Source of the DNA: a virus | IMG/VR virus record: IMGVR_UViG_3300031673_000097 | Span: 1 to 47,036 of that record | DNA length: 47,036 nt | Reading direction: 5' to 3' (one strand) | Shown: positions 1 through 47,036 of the stretch, piece by piece | Position numbering within the stretch: position 1 is the stretch's first letter | Layout: the number at the start of each line of letters is the position of its first letter | Notes under the pieces: model-generated | What the model was told of the DNA's origin: nothing | What the model saw: only the letters and a program-made list of their open reading frames with translations | The model's database searches: none | Made by a program: the position numbers and the translations under genes

Positions 1-35
1 TTTAACTTTTGTAACCCCGGACTTTTTCACTTCAC

Positions 36-80
36 TTGACAAAAATAGAGCTTGACAAAATCTCAAACTTGACATATACT
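36..80 (+). promoter_or_regulatory. Sigma-70-type promoter with three TTGACA repeats
   Basis: TTGACA occurs at 36, 52 and 69, spaced 16-17 bp. The copy at 52-57 is followed after exactly 17 bp by TATACT (75-80), a near-consensus promoter whose start should lie near 87, just ahead of the AGGGAGG ribosome site of the first gene. The third TTGACA lies in the spacer. The even spacing of CTTGACA units could also be a repressor or activator array. The promoter is well supported by sequence; the array role is inference. Confidence 0.7.
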
Positions 81-109
81 ATAATTACATATTAACCAGG
101 GAGGAATTT

Positions 110-292
110 ATGGAAGAGAAGTCTAAATTATGGAAAGATAGTGGTAATGAAAAAATAATAGAAGATATAAATAAAAGTAAAAATAAATATTATTCAAATT
201 TTATAGATGCTTTTTTGTTTAATCTTGCAGAAATTTTAGAAATTCCAATTGGTATTATCTGGAGGTATAAAAATGTGGGAAAAAATAGGTAA
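110..292 (+). CDS. Small hypothetical protein, first gene of the rightward operon
   Basis: A 60-residue protein starting at an ATG five bases after AGGGAGG and directly downstream of the promoter at 52-80. It is Lys/Glu/Asn-rich at the N terminus with a short hydrophobic stretch (around residues 32-50, FIDAFLFNLAEILEIPIGII) that could be an amphipathic helix. I recognise no family. Its 3' end overlaps the next gene, whose ribosome site GGAGG is inside this coding sequence, so the two are probably translationally coupled. Confidence 0.6.
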   Translation: MEEKSKLWKDSGNEKIIEDINKSKNKYYSNFIDAFLFNLAEILEIPIGIIWRYKNVGKNR

Positions 293-566
293 TTTTATAA
301 TTTATGAATGTTCTGTATGTGGAAACGATATAGCAATTTCTTCAGCTAAACCACCGGATACTTGTCTTTATTGCTCCGGTGAAAAAATAAGTAAAGAAAA
401 AATGATAGAATATCTTGCAGAAAGATTATCCTGTGAGCACTGGAAATGTGGAAAGGAAAAAAGCTGCAAAAATAATTATTGTGCAAATGACAAAGGTTAT
501 CCTAATACAAAATGTTGGATTGCTCTGGCAAAGGAAGAGGTGAAAATAAAAAATGGCCAGGGATGA
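273..566 (+). CDS. Cys-rich zinc-ribbon-like small protein
   Basis: A 97-residue protein. I start it at the ATG at 273 rather than at the upstream in-frame TTG (249) because GGAGG sits seven bases before 273. It has a CxxC pair near residues 13-16 (CSVCG) and another near 30 (CLYC), spaced as in a treble-clef zinc ribbon, then a second Cys cluster (CEHWKCG, CKNNYC, CW). Probable zinc-binding protein of unknown role. It overlaps its neighbours on both sides, as typical of a compact phage operon. Confidence 0.65.
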   Translation: MWEKIGNFIIYECSVCGNDIAISSAKPPDTCLYCSGEKISKEKMIEYLAERLSCEHWKCGKEKSCKNNYCANDKGYPNTKCWIALAKEEVKIKNGQG

Positions 567-837
567 AATAAATTACAAATATTTCCATAGTAAGTTAATG
601 GATCTGGATTATTGCATGCATAAAACTACCGGATTAGTAATTTTCAAAGATGCCACAACTTACAATCAAGAAGAAATAAAACTATTAAACAAACTAAATA
701 AAGACGATTCAATACCAAAAGAAAAAAAAGAAGAACTAATAAAAAAACTCCACGCTCTGAAAAATGTATTCAAAGGAATAATTATAACAGATGAAAAAAT
801 TCAGGAGATAAAAGATAAAGAGGAAGTGAATGCGTGA
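553..837 (+). CDS. Hypothetical phage protein
   Basis: A 94-residue charged protein starting inside the 3' end of the preceding gene (ATG at 553). The C-terminal half is helical and Lys/Glu-rich. No domain recognised. Its stop codon TGA (835-837) overlaps both possible starts of the next locus (ATG at 830, GTG at 834), giving a three-way overlap that would couple translation into the methyltransferase locus. Confidence 0.6.
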   Translation: MARDEINYKYFHSKLMDLDYCMHKTTGLVIFKDATTYNQEEIKLLNKLNKDDSIPKEKKEELIKKLHALKNVFKGIIITDEKIQEIKDKEEVNA

Positions 838-1795
838 GTTGGCACTATTTGCAGGGGCAGGAGGTGGTATCCTCGGAGGCTATCTCCTGGGATGGAAAAC
901 AATTTGCGCCGTCGAAATCGAAGACTACCCTAGGAACGTACTCCTTGCAAGACAGCGAGACGGCCTCCTCCCGGCGTTCCCGATATGGGATGATATTACA
1001 ACGTTTGATGGCAAGTTGTGGGCAGGAAGGTGTGATATTATTACCGGGGGGTTCCCTTGCCAGGACATTTCTTGCGCAGGAAAAAGAGCTGGGGTTGATG
1101 GACCTAAATCAGGACTCTGGAAAGAAATGGTCAGGGTGGTTCGGGAAGTTAGACCAGAATTCGTGTTTGTGGAAAACTCCCCAGGATTATTCAGTTCTAT
1201 TCGAAAATATGGTAGATGGATCGGACCTCCGGGCATTACAACTATATTCAGAGACTTGGCCGAAATGGGGTACTATGCAAGATGGGGAGTGTTGGGAGCT
1301 GAAGACGTTGGGGCCCCGCACGAAAGAAAAAGGGCGTGGATCTTGGCCTACACCAACGGCCAGCGACTCCAAAAAAGGATTAAGCAAAACCCGGTCAAAA
1401 TTAAGACAAGGGGGAACGGATCTTACAGAAAAAATATTAACTGGTGGGATATCGACCCAGCAGACCTACCCAACACTAACAAGCAGTATGATGACCTGGG
1501 GGGACCTGGAGCAAGCAAAATTCAGCAATCAAAACAGACCAAAATATCAGGACGTAAAATATCCGACACCGCAGGCCAGGGATTACAGAACCGGACAAAA
1601 GAAGAGACTCATCAGGAAGCAAAAGAATTTAAACGACCGCTGCGCTACTCAGAAAACTGGCCTACTGAATCCCGAGTGGACAGAGTGGCTAATGGGATTC
1701 CCCGTAGGGTGGACAAAATTAAAACCCTTGGAAATGCACAGGTTCCATCGGTGGCTGCACTTGCATTCATTATTCTCAGTGAAGGACTAATATGA
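830..1795 (+). CDS. dcm: C5-cytosine DNA methyltransferase (Dcm type)
   Basis: A 321-residue protein with the C5-methyltransferase motifs in order: motif I FAGAGG near residues 7-12, the catalytic Pro-Cys motif GGFPCQDIS (Cys77), motif VI as ENSPGLF near 115 (Asn replaces nothing essential; ENV is more usual), motif VIII HERKRAWILA near 165, and motif X LGNAQVPSVAALAF near the end. It transfers a methyl group from SAM to cytosine, probably protecting phage DNA from host restriction. The start ATG lies six bases after GAGG and overlaps the upstream stop. The stop overlaps the start of the small terminase gene (ATGA). The segment is visibly richer in G and C than its neighbours, which suggests transfer. 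It shares nearly all its length with a second open frame at 834-1790. Confidence 0.92.
   Translation: MRELALFAGAGGGILGGYLLGWKTICAVEIEDYPRNVLLARQRDGLLPAFPIWDDITTFDGKLWAGRCDIITGGFPCQDISCAGKRAGVDGPKSGLWKEMVRVVREVRPEFVFVENSPGLFSSIRKYGRWIGPPGITTIFRDLAEMGYYARWGVLGAEDVGAPHERKRAWILAYTNGQRLQKRIKQNPVKIKTRGNGSYRKNINWWDIDPADLPNTNKQYDDLGGPGASKIQQSKQTKISGRKISDTAGQGLQNRTKEETHQEAKEFKRPLRYSENWPTESRVDRVANGIPRRVDKIKTLGNAQVPSVAALAFIILSEGLI
834..1790 (+). CDS. Out-of-frame protein overlapping dcm; WPTPT / LNPEW-EWLMGFP family
   Basis: A 318-residue frame, +1 relative to dcm, starts at GTG 834 four bases after the dcm ATG and stops five bases before the dcm stop. It is not random-looking: it carries FLAQEKE near 80, WKTPQDYS near 113, SETWPKWGTM near 139, WPTPTASDSKKG near 170, and a C-terminal block LNPEWTEWLMGFPVGWTKL with KPLEMHRFHRW. 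From memory these blocks recur in phage proteins usually called hypothetical or methyltransferase-associated. Several are the exact +1 readings of conserved Dcm motifs (ALGNAQVP reads as PLEMHRF), so some database members may themselves be overprinted frames. Whether it is translated cannot be decided here; the 10-base spacing from GAGG to the GTG allows it. Confidence 0.5.
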   Translation: MSWHYLQGQEVVSSEAISWDGKQFAPSKSKTTLGTYSLQDSETASSRRSRYGMILQRLMASCGQEGVILLPGGSLARTFLAQEKELGLMDLNQDSGKKWSGWFGKLDQNSCLWKTPQDYSVLFENMVDGSDLRALQLYSETWPKWGTMQDGECWELKTLGPRTKEKGRGSWPTPTASDSKKGLSKTRSKLRQGGTDLTEKILTGGISTQQTYPTLTSSMMTWGDLEQAKFSNQNRPKYQDVKYPTPQARDYRTGQKKRLIRKQKNLNDRCATQKTGLLNPEWTEWLMGFPVGWTKLKPLEMHRFHRWLHLHSLFSVKD

Positions 1796-2442
1796 AACTA
1801 CTAACACAATCAGAATTCGCCCGACAACTCCACATCTCCAGGCAGGCAGTAGGAATCGCAATAAAAGAAAAAAAAATAGACACGGAAATCCAGGGAAAAA
1901 GAAAATTCATAAACATGGACGGGTATAAAACAATCCAATATATTAAAGCCGATAATTCTCACAGAAAGTATATTGCAAAAACAACACCCTTCCAGGAGAA
2001 AAAAAAAGGCAAGCGACCAGCTAAAAAGAAAAAAGTAAAAACAAAAGTAGAAATAAAAGAAGATTCAGAAATATTAATAAATCTTAGTCCTGAATTACAA
2101 GAAAATAGTACTATAGCAGCAGTATATGAAAGAGCAAGGACAAAAGAAAAACTCGAAATGGTCATCAAAAGAAAACTGGAAAACGCATATAAAAGAGGAA
2201 CCCTAATTGACAGGGAAAAAGTATATAATTCTGTTATGTTTTTTCTGGACCGGATATTTCGCAACATCGAACTACTCAGCGGAACCTTCCTCTCAGATAT
2301 TGGTAATGAAATTATAACCGAAGGAAAAGTAACCCCTGCAATCCGGAAAAGATGGGTTGATGAAATTTTGTCTCAGATAGATGAAGCAAAAGCAAAAGTA
2401 ATCGACCACATTAAAACCATCGAAAAGAAGCAGGCTAAATAA
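1792..2442 (+). CDS. Terminase small subunit (Nu1-like)
   Basis: A 216-residue protein. The N-terminal 45 residues form a winged-helix/MerR-like helix-turn-helix (LTQSEFARQLHISRQAVGIAIKEKKI), the usual DNA-recognition part of lambda Nu1-type small terminases. A Lys-rich linker (residues 65-85) follows, then a helical C-terminal domain rich in charged residues that should form oligomer and large-subunit contacts. It recognises the packaging site and recruits the large terminase. Start ATG overlaps the dcm stop. Its position two genes before a gpA-type large terminase supports the call more than the sequence alone; a regulator with the same HTH fold is the alternative. Confidence 0.75.
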   Translation: MKLLTQSEFARQLHISRQAVGIAIKEKKIDTEIQGKRKFINMDGYKTIQYIKADNSHRKYIAKTTPFQEKKKGKRPAKKKKVKTKVEIKEDSEILINLSPELQENSTIAAVYERARTKEKLEMVIKRKLENAYKRGTLIDREKVYNSVMFFLDRIFRNIELLSGTFLSDIGNEIITEGKVTPAIRKRWVDEILSQIDEAKAKVIDHIKTIEKKQAK

Positions 2443-2540
2443 TGAAAATATTAAAAGAATGTATATATTCAGACGATATTGCAGGAAATCATTTATATTG
2501 CATAAAATTAGAAAATAAGGATATAAAAAGACGTGAATGA
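2442..2540 (+). CDS. Possible 32-residue protein between TerS and a methyltransferase
   Basis: Starts at an ATG overlapping the TerS stop (TAATG) and ends inside the start region of the next gene, so it fills the gap exactly. It has two Cys and a basic tail. No family recognised. Support is limited to the coupled start and the perfect fit between neighbours. Confidence 0.4.
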   Translation: MKILKECIYSDDIAGNHLYCIKLENKDIKRRE

Positions 2541-3180
2541 AACTTTAATATTGAAATCGGATACTTTTTTATTTTCAGAAGAAGAAATGAAACCATTAAT
2601 TAAATCATACTCATTCTGGCAGGATTCTATTCTCCAATCAATAATATATCTTCATATTCCATCGGGAAAAATTGATTGTGATCCATGCTACAGAACAGGA
2701 GGTTTCTATAAAAGTGGTAAAATATCGGTGCCTGAAAAAATATCAGACATCAATCCCATTCACGGTGTCCCTTTTCATGATTGTAGAAAATTACCATATG
2801 AAAACAACTCAATCAACAGCCTGATTTTCGACCCTCCCTTTATTATTTATCCGGGTAAGAATAATTTTAATATAATGAGAGAATATGGAAGTTTCCGAAC
2901 TAAAAAAGAACTTTTGCAAATGTACAACGATTCATTTATTGAGTTTCACCGGATATTAAATAAAAATGGTGTACTCATTGTAAAATGCCAGGATGGAACC
3001 TATGGCCCTGATTTATTTTTATCGCATATCGATGCTGTTATTTTACCTTGCAGAAGGACAGGATTTAAAGAATTAGACTTTTTAATTTTATTAAGCAAAG
3101 GCAGGCCAGAAAGAAGGGATTGTATCCAGAGAAAAGTTAGGAAATACCACAGCTATTTTTGTGTGTTTAAAAAAATATGA
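2533..3180 (+). CDS. DNA methyltransferase (N4/N6 amino type, DPPF motif)
   Basis: A 215-residue protein starting at GTG 2533. It contains the amino-methyltransferase motif IV as DPPF near residue 98 (NSLIFDPPF), preceded by a SAM-binding-fold strand (LPYENNSINSL). Further along, RILNKNGVLIVKCQDG (residues about 137-153) matches the strand after motif IV in class I methyltransferases. I do not see a clean FxGxG motif I; the family sometimes places it C-terminally or lets it degenerate. Likely role: adenine or N4-cytosine methylation of phage DNA, complementing the adjacent C5 enzyme. It ends by overlapping the TerL start (ATGA). Confidence 0.75.
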   Translation: MNETLILKSDTFLFSEEEMKPLIKSYSFWQDSILQSIIYLHIPSGKIDCDPCYRTGGFYKSGKISVPEKISDINPIHGVPFHDCRKLPYENNSINSLIFDPPFIIYPGKNNFNIMREYGSFRTKKELLQMYNDSFIEFHRILNKNGVLIVKCQDGTYGPDLFLSHIDAVILPCRRTGFKELDFLILLSKGRPERRDCIQRKVRKYHSYFCVFKKI

Positions 3181-5144
3181 CAGAAATAATAATCCCCACA
3201 GAAACAGACTCTACTTGGTTAATAGATGCGTTTAGACGCAGACCTACAAAACGCCATAATATAGAAATACCAGAATATTCAGAAACAACAATAATACCCG
3301 CAGGTAAATACACCGGAGCCCAATTCCGCCTTGACCGCGCTCCATACGTACGTGAACCGCTGGAAATGTTAAGCCCAGGTTCAAATATTCAGATAGATGT
3401 ATTAATGTTTCCTGCCCAATCCGGTAAAACCACAATTGGTGAAATATTCGTAATGTTTTACATCGAAATTGTACCCTCCGAGATTATGCATGTAGATTCT
3501 AACGCCGATCAATGCCGTATCTGGTTCAATTCACGTATTTCCCCCAGGGCATCCAGGAAAGGAATACAGTTTAGAGCACAAACAGAGGATACAAAATCCA
3601 GAAGATCCGGAAATACTATGTTTGCAAAAGAATTCGACGGTGGAAACCTGGACCTTGCCTCCGCTCTTTCGGCCTCACAACTTGCATCAAAAACAAAACG
3701 CATTATACATGCCTGCGAGGTTGACCGGTGGCGTGAAGAACTTGGTCCGGAAGGATTAACATGGGAAATTATGTATGCACGTACACAAGCCTGGAGCGAC
3801 CAAAGAAAAATACTTGCAGAATCTACCCCTACCACCTATGAAGCTTCCCTTATATGGCCCCTATATGAATCAGGAGATCAACGTCTTTATTGGGTAGAAT
3901 GTCCGATTTGCCATGAACCCCAAACCCTGGAATTATACGCGGAAAAGAAGTATGGCCTATTTTATGAAACCAAAGCCGGCAAAATTGACATGCGTTCAAT
4001 TTTTTATATCTGCCCTTCTTGCGGGGAATCATGGAAAGAAAATAGAAAGCATCATGTATTAAGTACTGGAGTATGGAAACCACAGGTAGAGGCAAAATCA
4101 CCATATATAGCATCACACCATATTAATGGCATATATTCCCCTTTTCTAACCTGGTGGGAAATTGCCGAAAAACACAATAATATTAATGGAAATCACAAAC
4201 TTCAACAATCATTCGACAATCTTGTAATGGGAAATCCTTCAAAAGAAACCGGGATCCGGCCCAAAGTTGAAAAAATAATCGAATTAAAAGGAATATATCG
4301 TGCCGGCACGGTACCGCAAGGCGTTCTTTTCCTCACGATCGGGGCCGATGTACAACAAGGAAATAAAGGAGATGAAAAAAACCCTCCCAGAATAGAATTG
4401 GAAATCCTTGGAAACGGCCCAGGATACCGCACCTGGTCAATAGATTATATGCGATTTGAAGGTGAAGTTTTTGATTATGCAGCAGGAGCCTGGAAAAAAC
4501 TTCATGATTGGGCAGTAAAAACCAAAATGATCTTTAAAAATAAAAAAAATGAAGAATTTAAACCTGTTATGATTTTTATTGACTCTGGTGATGGAAATCT
4601 CACGTCAACAGTATATAAATTTACACAAACCTGGAATCTAACTTTTCCCATAAAAGGAGCCGGATCACTCAAAGCCCCTGAAAAAGGAGATCCGATCACA
4701 AAAGAAAATTTTACCAGGTATAGATATACAACTGTAGCAGAGGGTTTAACCCTCTATGTTATCGCCACTAATTTCTATAAAACCATGATTTACAACAATC
4801 TTAAAATAAAAAGGACCATGGAAAACATTCAACCCCCTGGATTCTGTGATTTCCCATTTGAATATGGACAGAAAGGGACAAATTACGAAAAATATTTTTC
4901 CATGCTGGCAGCAGAAGAAAAGCTCAAAGACGGTTCCTTTCACGACGGAGGCCGCAGGAATGAGGCCCTTGATTGCCGCGTGTATGCCTTATGTGCCGCC
5001 GATGTTTACCTTTATGGCCTGGTAAAGCAGGTCCGGGATGCTATGACAAAGGCAGGAATGAAAAGGGATGATGTGGACTCAATCAACAGAGGCTGGATAA
5101 TCGAAAAACTAAAAAAAGAGGCCGGATTACCAGAAGGATATTAA
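3177..5144 (+). CDS. Terminase large subunit (lambda gpA family)
   Basis: A 655-residue packaging motor, the usual size for gpA relatives. The ATPase Walker A is FPAQSGKTT (Lys84) and the HACEVDRW stretch near 180 fits Walker B. Two CxxC pairs (CPIC near 243 and CPSC near 280) form the zinc insertion typical of gpA. The nuclease domain follows, with acidic positions in FLTIGADVQQG near 390, IFIDSGDG near 465 and a final DGGRRNEALDCRVY near 600. It cuts concatemers and pumps DNA into proheads. Its TAA stop lies inside the first bases of the 84-bp inverted repeat. Confidence 0.95.
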   Translation: MTEIIIPTETDSTWLIDAFRRRPTKRHNIEIPEYSETTIIPAGKYTGAQFRLDRAPYVREPLEMLSPGSNIQIDVLMFPAQSGKTTIGEIFVMFYIEIVPSEIMHVDSNADQCRIWFNSRISPRASRKGIQFRAQTEDTKSRRSGNTMFAKEFDGGNLDLASALSASQLASKTKRIIHACEVDRWREELGPEGLTWEIMYARTQAWSDQRKILAESTPTTYEASLIWPLYESGDQRLYWVECPICHEPQTLELYAEKKYGLFYETKAGKIDMRSIFYICPSCGESWKENRKHHVLSTGVWKPQVEAKSPYIASHHINGIYSPFLTWWEIAEKHNNINGNHKLQQSFDNLVMGNPSKETGIRPKVEKIIELKGIYRAGTVPQGVLFLTIGADVQQGNKGDEKNPPRIELEILGNGPGYRTWSIDYMRFEGEVFDYAAGAWKKLHDWAVKTKMIFKNKKNEEFKPVMIFIDSGDGNLTSTVYKFTQTWNLTFPIKGAGSLKAPEKGDPITKENFTRYRYTTVAEGLTLYVIATNFYKTMIYNNLKIKRTMENIQPPGFCDFPFEYGQKGTNYEKYFSMLAAEEKLKDGSFHDGGRRNEALDCRVYALCAADVYLYGLVKQVRDAMTKAGMKRDDVDSINRGWIIEKLKKEAGLPEGY

Positions 5145-5226
5145 AAATATATCATTTTTTTTAATTTTTTTCAATAAAAAGCTTGACAATACTCCGACTA
5201 TGTGGTATATTAGTATTAGAGAGTGT
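5143..5226 (+). repeat. 84-bp perfect inverted repeat, left copy (contains promoter)
   Basis: Positions 5143-5226 are identical to the reverse complement of 30647-30730, including the homopolymer T8 and T7 runs. The repeat begins in the stop codon of the large terminase gene, carries a full promoter and ends in the 5' leader of the next gene. The two copies face each other across 25.5 kb and both promoters point inward. Confidence 0.95.
5183..5211 (+). promoter_or_regulatory. Sigma-70-type promoter of the 5.2-kb cassette
   Basis: TTGACA (5183-5188), a 17-bp spacer and TATATT (5206-5211). The expected start is near 5218, followed by a small hairpin AGTGT/ACACT (5222-5237) and the ribosome site AGGAGG ahead of ATG 5258. 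The same promoter is present inverted at 30662-30690. Confidence 0.85.
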
Positions 5227-5257
5227 ATGAAACACTGTCAATAATAAGGAGGCGGTT

Positions 5258-5560
5258 ATGAAGACATTATACCATGCAAGTAAAATTGAAAATAAGGAAT
5301 GGATACTAAAAGAAGGATTGGAACCTTCATTATCAGAAAAAGAATCAAATGATGAAAGATTAAATACTGAAGCTGTTTATGGTTTTGATAATCCAGAGGA
5401 TTGTATGGGATTTGCTATGGATAATGGCATGGATGAGTTTGTAATTTTTCAGTTTAGATCTGATTCTTGTATAATTGATCCTGAATACGATGGAGAATCA
5501 TTCGCAGTTACAGGGACTGAAAACATACCTTGTACAATTTTTAAAGAATATTTAAGATAA
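5258..5560 (+). CDS. Putative ART/KptA-like small protein (cassette gene 1)
   Basis: A 100-residue protein beginning MKTLYHASKIENKEWILKEG. The pattern YHAS, then IL-x-EGL, then a later YGF with FAM and a (V/I)FQF strand resembles the N-terminal half of the ADP-ribosyltransferase/KptA fold, where a His near the start binds NAD and the IL..GL helix follows. This is pattern recognition only: the protein is short and the catalytic Glu is not obvious. Phage proteins of this kind often modify host targets early in infection, which would fit its strong separate promoter and its position as an inserted cassette between TerL and the connector gene. Confidence 0.55.
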   Translation: MKTLYHASKIENKEWILKEGLEPSLSEKESNDERLNTEAVYGFDNPEDCMGFAMDNGMDEFVIFQFRSDSCIIDPEYDGESFAVTGTENIPCTIFKEYLR

Positions 5561-5605
5561 ACACCGGGCCGTATAGCCCGGTTAAAATAAGGATAAGGAG
5601 AGGGC
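5561..5605 (+). repeat. GC-rich hairpin plus ribosome-site module
   Basis: CCGGGC (5564-5569) pairs with GCCCGG (5576-5581), then TTAAAATAAGGATAAGGAGAGGG leads into the next gene (spacing of the last element gives the ribosome site). A near-identical module, opposite strand, is at 30250-30300 ahead of another small gene. No U-tract follows the stem, so it is more likely an RNA processing or stability element than a terminator. Confidence 0.75.
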
Positions 5606-5609
5606 AATT

Positions 5610-5819
5610 ATGACAATATTACCAACATGGAAAACAGACAGGATTTTACAAATCATTAATGGGATAAAAGAACAACCCGTTAATATTAATGATTTCAATA
5701 CAAGGGATACCGAAACTGTTAATATCCTTGTAGAACAGAAAATAGTAATGATAGAAAATAATAAACCTTTTCTTACAAAAAAAGGTGAAAAACTTCTTAC
5801 TAAAATAAAAGCAAAATAA
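5610..5819 (+). CDS. Small hypothetical protein (cassette gene 2)
   Basis: A 69-residue protein with a clear AAGGAGAGGG ribosome site and ATG at 5610. The sequence suggests a small winged-helix-like fold: two helices, then KIVMIENNKPFLTKKGEKLL, which resembles the wing and final helix of MarR/ArsR-like or phage HTH proteins. No family is certain. It belongs to the same small transcription unit as the ART-like gene. Confidence 0.6.
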   Translation: MTILPTWKTDRILQIINGIKEQPVNINDFNTRDTETVNILVEQKIVMIENNKPFLTKKGEKLLTKIKAK

Positions 5820-5822
5820 ACC

Positions 5823-5872
5823 AGGGCTGTTAGCCCTCAAAAGTCCCTTCAAATGGCCGGGGAAACTCGGCC
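5823..5872 (+). terminator. Tandem hairpins closing the 5.2-kb cassette
   Basis: AGGGC (5823-5827) pairs with GCCCT (5833-5837), and GGCCG (5855-5859) pairs with CGGCC (5868-5872). Both stems are GC-rich in otherwise AT-rich DNA and lie between the cassette and the connector promoter. The downstream U-run is weak (CCTATTATTA), so the terminator call is moderate. Confidence 0.5.
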
Positions 5873-5888
5873 TATTATTAAAAACCTC

Positions 5889-5917
5889 TTGACATAAAAT
5901 AAAAACTATGATAAATT
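5889..5917 (+). promoter_or_regulatory. Promoter giving a leaderless connector mRNA
   Basis: TTGACA (5889-5894), 17-bp spacer, TAAATT (5912-5917). The normal start, six or seven bases after the -10 box, falls on or within two bases of the ATG at 5924. No ribosome-binding sequence precedes that ATG. A parallel arrangement occurs at 46197-46235. Confidence 0.65.
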
Positions 5918-5923
5918 ATAATC

Positions 5924-6199
5924 ATGCCATGTCTCACTGCCGAACGTAGGGCAGAATTAGAACTACAACTCACAAGAAAAGAAACCCAATTAACAAATCT
6001 ATACTCATCTTTCGACGATTTTGACGGTGTCCGGGAATATAAATTTAATTCCGGAGAAGATGCGCAGCAAACAAAATATCGCTCTTTATCAGAATTACAA
6101 AATATTATTGACAGATTAGAAGCTAATATAGCCAGAATTAGAAATTTACTTGGATTAATGGGATTAAGTAATATTGTTTTAAGAAGAAAAGGATATTAA
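5924..6199 (+). CDS. Head-tail connector, gpW-like
   Basis: A 91-residue protein: an N-terminal helix (residues 4-27), a short beta hairpin (VREYKFNSGEDA with a following YRSL), then a long second helix (LSELQNIIDRLEANIARIRNLL) and a basic tail. This helix-hairpin-helix layout and the position between TerL and portal match lambda gpW, which joins the filled head to the tail. Lambda gpW is 68 residues; this one is slightly longer. The start has no ribosome site but coincides with the predicted transcription start. Confidence 0.8.
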   Translation: MPCLTAERRAELELQLTRKETQLTNLYSSFDDFDGVREYKFNSGEDAQQTKYRSLSELQNIIDRLEANIARIRNLLGLMGLSNIVLRRKGY

Positions 6200-6200
6200 A

Positions 6201-6389
6201 ATGGAAATAGTTAATTTAGAAATTCGAAAACAAATTTTCAGAGATTGGTTATCGGAAGAAATAAACAAAGGCAATATTAAGATTCAAGATTTAAATGAAA
6301 ATACTTTAGAGAATTTTTTAATACCTGAAAATTGGATAAATTCACCAATACCATGCATAAATCCAAGGAAGTTAAATGGGAATAGTTAA
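6201..6389 (+). CDS. Portal C-terminus-like fragment upstream of portal
   Basis: A 62-residue protein starting one base after the connector stop and overlapping the portal start. Its sequence mirrors part of the portal C-terminal region: here FRDWLSEEINKG and NWINSPIP with a following P and K; in portal FEMWLSEEIAAG and NWVGSPMP with the same following pattern, at nearly the same spacing (about 20 residues between blocks). I read it as a partial tandem duplicate of portal coding sequence, either a relic or a small virion protein. It is open throughout and not obviously degenerate. Confidence 0.6.
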   Translation: MEIVNLEIRKQIFRDWLSEEINKGNIKIQDLNENTLENFLIPENWINSPIPCINPRKLNGNS

Positions 6390-8013
6390 TTTTTTATTTA
6401 AAAAACAAATAAAAAAAATATCTGAAAACATAGCAAATATCCATATATCAAATTATAGAAATACGATAAAAGCCACTTACGGCAATCATGGAAGTTATAA
6501 CGGAATGAATTCAGGTGCTAAATGGCCGGGTGGTTTATCCGCTCCTGGTTCCGCTGTTCATATCGATCATTATACTACCCGTCAAAATGTCCGATCTGCA
6601 ATACAAGATTCTACTGTCGCTAAATCAATAGTTAGCAGATATTCAGATACAATAGCAGATACTGGCATAAGAAGAGAATCCACTCCAAACGCTTCAATCC
6701 TGGGTATTACCCCAAAAAAAGCAGAAGAGTGGGCCGAAAATGTTGATTCAAGATTTGATCTCTGGGCAGGATCAAAAAAACAACATAGATCAGGCCTATA
6801 TACTTTCTATCAATCACATAGATTGTACGCATCCTGGATATTCCGGGATAATGATATTTTTACCAGGCTTTTTTATTCTCAAAAAAGAACCCTGTTAAAT
6901 CCTCTCCAATTCGATTTTATAGAGCCTAATCAAATCCGGGGTGATGCCTACACCTCCAGTACATACCAAACCTTAACCGATTATGATGGAATAATCCGCA
7001 ACCCGGATGGAACTGAAAAAGCGTTTAAAGTATGGCTACAAATCCCCGGAAAATATGAATATAAATATATTGATATTCCTGCCATAGGTCCAAAATCTGG
7101 AAAAAAAATGATGTTGCATGGATTTTCACCTGAATACGCTGGACAAGGCCGCGGATTTTCACCTTTAGCAGGGGCAATACAGGAATTTCAAGATATTACC
7201 GATTTTAAAGAGTCGATCATAAAAAAAGCAATTGCTCAAAGTAGTCTGGCAATCGGTGTTGAAAATGAACAGCTTGATCCATCAAACCCATTAGAAAGTA
7301 TAAGTTTCAAGCCAGCAGGTCCTACCATAACTGATACTGGTGAAGCATTCGTTCAAGTTGCACAAAATACCACATCAATCCCTAATTATTCCCAACTCCC
7401 GGAAGCAACTCTTACAACTCCCGGAAGTGTAGGAGTTTTCAATCTTCAACGTGGCGATAAGATGAAAATTTACGAAAATAAAACGCCTGCAGAATCCCTT
7501 GACTCATTTCTAAATTCTTTCGTTTCTTATGTTTCCGCAAGTGTCGGAATGCCTATTGAAATGCTGTTGATAAAATTCAACGCCAGTTACTCAGCACTCA
7601 GGGGAATAATAATGGTTTTCTGGAGAATCGTCTTGATGTGGCGCGCGGAAATGGCAGCCGATTATCTTGATCCTACATTCGAAATGTGGTTATCAGAAGA
7701 AATTGCAGCCGGTCGGGTAATGGCACCAGGCTGGAGTGATCCGATCTTAAGGGCTGCTTGGTTATCAGGAAATTGGGTTGGTTCACCTATGCCACAGGCA
7801 GATCCGGTTAAGGCTGCAAAGGCAAATGAAATTAATGTCAAAATGGGATTAACAACCCTGGATAGAGAATCCAGCGGTTTAAACGGTTCTGTTGGAAAAA
7901 CTAACAGGGCAAAATTGAAAAAAGAATATTCTGAATTACCTCCTTCACCTTTTGGAAAAGGTAGTTCAGAATCAAATGAATCAAATATAGAGGGGGAAGA
8001 GTCAAATGGCTGA
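6376..8013 (+). CDS. Portal protein (lambda gpB family)
   Basis: A 545-residue lambda-type portal, in place after TerL and connector. Visible family features are the N-terminal region with RNTIKATYGNHG, the SKSIVSRYSDTIADTGI block near residue 85, DNDIFTRLFYSQKR near 155 and the DFIEPNQIRGDA stretch near 180. A later block reads SVGMPIEMLLIKFNASYSALRG, followed by the C-terminal WLSEEIAAG. It forms the dodecameric ring for DNA entry and exit. The C-terminal tail is Ser/Glu-rich. Starts within the preceding small gene. Confidence 0.93.
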   Translation: MGIVNFLFKKQIKKISENIANIHISNYRNTIKATYGNHGSYNGMNSGAKWPGGLSAPGSAVHIDHYTTRQNVRSAIQDSTVAKSIVSRYSDTIADTGIRRESTPNASILGITPKKAEEWAENVDSRFDLWAGSKKQHRSGLYTFYQSHRLYASWIFRDNDIFTRLFYSQKRTLLNPLQFDFIEPNQIRGDAYTSSTYQTLTDYDGIIRNPDGTEKAFKVWLQIPGKYEYKYIDIPAIGPKSGKKMMLHGFSPEYAGQGRGFSPLAGAIQEFQDITDFKESIIKKAIAQSSLAIGVENEQLDPSNPLESISFKPAGPTITDTGEAFVQVAQNTTSIPNYSQLPEATLTTPGSVGVFNLQRGDKMKIYENKTPAESLDSFLNSFVSYVSASVGMPIEMLLIKFNASYSALRGIIMVFWRIVLMWRAEMAADYLDPTFEMWLSEEIAAGRVMAPGWSDPILRAAWLSGNWVGSPMPQADPVKAAKANEINVKMGLTTLDRESSGLNGSVGKTNRAKLKKEYSELPPSPFGKGSSESNESNIEGEESNG

Positions 8014-8281
8014 TCCTGTAATAATTCCGTGTCCTGCCAATACCTGGACTCCTGTAGCTATAAAAGTGAGCACAGGATTAATACATAGAAAAAAAAGCCT
8101 TCCTATGTATCTCCAAACATATAGAGATACAGGAGAATTAGCACCAACAACCCGTGATGAAGGTATACCAGTTTTTGTTAATTCTAATACAGCAATTATT
8201 TCTGCTGCTGCAAATATAGATGTTTATCTTTGGGCAATTGACAAACCCGGAGAGGTGAGAGTGGATTTACCAGGAGAGTAA
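8006..8281 (+). CDS. Small head-region protein of unknown role
   Basis: A 91-residue, mostly beta protein with an overlapping start inside the portal 3' end and GGGGGAAGAG as ribosome site. It is rich in Val, Ile and Thr without charged coiled coil. From its place in the head operon it is probably a small virion component, such as a minor head protein. No family recognised. Confidence 0.6.
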   Translation: MADPVIIPCPANTWTPVAIKVSTGLIHRKKSLPMYLQTYRDTGELAPTTRDEGIPVFVNSNTAIISAAANIDVYLWAIDKPGEVRVDLPGE

Positions 8282-8282
8282 A

Positions 8283-8753
8283 ATGAGTGATTTGATTGGA
8301 AATACAACTCCCCCATGGAATACTCAATCCGATAATGTTAAATTTACCCCGGAAGGTGGAATAGCAACAAGGGTAATTAATGACACTGGAGCCCCGAGTA
8401 TCAAGGGAACTGTTGTCCATGCCTCACCAAATATTGATAATGCTGTCTCGCTGATTCCAATAGATAATCCAGATCCTTGCGGTATAGTCTATGATAATGG
8501 AATTCCAGATGGTGAATACATATGGATAGTGCAACATTTAAAAGCAGAAGTATTATATTCCACACCAGTTACACGTGGAACCTTTTCAAGATGTCCTTTA
8601 GCTGCTGATGGTGCAGGAATAGTAGGACGGGCAATTAATGAAGTTCTTCCAATACCTCCATTTGCAACTGACAAACATTTTCTTGAAATAGGACATCCAA
8701 CAGAAACAATTGCAGCTCCAGGGCTTGCAATGACATTTATACATTTCAATTAA
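8283..8753 (+). CDS. Putative head decoration/cement-like protein
   Basis: A 156-residue beta-rich protein. The stretch RVINDTGAPSIKGTVVHAS followed by CGIVYDNGIPDG and VTRGTFSRCPLAADGAG resembles small phage capsid-cement proteins (DUF2190-type), which keep repeated Gly and Thr turns. Starts two bases after the preceding stop. The assignment rests on composition and neighbourhood. Confidence 0.45.
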   Translation: MSDLIGNTTPPWNTQSDNVKFTPEGGIATRVINDTGAPSIKGTVVHASPNIDNAVSLIPIDNPDPCGIVYDNGIPDGEYIWIVQHLKAEVLYSTPVTRGTFSRCPLAADGAGIVGRAINEVLPIPPFATDKHFLEIGHPTETIAAPGLAMTFIHFN

Positions 8754-8761
8754 GAGGATTT

Positions 8762-9283
8762 ATGAGCGATATTATAGGTAATGGAAAAATGGGAATGTGT
8801 TGTGCTCAACTTTTGGTTACTGGAAATTCAAATTCAATACCAGAAACATTTACGAAAATGAACAAACTAAATTTCCCAAACCTTATTTTCACACCTGAAT
8901 TCAATGGTCTAATAACTTTTGATGAAAATACAGGAATTTTTATATTGCAACATGAAGGAATGCTATTAACGTCAGCAACTCTTAATCTTCATGCCCAACA
9001 GGCATCTTCTGAAATTAGATTAATACCAGAATTTAACGATGGTACTGGATGGATATCAGGTGCAGGAAAAAAAGTTGTAATTACTGCTATTACCCCCTCA
9101 CAAATAGAATGGACCGGAATGAAAAAATTAAATAAGGGATCACAAATTAGATTCTGGTTTTCAGCAATATCCGGAAATATAATTTTTGAAACCGAAACAC
9201 TCGACCCAACTGGTCTTAATTGTATAGTACCAGCAGCAATATTTTATTTGCAGTGGCATAGAGAATTTGAACCATTAACCTAA
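8762..9283 (+). CDS. Hypothetical virion-region protein
   Basis: A 173-residue protein starting with MSDIIGNGKMGMCC, similar in its first residues (MSD-(L/I)IGN) to the preceding gene. The rest suggests a jelly-roll-like beta domain (alternating hydrophobic strands, Trp-rich turns around GTGWISG and IEWTGM). This could be a head or fibre decoration protein. Ribosome site AAGAGGATTT. Confidence 0.5.
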   Translation: MSDIIGNGKMGMCCAQLLVTGNSNSIPETFTKMNKLNFPNLIFTPEFNGLITFDENTGIFILQHEGMLLTSATLNLHAQQASSEIRLIPEFNDGTGWISGAGKKVVITAITPSQIEWTGMKKLNKGSQIRFWFSAISGNIIFETETLDPTGLNCIVPAAIFYLQWHREFEPLT

Positions 9284-9294
9284 AAGGAATTTAA

Positions 9295-9732
9295 ATGTGT
9301 ATGGATGAATTGACAGTAGATGAAAAAAAACAAATTCTTGACGCCTGTACTGACATGGGGAATCTAAAAGGTTTTATATCGACTATCCAGACTGCTCAAG
9401 AAAAATTAGAACTTAAAAATGAGCACTTGAGAGAAAAAATAAATGAAGAAATAATTGAGAGAAAAGAAGAACAAAAGGAAATTAGAGAAGATCATAAAGA
9501 AATGAAAAAAGAAATTGATGGAAAATTTGAAGTACTGTTTACGAAACTCGGAAATGTAAATAAAAGAATTGACAATAAAGTAAATGAAATTAATAAAATG
9601 ATAGATGAAAAATTACTACCTAAAATAAATGGTATAACTAAATGGATAATAAGTGGTTTATCTGGAATTTTAGGTAGTATTATTATAAGTATTATATTAT
9701 TTTTTATTGGAAAAGTAGCTAAATGGTGGTAA
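9295..9732 (+). CDS. Coiled-coil protein with C-terminal membrane anchor (XhlA/holin-like)
   Basis: A 145-residue protein: residues 20-115 are strongly charged coiled coil, and residues about 120-141 (ISGLSGILGSIIISIILFFIG) form one transmembrane helix followed by a short basic end. This is the layout of XhlA-type and some holin-associated proteins. It lies immediately upstream of the spanin-like pair and shares tight spacing with it, so a lysis or membrane role is likely. It could also be a host-membrane anchoring protein. Confidence 0.6.
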   Translation: MCMDELTVDEKKQILDACTDMGNLKGFISTIQTAQEKLELKNEHLREKINEEIIERKEEQKEIREDHKEMKKEIDGKFEVLFTKLGNVNKRIDNKVNEINKMIDEKLLPKINGITKWIISGLSGILGSIIISIILFFIGKVAKWW

Positions 9733-9733
9733 A

Positions 9734-10180
9734 ATGAATGGGAAAATCAATATTTTTTTTATTATTAGTATTATTCTTTTTTTTGCCCTGGTCGGAATTT
9801 GTATGTTTTTCGGAAAAAATTTATATTCTGACTCAGACACAATTAGACAACTTGAAGAAAACACAAGAGAACTTAGAAAAGAAAATAGCGGTCTTAAACT
9901 TGGCTTTGACATTATTAGCAGAGAATCCAGGAAACGTAGAGAAATTAATACAGAATTACGAAAAACAATTAATGGAATTGAGAAAGATAAAAGACGATAT
10001 ACAGAAGACATTGAGCGCGTCAGTGGAGAGCTTGAACGAACGAATAGAAAGCTTGACCGACTCAGAAAAGAGGCAGAAACAAGAAGTCAAGAAGCAATTG
10101 CAGCGGGTGGAGAAATCAGAAGAGAGATTGAAGAACTTGGAAAAATTATTGAATCGATTGAAAAAAAACCAGATAATTGA
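9734..10180 (+). CDS. Rz-like inner-membrane spanin candidate
   Basis: A 148-residue protein with an N-terminal membrane helix (residues 5-25, INIFFIISIILFFALVGICM) followed by about 110 residues of periplasmic coiled coil. That is the design of an i-spanin, which links inner and outer membranes at lysis. ATG at 9734 follows GGTGG by four bases. A second frame starts four bases later and covers the whole gene. AT-rich, purine-rich coding strands can mimic coiled coils in several frames, so only one of the two frames may be real. Confidence 0.55.
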   Translation: MNGKINIFFIISIILFFALVGICMFFGKNLYSDSDTIRQLEENTRELRKENSGLKLGFDIISRESRKRREINTELRKTINGIEKDKRRYTEDIERVSGELERTNRKLDRLRKEAETRSQEAIAAGGEIRREIEELGKIIESIEKKPDN

Positions 10181-10259
10181 AAATATTAAATGGTGTGCCA
10201 TTGGAATTGCAGCGGGAATAGGACTTAAAATTTTATTCGATTATTTTCTTGACAAATAA
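9738..10259 (+). CDS. Overlapping +1-frame membrane coiled-coil protein
   Basis: A 173-residue frame fully enclosing the preceding gene in the +1 phase, with the starts arranged as ATGAATG. It has a hydrophobic N terminus with a Cys near residue 23 that could be a loose lipobox, a long coiled coil (residues 35-145) and a C-terminal membrane segment (WCAIGIAAGIGLKILFDYF). It extends 79 bases past the first frame, so the stretch 10181-10259 is coding only in this phase, which favours its reality. In lambda, Rz1 is nested in Rz in the +1 phase; here the order and sizes differ. Confidence 0.5.
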   Translation: MGKSIFFLLLVLFFFLPWSEFVCFSEKIYILTQTQLDNLKKTQENLEKKIAVLNLALTLLAENPGNVEKLIQNYEKQLMELRKIKDDIQKTLSASVESLNERIESLTDSEKRQKQEVKKQLQRVEKSEERLKNLEKLLNRLKKNQIIENIKWCAIGIAAGIGLKILFDYFLDK

Positions 10260-10283
10260 AAATTATAGGTATAGGATGGATAG

Positions 10284-11576
10284 ATGTATAAAATTTGGGC
10301 TTTTTCAGAACAACACCTCATAGACTATCAAACAAAAATTGAAAACGCAACAGTAGAAGAAATTAAAGCAGCTTCAAGCATTTTTGGAAGCGATCCTCTT
10401 CCCGGAATATTATCAATATCAGGAAGCACAGCACAAATAAAAATATATGGCCCCCTTTCTCAAAATGGCCCTTCTCCTATAGCTCGTTATTTTGGATATA
10501 CCGGAACCGGGTACTTACAAATTATCGATGCAATAAATGAAATATCCGAAAATGATGAAATCACAAAAGTAGAATTACTTATGAATACTCCAGGTGGTGA
10601 AGTACTTGGAGTTGATGAAGTTTTCCAGGCCGTTAAAGACCTTTCAGGAAAAAAAGAAGTTATCGCCATAAATCAAGGAATGATTGCATCCGCTGGGTAC
10701 TGGATAGCATCAGCAACAGAAAAAATAATAAGTAATTCCCCTGTAAACTTCACCGGTTCAATTGGTGTGATTATAACAGCAGTAGACACAAAAGAAATGG
10801 AAAAAAGATATGGGGTTAGAGTCGTTACTGTAGTTTCCAGAAATGCATCCAATAAAAACCCGGACGTATCAAAAAAATCAGGTGTTGAAGAATTACAAAA
10901 AACTGCTGATGCATTAGAAAGAATTTTTTTTGAAAGGATTGCAGAAGGAAGGGGAGTCACTACCGAGTATGTAAAAAAGAATTATGGCCGTGGTAGTATA
11001 CTTGTTTCCCTCGATCCGGACGGCACTGATGCCATGGATGTAAAAATGATCGATGCCGTTATCACGGAAAAAAATAATAATTCAGATGTTAAAAAAAATA
11101 AAGACATAGAATCTAAATCAGTTAATACCCCCGCTATTATTGCGGGAAAAAATAAACAGGAGGTTACTATGCCAACATTTAAAGATTTTCTCGCAGAAAA
11201 CCCCGCCGCTAAGGCTGAATATAACGCAGCCCTTGAAGAAAAATACAAAGCGGGGGTTGAAGCAGGAAAAGTATTAGTCAGAGAAGATATTAAAAAAATA
11301 TCACCATTTCTGACAAGTTCCGAATATGATGATGCAATCAAGGCAGTGGCAATAAAAGGAATCAATGGTGAAATTAATATTGATACTGTTATCGCCATGG
11401 TGACATTGGAAGATGCCAGAAAAGCAAAAACAGAATCAACAGAAGCAAAAAAGGAAACCGAAGAAATCGGAGATACTCCACCGGAACAAGTTGTGACAGG
11501 CGGCAACGCATCAGGTGATATAACAACCGAGGCCGATTTTCAAGCAGAAATGGCCAGAGTAAAGGCGGTGAAGTAA
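10284..11576 (+). CDS. S49-family prohead protease fused to scaffold (lambda gpC-like)
   Basis: A 430-residue protein. Residues 50-265 form a ClpP/SppA-fold peptidase: GG in NTPGGEVLG near 103 and the nucleophile motif GMIASAGYW with Ser136. A linker follows and the C-terminal part (from residue 296) is charged helix, the scaffold. The protease processes the scaffold and portal during head maturation. The same 3' half can be translated alone from an internal start (next entry), as with lambda C and Nu3. Confidence 0.9.
   Translation: MYKIWAFSEQHLIDYQTKIENATVEEIKAASSIFGSDPLPGILSISGSTAQIKIYGPLSQNGPSPIARYFGYTGTGYLQIIDAINEISENDEITKVELLMNTPGGEVLGVDEVFQAVKDLSGKKEVIAINQGMIASAGYWIASATEKIISNSPVNFTGSIGVIITAVDTKEMEKRYGVRVVTVVSRNASNKNPDVSKKSGVEELQKTADALERIFFERIAEGRGVTTEYVKKNYGRGSILVSLDPDGTDAMDVKMIDAVITEKNNNSDVKKNKDIESKSVNTPAIIAGKNKQEVTMPTFKDFLAENPAAKAEYNAALEEKYKAGVEAGKVLVREDIKKISPFLTSSEYDDAIKAVAIKGINGEINIDTVIAMVTLEDARKAKTESTEAKKETEEIGDTPPEQVVTGGNASGDITTEADFQAEMARVKAVK
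11169..11576 (+). CDS. Nested in-frame scaffold protein (Nu3-like)
   Basis: Inside the protease gene, AGGAGG at 11158-11163 precedes an in-frame ATG at 11169 by five bases. The resulting 135-residue product begins MPTFKDFLAENPAAKAEYNA and is helical and charged, with a Gly/Thr-rich end, like lambda-type scaffolds. The strong internal ribosome site inside a coding region is hard to explain otherwise. It would supply excess free scaffold for prohead assembly. Confidence 0.8.
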   Translation: MPTFKDFLAENPAAKAEYNAALEEKYKAGVEAGKVLVREDIKKISPFLTSSEYDDAIKAVAIKGINGEINIDTVIAMVTLEDARKAKTESTEAKKETEEIGDTPPEQVVTGGNASGDITTEADFQAEMARVKAVK

Positions 11577-12049
11577 TGGGAATGCAAAACAGACTTGACA
11601 TAGATACAAGGCCATTTATTCTTGAATCCCTTCCATCTTGCAAGAGAATTGACAAAGCCATTATCCTCACAGATGGAGCCAGGGCTACACCACTATTAAG
11701 CCGGACCCTAATGGCAAAAATTGCGGCAACCGGAAAATGGGTACCTTTCACGGATGTGGCAGCAGTCGATGGAACAGCAAAACCAGCAGGTATTTATGAT
11801 CCGGAAGGATCACTCGGAGATATCGCGGCCGCCGATATAGTCGCGGGTGATGTTATCGATGTACCTATAATTATTTTCGGCGCTCTTTTTGATGACAGTA
11901 AGCTTGTAATTGAAAATGCACTTACTCTCAGCACAATAATAGCTACCGGAACAATCCAGGCAGAGACTGTAGCAGATGCATTAATGAAAATATCATTAAT
12001 TCCACAGTCTGCTATTTCAGGATCAAGTCCTGAAAATCCAGCGGTATAA
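11576..12049 (+). CDS. Head decoration protein (gpD-like)
   Basis: A 157-residue protein located exactly between scaffold and capsid, as lambda D. It has the Gly/Ala/Ile-rich beta core seen in the family: GARATPLLSRTLMAK near 33, then GIYDPEGSLGDIAAADIVAGD, and GALFDDSKLVIEN near 102. It trims capsid trimers and stabilises the expanded head. The start overlaps the protease stop (TAATG). A second ATG three codons on is possible. Confidence 0.8.
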   Translation: MGMQNRLDIDTRPFILESLPSCKRIDKAIILTDGARATPLLSRTLMAKIAATGKWVPFTDVAAVDGTAKPAGIYDPEGSLGDIAAADIVAGDVIDVPIIIFGALFDDSKLVIENALTLSTIIATGTIQAETVADALMKISLIPQSAISGSSPENPAV

Positions 12050-12059
12050 GGAGGAAAAT

Positions 12060-13268
12060 ATGGCAACACCAAATCCAGTTGATTTTTATAGTCGCTATAT
12101 GGTTGAGATGTTCGACCAAAGAGCAGCTTTTCCATCAGCTCATGCTTTTTTATCTTTTTTTGGAAATCCAGTGTCACCAGCAAAAACGCATTTTTCTCAG
12201 GATGAAAAATCTGTTGATATTGATATCATAAAAGGTAATGGCAGGCGTCTTGCGGCTACCGTCCATAGGGGACAAAGCTCAAATGCTATTGACAGTAAAA
12301 ATACTACTGATTATGAATTTACAAATATATCAAGAAAATGGCCTCTAATAGAAGAAGTAGATAATATAAATTCTACTCAATTATTAAATCGTCTGCCTGG
12401 TGACAATCCGTATGAACGAAGGACTCAAATGGATAGAAATAGAGCACTTGCATTAGACCTTCACACCGATCAAGTGAGAAAAACAATCCGTACATGGGAA
12501 TATTTTGCAAGAGAGGCGGTACTTACAGGAAAACATCCCGCTATAATTGGAACAACTAACAACGCTTTAATTTATGATTTTTATCGCCTGCCATCCCATA
12601 CCATAGGAGTTCCGGCTCCCTGGGATACAGGAACTCCTGATATATTAGGGGATATCGATAAAGCTCTAACCTTAGTTGAAAATGATTCAGGAAGAATACC
12701 CGATTTTCTTGCTCTTGGTGGAAGCGCATTAAATGCATTTATAAAAGATACAACAGTAAAAGCCTTGGCCGATATTAAAAATTATGAACTAATTAGAGTA
12801 GGTGATAATTTTCAACCACCTACACAATACAGCCGCTATACTAATAATGGATGGACAGCAATAGCTCAACTAATAACACCACTCGGAAGGCGTGTATGGA
12901 TCTTCACGAACAGCAGAACATTCACTAATAACGCAGGAACAAGTGAATATTGGATGCCTCTAGACAAAGCTTTTCTGTTAAATACAGAAGCAAGATTTGA
13001 TAGATATTTTGGACCCCGTGACAGAATGCCAGTAACCCCGGTAGAAGCTCAGTGGTACATGCAAAACTTTGGATTTTCTATGATGGCACCACCAATGCCT
13101 CCTGAAATTACAAATATTGGTAGTATTATAATGCCGCAAGCTTTCTTTTTTGATGCCTACACACCAGAGGATAAGAAAACTACAGTGATGAGAATGCAAT
13201 CAGCTCCTATTTTTCCAACAACCGAAACGGATGCAATTGCAGTTCTTACTGATCTAATAACACCATAA
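12060..13268 (+). CDS. Major capsid protein (gpE family)
   Basis: A 402-residue protein with the lambda gpE-type layout: an N-terminal arm, FLSFFGNPVSP near 29-40, DIIKGNGRRLAATVHRG near 60-75, an E-loop and long spine helix region (ALALDLHTDQVRKTIRTWEY), then the beta-rich P and A domains ending with ALLSAPIFP-type strands (QSAPIFPTTETDAI). It forms the icosahedral shell. AGGAGG ribosome site. Confidence 0.93.
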   Translation: MATPNPVDFYSRYMVEMFDQRAAFPSAHAFLSFFGNPVSPAKTHFSQDEKSVDIDIIKGNGRRLAATVHRGQSSNAIDSKNTTDYEFTNISRKWPLIEEVDNINSTQLLNRLPGDNPYERRTQMDRNRALALDLHTDQVRKTIRTWEYFAREAVLTGKHPAIIGTTNNALIYDFYRLPSHTIGVPAPWDTGTPDILGDIDKALTLVENDSGRIPDFLALGGSALNAFIKDTTVKALADIKNYELIRVGDNFQPPTQYSRYTNNGWTAIAQLITPLGRRVWIFTNSRTFTNNAGTSEYWMPLDKAFLLNTEARFDRYFGPRDRMPVTPVEAQWYMQNFGFSMMAPPMPPEITNIGSIIMPQAFFFDAYTPEDKKTTVMRMQSAPIFPTTETDAIAVLTDLITP

Positions 13269-13282
13269 GGAGATAAAATATT

Positions 13283-13555
13283 ATGGCTAAACAATTATAT
13301 TGGAATGGTCCAGGAGTATATGGATTTGGTGAAAAAGTATTAAAACCAGGGGATCCAATACCAAAGGACTGGAGTAAAGAAAATTTTATCCGGTTTAAAA
13401 ATAAAATTGGTGAAAAAATTGAAGTCGGAGTAATTGAAGATACCGCAGAATTAAAAACAGAAATCAAAAAACTCCGGACTGAAATTAAAGACCTGGAAAA
13501 ACAGAATATAGAATTACTCGAACAGATCGAAAAAAAAGAAAATGGAGGTAAGTAG
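13283..13555 (+). CDS. Small head-completion-region protein with C-terminal coiled coil
   Basis: A 90-residue protein: an N-terminal domain with YWNGPGVYGFGEKVLKPGDP, then a coiled coil from residue 52 to the end. The N-terminal pattern (NG, YG, V-x-K-x-G and a Pro) also occurs in the following gene, suggesting that both descend from one small domain. Position fits lambda FI or a neck-assembly factor. Ribosome site AAGGAG. Confidence 0.6.
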   Translation: MAKQLYWNGPGVYGFGEKVLKPGDPIPKDWSKENFIRFKNKIGEKIEVGVIEDTAELKTEIKKLRTEIKDLEKQNIELLEQIEKKENGGK

Positions 13556-13719
13556 TGGCATTAACAATAGTACCAAACGGTAAAACTCTGTATTATGGAA
13601 ATCAAGTAATCAAAGCTGGCAAAGAAGTTCCTTCGCATATAAAAATTACATTCGATGAATCCTATATACCACCACCGTCCTTGCCACCTATAGAAGAACC
13701 AGAAGAACCAGGGGAATAA
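13555..13719 (+). CDS. 54-residue protein, GTG start, paralogous to preceding gene
   Basis: Starts at GTG 13555, overlapping the upstream stop (TAGTG), with GGAGG upstream, and runs to a TAA immediately before the next ATG. It shares the short pattern NG...YYG...V-x-K-x-G-x-x-(V/I)P with the gene before it, and ends in a Pro/Glu-rich tail (PPSLPPIEEPEEPGE). It fills the gap between the two neighbours exactly. Function unknown; virion assembly by context. Confidence 0.65.
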   Translation: MALTIVPNGKTLYYGNQVIKAGKEVPSHIKITFDESYIPPPSLPPIEEPEEPGE

Positions 13720-14118
13720 ATGACAAATCTACGTGTGCGGGCTGCAAATGATGCAAGAAAACTTAATGTAAGGGATTGGGGATTACTTGTTGAGTTAATT
13801 GACCCTGATGGAAAAAAGTATAATACTGATAAAATAACAGGTGAACCACTCAAAAGCCCATTACTTACTTATGACCGTACACGGGTAATACCAGAAACCG
13901 GGGAAGATATGATAGTTGCAGAACCAACAGTCGTTCTTTCCCGGTTAAGCCTGGAGCGAATACCGAAAGCTGGGGAAACCTGGACAGTAAGAATTCAAGA
14001 GAGTCCAACAAGTGAAATAATGGTTGATTATATTATTTCACCTACTAGGGCACCAGAGGGCGGAAAATCTCTTGAATTAATAAAGCTTTTCTTACAGAGG
14101 ATAGAACAATCAGCATGA
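13720..14118 (+). CDS. Head-tail joining protein (gpFII-like position)
   Basis: A 132-residue protein with a beta-rich core: LLVELIDPDGKKY near 25-37, PTVVLSRLSLERIPKAGETWTV near 70-92. Proteins of this type sit between head and tail genes in lambda-like and Mu-like phages and complete the neck. The start ATG directly follows the upstream stop. Confidence 0.6.
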   Translation: MTNLRVRAANDARKLNVRDWGLLVELIDPDGKKYNTDKITGEPLKSPLLTYDRTRVIPETGEDMIVAEPTVVLSRLSLERIPKAGETWTVRIQESPTSEIMVDYIISPTRAPEGGKSLELIKLFLQRIEQSA

Positions 14119-14750
14119 TGAATTTTAGAATTATCAAAGATTCAATTATAACTATACTCGGAACAGCAGCAGCAGGACGATTCCGAACAGTGGGATTCCA
14201 AAGACAGACTAAAGCAGCAGAAGAGGTAAAGGGAAATTTACGGCTAGTTACCGTATATTATAGCACTGGTTATTTTCCAAAACGATCCGGAAGAAATACC
14301 GGACCCGTTCAACATGACATAACTTACCGTATAGAATTCACAGTTTCAAGTCCAGCTATTGGAAATCTTGCTATTATAAATAATCCTCTAAGCACCCCTG
14401 CTGAAATATCAGCAGCAATAACAGGAATTCAGGAATCAGCATATCTTGCAGATCAATCAATTGATGAATTGTTTGAAATTGTTTATCAAATACTTATGGA
14501 TGGTAATAATATTGATATGCAGCTACCAATTGGAACAATAGCAAATCGTTGGATAGACTCAATTCAAAAAGATGAACCCCGTACCAGGGGCGATCTGGTA
14601 GAACTTACAGGAAGTTCAAATCTTACATTAAGAACATCAGAGCAGATTCTTGGAGATCCGGGAACACCTGGTGCAAATATAATAGATACTACCCTGGATG
14701 TTAAGGATAATATCCCTAACATCGCGGGTACGTTAGTCGATAATTCATAG
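14115..14750 (+). CDS. Tail terminator / Mu gp37-like protein
   Basis: A 211-residue protein that overlaps the preceding stop by four bases and is followed by the sheath gene, the place of the tail terminator. The sequence shows RLVTVYYSTGYFPKR near 42-57 and HDITYRIEFTVSS near 65, strands typical of small neck/terminator folds. The C-terminal section (residues 150-211) looks like an added domain. Called by order and weak fold resemblance. Confidence 0.6.
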   Translation: MMNFRIIKDSIITILGTAAAGRFRTVGFQRQTKAAEEVKGNLRLVTVYYSTGYFPKRSGRNTGPVQHDITYRIEFTVSSPAIGNLAIINNPLSTPAEISAAITGIQESAYLADQSIDELFEIVYQILMDGNNIDMQLPIGTIANRWIDSIQKDEPRTRGDLVELTGSSNLTLRTSEQILGDPGTPGANIIDTTLDVKDNIPNIAGTLVDNS

Positions 14751-14763
14751 GAGGAAAAAAGTT

Positions 14764-16326
14764 ATGGGAATAATATCTACAAGTAAGGCAGCAGGGGTTG
14801 GATCCTCTGTTGAAAATCAAGCATTTGCTGTTACAGCTCAAGTAGTGCCCAGAAAAATAACAATCGTAGGAACATACGATCCTTTGAAAACGGATATAGT
14901 TCCCGATGTTCCAATAAGAGTATTTTCAGCAGAGGAAGTTGGAGCGTTATGTGGATATGGTTTCATGATTCATAGGCTTGCTGTACAATCATTCAAAGGA
15001 AGCGGAAATGGAATTGAAACATGGATAATTCCACAAACAGAAGACGGAGTAAAAGCTACAGGAAGTATAGATTTTACCGGATCTACTGGATCAGGGGATA
15101 CAATTTTTTTATATATTTCCGGAATTCTTGATATGCCAGTTGAAATACCTCTAAGTTCGGGAATAACAGGAGCAGATATTTGTGCCCTGGTTACTGCTGC
15201 AATTAATCGAATAAAAGAATTACCAGTAACAGCAGTACTTAATATTGTTCCAGAAATTTGTGATATAACAGCAAAGAGTACAAATGTATGGGGTAATGAC
15301 ATTTCTATTGCATTTAACAAAAGACCAGGTGAAGAATTACCACCAGGTGTCATAGCAGTAGTAACTGATATGACAGGCGGATCAGGGACATATGATATTA
15401 GTGATGCGATTGACGCACTTGGTGTAGGAGATAATGCTAATGAAAAATTTATTACTGAACTTATACATGGATATGGTACAGGAGGATTAGATATCCTAAG
15501 CGAATATGTCGGAAAAGGTGATACAAAAACAGGATGTTATAGCGAATTAGTTCACAAACCATTTCAGAGTCTCATAGGTGATGTTTTGGCGGGTTCGTCA
15601 GGATTTACTTATGTCAGAAATATAGGCAACCTCAGAAAAGGAACTGATAGAACTAATGGAATAATATGTGTTCCCGGATCGGTTTCGCACAAAGCAGAAA
15701 TTGCAGCACAAGCTATGGGACATCGAGCACGAATTGCGAACATAAGGCCTGAACAGAACTATGTAGATATAATTCTGGCTGATATTGATCCTGGGGATGC
15801 AGTTGATAGATGGACATCTTATTACAACTTTAGGGACACCGCAGTAAAAAATGGAATTTCACCTACCATTGTAAAAAATGGAATTGTATATATGCAAAAC
15901 CTTGTAAGTTTTTATCACCCTGATAGTGTTCCTGTAAATTCTAATGGTTATGCATCTTTTCGTAATCTTGCAATTATTCAAAATCTTCTTGATTCTCAAT
16001 ATCGAACATTCAACACAGAAAAGTGGAAAAATTTTACGATCGTTGAAGATGTAACAAAAGTTACTAATGTAGAAGCAAGAAAAAAGGCTCGCGATATTGA
16101 TTCTGTTATCGATGAATGTGTAGCTCTAATTACTGTATGGCTAGGATTAGCTTGGATATATGAAAAAAAATATTCAATCGAACAACTCGCATTACCAGGA
16201 GCAGTAAATATAAGAGCGGGCACAGATGGATTTGATATTAATTTGAAAACAATACCTTCAGGGGAAGGTAATATTATGAATATCAATACAATTCTTGATA
16301 CCAGCATAGCGGTATTAAGTCAATAA
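14764..16326 (+). CDS. Tail sheath protein (Mu gpL type)
   Basis: A 520-residue sheath protein, the signature of a contractile tail. N-terminal domain handles polymer contacts; residues around 70-90 contain SFKGSGNGIETWIIP, and the C-terminal domain contains the conserved DRWTSYYNFRDTAVKNG and YRTFNTEKWKNFTIVEDVTKVTN blocks. It polymerises around the tube and contracts at infection. Ribosome site AGGAGG. Confidence 0.92.
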   Translation: MGIISTSKAAGVGSSVENQAFAVTAQVVPRKITIVGTYDPLKTDIVPDVPIRVFSAEEVGALCGYGFMIHRLAVQSFKGSGNGIETWIIPQTEDGVKATGSIDFTGSTGSGDTIFLYISGILDMPVEIPLSSGITGADICALVTAAINRIKELPVTAVLNIVPEICDITAKSTNVWGNDISIAFNKRPGEELPPGVIAVVTDMTGGSGTYDISDAIDALGVGDNANEKFITELIHGYGTGGLDILSEYVGKGDTKTGCYSELVHKPFQSLIGDVLAGSSGFTYVRNIGNLRKGTDRTNGIICVPGSVSHKAEIAAQAMGHRARIANIRPEQNYVDIILADIDPGDAVDRWTSYYNFRDTAVKNGISPTIVKNGIVYMQNLVSFYHPDSVPVNSNGYASFRNLAIIQNLLDSQYRTFNTEKWKNFTIVEDVTKVTNVEARKKARDIDSVIDECVALITVWLGLAWIYEKKYSIEQLALPGAVNIRAGTDGFDINLKTIPSGEGNIMNINTILDTSIAVLSQ

Positions 16327-16338
16327 GGAGGAAAATTA

Positions 16339-16719
16339 ATGGGTGATGTAGCAGGAACACCAAGAAAATGTATGATAAATGGAATTTCCTTTGATGTTAT
16401 GGCTGACACTGATATAACTCAACCAGGAGGGAAATTTTTAAATGAATCAATTTCAACTTCAGGAAGAAATTTAAGAAAAATGACTAAAAGATCCCAAACC
16501 AGGGAAGGATTAGTTATAGCCTGTAATCCGTCAGAAGCAGCTATATTAAAAGGCTTTGCTGATTCTGTAGCAAAAATACCCCTTTCTTATACCCTTGCAG
16601 ATGGATCAAAATACACTTCCCCGGGCTGGATTGAATTTGAAAGTGTAACAAGTATGGATAACAAAGGAACTATAAAGCTACATGAAAAAGAAGACTGGGA
16701 GCTTTTTGTAGCACAATAA
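16339..16719 (+). CDS. Tail tube protein
   Basis: A 126-residue protein directly after the sheath. DITQPGGKFLNESISTSG and RSQTREGLVIACNPSEA, then a C-terminal beta hairpin (GTIKLHEKEDWELF), fit Mu/P2-type tube proteins that stack as hexamers. Ribosome site AAGGAGG. Confidence 0.85.
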   Translation: MGDVAGTPRKCMINGISFDVMADTDITQPGGKFLNESISTSGRNLRKMTKRSQTREGLVIACNPSEAAILKGFADSVAKIPLSYTLADGSKYTSPGWIEFESVTSMDNKGTIKLHEKEDWELFVAQ

Positions 16720-16745
16720 ATCAAATAAAACCAAGGAGGATATAT

Positions 16746-17216
16746 ATGGGAAATATATTAAACAGCATAACATCGAGATTAAAAAAGGTAAAAGAGGAAA
16801 GAGAAGAAAAACCATTGATATCGCGAGAGTCCGCAATGGCTGAAATAACGGAGCTTCTTGATTATTATAATATCAGCACTAAAACACTTCAAATGACCGA
16901 AGATACAGAATTGGCAGGAGAAAGAATTCTTGAACTTCTTCTTGAATATTATAGGTATGGTAAATTAAAAAATAAAAAAGGGGAAAGTGGTTTTAATATT
17001 ATTCAAACATTAAAAAATGGCAAGGAAATTATTTATTCTGAAATAACCGCACCTAAAAAAAGAATGATGGACAAATTAGAGTCAAAAGAATCTTACGGTA
17101 AAATTCATAGTTATATGGGTTCTTTATCGAATATCGATCTCGATGGAGTTGATCAACTTCACGCAACAGACCTTGCAGTATTGGAGGTGTTGTGTAACAT
17201 TTTTTTGCTCGCATAA
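16746..17216 (+). CDS. Tail assembly chaperone, unshifted product
   Basis: A 156-residue helical protein between tube and tape measure, where every long-tailed phage has a tail assembly chaperone. It ends NIFLLA directly after a seven-T run. Another product arises if ribosomes slip there (next entry). Confidence 0.85.
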   Translation: MGNILNSITSRLKKVKEEREEKPLISRESAMAEITELLDYYNISTKTLQMTEDTELAGERILELLLEYYRYGKLKNKKGESGFNIIQTLKNGKEIIYSEITAPKKRMMDKLESKESYGKIHSYMGSLSNIDLDGVDQLHATDLAVLEVLCNIFLLA

Positions 17217-17398
17217 GGAGAGATGGTTTGTCTGTGATAGGAATAATTGACCAGTGGATGGGAAATATGTTTTACCGCGGACAGCCCATAGATGTTATAG
17301 AAAAAATGACATATTCCGATCTAAAATATTGGAACGGGTGGCATGAAAAAATATGTGATGCGGAAAAGAAATATGCCAAGGAATTAAAGAATGCCTGA
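16746..17398 (+). CDS. Tail assembly chaperone, -1 frameshift product
   Basis: At 17201-17207 the message reads T TTT TTG in the zero frame, a heptamer that permits a -1 slip. The -1 frame is then open for 63 codons to TGA at 17396-17398, giving a 217-residue product whose tail includes VIEKMTYSDLKYWNGWHEKI and overlaps the tape-measure start. This is the standard gpG/gpGT-type arrangement. A separate TTG/GTG-started protein in that frame is less likely because the extension fits the tail-chaperone pattern. Confidence 0.85.
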
Positions 17399-19478
17399 TT
17401 TTGCAGTAAGTACAGCTTTTTTAGGACGCGATAAAATATCCGGCGTTTTCCAGAAAATGGGAAAAAATGCCGGTATTTTTGGTGATAAATCCTCAAAGGC
17501 TTTTAAGCGTGCTTCAAAATCAGGAACCGGATTTGGAACTGTATTAAAAAGCATCCTTGCAGCCGGCTTCATTCAACGCGGATTATCTATGTTAACCAGC
17601 GGCTTAAAAGAGGTAGGCACTCAGTTTATAAGCCTTGATCAATCCCTTACCAGCGCATCCGCAAAATTCGGCGATCTCGACCTATCCACAAAAAAAGGAC
17701 AAGAAACGTTATTACAACTCAAAGAAGCTGCCAGAACCACCGGAGCCCTTACAGAAAAAACAGCAACCGAGGCTGCTGGAGGGCTTGAATTTTGGGCACT
17801 TGCTGGAGTTAATGCTGCACAGGCTATGACATTATTACCCGGATCTGTTAACCTTGCCACAATAGCGGAAAGAGACCTTGCACGATCCACAGATATTGCT
17901 TCTGATTCCCTTGGAGCTTTCGGTCTCATGACAAAAGATACCGGACAGCTAGAAACAAATTTTACCAGGTTGCTCGATGTAATGTCGGCAACCATGACAT
18001 CGAGTAATACAGATATAGAAACTATGTTTGAAACAATCAGAAAAAGCGCATCAGTTTTCACTGCTTCTGGCCAATCTCTTGAAACTTACAATGCTATACT
18101 TGGAACTTTGGCGAATTCTTCGATAAAAGGAAGCCAGGCCGGAACTATGATGAAGGATATGCTTCTAAGGCTTGCCGATCCTTCCAAGGAATCAGCTGCT
18201 ATAATTTCAAATCTTGGAATACAAGTTGCCGATAGCCAAGGAAATTTTCGGGATATTATAGATATTTTAGGTGATTTTGAGCAAGCAACTAAAAATATGG
18301 GAGAAGTTCAACGGTCTGCTGCTCTATCAACTGTTTTTGGAAAAAAGGCAATAACGGGAATTAATGTCATTTTCAAAGCTGGCACAAATAGCATAAGAGA
18401 TTATAGAACTGAATTGGAGAATTCAGCCGGAGCTTCTCAAAAAATGGCATCTATTATGAGGCAATCCTTACAAAATAGAATCGCAGCTCTTAAATCAGCA
18501 GCGATTGAATTAGGTTTTCAGTTTATGGAAACATTCGAAAAATTCGGAGGTAGCGCAATCGACAAACTCACTGGAATTTTACGGACTATTCCTTTAAAAG
18601 AAATAATGCAGGACCTCATGAGACTCGGGCAGCCTATTTCTCAATTAGTTGGTTCAGTGATTGAACTTGGAAAAGCAATATTCTCCATTCTTAATGTAGC
18701 TTTACAAGCATTTTTTGGAACAGGGAAAAAAAGTGTTGATATTATAGAAATAATTAGTGGGGCGTTTGGATTTGTTATAGGTATTATAGACAATTTTGCT
18801 GCTGGAATAAGATTTCTTGTAGCATTATTAAAACCAGTTATACCTTATATTGCTGCTTGGGCAGCCATACAGTGGATCTTGAATGTTGCTATGAGTGCAA
18901 ATCCGATAGGATTAATAATAGTTGCAATAGGATTATTAATTGCCGGTGTTGGATGGGTTGTTACTAATTGGGATAACCTGGTAAAAGGTATAAAGGAAGG
19001 TGCTGGCAAAATATGGAAATTTATAGTAGGTCTATTAGATAATCCATTTTTTAATGCTGTTGGTGATGTTTTTGCCAGTGTTCCAGATGCTATTTTGGGA
19101 GCTTGGGAAGGTGTAAAAACTTTTTTCACATTTTTATACAATAATGTCTTAAAACCAATAGGTGATTTTTTTTCAGGAGTTGGAAAAGATATTGAGAATT
19201 TAGGAGAAAGCGCAGGAAAAGGGCTTATGGATATGTTTAAAGGCGCTTACGAATTCGGGGAATCAGTCGGAAAAAGCATAAAAGGAGTTTCTGTCGGAGA
19301 AATACCAGGTGAAAAAAAAGAAAGGGAAGCGCCAAACAAAACAGAATTAGAAACACGCAGATCTATTGAAATGAAGGGAAGGATTGATATAAACGGAGCA
19401 CCTCCAGGAACCACAGCAGCTTTCGACATAAAAGGAGCGCCCCCGGTTGATGTGGGTGGATTAGGACCTAACAAATGA
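17391..19478 (+). CDS. Tape measure protein (TP901 type)
   Basis: A 695-residue protein that sets tail length. N-terminal residues 1-60 carry a Phe/Lys/Gly-rich lead, followed by the TP901 core with GALTEKTATEAAGGLEFWAL and later KGSQAGTMMKDMLLRLADP. There are hydrophobic segments in the second half (VIGIIDNFAAGIRFLVALL and NPIGLIIVAIGLLIAGVGW) and a Trp-rich C-terminal part. The length is modest for a myovirus, consistent with a short tail of very roughly 100 nm. It starts inside the chaperone frameshift end. Confidence 0.93.
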   Translation: MPDFAVSTAFLGRDKISGVFQKMGKNAGIFGDKSSKAFKRASKSGTGFGTVLKSILAAGFIQRGLSMLTSGLKEVGTQFISLDQSLTSASAKFGDLDLSTKKGQETLLQLKEAARTTGALTEKTATEAAGGLEFWALAGVNAAQAMTLLPGSVNLATIAERDLARSTDIASDSLGAFGLMTKDTGQLETNFTRLLDVMSATMTSSNTDIETMFETIRKSASVFTASGQSLETYNAILGTLANSSIKGSQAGTMMKDMLLRLADPSKESAAIISNLGIQVADSQGNFRDIIDILGDFEQATKNMGEVQRSAALSTVFGKKAITGINVIFKAGTNSIRDYRTELENSAGASQKMASIMRQSLQNRIAALKSAAIELGFQFMETFEKFGGSAIDKLTGILRTIPLKEIMQDLMRLGQPISQLVGSVIELGKAIFSILNVALQAFFGTGKKSVDIIEIISGAFGFVIGIIDNFAAGIRFLVALLKPVIPYIAAWAAIQWILNVAMSANPIGLIIVAIGLLIAGVGWVVTNWDNLVKGIKEGAGKIWKFIVGLLDNPFFNAVGDVFASVPDAILGAWEGVKTFFTFLYNNVLKPIGDFFSGVGKDIENLGESAGKGLMDMFKGAYEFGESVGKSIKGVSVGEIPGEKKEREAPNKTELETRRSIEMKGRIDINGAPPGTTAAFDIKGAPPVDVGGLGPNK

Positions 19479-20743
19479 GTGACTGGCAGCAAAGAATTAG
19501 ACCAGAAATAAAATTCACATCCCCTGAAGGAAATATTTTTATAGCCTTGTGGAGAAGTAATACAACTCCACAGGAAAAAAAAGTTGCTATCTTCAATTAT
19601 CCAAAAATAAATGGTTCTGTTATCCAGGATTTAGGTGTTAATAGTACTCGGTATCCTATGACAATATATTTCGAAGGCGCTAATAATGACCTTGAAGCTG
19701 AGTTATTCCAAGCAGCATTAAATGAAACCGGACCATGGACAGTTATCCATCCCGTATTAGGTGAAAAAATATTACAACCCTTGTCATTTTCTCCGGATAT
19801 TAATCCTACAGGAAGCGGAAACATAACTGTTATTATAACAGAATGGATTGAACCTATAAGCGATATCGTAATAGGTTCTGTTCAGGAGTTGGCAGCTAAA
19901 ATACAAGCACAACAAGATGCCCTTAATGCACAGGCAGCAGCTCAATTCTCAGAAATAACAAATCAGGAAGCAACAGCGGAAGTGCTTGCAATTACAAAAG
20001 AATCAGAAAATATATTAACCCAGTATGATGAATTCCTTGATGATCTTGCAAAAATTAATGCAGATGTTAATGCGCAAGTATCAGCCGTAAAACAAGGAAT
20101 AAATGATACAATAATACAACCCATTATAAACACTCAGGCAGTAGTAGGGGGATTTCAGGAATTGCTTGAATTACCCTCACTTGTAAGTAACGACATTCAG
20201 GCCAGGCTATCGCCTTATATTGATTTTGCGGTTTCACTTATCACAACACCACCACCAGTTCCTGCAAATGTAGAAAATAAAAATACAATAGCCACACAAG
20301 AAATGACACTCGCAGCAGTTACCGGAACACTAGGAACAATTGCAATTACAGGAGATTTTCAAACCAGGTCTGAAGCTATACAAACCGCAGCGGATATTAA
20401 TAATATTTTCACAGAAATTACAAATTATTTGGATGCCTCACAGGTTAATTTTTCAAATAATTCAATAGATAATCAATATTTTTCCCAAAGTCAAACTTAT
20501 TCTGATGCCGCTTTACTTATTGCTTTTATCTCAGGATATTTACTGAAAATATCCCTTGATTTGAAAATAGAAAAAAGATTTGTCCTTAAAAAAGATAGGG
20601 CACCAATTGAAATAACGATTAAAGAATATGGTGATTTGGGTGATAATGACAGCAATTTTGATTTATTTATAGCCTCTAATAATCTGAAAGGAAATGATAT
20701 TATCCAACTTCCAGCAGGTAGGGAGGTTGTAGTCTATGTCTGA
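19475..20743 (+). CDS. Tail/DNA circulation protein (Mu gpN-like)
   Basis: A 422-residue protein overlapping the tape measure stop (ATGA). The first 120 residues match the DNA-circulation N-terminal type (WRSNTTPQEKKVAIFNYP, then DLGVNSTRYPMTIYFEG and FHP-like GPWTVIHPVLG). A long Gln/Ala-rich helical section follows (residues 145-215). It belongs to the baseplate-proximal tail and connects the tape measure to the hub. Confidence 0.82.
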   Translation: MSDWQQRIRPEIKFTSPEGNIFIALWRSNTTPQEKKVAIFNYPKINGSVIQDLGVNSTRYPMTIYFEGANNDLEAELFQAALNETGPWTVIHPVLGEKILQPLSFSPDINPTGSGNITVIITEWIEPISDIVIGSVQELAAKIQAQQDALNAQAAAQFSEITNQEATAEVLAITKESENILTQYDEFLDDLAKINADVNAQVSAVKQGINDTIIQPIINTQAVVGGFQELLELPSLVSNDIQARLSPYIDFAVSLITTPPPVPANVENKNTIATQEMTLAAVTGTLGTIAITGDFQTRSEAIQTAADINNIFTEITNYLDASQVNFSNNSIDNQYFSQSQTYSDAALLIAFISGYLLKISLDLKIEKRFVLKKDRAPIEITIKEYGDLGDNDSNFDLFIASNNLKGNDIIQLPAGREVVVYV

Positions 20744-22016
20744 TTTTCCAATTGCCGGAAAAAGATACCAGGTATCAGCAGGTGATACTCTAAATTCTAT
20801 TTCCCTTGTGGCTTATGGAGTAGAAACTTATATATCAAATATAGTATCAGTAAATCCAGCATTATCAACCCGCCGCACGAATAGTGAAGGATTGCCGGAA
20901 TTAATAGTAAATGAATTATTATTTATTCCAGAAATCCAGGAACGCAGGTCTGTAAATGATATTAGAAATGAAAGACCACTTACAAGCAAAGAAAAAGACG
21001 ATTTTACCCTTGTACTTGAAGGAAGGGAAGTTCCTCTTTATTCCGCAAGACTTATATTGACCATGGATACCGCAGCAGATGGGTTTTCCGGTGCTCTTGC
21101 CTGGAATCCAGGACAGGATATCGAACTTGATAAATTACTATTGCCTTTTAAATATCCTAAAACTAAAATTTTTCTCGGGAACGAATTGCAATTAACAGGG
21201 TATTTATACGGAGTTAATCCGGAATTGGGAAATAACGGAAGGATTAAAAATCTTACGGGTGCATCCATGACAGCCGAAATGATTGATTCTAATGTCAGAC
21301 CACCTTATGAAAAAAATAATGTCACATTAAAGCAGTATTCACAAGACCGGTTGAAACAAATTGGATTAAAGGCAATATTTCAAACAGATACTGGTGGAGC
21401 TTTTAAGAGGGTTACTGCCAACCCATGGGATAAGATATTTGATGATTTGGCTTCTTTGGCATCCCAGAGAGGTGTTTTAATTTCGAGTACGAATAAAGGG
21501 GAAGTTCTTTTTTTCCAGGCCGGAAGTGGTGAAAATATGGGAACTCTGGAAGAAGGGCAGCCTTTAGCACTTTCTTGGACCGCTAATTATGATGGGCGCC
21601 GGCGCTTTCATACATATAAGGCCATAGGACAATCCCCTGGAGCTGATGCACAAACGGCAGTTGCAGTTGATGATAATATTCCTAAGTCCAGACTATTTAC
21701 TTTTTCGGCAAATGACACAACTCCAGGGGACATTCAGAGAGCAGCGGACTGGAAACGATCAAAAATGCTTGCTGATATACTCATGATGTCAATTCCAGTT
21801 TCATCATGGTATGCACCGAATGGAAAATTATGGAAGCCCAATAATTCAATTACTATCATTTCAGAGACTCTTGATCTTCCTGCACCTGGTGTAACCTTGC
21901 TGATCCGCTCGGTTGAGTTTGTTTTTGAGTCATCTGGAACCCAAGCGATTATAAATATAGTGCCTGAAGAGGTTTACACCGGGGGAAAAATTGTTGATCC
22001 GTGGAGGGTTAAGTGA
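20736..22016 (+). CDS. Baseplate hub protein, LysM plus gpD-like (Mu gp44)
   Basis: A 426-residue protein. Residues 8-65 are a LysM module (RYQVSAGDTLNSISLVAYG ... LLFIPEIQERR), which binds peptidoglycan. The remainder matches the late control gpD/gp44 hub fold, including RLILTMDTAADGFSGAL near 105 and RVTANPWDKIFDDLASLAS near 227. It should form the trimeric hub beneath the tail tube. Overlaps the previous gene by eight bases. Confidence 0.88.
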   Translation: MSDFPIAGKRYQVSAGDTLNSISLVAYGVETYISNIVSVNPALSTRRTNSEGLPELIVNELLFIPEIQERRSVNDIRNERPLTSKEKDDFTLVLEGREVPLYSARLILTMDTAADGFSGALAWNPGQDIELDKLLLPFKYPKTKIFLGNELQLTGYLYGVNPELGNNGRIKNLTGASMTAEMIDSNVRPPYEKNNVTLKQYSQDRLKQIGLKAIFQTDTGGAFKRVTANPWDKIFDDLASLASQRGVLISSTNKGEVLFFQAGSGENMGTLEEGQPLALSWTANYDGRRRFHTYKAIGQSPGADAQTAVAVDDNIPKSRLFTFSANDTTPGDIQRAADWKRSKMLADILMMSIPVSSWYAPNGKLWKPNNSITIISETLDLPAPGVTLLIRSVEFVFESSGTQAIINIVPEEVYTGGKIVDPWRVK

Positions 22017-22507
22017 CAACCGGAATAGTAACAGGGTATGAAATAGGAAAAAATAAGACCGGAACTAAAGATGTGGTACTTCTCCAGGTCCGGATTACTG
22101 ATAAGACTGATATACAGACAGTGGAATTGATGAATAATCCAGGGGATGATTCTGTTCCTGCTCTGGATTCCAGGGTTGCAATTTTAGAGGTAGGGCCTGC
22201 ATGGAAAATTGGAATTGCTGTCAGTGATAATATTACTCCAATTATGCAGGACGGGGAAAAAAGGATTTATTCGCAGGATTCAGGAGTCGTAAAGGCTTTT
22301 GTAGCCATGCTAAAAAGTGGTATTATAGAAATTAACGGGAATACTGATTTCGCGGTCCGGTTTAATGCGCTTAATACGGCTTTACAGGCTTTTTTAACGG
22401 ATTTAAATACAAAACTTGGAATTGCATTTACGGCGGTTGGTGGAACATGGCCTGGAACATCGGTTGATATTTCAGGCGCCAAAATAGATGAGGTGAAGGT
22501 AAAATAA
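22013..22507 (+). CDS. Baseplate spike protein (Mu gp45/gpV-like)
   Basis: A 164-residue protein starting at GTG 22013, overlapping the hub stop. It has an OB-like N-terminal portion (VVLLQVRITDKTDIQTVELM with DDSVPALDSRVAILEVG) and a Gly/Asn-rich end suggesting a small beta helix. This forms the membrane-piercing tip complex with the hub. Confidence 0.82.
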   Translation: MTTGIVTGYEIGKNKTGTKDVVLLQVRITDKTDIQTVELMNNPGDDSVPALDSRVAILEVGPAWKIGIAVSDNITPIMQDGEKRIYSQDSGVVKAFVAMLKSGIIEINGNTDFAVRFNALNTALQAFLTDLNTKLGIAFTAVGGTWPGTSVDISGAKIDEVKVK

Positions 22508-22944
22508 TGGGTGATGAACGATACCAGGGTGATCCAAGGATTTTTCTTGATGAAAATGGGAGCTATTTTTCCTATAAGGGAGGGCAGCCAGTAATGGACC
22601 GGGGATTTGAGAACCAGGTAAATATTCAATTATTGACAAAACCAGGTTGGTGTGGAAATGTTTTTTTACCTCCAGGAAAAAAGATCGGTAGTACTTTTCT
22701 GGATACTGCCCAAGGTGCTATTACAATTAATAAGCTTAATGATATCAGACAGGCAGCGGAAAATGCTTTGAGAAATCAGGCTTTTGGAAAAGTGAAATCA
22801 ACAGTAACAAATCCGGAAAGTAGTTTTTTGAATATCGAAAATGTTATAGAACCACCAGGGCAGGATATACAGAAACTTATATTATCGAAAAATTGGGGAA
22901 ACTGGATTGCACAAGCTAATGATCCGGCTTATAGGAGAGAATAA
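22507..22944 (+). CDS. Baseplate wedge protein (gpW / Mu gp46-like)
   Basis: A 145-residue protein of the GPW/gp25 family: it begins with a short GDPRIFLDENGSYFSYKGG turn, and it contains LTKPGWCGN, the family block that sits before the wedge fold, and a C-terminal LILSKNWGNWI stretch. It docks the baseplate wedges to the hub. ATG overlaps the spike stop (TAATG). Confidence 0.85.
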   Translation: MGDERYQGDPRIFLDENGSYFSYKGGQPVMDRGFENQVNIQLLTKPGWCGNVFLPPGKKIGSTFLDTAQGAITINKLNDIRQAAENALRNQAFGKVKSTVTNPESSFLNIENVIEPPGQDIQKLILSKNWGNWIAQANDPAYRRE

Positions 22945-22946
22945 GA

Positions 22947-24140
22947 ATGCCAATACAAATACCAACAACACAAGAAATAGTTGACCAGGATATTGCAAAT
23001 CTTGAAAGTTCATTAAATCAGAATACACCTGCTGCTGATATTGCTTATAATAATGTAATTGCGATTATGAATGCTCTTGCTTATACATCATTATACAAGT
23101 ACGCAGCGGAAAGGGCTCTGCAAAATCTTGCTCTTACTGCTACTGGTGTTGATCTGGACCAGATAGGTATTAATTATGGAGTTATAAGAAAACCATCGGA
23201 ATCAGCAATAGTCACGGTTTCACTTCCGGCAACGAATGGAACGATCATTCCGGTAACCGCAATATATACTGCAGAACCGAATGGATTACAATATTTTCCT
23301 ACTACCCAGGCAATAGCGGTGGGCGGGTTTGCGGTTCACGATGTTAGATGTGAGGAAACCGGAACTTCTGGTAATCTAAATATCAGCGATATTATGGAAA
23401 TAGACACACAAATTCCAGGAGCTCAAAGAACTGCAACAGTGACAGCAATAGTTAATACCGGGGCAGAAGGTGAGACTGATCCGGCTTATAGGCGTCGAAT
23501 TCTCGATGAAATTAGAACACCCAGCGGTGGCGGAAATGTAGCTGATTATAGAAAATGGTCGGAAAGTGTGGCTGGTGTTGAAAGAGCTTATCCTTATAGT
23601 GGAAATCCTACAGACCTTGAAATAGATGATGGCTCCAGTGTACCACCGGAACGAACGGTTTATGTCGAAGCTGAAAAAAAAATTGATCCTGATGGAATTG
23701 CACCGCAGAGTCTACTCGATGAAGTAGAAGCAGCAATTATTACAAATTTAAATACCGGGATTGCAAATCAACCATTAGGACTTATTAATGATACTTTATT
23801 TGTTGTTTCAATTTCTATGACTTCAATTTTTGTGCGAATTATTAATCTTATAGTTGATCCAAGTCTGGAAGCGCAAGTGAAAAATGATATTGATATTGCA
23901 ATGGCTTTGTATTTTTCAGATTTGAGGCCATTTATTCCAGGTTTGGATTCTGAAATTGATAGAAATGATACTATAACGGATCCATCAGTATCATGCATAG
24001 TGCAAGGAATAGTTAAGGCTTATGGTGGGTCTGCTCAAGGTGTAGGGTTTGGATTAGCTCCAGGTAGTTTTATTTCTGCTTATACCCTTCTTCCAGGAGA
24101 AAAAACAAAATCGGGCGGAGTTTCTTATGTCACAACCTAA
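22947..24140 (+). CDS. Baseplate J-like protein (Mu gp47)
   Basis: A 397-residue protein with the gpJ family blocks: an N-terminal alpha region (IPTTQEIVDQDIANLES), the GVDLDQIGINYGV block near 70-82, the conserved ETDPAYRRRILDEIRTPSGG near 180-200, and WSESVAGVERAYPY near 207-220. It builds the wedge arms of the baseplate. It starts two bases after the gpW-like stop. Confidence 0.92.
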   Translation: MPIQIPTTQEIVDQDIANLESSLNQNTPAADIAYNNVIAIMNALAYTSLYKYAAERALQNLALTATGVDLDQIGINYGVIRKPSESAIVTVSLPATNGTIIPVTAIYTAEPNGLQYFPTTQAIAVGGFAVHDVRCEETGTSGNLNISDIMEIDTQIPGAQRTATVTAIVNTGAEGETDPAYRRRILDEIRTPSGGGNVADYRKWSESVAGVERAYPYSGNPTDLEIDDGSSVPPERTVYVEAEKKIDPDGIAPQSLLDEVEAAIITNLNTGIANQPLGLINDTLFVVSISMTSIFVRIINLIVDPSLEAQVKNDIDIAMALYFSDLRPFIPGLDSEIDRNDTITDPSVSCIVQGIVKAYGGSAQGVGFGLAPGSFISAYTLLPGEKTKSGGVSYVTT

Positions 24141-24927
24141 TATTTCAAGATCACTTCTAAATTCATTACTCCCGGATGGTCCCCTATGGGAACCAAAGTC
24201 AGGCGGAGATTTTGATCTTTTTCTTGATGGAATTTCAGGAGGTATTGAAACTATAAGAATTGCTTTGGAGCAATTGGCATTTATCCGTGATCCTTATAGA
24301 ACACCAATTTTATCCGATCTTGAAAAGGAATATGGAATCATTACAAAAGATAATATTTCTACAGAGGACAGAATTGCACAACTTGCAACAAAAATATATG
24401 AACGAAGTGGAACCGGTAGTAAGGATAATCTTCAAAATGCTTTACAACGGGCAGGCTTTGATGTTTTAGTACATTCAAATTCTCCTGCTATTGATCCGGC
24501 TATTTTACTTGATCAAAATTTCCAACTCGTTTTAGGTGATCCACTTAATGCTTTTATCGGTGATCCTAATGCTTATTTTGGACGCGCTGGAGGATATTTA
24601 TTAGTTAATGGTCCTATTTATACGCGCAGGCCTGCTTATTTGGGTTTAGGTGATCCGCTTAATGCTTTTATTGGTGATCCTAATGCGGTTATAGGTTTTT
24701 TTATAGGGCTTATAAGGAAAGAAAAAACATATAATATACCCACTAATCCAGATGCATGGCCTTTTATTTTTTTCGTAGGAGGTCCTGCCGTACGTGGAGG
24801 TAGCGGTGAATTGGTATCTATTGAAAGTGCTGAAATATTATCGCAGAGAAGACAGGAATTTGAAAACATAATTTTATCATATAAGCCGGTTTTTACTTGG
24901 GCCGGAATGATTATAACGTATATTTAG
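24127..24927 (+). CDS. Tail protein I-like (Mu gp48) with internal repeat
   Basis: A 266-residue protein of the gpI/gp48 type: SLLNSLLPDGPLWEPKSGG at the N terminus, then a helical middle. A repeat is present: LGDPLNAFIGDPNA occurs at residues about 137-150 and again at about 177-190, the two copies nearly identical at DNA level (24535-24570 and 24650-24690). The repeats lie in the segment that contacts the fibre. The start is within the gpJ-like 3' end. Confidence 0.85.
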   Translation: MSQPNISRSLLNSLLPDGPLWEPKSGGDFDLFLDGISGGIETIRIALEQLAFIRDPYRTPILSDLEKEYGIITKDNISTEDRIAQLATKIYERSGTGSKDNLQNALQRAGFDVLVHSNSPAIDPAILLDQNFQLVLGDPLNAFIGDPNAYFGRAGGYLLVNGPIYTRRPAYLGLGDPLNAFIGDPNAVIGFFIGLIRKEKTYNIPTNPDAWPFIFFVGGPAVRGGSGELVSIESAEILSQRRQEFENIILSYKPVFTWAGMIITYI

Positions 24928-24937
24928 GAGGAAAAAA

Positions 24938-25729
24938 TTGATAAATTATAAAAATACTTTTGTAAATACAGACGGTGTAAATTTTCCAAATACAAAAACA
25001 GTGAATGCTACAGGTGCCGGTACCGGAGATGGAACTGAATTGACAAAACCTTATGGGGACAATCTATGGGGTATTACTCAGGCCTTACTTGATGCGGCTG
25101 GACTTACTCCGGATAATGTAACTGAGGCTCCCGGTACTTCTCAGATTTTGGATGCAATTAGAAAAATATCTGGTTCCCCCGGGGAAGGTGTGATCTGGTG
25201 GAAGAGTGTTGATCCGGCTGTCAGTGGTGATCGGGTGCTGCTGCTTAATGGCCAGGGAATATTAAGAGCTAATTATCCAGAACTTGATCAGGCTGTTTAT
25301 GTTGGTGACGTGAATAATCCAACAGCATCAGCTTTTTATCGTGCTAATGATGCCGGTGGAGCTGTACGTAATATTGCAGGGATATATTTAATTCTTCCCG
25401 ACACCAGGGGATATGTGCTTAGGGGGCTTGATGTGGCTGCCAGTGTGGACCCGGACGGGGCGAGTCGTGATGTGGGAAGTATTCAGAATTTTGCAATTGA
25501 AAATATAACAGCCGAAGTACAGATACTAGGATGCCTAACAGGATCAGCACTTGGAAATTCCGCCGGAGCTTTATCAATAGCAGCAGGAACTAGTATTCCA
25601 AATCGATTTACAACTACCACCGATACCGCAGCCAGACAAAAATTATTATTAGATGCGTCACTTGCTGTTAATACAGCAACAGAAACACGTATGGTTAATA
25701 TTGCAACTAAATTTGGTATAAGATATTAA
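24938..25729 (+). CDS. Tail fibre / tail collar domain protein
   Basis: A 263-residue fibre protein with a TTG start at 24938 following AGGAGG. The segment SGDRVLLLNGQGILRANYPE and the later YLILPDTRGYVLRGLD match the phage tail collar domain, followed by a trimerising C-terminal end. The short size suggests a compact fibre or a receptor-binding tip with the first part lost. Confidence 0.82.
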   Translation: MINYKNTFVNTDGVNFPNTKTVNATGAGTGDGTELTKPYGDNLWGITQALLDAAGLTPDNVTEAPGTSQILDAIRKISGSPGEGVIWWKSVDPAVSGDRVLLLNGQGILRANYPELDQAVYVGDVNNPTASAFYRANDAGGAVRNIAGIYLILPDTRGYVLRGLDVAASVDPDGASRDVGSIQNFAIENITAEVQILGCLTGSALGNSAGALSIAAGTSIPNRFTTTTDTAARQKLLLDASLAVNTATETRMVNIATKFGIRY

Positions 25730-25741
25730 AAGGAGGTAAAT

Positions 25742-26533
25742 ATGCAGACTGTTTTATTTAGAGAAATTAACGGGTATAAAATAATAATTGGATATAGAAA
25801 ACTTTCTATTGATCTAATAGAAACACAAAAAACAATAAAAAAATTAATGGCCAAAGATGAAGATGTTAAGCGTATTAAAGATTTAAATAGACAAATAAAT
25901 ATTTTAAATAAGCAAATACAAGAAATTAGAAAAAAAGGTTACATAAAAGATAGACAGGAAGAAAAACAATTTAATAATTATTTAGAACAAAAAAAAGATT
26001 GTTTAGAAGAAATATCAAATCTCGAAAAAAATAATAAAATAAAAATAGATAAGTTAATAATTGAAAAAGCTGTATATTTTGAACCTGCTAAAAATGAAAT
26101 AATAAAAACTGATAAAGAAATTGAAACCCTCAAAGGAATATCCAATAATTTAAAGAAAAGACAATTAATGGATATTGATGGAAAAATTATTGATAACTGG
26201 ACCGGGATTAATTATTTTCTCAAAAAGGATAAATGGATAGCTTATGAATGTCTACTCGGAGAAGTTCCTAAAATTGGATCCAAAATTTATCAGGATTTAA
26301 CAGATGAAGAAAAAAACGAAATTGGAGAACAGAACGAAAAAGACCGTATTGATTTATTAGGTCCTAAAGAAAAGAAAAATGAAAAGAAAATTGCTATTGA
26401 TTCTGCTGCAATTATAGCAGCAAATAAAAAAGCCAGTTTAGAAATACAGGGGATTAAATCTACAAAAGCATTTAATGAAGCTCAAAAATGGTACAAAGAA
26501 CAGGTTGAAATAATTGAAAAAAAATATGAATAG
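25742..26533 (+). CDS. Tail fibre assembly-like coiled-coil protein
   Basis: A 263-residue protein after the fibre gene. Residues 25-135 are Lys/Glu/Asn-rich coiled coil. The C-terminal half includes DKWIAYECLLGEVPKIGSK and an Ala-rich end. Position implies a chaperone for fibre folding; I cannot place it firmly in a known chaperone family. Its 3' end overlaps, on the opposite strand, the end of the leftward gene at 26438-26875. Confidence 0.6.
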   Translation: MQTVLFREINGYKIIIGYRKLSIDLIETQKTIKKLMAKDEDVKRIKDLNRQINILNKQIQEIRKKGYIKDRQEEKQFNNYLEQKKDCLEEISNLEKNNKIKIDKLIIEKAVYFEPAKNEIIKTDKEIETLKGISNNLKKRQLMDIDGKIIDNWTGINYFLKKDKWIAYECLLGEVPKIGSKIYQDLTDEEKNEIGEQNEKDRIDLLGPKEKKNEKKIAIDSAAIIAANKKASLEIQGIKSTKAFNEAQKWYKEQVEIIEKKYE

Positions 26534-26875
26534 ACCGGAGTTATCCGGCCTTTCTCTCCTTATATTTTCTTTAGTGCCATTATTATTATAAAAAATAGCC
26601 GTTAAAGAATTGAAGCAATAAGGACATATTAAAAAGTTTCCATCTCCTACTATAGAACCAGATTGATGCCATACTGTTAATTCATCCGAAACACCACGGC
26701 ATATATCACAATTTTCTTCTGGTCCTATAACTGTGATATTATTAATTTGTGCTATATTATTAGCTTCTATTTCTCCATCTGAACACATTACGCATTCATT
26801 AAATAATAATTCTAATCTGTTTGCTACCTGGAGAGGTATCATTTTTTCATTTCCCCAAACTGCATATTTAAGCAT
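26438..26875 (-). CDS. Cys-rich zinc-binding hypothetical protein
   Basis: A 145-residue protein reading leftward, with Cys pairs at CVMC near 29-32, CDIC near 57-60 and CPYC near 84-87, so probably a zinc finger. Its last 30 residues are encoded opposite the tail fibre assembly-like gene and are Phe-rich, a sign that the conserved protein ends earlier and this tail is read-through. ATG at 26875 follows GAGG and overlaps the upstream stop by eight bases. Confidence 0.65.
   Translation of the reverse strand: MLKYAVWGNEKMIPLQVANRLELLFNECVMCSDGEIEANNIAQINNITVIGPEENCDICRGVSDELTVWHQSGSIVGDGNFLICPYCFNSLTAIFYNNNGTKENIRRERPDNSGLFIFFFNYFNLFFVPFLSFIKCFCRFNPLYF
26535..26553 (+). terminator. Weak hairpin at end of rightward structural operon
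   Basis: CCGG (26535-26538) pairs with CCGG (26545-26548) around AGTTAT, followed by CCTTTCTCTCC. Stem short, U-run poor. It marks the convergent boundary between the two transcription directions. Confidence 0.4.
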
Positions 26876-27059
26876 CTTTTACCTCAAATTTATCTTCAAT
26901 TTTACCTATAATCATTTTCCTGTAAACGGCTATAGGTTTTCTCAATCCCTGTTCCCATGATTGATATGTTTTTATATTTATTTCCAGAAAATTAGCCATT
27001 TTTTCCTGTGATAATCCAAGTTTTTTTCTATATTGTTTTAATTGTTCATCAAAGTTCAA
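26868..27059 (-). CDS. XRE-type helix-turn-helix regulator
   Basis: A 63-residue protein almost entirely an HTH_3 domain: LKQYRKKLGLSQEKMANFLEINIKTYQSWEQGLRKP with the typical Q-(helix)-S-x-x-x-W spacing. It is a small phage regulator, Cro-like in size. TTG start at 27059 follows GGAGG and overlaps the preceding stop. No operator is obvious next to it. Confidence 0.85.
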   Translation of the reverse strand: MNFDEQLKQYRKKLGLSQEKMANFLEINIKTYQSWEQGLRKPIAVYRKMIIGKIEDKFEVKDA

Positions 27060-27274
27060 ACTTCACCTCCTTTATTGTTGATTTTTCTTATGCAATCATT
27101 ATAGCATTCTATAAGATTGTCATAATCAATTTTCTGTATTCCGGATTCATGGGGAGCGCAATAATTATCTATTGCTACCCTATAATAAAATGCCTGATGA
27201 ATTGGATCATTAGCTTTATTAGCTCTACTCCTTGCCTCTCTCGATGTAATTTTTATTGATTTTAATTTATCCAT
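27056..27274 (-). CDS. Small hypothetical protein
   Basis: A 72-residue protein. I place the start at 27274, because AGAGGAGAGG immediately precedes that ATG and the upstream extension reads through the conserved leader element. It has a helical N-terminal half (KLKSIKITSREARSRANKAN) and three Cys near the end. No family recognised; accessory leftward operon. Confidence 0.65.
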   Translation of the reverse strand: MDKLKSIKITSREARSRANKANDPIHQAFYYRVAIDNYCAPHESGIQKIDYDNLIECYNDCIRKINNKGGEV

Positions 27275-27279
27275 AATTT

Positions 27280-27305
27280 CCTCTCCTCTGCGTATGTCTG
27301 CCGAC
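27280..27305 (-). repeat. Leader repeat, copy 1 of 3 (GTCGG-GAC / TACGCAG / GGAGAGG)
   Basis: Read leftward, GTCGGCAGACATACGCAGAG plus GAGAGG precedes the start at 27274. Near-identical sequences precede the gene starting at 27847 (27851-27875) and the one starting at 29069 (29074-29099). Each can form a small GTC/GAC hairpin next to the ribosome site, so a shared translational leader is likely. Confidence 0.75.
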
Positions 27306-27340
27306 ATTATAAACCATATCGTCGCTGTAAACAAAATGGT

Positions 27341-27847
27341 TTAATTATTTTCTTTCTCTGCTTTTTCCGTATTTACGAATGAAAAAACTACAGGGGTGAT
27401 CTGAGCTAACTCAACTTTTCCAGGAAACCACACGGGACTTCCTTCTTCATCATATTCGCGAAATTTATTAGGTAGATAAGCATATACATAATCAGTATCA
27501 AGCCATTTTGGTAATCCGAATATTCCAAAAAGACCTGTACTTATTAGAGCCTCTTTGACCCAAAATGCAGGAATTCTGCAAACTGTTCTATTTTTTTCCT
27601 CACGTTCCTGATCAAATCCGGACGCATCTTCTTTTTCTGGGTCTTTTGTCTTTTTAATGATGAGATATTCATCAATTATAATTATCTCATCATGATGATG
27701 GCCCCTCGATATTTCACAAGATTGATGCGAAATATACTGAGAGTTCATACCACTCAATATATATTTTTCGTTTTTAAATTGGATAGTCTTATATGTACTA
27801 TCCATGAAGGATTGTAATTTTCTTTGTACTTGTTTTAGTCTTCTCAT
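27341..27847 (-). CDS. Hypothetical protein of leftward accessory block
   Basis: A 168-residue protein whose start at 27847 follows GGGAGAGG. Internal features are a His-rich turn HHHDEIIIID near residue 63, then a Lys/Glu-rich linker and a beta segment NKFREYDEEGSPVWFPGKV. A fold is not evident. Its leader carries repeat copy 2 (27851-27875), and upstream lies the hairpin spacer at 27878-27930. Confidence 0.6.
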   Translation of the reverse strand: MRRLKQVQRKLQSFMDSTYKTIQFKNEKYILSGMNSQYISHQSCEISRGHHHDEIIIIDEYLIIKKTKDPEKEDASGFDQEREEKNRTVCRIPAFWVKEALISTGLFGIFGLPKWLDTDYVYAYLPNKFREYDEEGSPVWFPGKVELAQITPVVFSFVNTEKAEKENN

Positions 27848-27850
27848 TTT

Positions 27851-27875
27851 CCTCTCCCTGCGTATGTCCGCCGAC
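27851..27875 (-). repeat. Leader repeat, copy 2 of 3
   Basis: Read leftward, GTCGGCGGACATACGCAGGG plus AGAGG. It differs from the other two copies at one to three positions and has the same distance to its start codon. Confidence 0.75.
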
Positions 27876-27877
27876 TG

Positions 27878-27930
27878 TTTCCGGTTTCCTGGCACTCGCC
27901 CAACCGCCCCTTGAGGCGATCGAGTAAGTG
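27878..27930 (-). repeat. Hairpin spacer repeat, copy A
   Basis: A 53-bp GC-rich element between the AcrIII-1-type gene and the next leftward gene; copy B is at 29738-29790, with about six differences. Each folds as an outer CACT/AGTG stem and an inner ACYGCC/GGCRRT-type stem. One inner pair changes from C-G here to T-A in copy B, a compensatory change. Confidence 0.8.
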
Positions 27931-27938
27931 GAGAAAAA

Positions 27939-28409
27939 CTAATTATTCTCTTTCGTTAACAAAAAGAAATCATAACCAATAGTTTCAATTTCTTCTATGG
28001 TAAAGATTTTTCCTTCCCGTGGTCTGCCTCTCAGCTTAAACACTATACAGATATCATTTTCTTCCTGTGAAAATGTAATCCTGTTAACCGGCACTTCTAT
28101 ACTAAGTAATTCGGTCAATATGGCAGCGGTGCTCTGGTGTCCTATAGCTGATAACATTTCTGTACCTTGTAATAATTCTTTAGCTTCATCAAGGGAGCTT
28201 TTTCTATAAGCGAAATATCCCTCACTTGTGATAATACTTGTATTCAATAATACAACTCTTTTCATAGTTTTTTCCTTCTTTTCCTCAAACCACAGAGCGT
28301 TTATTTTGGCCGTTCCTGAATCGGCCTTAAATTCTATGTAGCCTGGTACTTTATATCCTTCTGAATCGGTATGTATTTCAGGTACATACTCTATTTTATT
28401 TATCTTCAT
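27939..28409 (-). CDS. DUF1874 / AcrIII-1-type ring nuclease with N-terminal extension
   Basis: A 156-residue protein, start at 28409 after GGAGGG. Residues about 49-156 match DUF1874 (STIV B116/AcrIII-1): RVVLLNTSIITSEGYFAY, then SAIGHQSTAAILTELL, VPVNRITF, and GRPREGKIF. Members of this family degrade cyclic tetra-adenylate and switch off type III CRISPR signalling. By alignment from memory the key residues are all present: the Ser of NTS, the His and Ser of GHQST, and the Arg and Glu of R-P-R-E-G-K. The first 48 residues (MKINKIEYVPEIHTDSEGYK and following) are an extra domain I do not recognise. An internal ATG at 28265, with AAGGA seven bases upstream, could also give the bare 108-residue enzyme. 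Confidence 0.88.
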   Translation of the reverse strand: MKINKIEYVPEIHTDSEGYKVPGYIEFKADSGTAKINALWFEEKKEKTMKRVVLLNTSIITSEGYFAYRKSSLDEAKELLQGTEMLSAIGHQSTAAILTELLSIEVPVNRITFSQEENDICIVFKLRGRPREGKIFTIEEIETIGYDFFLLTKENN

Positions 28410-28426
28410 ATTTACCCTCCAATAAT

Positions 28427-28594
28427 TTATTTTCTTATTTCCCACTCTTTGGCGTAGGAAATAGTAACCACTGATCCTCTCATTACTATCTTTTTTTCTC
28501 GCCGCATATCTACTGGAATAAGGTAAAAGGTAGCAACAGAAGGCACACTATCTTTACGAATCCATGTTTTTCTTGGTTTATAATTGGTTTTCAT
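28427..28594 (-). CDS. 55-residue basic protein
   Basis: Starts at ATG 28594 with GGAGAG upstream; ends at TAA 28427, just ahead of the ribosome site of the AcrIII-1-type gene. Sequence has MKTNYKPRKTWIRKDSVPSV at the N terminus and a strand-rich second half. No family recognised; the fit between the neighbouring genes supports it. Confidence 0.6.
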   Translation of the reverse strand: MKTNYKPRKTWIRKDSVPSVATFYLIPVDMRREKKIVMRGSVVTISYAKEWEIRK

Positions 28595-28637
28595 ATTTAC
28601 TCTCCAGTAAATTTATTTTTCCCGGTTACCCGGATAC

Positions 28638-29069
28638 TTATAATATTTTCCCATCTTGTATAATAGAAAACCAAAGCAATAGAGTATTATATGCTTTGAT
28701 CGAGTAATCGCTTATTGTGCAAGCAGGTTTCTGCTTTGACATACAGGTTTCCATTATATTATTGATTCTGATATTAATAGTATTTTCAATATCTTTCTTG
28801 CAAGCTGGTTTTTCCTCAAAAAATAATCCTTCCTCTCTCAGCGAAAAACCGGCACTGCCGAGGATTATTTTATATTTGCCGCTGGAATTCCTTTTGACAT
28901 AATTTTCAAAAGGAATTCCGGAATCTTCTTGCTCCTCATAATTCTGAATTTGCTTCTCGCAAAACTCAGAGAAACTCAAAACAGGCCTTCTTGGTATTAT
29001 ATACGCCTGTTCGTGAGAAAAAATACCGCCGACTAAAAATAGAACTTCATCAAAAAATAATTTCTTCAT
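28638..29069 (-). CDS. Hypothetical protein of leftward accessory block
   Basis: A 143-residue protein, start at 29069 with GGAGAGG and leader repeat copy 3. Charged, Cys-containing, with helical segment FSEFCEKQIQNYEEQ near 33 and a hydrophobic end. No recognisable domain. Confidence 0.6.
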   Translation of the reverse strand: MKKLFFDEVLFLVGGIFSHEQAYIIPRRPVLSFSEFCEKQIQNYEEQEDSGIPFENYVKRNSSGKYKIILGSAGFSLREEGLFFEEKPACKKDIENTINIRINNIMETCMSKQKPACTISDYSIKAYNTLLLWFSIIQDGKIL

Positions 29070-29073
29070 AATT

Positions 29074-29120
29074 CCTCTCCTCTGCGTAAGTCCACCGACT
29101 ATTTGTCGGGCTCATGCCCG
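29074..29120 (-). repeat. Leader repeat, copy 3 of 3, plus CGGGC/GCCCG hairpin
   Basis: Copy 3 of the leader repeat occupies 29074-29099. Just upstream in the transcript, CGGGC (29107-29111) pairs with GCCCG (29116-29120) around TCAT. Together they form the structured leader of the gene starting at 29069. Confidence 0.7.
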
Positions 29121-29130
29121 GTGTTGGTTA

Positions 29131-29307
29131 TTATGCCCAGGTTATCCGCAATTTTTGCCCTGGGCATGTATCCTTCAGGCGGGATTTTAAGAATTCCCTT
29201 ACCTGTTTTTTCGTCTTAATGTGCCATGGTAATGGTTCAATTGCTCCATTATCTGATAATATCCAGTCGCTGCCTTGCTGGTATACTATTGCTTTGTATG
29301 TTTTCAT
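29131..29307 (-). CDS. 58-residue hypothetical protein
   Basis: Start at ATG 29307 follows AAGGAGAGGG. Beta-alpha sequence MKTYKAIVYQQGSDWILSDN, then KTKKQVREFLKSRLKD. The last codons form an ATGCCCAGG/CCTGGGCAT inverted repeat at the 3' end of the gene (29131-29168), perhaps an mRNA-end stabiliser. Confidence 0.6.
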   Translation of the reverse strand: MKTYKAIVYQQGSDWILSDNGAIEPLPWHIKTKKQVREFLKSRLKDTCPGQKLRITWA

Positions 29308-29338
29308 ATTCCCTCTCCTTATCATTATTTTTCGGCTT

Positions 29339-29393
29339 CTGCTATCCAGGAGCTCCGCAGAGCGCCCGGATAGCAGGGGGACGCAAGGTCCCC
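29339..29393 (-). repeat. Double GC-rich hairpin in the leader of the 29.3-kb gene
   Basis: CTGCTATCC (29339-29347) pairs with GGATAGCAG (29368-29376), and GGGGA (29377-29381) pairs with TCCCC (29389-29393). No U-tract follows on the leftward strand. Part of the set of GC-rich spacers between genes of this block. Confidence 0.75.
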
Positions 29394-29407
29394 TGTGCGA
29401 TTTCTTC

Positions 29408-29716
29408 TTAAAATATTATTTCATACTCTCCAAACATAGAAGTAGGATTATCGACATATACTAATTTTTTTGCACGTATTTTCTTGCAAAACAGGTCTCT
29501 GCTTTCTTCTGTATGAGCATTTCCGCCATTCATATCATCAAGAATTGAATCACTTACAAAATACCCTGTTATATTTCCTTCCTCATCATATACTGCATAG
29601 TCTTCTTTGCTTGTATACTTTACCCTTAAGATTAGCCGTGAAAAAGTTAACCTTAAGAATAAACCAACCATACTTAATCCTATAAGACATATTCCACAAA
29701 ATAATATAGTTTTCAT
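29408..29716 (-). CDS. Small membrane-anchored hypothetical protein
   Basis: A 102-residue protein with ATG at 29716 after GGAGGG. The first 27 residues form a membrane segment (LFCGICLIGLSMVGLFLRL), followed by a mixed charged cytoplasmic or periplasmic domain. Possible superinfection-exclusion or envelope protein by context; no family recognised. Confidence 0.6.
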   Translation of the reverse strand: MKTILFCGICLIGLSMVGLFLRLTFSRLILRVKYTSKEDYAVYDEEGNITGYFVSDSILDDMNGGNAHTEESRDLFCKKIRAKKLVYVDNPTSMFGEYEIIF

Positions 29717-29737
29717 AATTTCCCTCCAATAATTTAT

Positions 29738-29790
29738 TTTCCGGTTTCCCGGCACTTGCCCAACTGCCCCGTGAGGCAGTCGAGTAAGTG
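29738..29790 (-). repeat. Hairpin spacer repeat, copy B
   Basis: The second copy of the 53-bp element at 27878-27930. CACTT (29753-29757) pairs with AAGTG (29786-29790), and ACTGCC (29763-29768) pairs perfectly with GGCAGT (29775-29780). Confidence 0.8.
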
Positions 29791-29822
29791 GGGGGGGTTA
29801 CGTATTCCCCTCCGGTATTTTC

Positions 29823-30245
29823 TTAGTCCCAGAAACATTCCGGCAATGTTTCATCTGGCACAACATAATTGTAATCCTGATTTTCGGTCGAATCAACAAG
29901 GATTCCTTCTGGTCCCTTAAGGACAATATCCTTGCATTCCGGTTTCCATAGATCATTTTCTTCCAGGTCTTCATAGTCCTTATATTCTTTTTCTTGGATA
30001 AAAGCAGGCTCAAAAGATAATATATAAGAACTTATATCTTGAAAACTCCATTCTTCAATGTTAAGGTTTTCGTAATATTTCCATGTTGTTAGAATGCCCG
30101 TTGTATGTGTATCAATATCTTCTTGACTATTTTTCAACACTCTTATTTTATCCCCATCTTTTAAGATGGCAATATATACTTTTCCTTCTTGTAATTTATC
30201 TGCTATTTCGCAAATGCTTTTTTCTTTTCCTTTTAATGTCTTCAT
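29823..30245 (-). CDS. Acidic hypothetical protein
   Basis: A 140-residue protein, start ATG 30245 (an in-frame TTG two codons earlier is closer to GAGAGGG but less likely). Very acidic in residues 85-115 (EYKDYEDLEENDLW), with one strand-rich N-terminal part (VYIAILKDGDKIRVLK) that could be a small beta domain. Acidic early phage proteins are often DNA mimics that inhibit host DNA-binding enzymes; that is only a possibility. Confidence 0.6.
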   Translation of the reverse strand: MKTLKGKEKSICEIADKLQEGKVYIAILKDGDKIRVLKNSQEDIDTHTTGILTTWKYYENLNIEEWSFQDISSYILSFEPAFIQEKEYKDYEDLEENDLWKPECKDIVLKGPEGILVDSTENQDYNYVVPDETLPECFWD

Positions 30246-30249
30246 ACTC

Positions 30250-30300
30250 AATCCCTCTCCTTAATCTTATTTTAACCGGGCCATACGGCCCGGTGTGGTT
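30250..30300 (-). repeat. Hairpin plus ribosome-site module, second copy
   Basis: CCGGGCC (30276-30282) and GGCCCGG (30287-30293) form a seven-bp stem, followed leftward by TTAAAATAAGATTAAGGAG and the ribosome site. This is the near-identical counterpart of 5561-5605 on the other strand. Confidence 0.75.
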
Positions 30301-30310
30301 TATGTTTTGC

Positions 30311-30610
30311 TTAATTCCATCCAGGGTTTTCAAGAGCTTTTGCATTCCTTATGGCAATAGCACCATGTCCTTTCCTATAGTCATCACAATATCCATAATC
30401 TTCAACATCAATCCAGTCGCATATCCAAAGAATAGCTTCTGCGGATACTAATGCATCAAGTTCTTTTTTCAAATAGTTAAGCGCATCAATTCCATCATTA
30501 TCTTCATCCTCAACAAGTTCTTTCATTGTTTTTAGAAAATCAATATTGAACTTTTTAAGGCTGTCTATAGCCTGCGCTTTTTTTATTTCAGTTCCTGTTA
30601 ATTTACTCAT
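30311..30610 (-). CDS. Hypothetical helical protein, first gene after inverted-repeat promoter
   Basis: A 99-residue protein with ATG at 30610 after AAGGAGAGGG. It is mainly helical: KLTGTEIKKAQAIDSLKKF, then LDALVSAEAILWICDWI. The C-terminal half is Asp/Tyr-rich (DVEDYGYCDDY). It is the first gene of the leftward accessory block transcribed from the promoter at 30662-30690, hence likely expressed early along with the ART-like gene at 5.2 kb. Function unknown. Confidence 0.65.
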   Translation of the reverse strand: MSKLTGTEIKKAQAIDSLKKFNIDFLKTMKELVEDEDNDGIDALNYLKKELDALVSAEAILWICDWIDVEDYGYCDDYRKGHGAIAIRNAKALENPGWN

Positions 30611-30646
30611 AATCCCTCTCCTTAATCTTTAATTTCTGAATGTCAC

Positions 30647-30730
30647 ACACTCTCTAATACTAATATACCACATAGTCGGAGTATTGTCAAGCTTTTTATT
30701 GAAAAAAATTAAAAAAAATGATATATTTTT
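30647..30730 (-). repeat. 84-bp perfect inverted repeat, right copy
   Basis: Exact reverse complement of 5143-5226. It ends four bases before the ATG of the rightward nuclease gene, so that nuclease has almost no leader of its own. Confidence 0.95.
30662..30690 (-). promoter_or_regulatory. Leftward promoter in the inverted repeat
   Basis: On the minus strand TTGACA (30685-30690), 17 bp, then TATATT (30662-30667). Expected start near 30655, leader of about 45 nt with AAGGAGAGGG ahead of ATG 30610. Confidence 0.85.
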
Positions 30731-30733
30731 TGT

Positions 30734-31093
30734 ATGACTCATGCGGAATTATTGGAAGAATTTAAGCAATATCATCAGGAAAAATGGCCGGAAAGGCGGA
30801 TATATGCCAACCGGACCGGGGTTGCCAGGTATCCGGGACAGGTTGTTCCTTATGGTATCCCTGCCCCACTACTTGGAAAAAAACAAAAAGTCGGTGGTGG
30901 TGGTGCTGATTTTTTCAGTTTTGGGAATGAAAACGGATATTTTACGGTTTGGTTCTTTGAGGTTAAAACCCTTAAAGATAAAATGAAACCAAATCAAATT
31001 AGAGTAGCAAAATCATTAACTGCCCAGGGCGCTAATTATTGGATTGTCAAAGAACAGGAATCAGGGGGGTTTAAACTCATTAGGTTTAAGTAA
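30734..31093 (+). CDS. VRR-NUC domain nuclease
   Basis: A 119-residue protein with the VRR-NUC arrangement: an N-terminal helix, GGGGADFFSF with the catalytic Asp near residue 58, then FFEVKTLKDK with the E-x-K pair near 79, and NQIRVAKSL with the Gln. Phage VRR-NUC proteins are standalone junction or flap-type nucleases, probably used in recombination or replication. Plus-strand gene in an otherwise leftward half; it lies head-to-head with the inverted-repeat promoter and has no clear ribosome site, so expression may be from another start. Confidence 0.85.
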   Translation: MTHAELLEEFKQYHQEKWPERRIYANRTGVARYPGQVVPYGIPAPLLGKKQKVGGGGADFFSFGNENGYFTVWFFEVKTLKDKMKPNQIRVAKSLTAQGANYWIVKEQESGGFKLIRFK

Positions 31094-31295
31094 TCATTTT
31101 TTCCACAATTACTCTTTCAGTAATTAAAGATACTCCCGATATATTAAACTCACCATCATTTGGAATTTCCCAGTTAAAAGCACATTTACAATAATTAGTG
31201 GGAATAATATCATAATGTTTTAATATTATTTTCTCAACTTCCATTTTATCAAGTGTATACTCTTTTACTTCTTTTGTTATTTCGCTATTTTCCAA
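31086..31295 (-). CDS. Hypothetical 69-residue protein
   Basis: Starts at TTG 31295 after AAAGGAG. Contains an antiparallel-like pattern with two Cys near residue 36 (NYCKC). It converges with the VRR-NUC gene, overlapping by eight bases. No family recognised. Confidence 0.55.
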   Translation of the reverse strand: MENSEITKEVKEYTLDKMEVEKIILKHYDIIPTNYCKCAFNWEIPNDGEFNISGVSLITERVIVEKMIT

Positions 31296-31308
31296 TTTAA
31301 TTTCTCCT

Positions 31309-31461
31309 TTATTTAAATAATTTAATACTTAATGGTGGTGGTGGATTTGGTTCAAAAATTATTGGTAATTTATCTTTGAGGATTTTTCCCAATTCATCAC
31401 CTTTTATTCCAGATTTGGATAAAGATAACAAATCTTTTTCTGCATAATCATCAAGCATCAT
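31309..31461 (-). CDS. 50-residue protein with Pro-rich tail
   Basis: ATG at 31461 with GGAGG right before it. Sequence: helix-forming YAEKDLLSLSKSGIKGDELG, then a basic helix, a Pro run (PNPPPPL) and a basic end. The DELG-KIL segment resembles a short phage-type helix. No known function. Confidence 0.6.
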   Translation of the reverse strand: MMLDDYAEKDLLSLSKSGIKGDELGKILKDKLPIIFEPNPPPPLSIKLFK

Positions 31462-31469
31462 TACCTCCA

Positions 31470-32258
31470 CTACATATTAAAAACAGCCCTGGAATTATAC
31501 AGAGTTGTCAATTTTCCATTCCTACACGCAATAACCATTTTATATTTATTCAGAAATACGATTGATTTTTTTCTTAGAAGTCTATCATAATCATCAAGGA
31601 TCATTTTATCAGTCCAGTCTTTCACACCTTTGCATTCCTTCCGGGCTATTTCAAGTACATTAATATATGTAAATTCTATAAAAGATGAATCGTGATATTT
31701 CAGGAATAATATATAATCCAGGGCAAGACAAGTTTCAAGCCACTCACCATTTATTCCCCATGATTCAGGTTCAGTATGGGAATGAGCACCAAAGCTATTT
31801 CCATAATTTCCGGTCGGTCCTATATCTTCATCAGCATTAATTGGACTTCTATTTTTTAATTTATCCATGATTTTAATTTTATCTGGATACATATGACATA
31901 TCCTAAATCTAAAACCTAAAGGATGATAAAGATAAATATCAGAGCCCCACCACTTATCATTCCAATCCCTGAATCCTGATTTAGGAAAATCGAAAGGACA
32001 GATTATTTCTCCGCGACCTCTATCAGTTCCCTTGTGTATTCCAGGTAAATCCCAATCCTTTCCGGCATAAGCTGTGTATCCGAATTTTGTAGTGAAGTAT
32101 GCACCTTCCCGGTAGTTACAATTTTTAAAATTTAAACCTCCATACTTTTTTATAAATTCTTCTGTTGCTTTTAAGTATTTACTCTTTCCAAATATTGATT
32201 TTCTCTCACAAAATTGCCATATTTTATCGTTTAGTATTTCAATTCTTTTCTTTGCCAT
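31470..32258 (-). CDS. M23-type metallopeptidase (putative endolysin/tail hydrolase)
   Basis: A 262-residue protein with the M23 (LytM) zinc-site pair: HKGTDRGRG (first His and Asp) and GAHSHTEPE (H-x-H). The YLYHPLGFRFRICHMYPD strand and His lie between them. M23 enzymes cut peptide cross-bridges of peptidoglycan, here for lysis or entry. Start chosen at 32258 because GGAGG precedes that ATG; the upstream ATG at 32300 overlaps the preceding stop and is the alternative. Its place in the leftward block instead of beside the spanin-like genes is unusual. Confidence 0.75.
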   Translation of the reverse strand: MAKKRIEILNDKIWQFCERKSIFGKSKYLKATEEFIKKYGGLNFKNCNYREGAYFTTKFGYTAYAGKDWDLPGIHKGTDRGRGEIICPFDFPKSGFRDWNDKWWGSDIYLYHPLGFRFRICHMYPDKIKIMDKLKNRSPINADEDIGPTGNYGNSFGAHSHTEPESWGINGEWLETCLALDYILFLKYHDSSFIEFTYINVLEIARKECKGVKDWTDKMILDDYDRLLRKKSIVFLNKYKMVIACRNGKLTTLYNSRAVFNM

Positions 32259-32299
32259 AGTTGCCTTTACCTCCATATAATTTAAGAATTGTATTATCA

Positions 32300-32707
32300 T
32301 TATTTTTCCTCACTCGGATTGATTTCGATATTTCCGTTTGGGACTAAATAATAAATCCTTGTGATATTGATTATTATTTGTGTGTCTTTTGATTTTGTCT
32401 TAACCGTATCCTTGCTGCATATCCTGCCAGCAATCGGACCGCTAAGAGTATAATCAAAAACACCATAAAAACTATCAATAGTTTTACCATAAATATCTTT
32501 AATTTTATATATTCCTTTTTCTTGTTCAAAATATATAGTTTCAAGTATATTTGATTCATTATCCTCTGTCATTTCTTCAATTGTGGTTTTTTTTATTTCA
32601 GGAAATTCTATTTTCTTATTTTCTATAATATCCAAAATTAAACAAAATATTATTATACTTCCTGTTAGCACAAAAATAATTGCAATTCCTTTGTTTATAT
32701 TCTTCAT
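32300..32707 (-). CDS. Membrane-anchored hypothetical protein
   Basis: A 135-residue protein: one N-terminal membrane helix (GIAIIFVLTGSIIIFCLIL, residues 7-25), then a soluble Lys/Glu/Ile-rich part. Directly upstream of the M23 gene with a TAATGA junction, so a lysis-related partner is possible. ATG follows GGGGGA. Confidence 0.6.
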   Translation of the reverse strand: MKNINKGIAIIFVLTGSIIIFCLILDIIENKKIEFPEIKKTTIEEMTEDNESNILETIYFEQEKGIYKIKDIYGKTIDSFYGVFDYTLSGPIAGRICSKDTVKTKSKDTQIIINITRIYYLVPNGNIEINPSEEK

Positions 32708-32985
32708 TTTTTTTCCCCCGGATTAAGAATTGTATGATTATAAATATTTTGTATTTTATAATTTGCTTCTTCAATTGATAACCATTCTGAATAATTGCAG
32801 TCCGGACAAACTACCATACAAATATTTAAAAAAATATTTGGTTCTTCATTTAATCTGCCATCTTTATACAGGACCGGTTCTTTTTTTCCTTCCTCATAGG
32901 GGTAATCATCCCACTGAGAACCACCAACAAACACATTGCATAATGCTTGTTTTGATTTGCATTTAGGACAAATATAATCAGCCAT
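32704..32985 (-). CDS. Zinc-ribbon protein
   Basis: A 93-residue protein with CPKCKSKQALC at residues 6-16 and CPDCNYSEW near 66-75. Two CxxC pairs 60 residues apart form a zinc ribbon around a linker. AAGGAGG ribosome site. Probably a small nucleic-acid- or protein-binding factor. Confidence 0.7.
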   Translation of the reverse strand: MADYICPKCKSKQALCNVFVGGSQWDDYPYEEGKKEPVLYKDGRLNEEPNIFLNICMVVCPDCNYSEWLSIEEANYKIQNIYNHTILNPGEKK

Positions 32986-32999
32986 TTTAAAATTCCTCC

Positions 33000-33056
33000 T
33001 TATTCATGATCTAATGGATCATTCCCCAATCCATTTATTGAATTATCTTTATTCAT
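33000..33056 (-). CDS. Possible 18-residue peptide
   Basis: ATG overlaps the stop of the upstream zinc-finger gene (ATGA), with GGAGG before it, and the next gene's ribosome site follows its stop. Sequence MNKDNSINGLGNDPLDHE. Too short to support alone; a leader peptide is possible. Confidence 0.3.
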   Translation of the reverse strand: MNKDNSINGLGNDPLDHE

Positions 33057-33229
33057 TTAATCCTCCAATTGTGTTTAAATTCTGAATCAGTAGTGCATGT
33101 AGGACAAAACCATTTATTCTTTATCCAGTCCATACAAAACTTACAAAATATTTTACCACACTTAGAACATTTTTCAAAGTGTTTTAATTCTCTTTCATTA
33201 CCGCACTCAGTACACTGAAAAAATGGCAT
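33053..33229 (-). CDS. RING/double-zinc-finger-like 58-residue protein
   Basis: Start ATG 33229 overlaps the helicase stop (TAATG). Four CxxC pairs (CTEC, CSKC, CKFC, CPTC) occur with the spacing C-x2-C-x11-C-x2-C-x5-C-x2-C-x11-C-x2-C. This is a treble-clef or RING-like zinc domain and nearly the whole protein. The regularity supports reality. Role unknown; nucleic-acid or protein interaction. Confidence 0.7.
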   Translation of the reverse strand: MPFFQCTECGNERELKHFEKCSKCGKIFCKFCMDWIKNKWFCPTCTTDSEFKHNWRIK

Positions 33230-34995
33230 TACTTAACCTTCCTTTCAAGTTCATTTCTCTTAAACCAAACCCAACCTTTTTTATAATTTTTAATTTTTGC
33301 AATTATGTATAATAAAGGTATATCGATTGCTTTATTTTTTTCTTGCTGTTGGGCTGGTATTATTTTCGCTTTTGTCAGAACGTGATAAACCCACATTGCA
33401 GACCTTCCAAGTTCTTCTGCTATTTTCAATAATTTTTCAACTGGACCAGGGGCAGCGCTTCCATTACTATTAACATATTCCTGAATATTTTGAGCGATTC
33501 GTTCTGTATATTCTTTTTGTTCTTCCGGGGGCCTGCTGCTAAAAGTAATTAATTTTTCTGATTCGACTAATTCTGTATTAATGATTTCAATCTTTGGAGT
33601 TTGCGCAACCGCATTCCCTGGGAGAAACTTACACCCGGCACATGTTTTTTTTCCACACAGCATATAATCAATATATGGACAGTTAACAGTCCTATCAGGC
33701 TTTTTCATCCTTTCCCGTTTTTTTGTCCCATAGAAATTCCATTCAATATCATCCAGATAGAAAAGAGGTATTCCGGGATGATCCGGGTGATAGTGTTCAT
33801 CTATCAGGCCGACGTGATCGAAAAAAAGAGTCTCTTCTTTCTTATATACAAGACTGCCTTCTAAGCGGCACTGTGGGCACGTAAAGCCATAGTATAACCT
33901 TTGGCAGTGGTTACAGTATCTTTCCTCGAATGGACGCAAGCCACGGCCTACCATCTGGAAATATAGGGCTCTGGATAGGGTGGGTCTTAGTGTTGCAAGA
34001 TATTCTAAGCGGGGAATATCAAGGCCATAGGTTGGAAGATCACAACCGGTAAGACCGTCTATTTCACCATTCCGGTGTGCTTGTATGAGAGTTTTAATTT
34101 CCCCTTTTTTCATTTCTCCTTCGATACAAAAGAATTTAAATCCTGCATTATTAAACTGTTGGGCCATTTCATGAGCTGCTTTCACGGTCCGTAAAAAAAT
34201 TAGAGCTGGTTTTCCTTTATTGAAATTTTTATTTGTTTGAATTGTGGGACTGCCAGGAACTGAATAGGATGTCTTTTTTACAACTCCGTTTTTCCTATAG
34301 TGCTCTATCACATCCCCGTAAACTTTTCTTTTTGTAAGGAGCTTATCAAGTTCTTCAGCATCAAATTCCGTGCCTTTTCGGTGCAAATCTGATATTCCTT
34401 CAGGTGGTGGTGGTCGGAAATAACGTAGGGGAGAGAGGTAACCAAGGGCTGTCAGGGATGGGATGGATTCACCATATACTATATCCTCATAAGGACCACC
34501 TCCATTAACATGTAGACCTAGTCCGGATAATAATTCCGGGGTTGCTGAGAGGCCTACTACTTTTGTAGGTGGTTTTCCGATTTTGGCTCTTTCTTTATTA
34601 CATAAGTTAATAATTTCTATTTGTCTCAAAACTGCAATGTGGGCCTCATCTATTGCCAGCAAATCAGGCCATACTTTTATTTTTCCATATCTCCGGGTTA
34701 GGGTTTGTCTCGATACCACATGAGCATCAAATGCTGTACATTCATTCCGGCCATTACCTATTATTGCATGTGGAACATTCCATTTTGTGAAATGGCTTGA
34801 TCCTTGGTTTAGCAGTTCATTCCGGGGAACCATGAACCAACACTTATTTTTTCTCTTTAACGCCTGGAAAAAAATCTCTGCAACTATTGCAGTTTTACCG
34901 CCTCCTGTGGGAAGTTGAAAAAGCAAGTTGTTACAGATACGTAGTTTTTTTCTTGCTTTTCCAACTACTCTATTTTGATGCGGATATAACGGCAT
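33229..34995 (-). CDS. SF2 DEAD/DEAH-type helicase (UvsW/SSL2-like)
   Basis: A 588-residue helicase with Walker A PTGGGKTA (Lys34), motif II DEAH (residues 116-119), motif III GLSATP near 150, and later KPALIFLRTVKAAHEMAQQF (motif IV) with GRGLRPFEERY (motif VI, near 350). A zinc insertion follows (CNHCQRLYYGFTCPQC) and a further Cys cluster (CPYIDYMLCGKKTCAGC) near 440. It likely handles replication-fork or recombination intermediates. ATG overlaps the preceding stop. Confidence 0.9.
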   Translation of the reverse strand: MPLYPHQNRVVGKARKKLRICNNLLFQLPTGGGKTAIVAEIFFQALKRKNKCWFMVPRNELLNQGSSHFTKWNVPHAIIGNGRNECTAFDAHVVSRQTLTRRYGKIKVWPDLLAIDEAHIAVLRQIEIINLCNKERAKIGKPPTKVVGLSATPELLSGLGLHVNGGGPYEDIVYGESIPSLTALGYLSPLRYFRPPPPEGISDLHRKGTEFDAEELDKLLTKRKVYGDVIEHYRKNGVVKKTSYSVPGSPTIQTNKNFNKGKPALIFLRTVKAAHEMAQQFNNAGFKFFCIEGEMKKGEIKTLIQAHRNGEIDGLTGCDLPTYGLDIPRLEYLATLRPTLSRALYFQMVGRGLRPFEERYCNHCQRLYYGFTCPQCRLEGSLVYKKEETLFFDHVGLIDEHYHPDHPGIPLFYLDDIEWNFYGTKKRERMKKPDRTVNCPYIDYMLCGKKTCAGCKFLPGNAVAQTPKIEIINTELVESEKLITFSSRPPEEQKEYTERIAQNIQEYVNSNGSAAPGPVEKLLKIAEELGRSAMWVYHVLTKAKIIPAQQQEKNKAIDIPLLYIIAKIKNYKKGWVWFKRNELERKVK

Positions 34996-35129
34996 TATTC
35001 CGACTCCTGATTTACTAATTTTTCTTCAAGCCTTTTGATTTTTTTAACTAAATTATAAATTACATTTGGATAAGTGTCTTTATACTTTTCTTTAATTTCT
35101 TGTTTTACTTCTTCTTCTTCTTCGGTCAT
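34995..35129 (-). CDS. 44-residue acidic helical protein
   Basis: Starts ATG 35129, ends TAATG into the helicase start. The N terminus is a Glu run (MTEEEEEVKQEIKEKYKDT). The overlap suggests translational coupling to the helicase. No recognised family. Confidence 0.55.
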   Translation of the reverse strand: MTEEEEEVKQEIKEKYKDTYPNVIYNLVKKIKRLEEKLVNQESE

Positions 35130-35135
35130 TTTATT

Positions 35136-35333
35136 TTATCCCCATGCCTGATACCATTTTTTTACAATGATAGCTTCTATTTCGCAAACATCTATAGTCA
35201 TACTATTAAAATTTGTACCAACCCACTCAATCATTCTTTCCGGATTACTTAATTTTGTATATTTAAATTTATTTGCCCAAAAATAAATAACATTTCCACT
35301 TTTCATATATATCGATATTTTTAATTTAAACAT
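35136..35333 (-). CDS. 65-residue hypothetical protein
   Basis: Start at 35333 with GGAGG six bases upstream, overlapping the preceding gene. A beta-strand-rich N terminus (KLKISIYMKSGNVIYFWA) and a helical end. No family recognised. Confidence 0.6.
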   Translation of the reverse strand: MFKLKISIYMKSGNVIYFWANKFKYTKLSNPERMIEWVGTNFNSMTIDVCEIEAIIVKKWYQAWG

Positions 35334-35730
35334 GCTTTACCTCCTGGAGTTCCCTACACTCCTTCCTTACTTTTTCCATTTCTTCTTTTCCATATCCCCA
35401 TAAATCACCATCATCAACTATATTTTTATTCCATGGTCCTAAATGGTTTATAGGAAGTTTTCCTTTGCCTTGAATATATTTTCTAAGTGCTATCATAAGT
35501 GCTCTTAATGTGCTGCCATGCGAAAACTTTCTTGCAATATTATGAAGAGACTGACTGAAATTTATTTCATTTCCTGAATATTCAGATACATAATAAACCA
35601 ATCCATCCTTAATTTTAAGATATCCTACTCTATTTTCTTTATCATAATAAAAAAATCTCCTGCCATGATCTGAAATAATTTTAATAAACTTGTTTGCAAT
35701 TACAAGCCTATCTTCCCTGGTTAATTTCAT
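35326..35730 (-). CDS. 134-residue hypothetical protein
   Basis: Start at ATG 35730 with AAAGGAGG, in place of the longer frame opening at 35781. MKLTREDRLVIANKFIKIIS and a later RGKGKLPIN-like basic segment near 95. The middle (NRVGYLKIKDGLVYYVS) suggests a small beta core. Function unknown. Confidence 0.6.
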   Translation of the reverse strand: MKLTREDRLVIANKFIKIISDHGRRFFYYDKENRVGYLKIKDGLVYYVSEYSGNEINFSQSLHNIARKFSHGSTLRALMIALRKYIQGKGKLPINHLGPWNKNIVDDGDLWGYGKEEMEKVRKECRELQEVKHV

Positions 35731-35741
35731 TTTTTCCTCCT

Positions 35742-35936
35742 TTAAATATGAAAAAATAATATGCTTATAATTATAAAACATATTAAAATTACAACAATAA
35801 GACCTATAATAATTCTATCTTTAATTTTTAATTTCATATCCATTTCTTGTATATATTTTCTAAAATCATTACCTGCAAGAGCTGCCATATTTCTTTTCCA
35901 TATTTTGCGTTTTTTCTTATCTTGTTTGCTACTCAT
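35742..35936 (-). CDS. Small tail-anchored membrane protein
   Basis: A 64-residue protein: Lys-rich N terminus (residues 1-40), then one C-terminal membrane helix (IIIGLIVVILICFIIISIL, residues 42-60). Topology suggests inner-membrane anchoring with a basic face. AGGAG ribosome site. Function unknown; possible membrane-attached replication or exclusion factor. Confidence 0.6.
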   Translation of the reverse strand: MSSKQDKKKRKIWKRNMAALAGNDFRKYIQEMDMKLKIKDRIIIGLIVVILICFIIISILFFHI

Positions 35937-35948
35937 AGTTTTCTCCTG

Positions 35949-36206
35949 TCAAATTATATCAATTAATAAAATAATTCCTTCTTTTTCTATTATTTCAGGA
36001 TCATCTTCATCAATTTCTTTATCATCTATTAGATATGATTTATCTAAATAACTACCACCGTCGTATTCCCAATATTTACCATAATAAGCTTCTTTTGTTT
36101 TCCCTTGAAAATACATTCCGCAATCATCTGCTATATCATCCGAAGTAAAAGGTACAATTTCAGCATTTGGATATTTATTTAATAAATCTCTTAATATTTT
36201 ATTCAT
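35949..36206 (-). CDS. Acidic 85-residue hypothetical protein
   Basis: ATG at 36206 after AAGGAG. Highly acidic C-terminal half (DDKEIDEDDPEIIEKEG), with a pI clearly low. DNA-mimic-type proteins share this property, but no family is recognised. Confidence 0.55.
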   Translation of the reverse strand: MNKILRDLLNKYPNAEIVPFTSDDIADDCGMYFQGKTKEAYYGKYWEYDGGSYLDKSYLIDDKEIDEDDPEIIEKEGIILLIDII

Positions 36207-36390
36207 GATTTTTCTCCTTGACTGTAAATGGTTTTCTCTTATCATATTCGGAACGCTTGCCTTTATTCCAGTTTTTAACTGGTCTATAATAACCTACTAT
36301 CCGGGTATATACTGCACACTCAGTACCCATAGTTTTATTTAATTTTTCTTTAAGAGTATTTATTTTTTCATCAATCGATATTGATTGCAT
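36199..36390 (-). CDS. NrdD C-terminal (glycyl-radical tail) peptide
   Basis: A 63-residue protein matching the radical-bearing end of class III (anaerobic) ribonucleotide reductase: CAVYTRIVGYYRPVKNWNKG with the Gly of RxxGY and the following NWNKGK-x-x-EY-x-x-R. The rest of NrdD, including its zinc-binding Cys pairs, is absent. A standalone glycyl-radical tail resembles the YfiD/GrcA spare-part idea, in which a short protein restores a damaged enzyme. It could also be a remnant. ATG follows GGAGAATTGA; the start overlaps the upstream stop. Confidence 0.75.
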   Translation of the reverse strand: MQSISIDEKINTLKEKLNKTMGTECAVYTRIVGYYRPVKNWNKGKRSEYDKRKPFTVKEKNHE

Positions 36391-36940
36391 TCAATTCTCC
36401 TATAAAGGCGATTTTATAAATATATGTCTGTTTAGAATAATTTCTTTTACTAGGAATTCCGATATTATGTGCAGTTGTAAAAACATGTAATCCCATAGCC
36501 TCCGGTATTAATTCATAACATAAATGCTTTTCTTCTCCTGTATTAGTGTAAAAGTTTCCTTTTTGGTCCACTCCCGAACTTCCTAATTGTAATATAATAT
36601 CTTGACACATTTCTTCTAAAATCTTTTTTATTGATGGTTGCCAAAAAAGCAAACATCTCGCTTGTTTTTTTGTCCATTTTGGATGTAATTTTAACATTCT
36701 TTTTTCTTGTTTTTCTATATTGAATTTAATATAAACAAAATAACAATGTGCTGATAAATTATATTTTTTTTCTAATCTAATTGAATTAGGTGGACACTGT
36801 TGGGATTTACCGACATTCGGGCAACCATTTTTATGTCCTGGATATGGCAATTTACATAAGTTAATAGAATTTATAACAAAAAATAATCTTTTTATTTCTT
36901 TTATTCCTTTTCCTTCTATACAATCAATTAATTCACTCAA
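36371..36940 (-). CDS. Cys-rich putative metal/Fe-S-binding protein (DUF2284-like)
   Basis: A 189-residue protein with TTG start at 36940 after AAGGA. CKLPYPGHKNGCPNVGKSQQ followed by CPP resembles the N-terminal Cys motif of DUF2284-type metal-binding proteins. A Cys near 148 and a later HVFTTAHNIGIP segment follow. It lies next to, and overlaps, the glycyl-radical peptide; a redox or activation role for that pair is inference. Confidence 0.6.
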   Translation of the reverse strand: MSELIDCIEGKGIKEIKRLFFVINSINLCKLPYPGHKNGCPNVGKSQQCPPNSIRLEKKYNLSAHCYFVYIKFNIEKQEKRMLKLHPKWTKKQARCLLFWQPSIKKILEEMCQDIILQLGSSGVDQKGNFYTNTGEEKHLCYELIPEAMGLHVFTTAHNIGIPSKRNYSKQTYIYKIAFIGELNAINID

Positions 36941-36955
36941 AATAAATCCTTCCTT

Positions 36956-39667
36956 TTAAAATGGTATATCGTCAATCACACCGGCAATAATTACACAAAC
37001 TCTAGTTTTGCCGGATATAAATACTGGATATGATTTTTCGGTGCATCCTGGGTGTCTTGTAAGATGTCTTGCATATCCAGTACCCATATTTATGATTTTT
37101 TTTATCTCATGGTGATTTTTTACAATTGCCAGATCACCATTAAAAACAGTCAGGCCATAACGTCCTGCAATATTTTTTAGATTTTGAACATCTTTTACAG
37201 ATAGGATTTCTTTTCCTTCGGAGTCACTATCTACTCCGGTTAATTTTCTGCATGTATAAATGGATTGAATTATTTCTCGGAGTGTCATTTTATTTTTATA
37301 CCCATCGACCGGCACCGATTCATCTAATAGGCGGGTGATTATTTCATCCGCCTCATTTCGGACCTCTTCTGCAGGTCTTGCTGTATACATGCTATCTATT
37401 ATATTATTCACATCTTTAAGGTTGATTTCATCAGCTCCAAACCATATATAATAATATGCAGCAATTAATAAACCTTCTGCCCTACTCCTACGTGATTCGA
37501 GTTTTATTTTTTCTTGCAGAATTGATCCAATTTTTTCTGCAAGTTCTATAATTTCATGTAGCTTACTCCATGTTCTTGCTCGGATCGCACGACAATTTTT
37601 TTCAGTTAATAACCTATCTATATTTTTTTTAATACTTTTCCAATCATTATCTTTTTTAATTAGATTTACTATGAAAAGTCGTTTGTCGTCTGCCACATCT
37701 CCGACAACTGGATCAATAGAAATAAACATAAACATACTTTTCATTCTAAAAGAAATTGCCTTATGTCCTGGTGTTCCCTTGTATCCATCCGGGGCAGTTT
37801 CGCAGAAACTAACTCGCATCAAGGATAAAAAAGCTTCTCTCTTTTCCCTATCCTTGATGCTTTTTCCATCAGCCTCTTCTACTATTATTCCTTCCGAATT
37901 GTTACCATTTTCTTGACGACATCCAGCAGGGGAGCTTTCCGTTCCCGTAAGTTCATAACTTAAGGACAGAGGTCTTGCTATTCTTTCAAAGATAGCCGTT
38001 TTTCCTGTTTGTGATTCTCCAGTCATCAAAATTGGTGGTCTATATGTAAGTACTCCTGAAACCCAAGACAAAGCACTCCAGGCCATAAGATATATACAAT
38101 CTGTATCAGTTTCAAAAGTCATTTGTTTAACTACTTCGAATATTTCTTTGCATAGATCACTGGATGCCGGTTTATCTTTTATTCCTAAATCCTTTCTACT
38201 TTTTTGCTCAAATATTTTTTCGGGATCAGCTTGTCCAATTAACGTTTCACCATCCCAATAACAAAAAGAACCATCTTTATTTTTCCAGGCTCCACGTCCT
38301 AAAATTCTTTTAATATTAAATTTTGTAAATACTGTACTTTGAATTAACCAGTCTGTTGCTTGGTCCCATGAATCGGTGGTCATCTTAAAATCGTGTTGAA
38401 ATCCATTTTTCCAAAAAGATAAAGGGGCTAATACTTTTAAAAATCCTTTTGATAAGGACGTTAGATTTGTATTCATGAGTATTTTAGCGTAACTCATATA
38501 ATAAGCTTGTTTATCGTCTGCCATACCCAGGATTCTGAAAGGGATTTCATCACCAGAAACGGAGCCACCATCAACCGGATTATTTCTCAAAGGAGGCGAA
38601 ACAGTTTTTTCCGGTCCCGATGGCTCCATTTCTGGTGATGAAATTATATATTCTGTCAGTTCTTCTGGTGTTGCTACCTGGAGAGCTTCGACAATATCAG
38701 CACCGTCTTGTTTAATTTCGCGGGCTTTTGGGTATGGCTGTATAAGTTTTGCATCAATTCCTAGTTGTTTTTTTATTCTTTGTTTTACAGTTATACCCGT
38801 TTTTATTCCTGGTTGCTGTGGAGGTGATTTCATGTTTCCAACATTGTCTTTTTTCTGGTCATCATCCGGGTATATATATATTTGTGCTCTTGTTCCGAGT
38901 GGTGCAAAAAATACTTGTTTCGCTTTTGCTCCGCCTCCGTTCCAAGTTGTGTGAATGAAGGTTGGTAGTTTTTCCTCTGCTATTTTTGCACATTTTGCAC
39001 CTTCGTGAATCATCCTGGGAACTGTAGGATTTTTATATAATTTATCTCGATTATATAGCAAAATTGGATATTTTGAGCAGGCAACACTTTTTCCGGTCCA
39101 GTAGAAGGACATTACCGTTTTTTTTCCTGCCCCTTCAAATCTTACATCTAATAGCTCAAAAAGGCCGTCTTCATTCAAATATGGCCAGGCTCCAGTGATT
39201 GTATCGCCCCATGCCAGCTGTTGCGCTGCTGATCCGCACAGGACTGGGTCATCACCACGATTTTTTGATACATTTTCACCTACAAATTCACATATTTGCA
39301 GCAATCTTTTAGTGGTAAATTCTTTTTTTGCTTGTTCATAAGGTATTGCTTTATACTTTTTTTCATTCGTTTTTTCTATTTCTATTCCAAATGCCTTTTT
39401 TACTTCATTCACTTTTTCCGGGAAGGATTGTAATCCACACAATAAGCCCGCGACTTCGAAAATATCCCAACTTGTGCCACATACAGCACACCATATATTA
39501 TAATTATTCTTAGCTCCAGGCGCATAAACTACTGCCGTCTCTTCATTATCCGTATGATCCGGTGCAGGGCAGTGTATCCGGGCCGCACCGTTTTTCTGTA
39601 CTATTTGGATTCCTTTATGGGTGAGGTATTCTTTTAATCTTGGTTTTAAGGCTTTTGTGTCAGTCAC
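36956..39667 (-). CDS. Primase-helicase (zinc finger, TOPRIM-like, AAA+/SF3-type)
   Basis: A 903-residue replication protein starting at GTG 39667. N-terminal zinc finger: CPAPDH (Cys33, His37) and CAVC (Cys60, Cys63), as in CHC2 primases. Then a TOPRIM-like centre with IHEGAKCAKIAEEKLPTF and YIYPDDDQKKD near 270. The C-terminal half is an AAA+ helicase with Walker A GESQTGKT near 550 and a following EEADG acidic motif. It primes and unwinds DNA at the phage fork. Strongest replication gene in the window. Confidence 0.88.
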   Translation of the reverse strand: MTDTKALKPRLKEYLTHKGIQIVQKNGAARIHCPAPDHTDNEETAVVYAPGAKNNYNIWCAVCGTSWDIFEVAGLLCGLQSFPEKVNEVKKAFGIEIEKTNEKKYKAIPYEQAKKEFTTKRLLQICEFVGENVSKNRGDDPVLCGSAAQQLAWGDTITGAWPYLNEDGLFELLDVRFEGAGKKTVMSFYWTGKSVACSKYPILLYNRDKLYKNPTVPRMIHEGAKCAKIAEEKLPTFIHTTWNGGGAKAKQVFFAPLGTRAQIYIYPDDDQKKDNVGNMKSPPQQPGIKTGITVKQRIKKQLGIDAKLIQPYPKAREIKQDGADIVEALQVATPEELTEYIISSPEMEPSGPEKTVSPPLRNNPVDGGSVSGDEIPFRILGMADDKQAYYMSYAKILMNTNLTSLSKGFLKVLAPLSFWKNGFQHDFKMTTDSWDQATDWLIQSTVFTKFNIKRILGRGAWKNKDGSFCYWDGETLIGQADPEKIFEQKSRKDLGIKDKPASSDLCKEIFEVVKQMTFETDTDCIYLMAWSALSWVSGVLTYRPPILMTGESQTGKTAIFERIARPLSLSYELTGTESSPAGCRQENGNNSEGIIVEEADGKSIKDREKREAFLSLMRVSFCETAPDGYKGTPGHKAISFRMKSMFMFISIDPVVGDVADDKRLFIVNLIKKDNDWKSIKKNIDRLLTEKNCRAIRARTWSKLHEIIELAEKIGSILQEKIKLESRRSRAEGLLIAAYYYIWFGADEINLKDVNNIIDSMYTARPAEEVRNEADEIITRLLDESVPVDGYKNKMTLREIIQSIYTCRKLTGVDSDSEGKEILSVKDVQNLKNIAGRYGLTVFNGDLAIVKNHHEIKKIINMGTGYARHLTRHPGCTEKSYPVFISGKTRVCVIIAGVIDDIPF

Positions 39668-39707
39668 GAAAGAGATTATCCCTCTGCTGTATCATATATT
39701 CTAGCAT

Positions 39708-40658
39708 TTAAAATAAATCCTGTGGTTCTTTTTCTGTCTCTTTCTCTTCCGGTTCAGGCTCTGGTTCTGGTGGTTTTTCTTTTGCCTTTTTCACCTTTTC
39801 TTTTACCTGGTCAGGAGTTACTCCTTTTTCAGGTTGTATTATTACTTCCGGTTCTTCTATGGGGTAGAATTCTTCCTGTATGTCCTTTGGTTCATCAGTA
39901 TCATTCAGGAACCCGGCCTCCTTTGCTCTGCTTTCAATTTGTTTCATGTTGATTCCTAGTTCCATCCTGTTTTTATACTCTGCTGCTGCAAGTTTTCGCA
40001 TTTCCAGAAATTGAATTCCATCCAGTACTATTGTTGCAAATTGTACATTACCATGATCCTGAGTAGCTTTTTTAATCAGTTTTAGTTTTAATGGCAATCC
40101 CATTAAAACACCATTGGTTTGTTGGGAAAAATATTCAAGGGCAGCAGTAATACTTGAAACACTATTCCAGGAATGAGTTCGCATTCTATACACACCTCCG
40201 ATTTCCATAGAGCAGGCAAGGAAGCAGGAAAGAATTCCGGATACTTTACATTTTTCGGATTTCATAAATTCGCATGTTTTAGGATCACACGGAATATGTT
40301 TTGATGTTGGTTCTTTTTTATCGCTATCATAAACCCGGGTTGCAGTTTCTCCATTTCCACTGCATAGGCATTTATTGCCCTGGTAATATGCGTATTGAGT
40401 GTAGAAATTCATATCTATGGAATCGAATGGAAGCCGGATTGATATTTCTTTGGGTTCTTTTTCTAATTTTTTCATAATCTCTTGATTGATTAGAAAATTA
40501 TTATCCGGCCCTTTTTCTGTTGTGGTTACAACAAAATGGTTGAAACGAACAGGTAATTGATAGTCATTACCTTTTTTTGATTTTCTTTTTTCCGGGCTTT
40601 TCCCACCAATTTTAATCTTTCCGATTTCGGCAAGCCTTGGGTTTAATCCTTTTATCAT
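39708..40658 (-). CDS. Gp3-like / recombination directionality factor-like protein
   Basis: A 316-residue protein with the family pattern: GLNPRLAEIGKIKIGGKSPE at the start, then LPFDSIDMNFYTQYAYYQGN, a Cys cluster (CLCSGNGE, CDPKTCEFMKSEKC and CSGIL-like GILSCFLACS), and THSWNSVSSITAALEYF. It is often found beside YqaJ exonucleases, where a single-strand-binding or annealing role has been suggested. The RDF name comes from phiC31 gp3 relatives; no integrase is seen here. The C-terminal tail is Glu/Lys/Pro-rich. AAAGGAGG ribosome site. Confidence 0.78.
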   Translation of the reverse strand: MIKGLNPRLAEIGKIKIGGKSPEKRKSKKGNDYQLPVRFNHFVVTTTEKGPDNNFLINQEIMKKLEKEPKEISIRLPFDSIDMNFYTQYAYYQGNKCLCSGNGETATRVYDSDKKEPTSKHIPCDPKTCEFMKSEKCKVSGILSCFLACSMEIGGVYRMRTHSWNSVSSITAALEYFSQQTNGVLMGLPLKLKLIKKATQDHGNVQFATIVLDGIQFLEMRKLAAAEYKNRMELGINMKQIESRAKEAGFLNDTDEPKDIQEEFYPIEEPEVIIQPEKGVTPDQVKEKVKKAKEKPPEPEPEPEEKETEKEPQDLF

Positions 40659-40683
40659 GATTTTTCCTCCTTTATTTTAATAC

Positions 40684-40720
40684 GGGGCACCCGGTGCATT
40701 TATAATTATCCAGGTGCCCC
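40684..40720 (-). repeat. GC-rich hairpin upstream of the Gp3-like gene
   Basis: GGGGCACC (40684-40691) pairs with GGTGCCCC (40713-40720) around a 21-base AT-rich loop. Downstream on the minus strand comes TATTAAAATAAAGGAGG, the same kind of A/T stretch and ribosome site that follows the hairpin at 42541-42588. Possible RNA processing site or weak terminator. Confidence 0.7.
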
Positions 40721-40758
40721 AAATCCTTTATTGTCTATTATTTTCTGGCATTAGGTTT

Positions 40759-41832
40759 TCATCTAAACGCCTTCCCATTCCAGGATATAAGACGTTTTCC
40801 GGCTCTGTCATATAAAACAGTTTTTTCTCTACTATCGCTATCAATAACGCTGTCTTGTTTTCGCATCCAGTCCAGGATTTTCACTTTTACTTCTTTACGC
40901 ATTTTTCCAAGCCTTCCGGTCCCTGATATTTCTTTTCCAATATCCTTGTACTCAGCGCATAGCCTTTCAATTTCTTCACTTGCAATTATATTTCCTACAG
41001 GTGAAGGAAAGCAGCGTTTCATATCGTCTACTTCTTCCGGGGTTGGTTCTTGTTTTTCTATTATATGCTTTTGCCACCATTCTTTGTAGACATCGACCAT
41101 CTCTTTATGCAGGTCTTTATTTGCGGTTATGGGATATTGGTGAAAATATCCCATTTGAGCTAGGACAGAAGCCCATTCTGTAGGTTTTATATAAGTAGGT
41201 TCCAAAGTTGGATCATGTTTTTGAATTTCATAATCACCTTTAATGAGTTTTACTATTTCCCGCCCTTCATTTTCCCATTCATCGGGCCGCTTTGGAAATA
41301 CTAGTACTGAGACTATGCATTTTTCTGCACCGATGCATAGGAGTTGATGCTGAACTTGACACTGGACGTATGCAGGGACTTTATCGGTACCAGGTTCTCC
41401 CCAGGTATCATGATATTGCCAGTATGAGGTGGTTTTTCCTTCGTGTAATCTAATAATATTTGATTTTTCCTGATAAATGCCATCTATATGGCATGTAATA
41501 AAGTCACCATAAACTAATACATCCCCATTTGATCCTACTCTATTGAGAGATTTCCTCTTAAATCTATGGCGTGTAACAAATTTTTCTCGATTTATTATTC
41601 TCATTTCGGCTTTATCCTCTGCCAGCTTAACGACTGAATCCTCAAAGGCAGTTCCCCACCGAATGGATGCATTATCCGGGTTTTCCGGCATTACATAGCC
41701 CTGGAGAGAATTGAATCCTGGATATTGTTCTTCCATGAGCAACTGCCATAATTCATATTTGGATTGAAAGCTATTTAAACCCAGGATTGTAGCTGCCCGG
41801 CTCCCACTAATTCCAGTTGGTTTACTTCCCAT
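40759..41832 (-). CDS. YqaJ-type recombination exonuclease
   Basis: A 357-residue protein of the lambda-exonuclease/YqaJ fold: TGISGSRAATILGLNSFQSK at residues 6-25, WGTAFEDSV near 60, HIDGIYQEKS near 108 with the catalytic Asp, and HEGKTTS near 128 with the E-x-K pair. A QCQVQHQLL strand follows. It degrades one DNA strand and works with an annealing or single-strand-binding protein, for which the adjacent Gp3-like protein is the candidate. The start overlaps its upstream neighbour. Confidence 0.88.
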   Translation of the reverse strand: MGSKPTGISGSRAATILGLNSFQSKYELWQLLMEEQYPGFNSLQGYVMPENPDNASIRWGTAFEDSVVKLAEDKAEMRIINREKFVTRHRFKRKSLNRVGSNGDVLVYGDFITCHIDGIYQEKSNIIRLHEGKTTSYWQYHDTWGEPGTDKVPAYVQCQVQHQLLCIGAEKCIVSVLVFPKRPDEWENEGREIVKLIKGDYEIQKHDPTLEPTYIKPTEWASVLAQMGYFHQYPITANKDLHKEMVDVYKEWWQKHIIEKQEPTPEEVDDMKRCFPSPVGNIIASEEIERLCAEYKDIGKEISGTGRLGKMRKEVKVKILDWMRKQDSVIDSDSREKTVLYDRAGKRLISWNGKAFR

Positions 41833-42013
41833 CGGATGCCTTCCCCTTCCAATCTTTGAATACAGTATTTAACATTCCTATTACCTTGGGTTTAAGGTAT
41901 ATTCGATCTGTTGGATCATTAAGATCATTATTATGCAATACTACACCATCCCCGTTGAATAAAGCATAAACACCATCACCAAGGTATTTTACATTTTCGT
42001 TTTCTCTTGCCAT
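41822..42013 (-). CDS. 63-residue hypothetical phage protein
   Basis: A compact protein (NVKYLGDGVYALFNGDGVVL, then NDPTDRIYLKPKVIGML), typical of small uncharacterised phage proteins seen next to exonuclease genes. TAATG overlap with upstream gene. Function unknown. Confidence 0.7.
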   Translation of the reverse strand: MARENENVKYLGDGVYALFNGDGVVLHNNDLNDPTDRIYLKPKVIGMLNTVFKDWKGKASDGK

Positions 42014-42210
42014 TATTCCAGTACCTCCTGCACATTTTTGCAGTGCTTAATTAAGATTTTTGTGTATCCTATACTTTTAAGATGGTAGAAAAAATAACCT
42101 TCATAGGAATATCCGGTGTACTCGATATTATTTATACTGGCTTGGGTTTTTGTTCCTCTTAGTTTTGCATCCGCAAAGGTTGTTGGAATGTAGGCGGTTT
42201 GATTACTCAT
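42013..42210 (-). CDS. 65-residue hypothetical protein
   Basis: ATG at 42210 after CGGAGGAACC. Middle is aromatic-rich (YTGYSYEGYFFYHL). No family recognised. Confidence 0.6.
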   Translation of the reverse strand: MSNQTAYIPTTFADAKLRGTKTQASINNIEYTGYSYEGYFFYHLKSIGYTKILIKHCKNVQEVLE

Positions 42211-42518
42211 TTGGTTCCTCCGAGTGTATTGGTTTTAGGATTATAATGATATCTACAGAGATCAGAACCAAATATTGAAGAACAAGGTTTATTAGCACAA
42301 GGTGAACAATCAGAATAAATAGTTTCTGAATTGAAATCATGCCTCTCTTTTCTTTTATCACAATTTCTTGAATCCGGTAAAATGTTTTTTTCTTCTCTAA
42401 ACTCAGCAGGACAATTTTTTTTATTACATTCAAAACATGTTTTTTTGCAAGTTTCTACTTTTGATATTATTGGACCTTGCACATACTTGCAATATTTTTT
42501 AAACTCAATAAATTCCAT
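42207..42518 (-). CDS. Cys-rich 103-residue protein
   Basis: Fourteen or so Cys in two clusters: KKTCFECNKKNCP and SDCSPCANKPCSS. This suggests zinc or Fe-S binding. It is the first gene downstream of the non-coding RNA block, with AAAGGAGG ribosome site. Confidence 0.65.
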   Translation of the reverse strand: MEFIEFKKYCKYVQGPIISKVETCKKTCFECNKKNCPAEFREEKNILPDSRNCDKRKERHDFNSETIYSDCSPCANKPCSSIFGSDLCRYHYNPKTNTLGGTK

Positions 42519-42540
42519 AATTGTTTCCTCCTTTAAAATA

Positions 42541-42588
42541 AGGACAACCGGATTTCGTAGATGTTTAAAAATACTAATCCGGTGTCCT
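42541..42588 (-). terminator. Hairpin closing the non-coding block (bidirectional)
   Basis: AGGACAACCGGATT (42541-42554) pairs with AATCCGGTGTCCT (42576-42588), 13 pairs with one bulge. On the plus strand it is followed by a TGATTATTTTTTT tract, typical of an intrinsic terminator; on the minus strand it precedes the ribosome site of 42518. Confidence 0.6.
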
Positions 42589-42701
42589 AATGATTATTTT
42601 TTTAGGTTGATAATCAACAACTGGTTTTTTGTCTTTTACACTGCAAAATATCCATGGTTTTTGCACATGCCAGGAACCACCTGGATAGACCACAGCAGCC
42701 G

Positions 42702-42712
42702 GGAGTTGAACC
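42702..42712 (-). other. T-arm/B-box-like string
   Basis: On the minus strand GGTTCAACTCC matches the tRNA T-arm consensus, flanked by CA and CGG. The stem has one mismatch and no acceptor, anticodon or D arm is found around it. A tRNA or tmRNA relic, or chance. Confidence 0.25.
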
Positions 42713-42756
42713 CTGGAAGGAACAGGTAATCCTTGATTTTATCACAAACTTTCTAA

Positions 42757-42905
42757 AATAAATAGGGGCTTCCACCCTATCCAACGGTTCCACCCGCCTT
42801 TTCGGTTTTATTATTCTCTTTCGGTCATTCCGACAAAGCACCTGCACGTGTCTCCATCCACGGGACGGTAAGTTTATTTTATGACGTTGCTACTTCGTCC
42901 TTAAT
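42757..42905 (-). ncRNA. Structured RNA segment, weakly T-box-like, with terminator hairpin
   Basis: Leftward from 42905: GGACG (42896-42900) can pair with CGTCC (42863-42867), a CGTG/CACG hairpin follows, then TCGG/CCGA, then GGGTGGAACCG (42785-42795). Finally ATAGGG/CCCTAT (42762-42780) is followed by UUAUUUU. The GGGTGGAACCG string matches most of the T-box core (AGGGUGGNACCGCG). However, I cannot place a stem I with a specifier, and the downstream gene is not a tRNA-related gene. Treat as a structured RNA of unknown class. Confidence 0.4.
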
Positions 42906-42912
42906 AAATATC

Positions 42913-43000
42913 TAAAATAAAAAAGCCATTCGTTGGCTATCCGGCGTGTGGGGCACCTTCAAGCCAGCAAATGGCTTTTCTTAACAGCCCCACACTGTAT
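42913..43000 (-). ncRNA. Promoter-driven small RNA with interlocking stems and terminator
   Basis: Predicted transcript starts near 43000 and ends at a U-tract near 42913, about 88 nt. GTGTGGGGC (42987-42995) can pair with GCCCCACAC (42946-42954). AAAAGCCATTTGCTGGCT (42962-42979) can pair with AGCCAACGAATGGCTTTT (42921-42938), 18 positions with two mismatches, directly followed by U6AU4. The two stems interlock (pseudoknot geometry) or are mutually exclusive; a smaller hairpin AAGCCA/TGGCTT is nested. No open frame covers it. Confidence 0.65.
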
Positions 43001-43006
43001 GTTTTT

Positions 43007-43035
43007 AATCTAACACAACTTTATTATTTTGTCAA
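43007..43035 (-). promoter_or_regulatory. Promoter of the small RNA (extended -10)
   Basis: On the minus strand TTGACA (43030-43035), 17-bp spacer, TGTTAGATT (extended -10 with TAGATT at 43007-43012). The predicted start is about five bases upstream of the first pairing strand, GTGTGGGGC. The -35 box lies in the last codons of the preceding gene. Confidence 0.75.
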
Positions 43036-43208
43036 GTCTTTTTTTCATGATCCTTACAAAATAATTTCCATTCATCATTTACTTTTTTATTTTTCCATCC
43101 TTCTGCTTTCATTTTTTCTTTGTTGATGTGATACGGCCCATCAAGTTCAAGTTTTGCTTTGCATTCTTGTGTGGTTGTATCACAGGTTAAAATTGTTTTA
43201 ATTCCCAT
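43032..43208 (-). CDS. 58-residue hypothetical protein
   Basis: ATG at 43208; a TTG two codons earlier is closer to AAAGGAG. Two Cys (TCDTTTQEC) and a Lys-rich C-terminal half. Similar short zinc-binding-like proteins are common in phages. Its end carries the promoter of the next RNA. Confidence 0.6.
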   Translation of the reverse strand: MGIKTILTCDTTTQECKAKLELDGPYHINKEKMKAEGWKNKKVNDEWKLFCKDHEKKT

Positions 43209-43210
43209 AA

Positions 43211-43633
43211 TCAAAATTCTCCTTTCACTTCAAAATTAAAATAAAATTTATTGTATGCACCCTCTAAGAGGGCATTATTATTAATTTCGGCTTCATTATA
43301 TTCATGATTATTAGTAGAATAGGGAAAAATTGGGTGAAAACAAAAATGTTCAAATCCTATTTCAAAGCCTTTATATCTTATTCCTGTTGCTATTCTATAT
43401 CTATCACAATCAGGATAGAATATTAATTTTGTTTTGTGAGCATGGAATAAATTATTTATTGATCCTTTTATAAAAAATAAATCTATAAAATATAAATCAA
43501 CTCCTAATTCTAAATAATAAGCATTATCAAGCTCCAATAAATCATATTCTTTTTCATTTATTCCATAGTATAGATTATAATCCGGGAGATAGGCTCCCTG
43601 GAAAAATAATGTAATTAACAATATTTTAATCAT
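43211..43633 (-). CDS. Secreted/envelope hypothetical protein
   Basis: A 140-residue protein with an N-terminal signal-like stretch (IKILLITLFFQGAYLPDY), then aromatic-rich strands (GIRYKGFEIGFEHFCFHP) reminiscent of outer-membrane or periplasmic beta proteins. Function unknown; a superinfection-exclusion or host envelope role is possible. Confidence 0.55.
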   Translation of the reverse strand: MIKILLITLFFQGAYLPDYNLYYGINEKEYDLLELDNAYYLELGVDLYFIDLFFIKGSINNLFHAHKTKLIFYPDCDRYRIATGIRYKGFEIGFEHFCFHPIFPYSTNNHEYNEAEINNNALLEGAYNKFYFNFEVKGEF

Positions 43634-43964
43634 TCTGTTTTTCCTTTAATTTTTTGATCTCTTTTTTTAATTCGCTGTTTATTTCGGCAGGTGTTTTTCC
43701 GGTTTTCTTCTGAATTGTTACCGTAAATTCTCCCATGTTTATATCAACTACTGTCATTTCAACATAATTTCTACCACCTGATTTTTTGAAAAAAGACAAA
43801 ACTTCTTTTATGAAATATCTAAAATTAGGATGCTGCATAATCACGTGAGTTTCTTCTGGGGTTATCTCTAGTTTCTTTATTTTAGGTTTTTCACAAAAAG
43901 CACATCTCCATATAGGATCATTTGACCACTGAGACATATTATTTCCGCATATTTTACATTTCAT
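43626..43964 (-). CDS. Zinc-ribbon protein with C-terminal helix
   Basis: A 112-residue protein: CKICGNN at residues 3-9 and CAFCEKP at 22-28 form a zinc ribbon, followed by a beta middle and a Lys/Glu helix. Start overlaps the preceding gene. Unknown role. Confidence 0.65.
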   Translation of the reverse strand: MKCKICGNNMSQWSNDPIWRCAFCEKPKIKKLEITPEETHVIMQHPNFRYFIKEVLSFFKKSGGRNYVEMTVVDINMGEFTVTIQKKTGKTPAEINSELKKEIKKLKEKQND

Positions 43965-44383
43965 CTTGTTTTTCCTTTATATAATTCTTTATCGGTCATT
44001 TCGTGCCCTATGATTTCCATATTATGCAAATCATAAGTCTTAATATCACCATTAAAAATATAGTTCCATTTTCCTTCATACCACCACTTAAATTCATATA
44101 AAGATTTTACATTATTCCAAGTAACTTTTAAAATAGTTTTACTGTCACTTAAAAACAAATGACCTTCATATATTTCTTTTCCATTTTTATCATCTTTTCC
44201 AGTATATTGATAAAGAATAAAATCACCTTTTCTTATAATATACTCTCCATTTGTTACCGGATTAACGGCTATGCAAGACATTATTGTTTTATTATCGAAA
44301 TCATCATAATTTATTCCCCATACTTTAACCATCTGGTCGTTTTTTATGTCATATGCTATAAATCTATAGCTATCACAATCCAT
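43961..44383 (-). CDS. YopX-family protein
   Basis: A 140-residue protein with the YopX layout: FIAYDIKNDQMVKV at the start, LYQYTGKDDKNGKEIYEGHL (the Q-x-TG-x-D-x-NGKEIYEGD block), a beta middle and the C-terminal NMEIIGH segment. YopX proteins are common early phage genes of unknown function. AAGGATG ribosome site. Confidence 0.82.
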   Translation of the reverse strand: MDCDSYRFIAYDIKNDQMVKVWGINYDDFDNKTIMSCIAVNPVTNGEYIIRKGDFILYQYTGKDDKNGKEIYEGHLFLSDSKTILKVTWNNVKSLYEFKWWYEGKWNYIFNGDIKTYDLHNMEIIGHEMTDKELYKGKTR

Positions 44384-44386
44384 AAT

Positions 44387-44944
44387 TCATCCTTCCAAAC
44401 AATCTATAACTTTTTGTGCATAGCCCACAACCTTGATTACAAAATCAGATTGTTCTTTCAACTCTGCCGGTAATTCTTCCAGGTGAGCTTTTGCATATCC
44501 TGAGATTTCACAATCACACGTTGGCATAGCTTCAAAGATTACACGAAATTCAAATGCAGTAGAAGATAGTTGTAGATTTTCTTTCGTAAAATCATTTTCT
44601 TCCATCCGGTCTAATTCGTATTCTATCCAGGTTAATGAATCATTCAAAGCTGTATTGCATTGATAGCAAAAATTTATATTTTCATGGTCGCTATTATTAT
44701 CCTGATATAGATAAATACTCTCTGGGACTTCCTTCCTTATTTTTTTTAAAGTTTTTTCATAACATTCCTTATTATCGCAGCAATCATATTCAGAGCTTAT
44801 TTCTTCATAATTATCTTCACTAACAACGAAATAATAAATCCAGTCTGTAACTTTTTGTTTGTCGTATTTTTTCAAAAGTTCGACTGCCTTGTCTAATATT
44901 TTTTGTTGCTCGTCTGATATCTTCATCATATAATCAATAGACAT
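44387..44944 (-). CDS. Helical hypothetical protein with Cys pairs
   Basis: A 185-residue protein with AAAGGAG before ATG 44944. CCDNKEC and FCYQC suggest zinc or redox binding, within a mostly helical, acidic protein. The N-terminal part (ISDEQQKILDKAVELLKKYD) could be a helix-turn-helix-like pair, but this is not firm. Confidence 0.6.
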   Translation of the reverse strand: MSIDYMMKISDEQQKILDKAVELLKKYDKQKVTDWIYYFVVSEDNYEEISSEYDCCDNKECYEKTLKKIRKEVPESIYLYQDNNSDHENINFCYQCNTALNDSLTWIEYELDRMEENDFTKENLQLSSTAFEFRVIFEAMPTCDCEISGYAKAHLEELPAELKEQSDFVIKVVGYAQKVIDCLEG

Positions 44945-44956
44945 AATTTTACTCCT

Positions 44957-45037
44957 TTATTTTGTAATCTTTATGATTAAAAATATAATTAAGATTAAAG
45001 ATAAAACTAATATTATAATAGAATATATGGAAAACAT
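44957..45037 (-). CDS. 26-residue single-helix membrane peptide
   Basis: From ATG 45037 (AAGGAA six to seven bases upstream) to TAA 44957: MFSIYSIIILVLSLILIIFL and a basic end IIKITK. Entirely a membrane helix. The alternative ATG 45043 overlaps the upstream stop. Similar micro-peptides can be holin-like or regulatory. AT-rich DNA easily yields hydrophobic short frames, so moderate support. Confidence 0.4.
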   Translation of the reverse strand: MFSIYSIIILVLSLILIIFLIIKITK

Positions 45038-45039
45038 TA

Positions 45040-45252
45040 TCATTTCCTTCTATAAATCTTAAAAATTTTTCCGGTTGCGGAAATTATTGATTTTTTCCAT
45101 TTTATTGGAACTGTTCCGGTTTCATTTACGATCGCACACGCTTCTTTGAGACATTCTACAAGGGAATCAATTATTTGATTACATCGTTCATGAGGAATAG
45201 AACAGAGTAGACAATCTTCTATAGTGTGATCGCAATTGGAACAGTTAGACAT
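45040..45252 (-). CDS. Cys-rich 70-residue protein
   Basis: SNCSNCDHTIEDCLLCSIPH has four Cys in 20 residues, then a basic helical C terminus. Zinc-binding likely. GGAGG before ATG 45252. Follows the broken DUF5131 fragment. Confidence 0.6.
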   Translation of the reverse strand: MSNCSNCDHTIEDCLLCSIPHERCNQIIDSLVECLKEACAIVNETGTVPIKWKKSIISATGKIFKIYRRK

Positions 45253-45254
45253 TT

Positions 45255-45450
45255 TTATACCTCCGGGAATTCTTGTCTAAGATTTTTATCTGTTAATCTA
45301 TCACATTTTTCCTTCATGAAAACAGGAATAGTGCTATCAAAAAAAGGTTGTAATATATCTTCTGATAATACAGGTTTATTTTTTTCTGTTGCCAGTTTCC
45401 GGTCCTACTATAAGCCAGTCAATAGATTTTTTACCTATAATTATTTTCAT
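45255..45450 (-). pseudogene. Frameshifted fragment of DUF5131 (Gp37/Gp68 type) protein
   Basis: From ATG 45450 the frame reads MKIIIGKKSIDWLIVGPETG and then stops at TAA after an A7 run. In the +1 frame from the same point it continues KPVLSEDILQPFFDSTIPVF, then MKEKC... and ends QEFPEV at 45255. The two halves together resemble the C-terminal part of DUF5131 (IDW-IVG-ETG ... IPVF-K ... EFPE). Loss of one A would restore a 64-residue frame. Either a true frameshift, a slippery decoding site or a read error in the A7 tract. Confidence 0.6.
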
Positions 45451-45611
45451 AATAACTCTTTATCCTGCTTAATTTTTCCTTCTTTAATAAGCAGATCATC
45501 AACTAATCTTCTTATTATAGCAGATGCACTACTACTATTTTCTATAGCTACAATTTTTAACTTTCTCCATCTATCGTAATCAATATTGATAGTTCTTACA
45601 ACTCTTCCCAT
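45447..45611 (-). CDS. Ribbon-helix-helix (CopG/Arc-like) regulator
   Basis: A 54-residue protein starting ATG 45611 after GGAG. The N terminus MGRVVRTINIDYDRWRKLKI gives a strand with alternating basic residues, then ASAIIRRLVDDLLIK gives the second helix. This matches RHH regulators. First gene after the leftward promoter at 45650-45678, and adjacent to four copies of a 16-bp motif, so it is a natural candidate for autoregulation. Confidence 0.7.
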   Translation of the reverse strand: MGRVVRTINIDYDRWRKLKIVAIENSSSASAIIRRLVDDLLIKEGKIKQDKELL

Positions 45612-45634
45612 TTATAACTCCTTTTTTAAAACTT

Positions 45635-45650
45635 GTAAATCTTAATATAA
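45635..45650 (+). promoter_or_regulatory. 16-bp control motif, degenerate copy
   Basis: GTAAATCTTAATATAA, a variant of GTAAATCCTTATATAA; overlaps the start region of the leftward promoter (-10 at 45650-45655). Confidence 0.6.
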
Positions 45651-45678
45651 ATATATCATTATATTTTCATATTGTCAA
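45650..45678 (-). promoter_or_regulatory. Leftward early promoter
   Basis: Minus strand TTGACA (45673-45678), 17-bp spacer, TATATT (45650-45655). Expected start near 45643, leader of about 30 nt before the RHH gene ATG. Confidence 0.8.
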
Positions 45679-45766
45679 GGGTAAAATATAAGAAAAACAT
45701 AATAATCATAATTAATTTTAAAAAAACCTAATTAATTAAATATCTATGTTATAAGCAATTACGCTA

Positions 45767-45793
45767 TTTATTATGTTTATTATGTTTATTATG
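45767..45793 (+). repeat. Iteron array 1: three TTTATTATG units
   Basis: Three perfect 9-bp units, then TTTTATATA. Repeated identically at 46050-46076 in the same orientation, 283 bp away. Inverted, less perfect units (CATAATAAT) occur near 45699 and 45905. Confidence 0.85.
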
Positions 45794-45829
45794 TTTTATA
45801 TATAGGATTTCTATATAATAAAAAAACTT

Positions 45830-45845
45830 GTAAATCCTTATATAA
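45830..45845 (+). promoter_or_regulatory. 16-bp control motif, copy 1
   Basis: GTAAATCCTTATATAA, exact. Its start is part of an inverted repeat ACTTGTAAAT (45826-45835) / ATTTACAAGT (45856-45865). Confidence 0.7.
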
Positions 45846-46049
45846 CTATATAAACATTTACAAGTTGTTAAATAGTTAGAGAAAGTATAAAAAAAGGGTA
45901 ATAATCATAATAAGTATAATAATAATAATAATAATAATAATAATTAATTATATTATTTATTATTATTATTATTATTATATATACTATAAGGAATTACAGG
46001 CTATGTACTTTCTTTAGAAAAATATTTACTTACTAATTATATTTTAATT

Positions 46050-46076
46050 TTTATTATGTTTATTATGTTTATTATG
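46050..46076 (+). repeat. Iteron array 2: three TTTATTATG units
   Basis: Second identical 3 x 9-bp array, followed by TTTTTTCG. Confidence 0.85.
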
Positions 46077-46114
46077 TTTTTTCGACATTTTTAAAAAGTA
46101 AAACTTGAAAATGT

Positions 46115-46130
46115 TTATATAAGGATTTAC
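46115..46130 (-). promoter_or_regulatory. 16-bp control motif, copy 2 (inverted)
   Basis: TTATATAAGGATTTAC on the plus strand, the exact reverse complement of copies 1 and 3. Confidence 0.7.
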
Positions 46131-46158
46131 ACGTTTTACTTTTTTGCCTAAATTTCCT

Positions 46159-46174
46159 GTAAATCCTTATATAA
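46159..46174 (+). promoter_or_regulatory. 16-bp control motif, copy 3
   Basis: GTAAATCCTTATATAA, exact, 23 bp upstream of the -35 box of the rightward promoter at 46197. Confidence 0.7.
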
Positions 46175-46196
46175 TTATACACAAATACATAATTTA

Positions 46197-46225
46197 TTGA
46201 CACAAAAGAATAAATATGTTATGCT
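46197..46225 (+). promoter_or_regulatory. Rightward promoter giving a leaderless mRNA
   Basis: TTGACA (46197-46202), 17-bp spacer, TATGCT (46220-46225). The expected start falls at or next to ATG 46233; no ribosome site precedes it. Confidence 0.7.
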
Positions 46226-46232
46226 TTATCCT

Positions 46233-46952
46233 ATGAGTGATGATTTTTCTATAAGCAGAATAGACCTGTTAAGATTGATAAAGTTTTATAAAAGAGCACC
46301 AAAGCAGTTTATGATGGCCTCAAAGGGCCTTCTCACTTCTTTTGCTTATCAGAGCAGGGAACAGCAGATAAGAGAGATTCAATCCTCTATGACAGTCCGT
46401 AATATCAATTTTGTGAAAGCAAGGATTAGATATCAGAAAGCACGTGGTAATAGAATTGATAATATCTATGCAGAAACCGGTTCTATACAATCACCACGTT
46501 TTACAGGGTGGAAAGAGCAGGAACTCGGAACCAAACCCATGAGAACTCGTACACAATCACTAACAGCTAGGGGAAGTGATTGGAATAAACAAGTCAAAGG
46601 AACAGCCAGGATGAAACCAGCAAATCGTTTCTTTGATCCTGATTCTGAGATGGAAGGTAGCAGCACCGAGCAAAGAATGGCCATTGCCCTTGCAGGGATG
46701 AGGAAGGGAACGATAAAGAAACGAAACTTTCTAATTAAGAAGAAAATGCGTGGAAAGCTAAAGACCTTAAAGCGCGGGCTATGGGGTATGCAGCGCAAAC
46801 AAATATATAGACTACAGACATTCAAACCCTCTAAGCTCCAGCCAAAGCGCAACCAGTGGCATAGCAGGGCAATAAGAAAGACTATGGCACGCATAAATCT
46901 ACGCAACGAATGGGTTAAGCAAATCAATAGGGTGCTCGATTATGGAAAGTAG
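46233..46952 (+). CDS. Basic virion-type protein, minor tail/neck-like
   Basis: A 239-residue, strongly basic protein. I start it at ATG 46233 since the in-frame TTG 46197 is the promoter -35 box. Blocks such as MTVRNINFVKARIRYQKARG, SPRFTGWKEQELGTK and LQTFKPSKLQPKRNQW recall phage minor virion proteins (gpZ/HK97 gp10-like neck or tail-completion group). The match is from memory and not firm. It is isolated from the other structural genes across the control region and has its own leaderless-type promoter. Confidence 0.6.
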   Translation: MSDDFSISRIDLLRLIKFYKRAPKQFMMASKGLLTSFAYQSREQQIREIQSSMTVRNINFVKARIRYQKARGNRIDNIYAETGSIQSPRFTGWKEQELGTKPMRTRTQSLTARGSDWNKQVKGTARMKPANRFFDPDSEMEGSSTEQRMAIALAGMRKGTIKKRNFLIKKKMRGKLKTLKRGLWGMQRKQIYRLQTFKPSKLQPKRNQWHSRAIRKTMARINLRNEWVKQINRVLDYGK

Positions 46953-46997
46953 TTGACCTTCTAACATCAAACAAATAATTTTTTAAAAGGTACTGTG

Positions 46998-47036
46998 ATG
47001 AGAAATAATTTTTTTCGTGCGCTTAACTTTCGCAAC
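46998..47036 (+). CDS. Start of a further rightward gene (truncated by window end)
   Basis: ATG at 46998 following AAAAGG, open to the window end: MRNNFFRALNFRN. Only 13 codons are visible, so no function can be given. Confidence 0.4.
   Translation, partial: MRNNFFRALNFRN

Follow-up and report, generated by a model that had tools for sequence, protein, structure and literature searches.

Two same-strand overlapping frames at a phage dcm locus as a putative two-polypeptide C5-cytosine DNA methyltransferase

The locus and its two frames

The window referred to below is the whole stretch of DNA that was analysed, that is, the 47,036 nucleotides of the IMG/VR virus record IMGVR_UViG_3300031673_000097. 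Near its beginning, on the plus strand, lies a frame with an ATG start (f1; 830-1795) whose 321-residue product is the predicted catalytic subunit of a C5-cytosine DNA methyltransferase. This protein is recognized as a C-5 cytosine-specific DNA methylase by Pfam (PF00145, E 5.5e-36), matches phrog_363 (E 4.8e-66), and is aligned by profile with M.HhaI over residues 3-170. The marks of such enzymes can be read directly from its sequence, these being motif I (LFAGAGGG, 845-868; near-invariant in the f1 alignment), the PC-containing motif IV with the catalytic cysteine (GGFPCQ, 1046-1063; GGFPC invariant), the ENV-like motif VI (ENSPG, 1172-1186; E115 and N116 invariant), the HxRxR motif VIII (HERKRAW, 1319-1339; H164, R166, R168, and W170 invariant), and the GNxxVP motif X (LGNAQVP, 1727-1747; GN.QVP nearly invariant). 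A motif IX was not recognized in the f1 polypeptide, as the profile for this motif matches the +1 frame only in 247 of 262 loci. Between motifs VIII and X, f1 is poorly conserved in the alignment, and its AF2 model is ordered to about residue 182 and again from about residue 302, with an ordered C-terminal helix and pLDDT values below 50 at residues 183-274 and 277-301; codons ~183-274 are predicted to be disordered.

The second frame (f2; 834-1790, plus strand) begins with GTG, lies at +1 of f1, and encodes 318 residues of a proposed specificity (beta) subunit. Both frames had been singled out in an earlier sequence-only reading of this DNA, and our ORF check recovered them along with each of the f2 blocks quoted there, namely WPTPTASD (f2 residues 171-178), LNPEWTEWLMGFP (278-290), and KPLEMHRF (297-304). 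Along f2 we distinguish a conserved block, LYSETWPKWGTMQDGECWEL (1242-1301), situated over f1 codons ~137-156, followed by a putative target-recognition region with PTPxAxD repeats (1344-1583), in which f2 is the constrained frame and whose repeats read WPTPTASD (1344-1367) and YPTPQARD (1560-1583). Farther downstream, profile matches and hhalign point to a motif IX equivalent, LNPEWTEWLMGFPVGW (1665-1712), at which f1 reads RVDRVANGIPRRVD.

Upstream of the two starts is a Shine-Dalgarno-like GAGG (820-823, plus strand, as read from the sequence), placed 6 nt 5' of ATG 830 and 10 nt 5' of GTG 834, and the TGA stop (835-837) of an upstream ORF on the same strand (553-837) overlaps the start pair, such that translational coupling is possible. 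The next gene (1792-2442, plus strand), whose ATG overlaps the f1 stop, is terminase small subunit-like (phrog_57, E 2e-5). The GC content of the dcm gene is 49%, as against 36% for the genome. A second and different DNA methyltransferase (2533-3180; phrog_24333, E 1.6e-44) is found between the small-subunit-like gene and the large terminase gene (3177-5144), so that the small-subunit gene is flanked by two methyltransferases. No restriction enzyme was seen among the scanned neighbouring genes of the window. Since the window also encodes a tail sheath protein (14764-16326; phrog_165, E 7.5e-53), the phage has a contractile tail.

Selection on the second frame

Relatives were gathered from IMG/VR (76 loci fetched with f2, 22 with f1, and then 80 with an f2 alignment), from GTDB genomes (80 loci), and with an f1 alignment (80 loci), some contigs recurring between these sets. 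Phage and plasmid records add Acinetobacter, Salmonella, Klebsiella, Microcystis, and Vibrio phages as well as Leptospira plasmids. Altogether, the C-terminal block of f2 was found in 262 loci, and in the 247 mentioned above it lies at +1 of the catalytic domain, motif X being read in f1.

To be weighed against a coding role is the view that f2 is a non-coding shadow, open and conserved only by way of f1, and that f2-like database entries are artefacts of overprinting. In keeping with this, neither Pfam nor NCBIfam has a model that matches f2, every f2 locus in IMG/VR and GTDB with enough contig sits on a dcm gene, and part of the f2 similarity must stem from f1. However, when the synonymous codons of f1 were permuted with its protein and codon usage preserved, the +1 frame over 833-1789 was expected to hold 6.7 stops and holds none, and not one of 20,000 shuffles was stop-free. 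For comparison, the +1 frames of fifteen other long genes in the window contain 13-73 stops, matching expectation, and their longest open +1 run is 87 codons. Among the core loci, 11 stops were observed at +1 of f1 codons 1-310 against ~330 expected (4, 2, 0, 0, 0, and 5 in six successive f1 regions, with 47, 55, 60, 70, 35, and 64 expected), while the +2 frame is without such depletion. Fetching loci by an f2 pattern retains f2 by construction, and this selection bias was controlled by a second stop test on relatives retrieved with f1 only. These 91 non-redundant loci have 17 stops in the +1 frame against 468 expected, 85 of them are free of any +1 stop, and the other frames are not depleted. 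Where dcm loci lack a full f2, there is little or no depletion over the whole gene (12 stops against 13.0 expected in L061; 8 against 9.7 in L076).

The substitution pattern between close pairs is likewise hard to reconcile with a mere shadow. In flanking genes, the differences at codon positions 1, 2, and 3 of their own frame are 0.088, 0.062, and 0.303, and in the N-terminal part of f1 they are 0.074, 0.033, and 0.184. From motif VIII to motif IX, the values in f1 numbering become 0.304, 0.086, and 0.082, which in f2 numbering are 0.086, 0.082, and 0.304. The full-length class taken alone gives 0.328, 0.095, and 0.092 for f1 positions 1, 2, and 3 (that is, f2 positions 3, 1, and 2) in the recognition region, where the ratio of f1 position 1 to position 3 has a 95% CI of 3.0-4.4 and 51 of 52 untied pairs agree (56 pairs counted, with poorly aligned windows filtered out). 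Because the differences fall mostly on f1 position 1, the wobble position of f2, the protein preserved in the recognition region is that of f2, and f1, barely conserved there, drifts. In L077, the nearest of the f1-found relatives of the window, identity across this region is 58/110 for f2 and 44/106 for f1.

Synonymous choice in f1 was also examined. For shared f1 residues, use of the same codon exceeds expectation, by 1.2-1.4x in the N-terminal part, 1.9x under SETWPKWG (1.87x for codons 136-150), and 2.2-2.5x at the motif IX block (2.47x under WLMGFPVGWTKL). The excess is highest precisely under conserved f2 residues, where third bases are near-fixed, with C in 100% at f1 A144 and G in 98% at f1 G147. 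The N-terminal half of f2 is less constrained and f1 dominates there, codons 61-90 appearing nearly free in f2 apart from stops. Purifying selection is thus found in both frames, for f1 in the codon pattern of its N-terminal part and for f2 in the stop depletion and the reversal of codon positions.

The beginning of f2 is conserved as well. Its ATG stands exactly 4 nt after the aligned f1 start in 178 of the 208 loci with a full-length f2, and 10 more have GTG at this place, as does the window. The usual context is NTG-AATGAG, read as *-MS in f2, and an SD-like 4-mer precedes 150 of the 178 ATG starts; at some loci f1 starts 9 nt further upstream, which places the SD of f2 inside the first f1 codons. 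In 73 of 171 loci, the stop lying directly before the f2 start closes an upstream ORF of 40 codons or more, versus 50 of 342 for the other two frames. This enrichment supports the earlier proposal that the start pair is tied to an upstream stop, and it would suit translational coupling.

Recognition region, motif IX, and rearranged relatives

The best-conserved block of f2, GG.LNPxWVEWLMGWPIGWTDL, lies toward its C-terminal end. A profile of this end matches the motif IX position of two fused enzymes, MidnightRain gp84 and Graduation gp47, and also matches the split subunits Rebeuca gp79, Backyardigan gp73, and PrincessTrina gp82, which moreover carry PTPTxxD repeats akin to those of f2. With hhalign, f2 residues 160-318 align to these proteins with a probability of 97% (E 2.7e-11). 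On sequence grounds, then, the LNPxWVEWLMGWPIGW block of f2 is homologous to canonical motif IX. The sequence-only reading had treated f2 as a second, separate family, a description that does not hold, for its C-terminal half is the recognition region plus motif IX that f1 lacks, a part of one and the same enzyme.

Across relatives of the locus, these parts occur in a single fused frame, as neighbouring split genes, or with motif X relocated to f2. In L089 (a viral contig) and L187 (a Spirochaetia MAG), f1 ends just after motif VIII and its frame is then full of stops, and f2 continues intact through the recognition region, motif IX, and motif X. Gordonia phage GordDuk1 has this same layout. 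On the catalytic-domain tree, L089 and L187 belong to different parts, and most full-length overlaps fall within one well-supported part (100/99). Losses or shorter forms occur; the full-length class is clustered but needs several changes. Recognition/motif IX proteins of the f2 type that lie largely off the catalytic gene are those of the Mycobacterium phages Rebeuca (gp79) and Backyardigan (gp73) and of Arthrobacter phage PrincessTrina (gp82), and in Graduation gp47 and MidnightRain gp84 these parts are fused in one frame with the catalytic part. Among the IMG/VR and GTDB loci with the motif IX block, no standalone f2 was found, and the six that lack a catalytic domain comprise five contig ends and one apparent chimera (L229).

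A frame kept intact where f1 is broken, with homologues off the catalytic frame, is not what a shadow would leave, and together with the stop counts and substitution pattern this makes the shadow view scarcely credible. Overprinting as an artefact is therefore rejected as the explanation of f2, and the comparisons across relatives confirm f2 as a real coding gene under selection. The sequence-only reading had named, as what would refute it, stops or no constraint in f2 of close relatives together with a lack of standalone homologues; neither was seen, for f2 is open and constrained in relatives, and homologues largely off the catalytic gene exist. Its further suggestion that both proteins are made draws strong support at the level of selection from the stops, the codon positions, and the start, and for production in cells it stays at what these patterns would imply.

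A few loci depart from the common forms in other ways. In L229 (3600-4350), a dual-frame dcm gene lacks its catalytic part, and a PAPS-reductase-like ORF leads into the remaining 3' half, as an assembly chimera or a recombination scar. Two dual-frame dcm loci stand in tandem in L325 (2001-3442), the upstream copy bearing PTPxA repeats and an LNPxF..LMG block of its own at +1. At L026 (1096-2102) and L347 (2001-2900), f1 and f2 apparently swap frames within the gene, one ORF beginning as f1 and ending as f2, which may reflect an indel from sequencing or decay of the copy. In L078 and L088, the end of the gene is broken up by an HNH ORF. Both frames resume downstream of it in L088, with the +1 relation kept, and in L078 motif X was not found by profile beside motif IX. 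Rfam gave no group I or II intron or known RNA at either interruption. The arrangement is similar to 'ShiLan', a hidden HNH insertion described for a phage methylase (PMC11855218).

At the other end of f2, the N-terminal ~130 residues match only phrog_1008-type families. The protein as a whole matches phrog_1008 and short PHROG families, and all 30 aligned f2 members match phrog_1008. By sequence search, no solved structure related to f2 was found. AF2 models f2 poorly on its own (mean pLDDT 49.7), with only the motif IX end reaching 70-84; while this would be compatible with a subunit that folds on its partner, it proves nothing. That the N-terminal part has no other matches lends something to the idea of f2 as a real protein with a role other than methyltransferase, for example a regulator or an anti-restriction factor. 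We regard this as very improbable, given that fused and split C5 enzymes have, in their recognition/motif IX part, a homologue of the f2 C-terminal half, that f1 is without this part, and that motif X can move into f2. Tentatively, and with rather less than even confidence, we suggest that the N-terminal ~130 residues, which lie over the most conserved catalytic part, are a newly evolved domain with a separate function, such as anchoring f2 to f1 or acting on the host. Since f1 is an unconstrained linker beneath the recognition region, the overlap may also leave that part of f2 room to diversify.

The proposed enzyme and its place among methyltransferases

From the motif IX homology, the layouts of L089, L187, and GordDuk1, and the disordered stretch of f1, we take f2 to be the recognition/motif IX subunit. 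The locus as a whole is then very probably that of a two-polypeptide C5-cytosine DNA methyltransferase, with its subunits overlaid in two same-strand frames. Here, f1 would be the catalytic subunit, contributing the SAM-binding and catalytic motifs I-VIII and the C-terminal motif X, and f2, started independently 4 nt downstream, would be the specificity subunit, with the recognition region and motif IX in its C-terminal half. Presumably they assemble into a single phage-DNA-modifying enzyme, and we infer that both would be made in infected cells, bind each other, and both be needed for methylation.

A different route to the same parts would be programmed +1 frameshifting near motif VIII, by which the C-terminal half of f2 would be made as part of a fused catalytic-plus-recognition protein. 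The order in the fused Graduation gp47 and MidnightRain gp84 (catalytic part, PTPT repeats, motif IX, motif X) is what such a product would have, and a single +1 shift would recreate it in L089, L187, and GordDuk1. Nonetheless, an f2 that is open, with a conserved ATG/GTG start and an SD at the beginning of the gene, is unneeded for frameshifting, and in the main class motif X is back in f1, so that a second shift would be required. We thus judge frameshifting improbable and favour two separately started subunits. As to their origin, a fused enzyme may have been split by a frame change near motif VIII, as in the actinophage pairs with beta in +1, after which the second gene may have grown upstream until it covered the catalytic gene, and the catalytic frame may, in most lineages, have lengthened downstream across the recognition region as far as motif X.

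Two known enzymes in two polypeptides offer comparison, M.EcoHK31I (target YGGCCR; small subunit of ~176 aa) and M.AquI (target CYCGRG). Lee, Kam and Shaw reportedly found in 1995 that the large gene of M.EcoHK31I contains the small subunit in an alternative frame, and both polypeptides are said to be needed in vitro. M.EcoHK31I is a precedent for a small subunit holding motif IX. As summarised in PMC3404938, the large subunit of M.EcoHK31I has motifs I-VIII and X and a predicted target-recognition domain, with motif IX only in the small one, and M.AquI has motifs I-VIII in one chain and the distal recognition region, IX, and X in the other. The motif split of the window locus (I-VIII plus X, and IX) is hence like that of M.EcoHK31I, but the predicted recognition region of M.EcoHK31I is put in the large subunit by PMC3404938, whereas ours would be in f2. 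The second frame reported inside the large gene of M.EcoHK31I is also alike, f2 being at +1 in f1 in the window and in 247 loci; here, though, the second frame covers practically the whole gene (318 of 321 codons) from a start 4 nt behind that of f1, and the window locus is phage-borne. With M.AquI the likeness is in having the catalytic motifs in one chain and the recognition region with motif IX in the other, while motif X is in the M.AquI small subunit and, in the window, in f1. L089, L187, and GordDuk1 share the arrangement of M.AquI, and in them the second frame overlaps the catalytic gene.

Closer in sequence organization are the split actinophage pairs, Rebeuca gp80/79, Backyardigan gp74/73, and PrincessTrina gp81/82, in each of which a catalytic protein is followed by a recognition protein with PTPTxxD repeats and motif IX. 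They differ in that their overlap is only tens of bases and the second gene carries motif X. The monomeric Graduation gp47, MidnightRain gp84, and M.HhaI share the same catalytic motifs but have IX, X, and all others in one frame. New in the present case are the near-complete overlap, the recognition region in f2, the phage-wide spread, and the absence of f2 from Pfam and NCBIfam.

Annotation and wider meaning

PHROGs places f1 (phrog_363) and f2 (phrog_1008) in separate families, both labelled DNA methyltransferase, and among the records inspected both frames at full length are never annotated together. Genome annotation usually omits f2. The earlier suspicion of a database artefact is partly apt as regards annotation, f1 being deposited in some phages and f2 in others, and fails for f2 itself, which is under selection. 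GenBank has the f2 frame only, with the catalytic f1 left out, in Vibrio phage 1.236.O (NVP1236O_59; L274, 1501-2199) and in Stenotrophomonas phage SOVA965 (L101, 1788-2288). Among the papers searched, none on this phage arrangement was found, and the passages searched in a systematic review of overlapping genes in viruses do not name the pair.

It follows that many phage 'dcm' genes are annotated with the catalytic half only, or the recognition half only, and that attempts to clone or express such an ORF by itself should be expected to fail. With an overlap exceeding 300 codons on one strand, and both frames conserved across many phyla in hundreds of phage and prophage loci, the pair would rank among the larger and more widespread examples of dual coding known from DNA viruses, the products in this case being putatively the halves of one enzyme. 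Moreover, with the parts fused, split, or overlapped, and with motif X in either frame, these loci would form a natural series for the study of how overlapping gene pairs originate.
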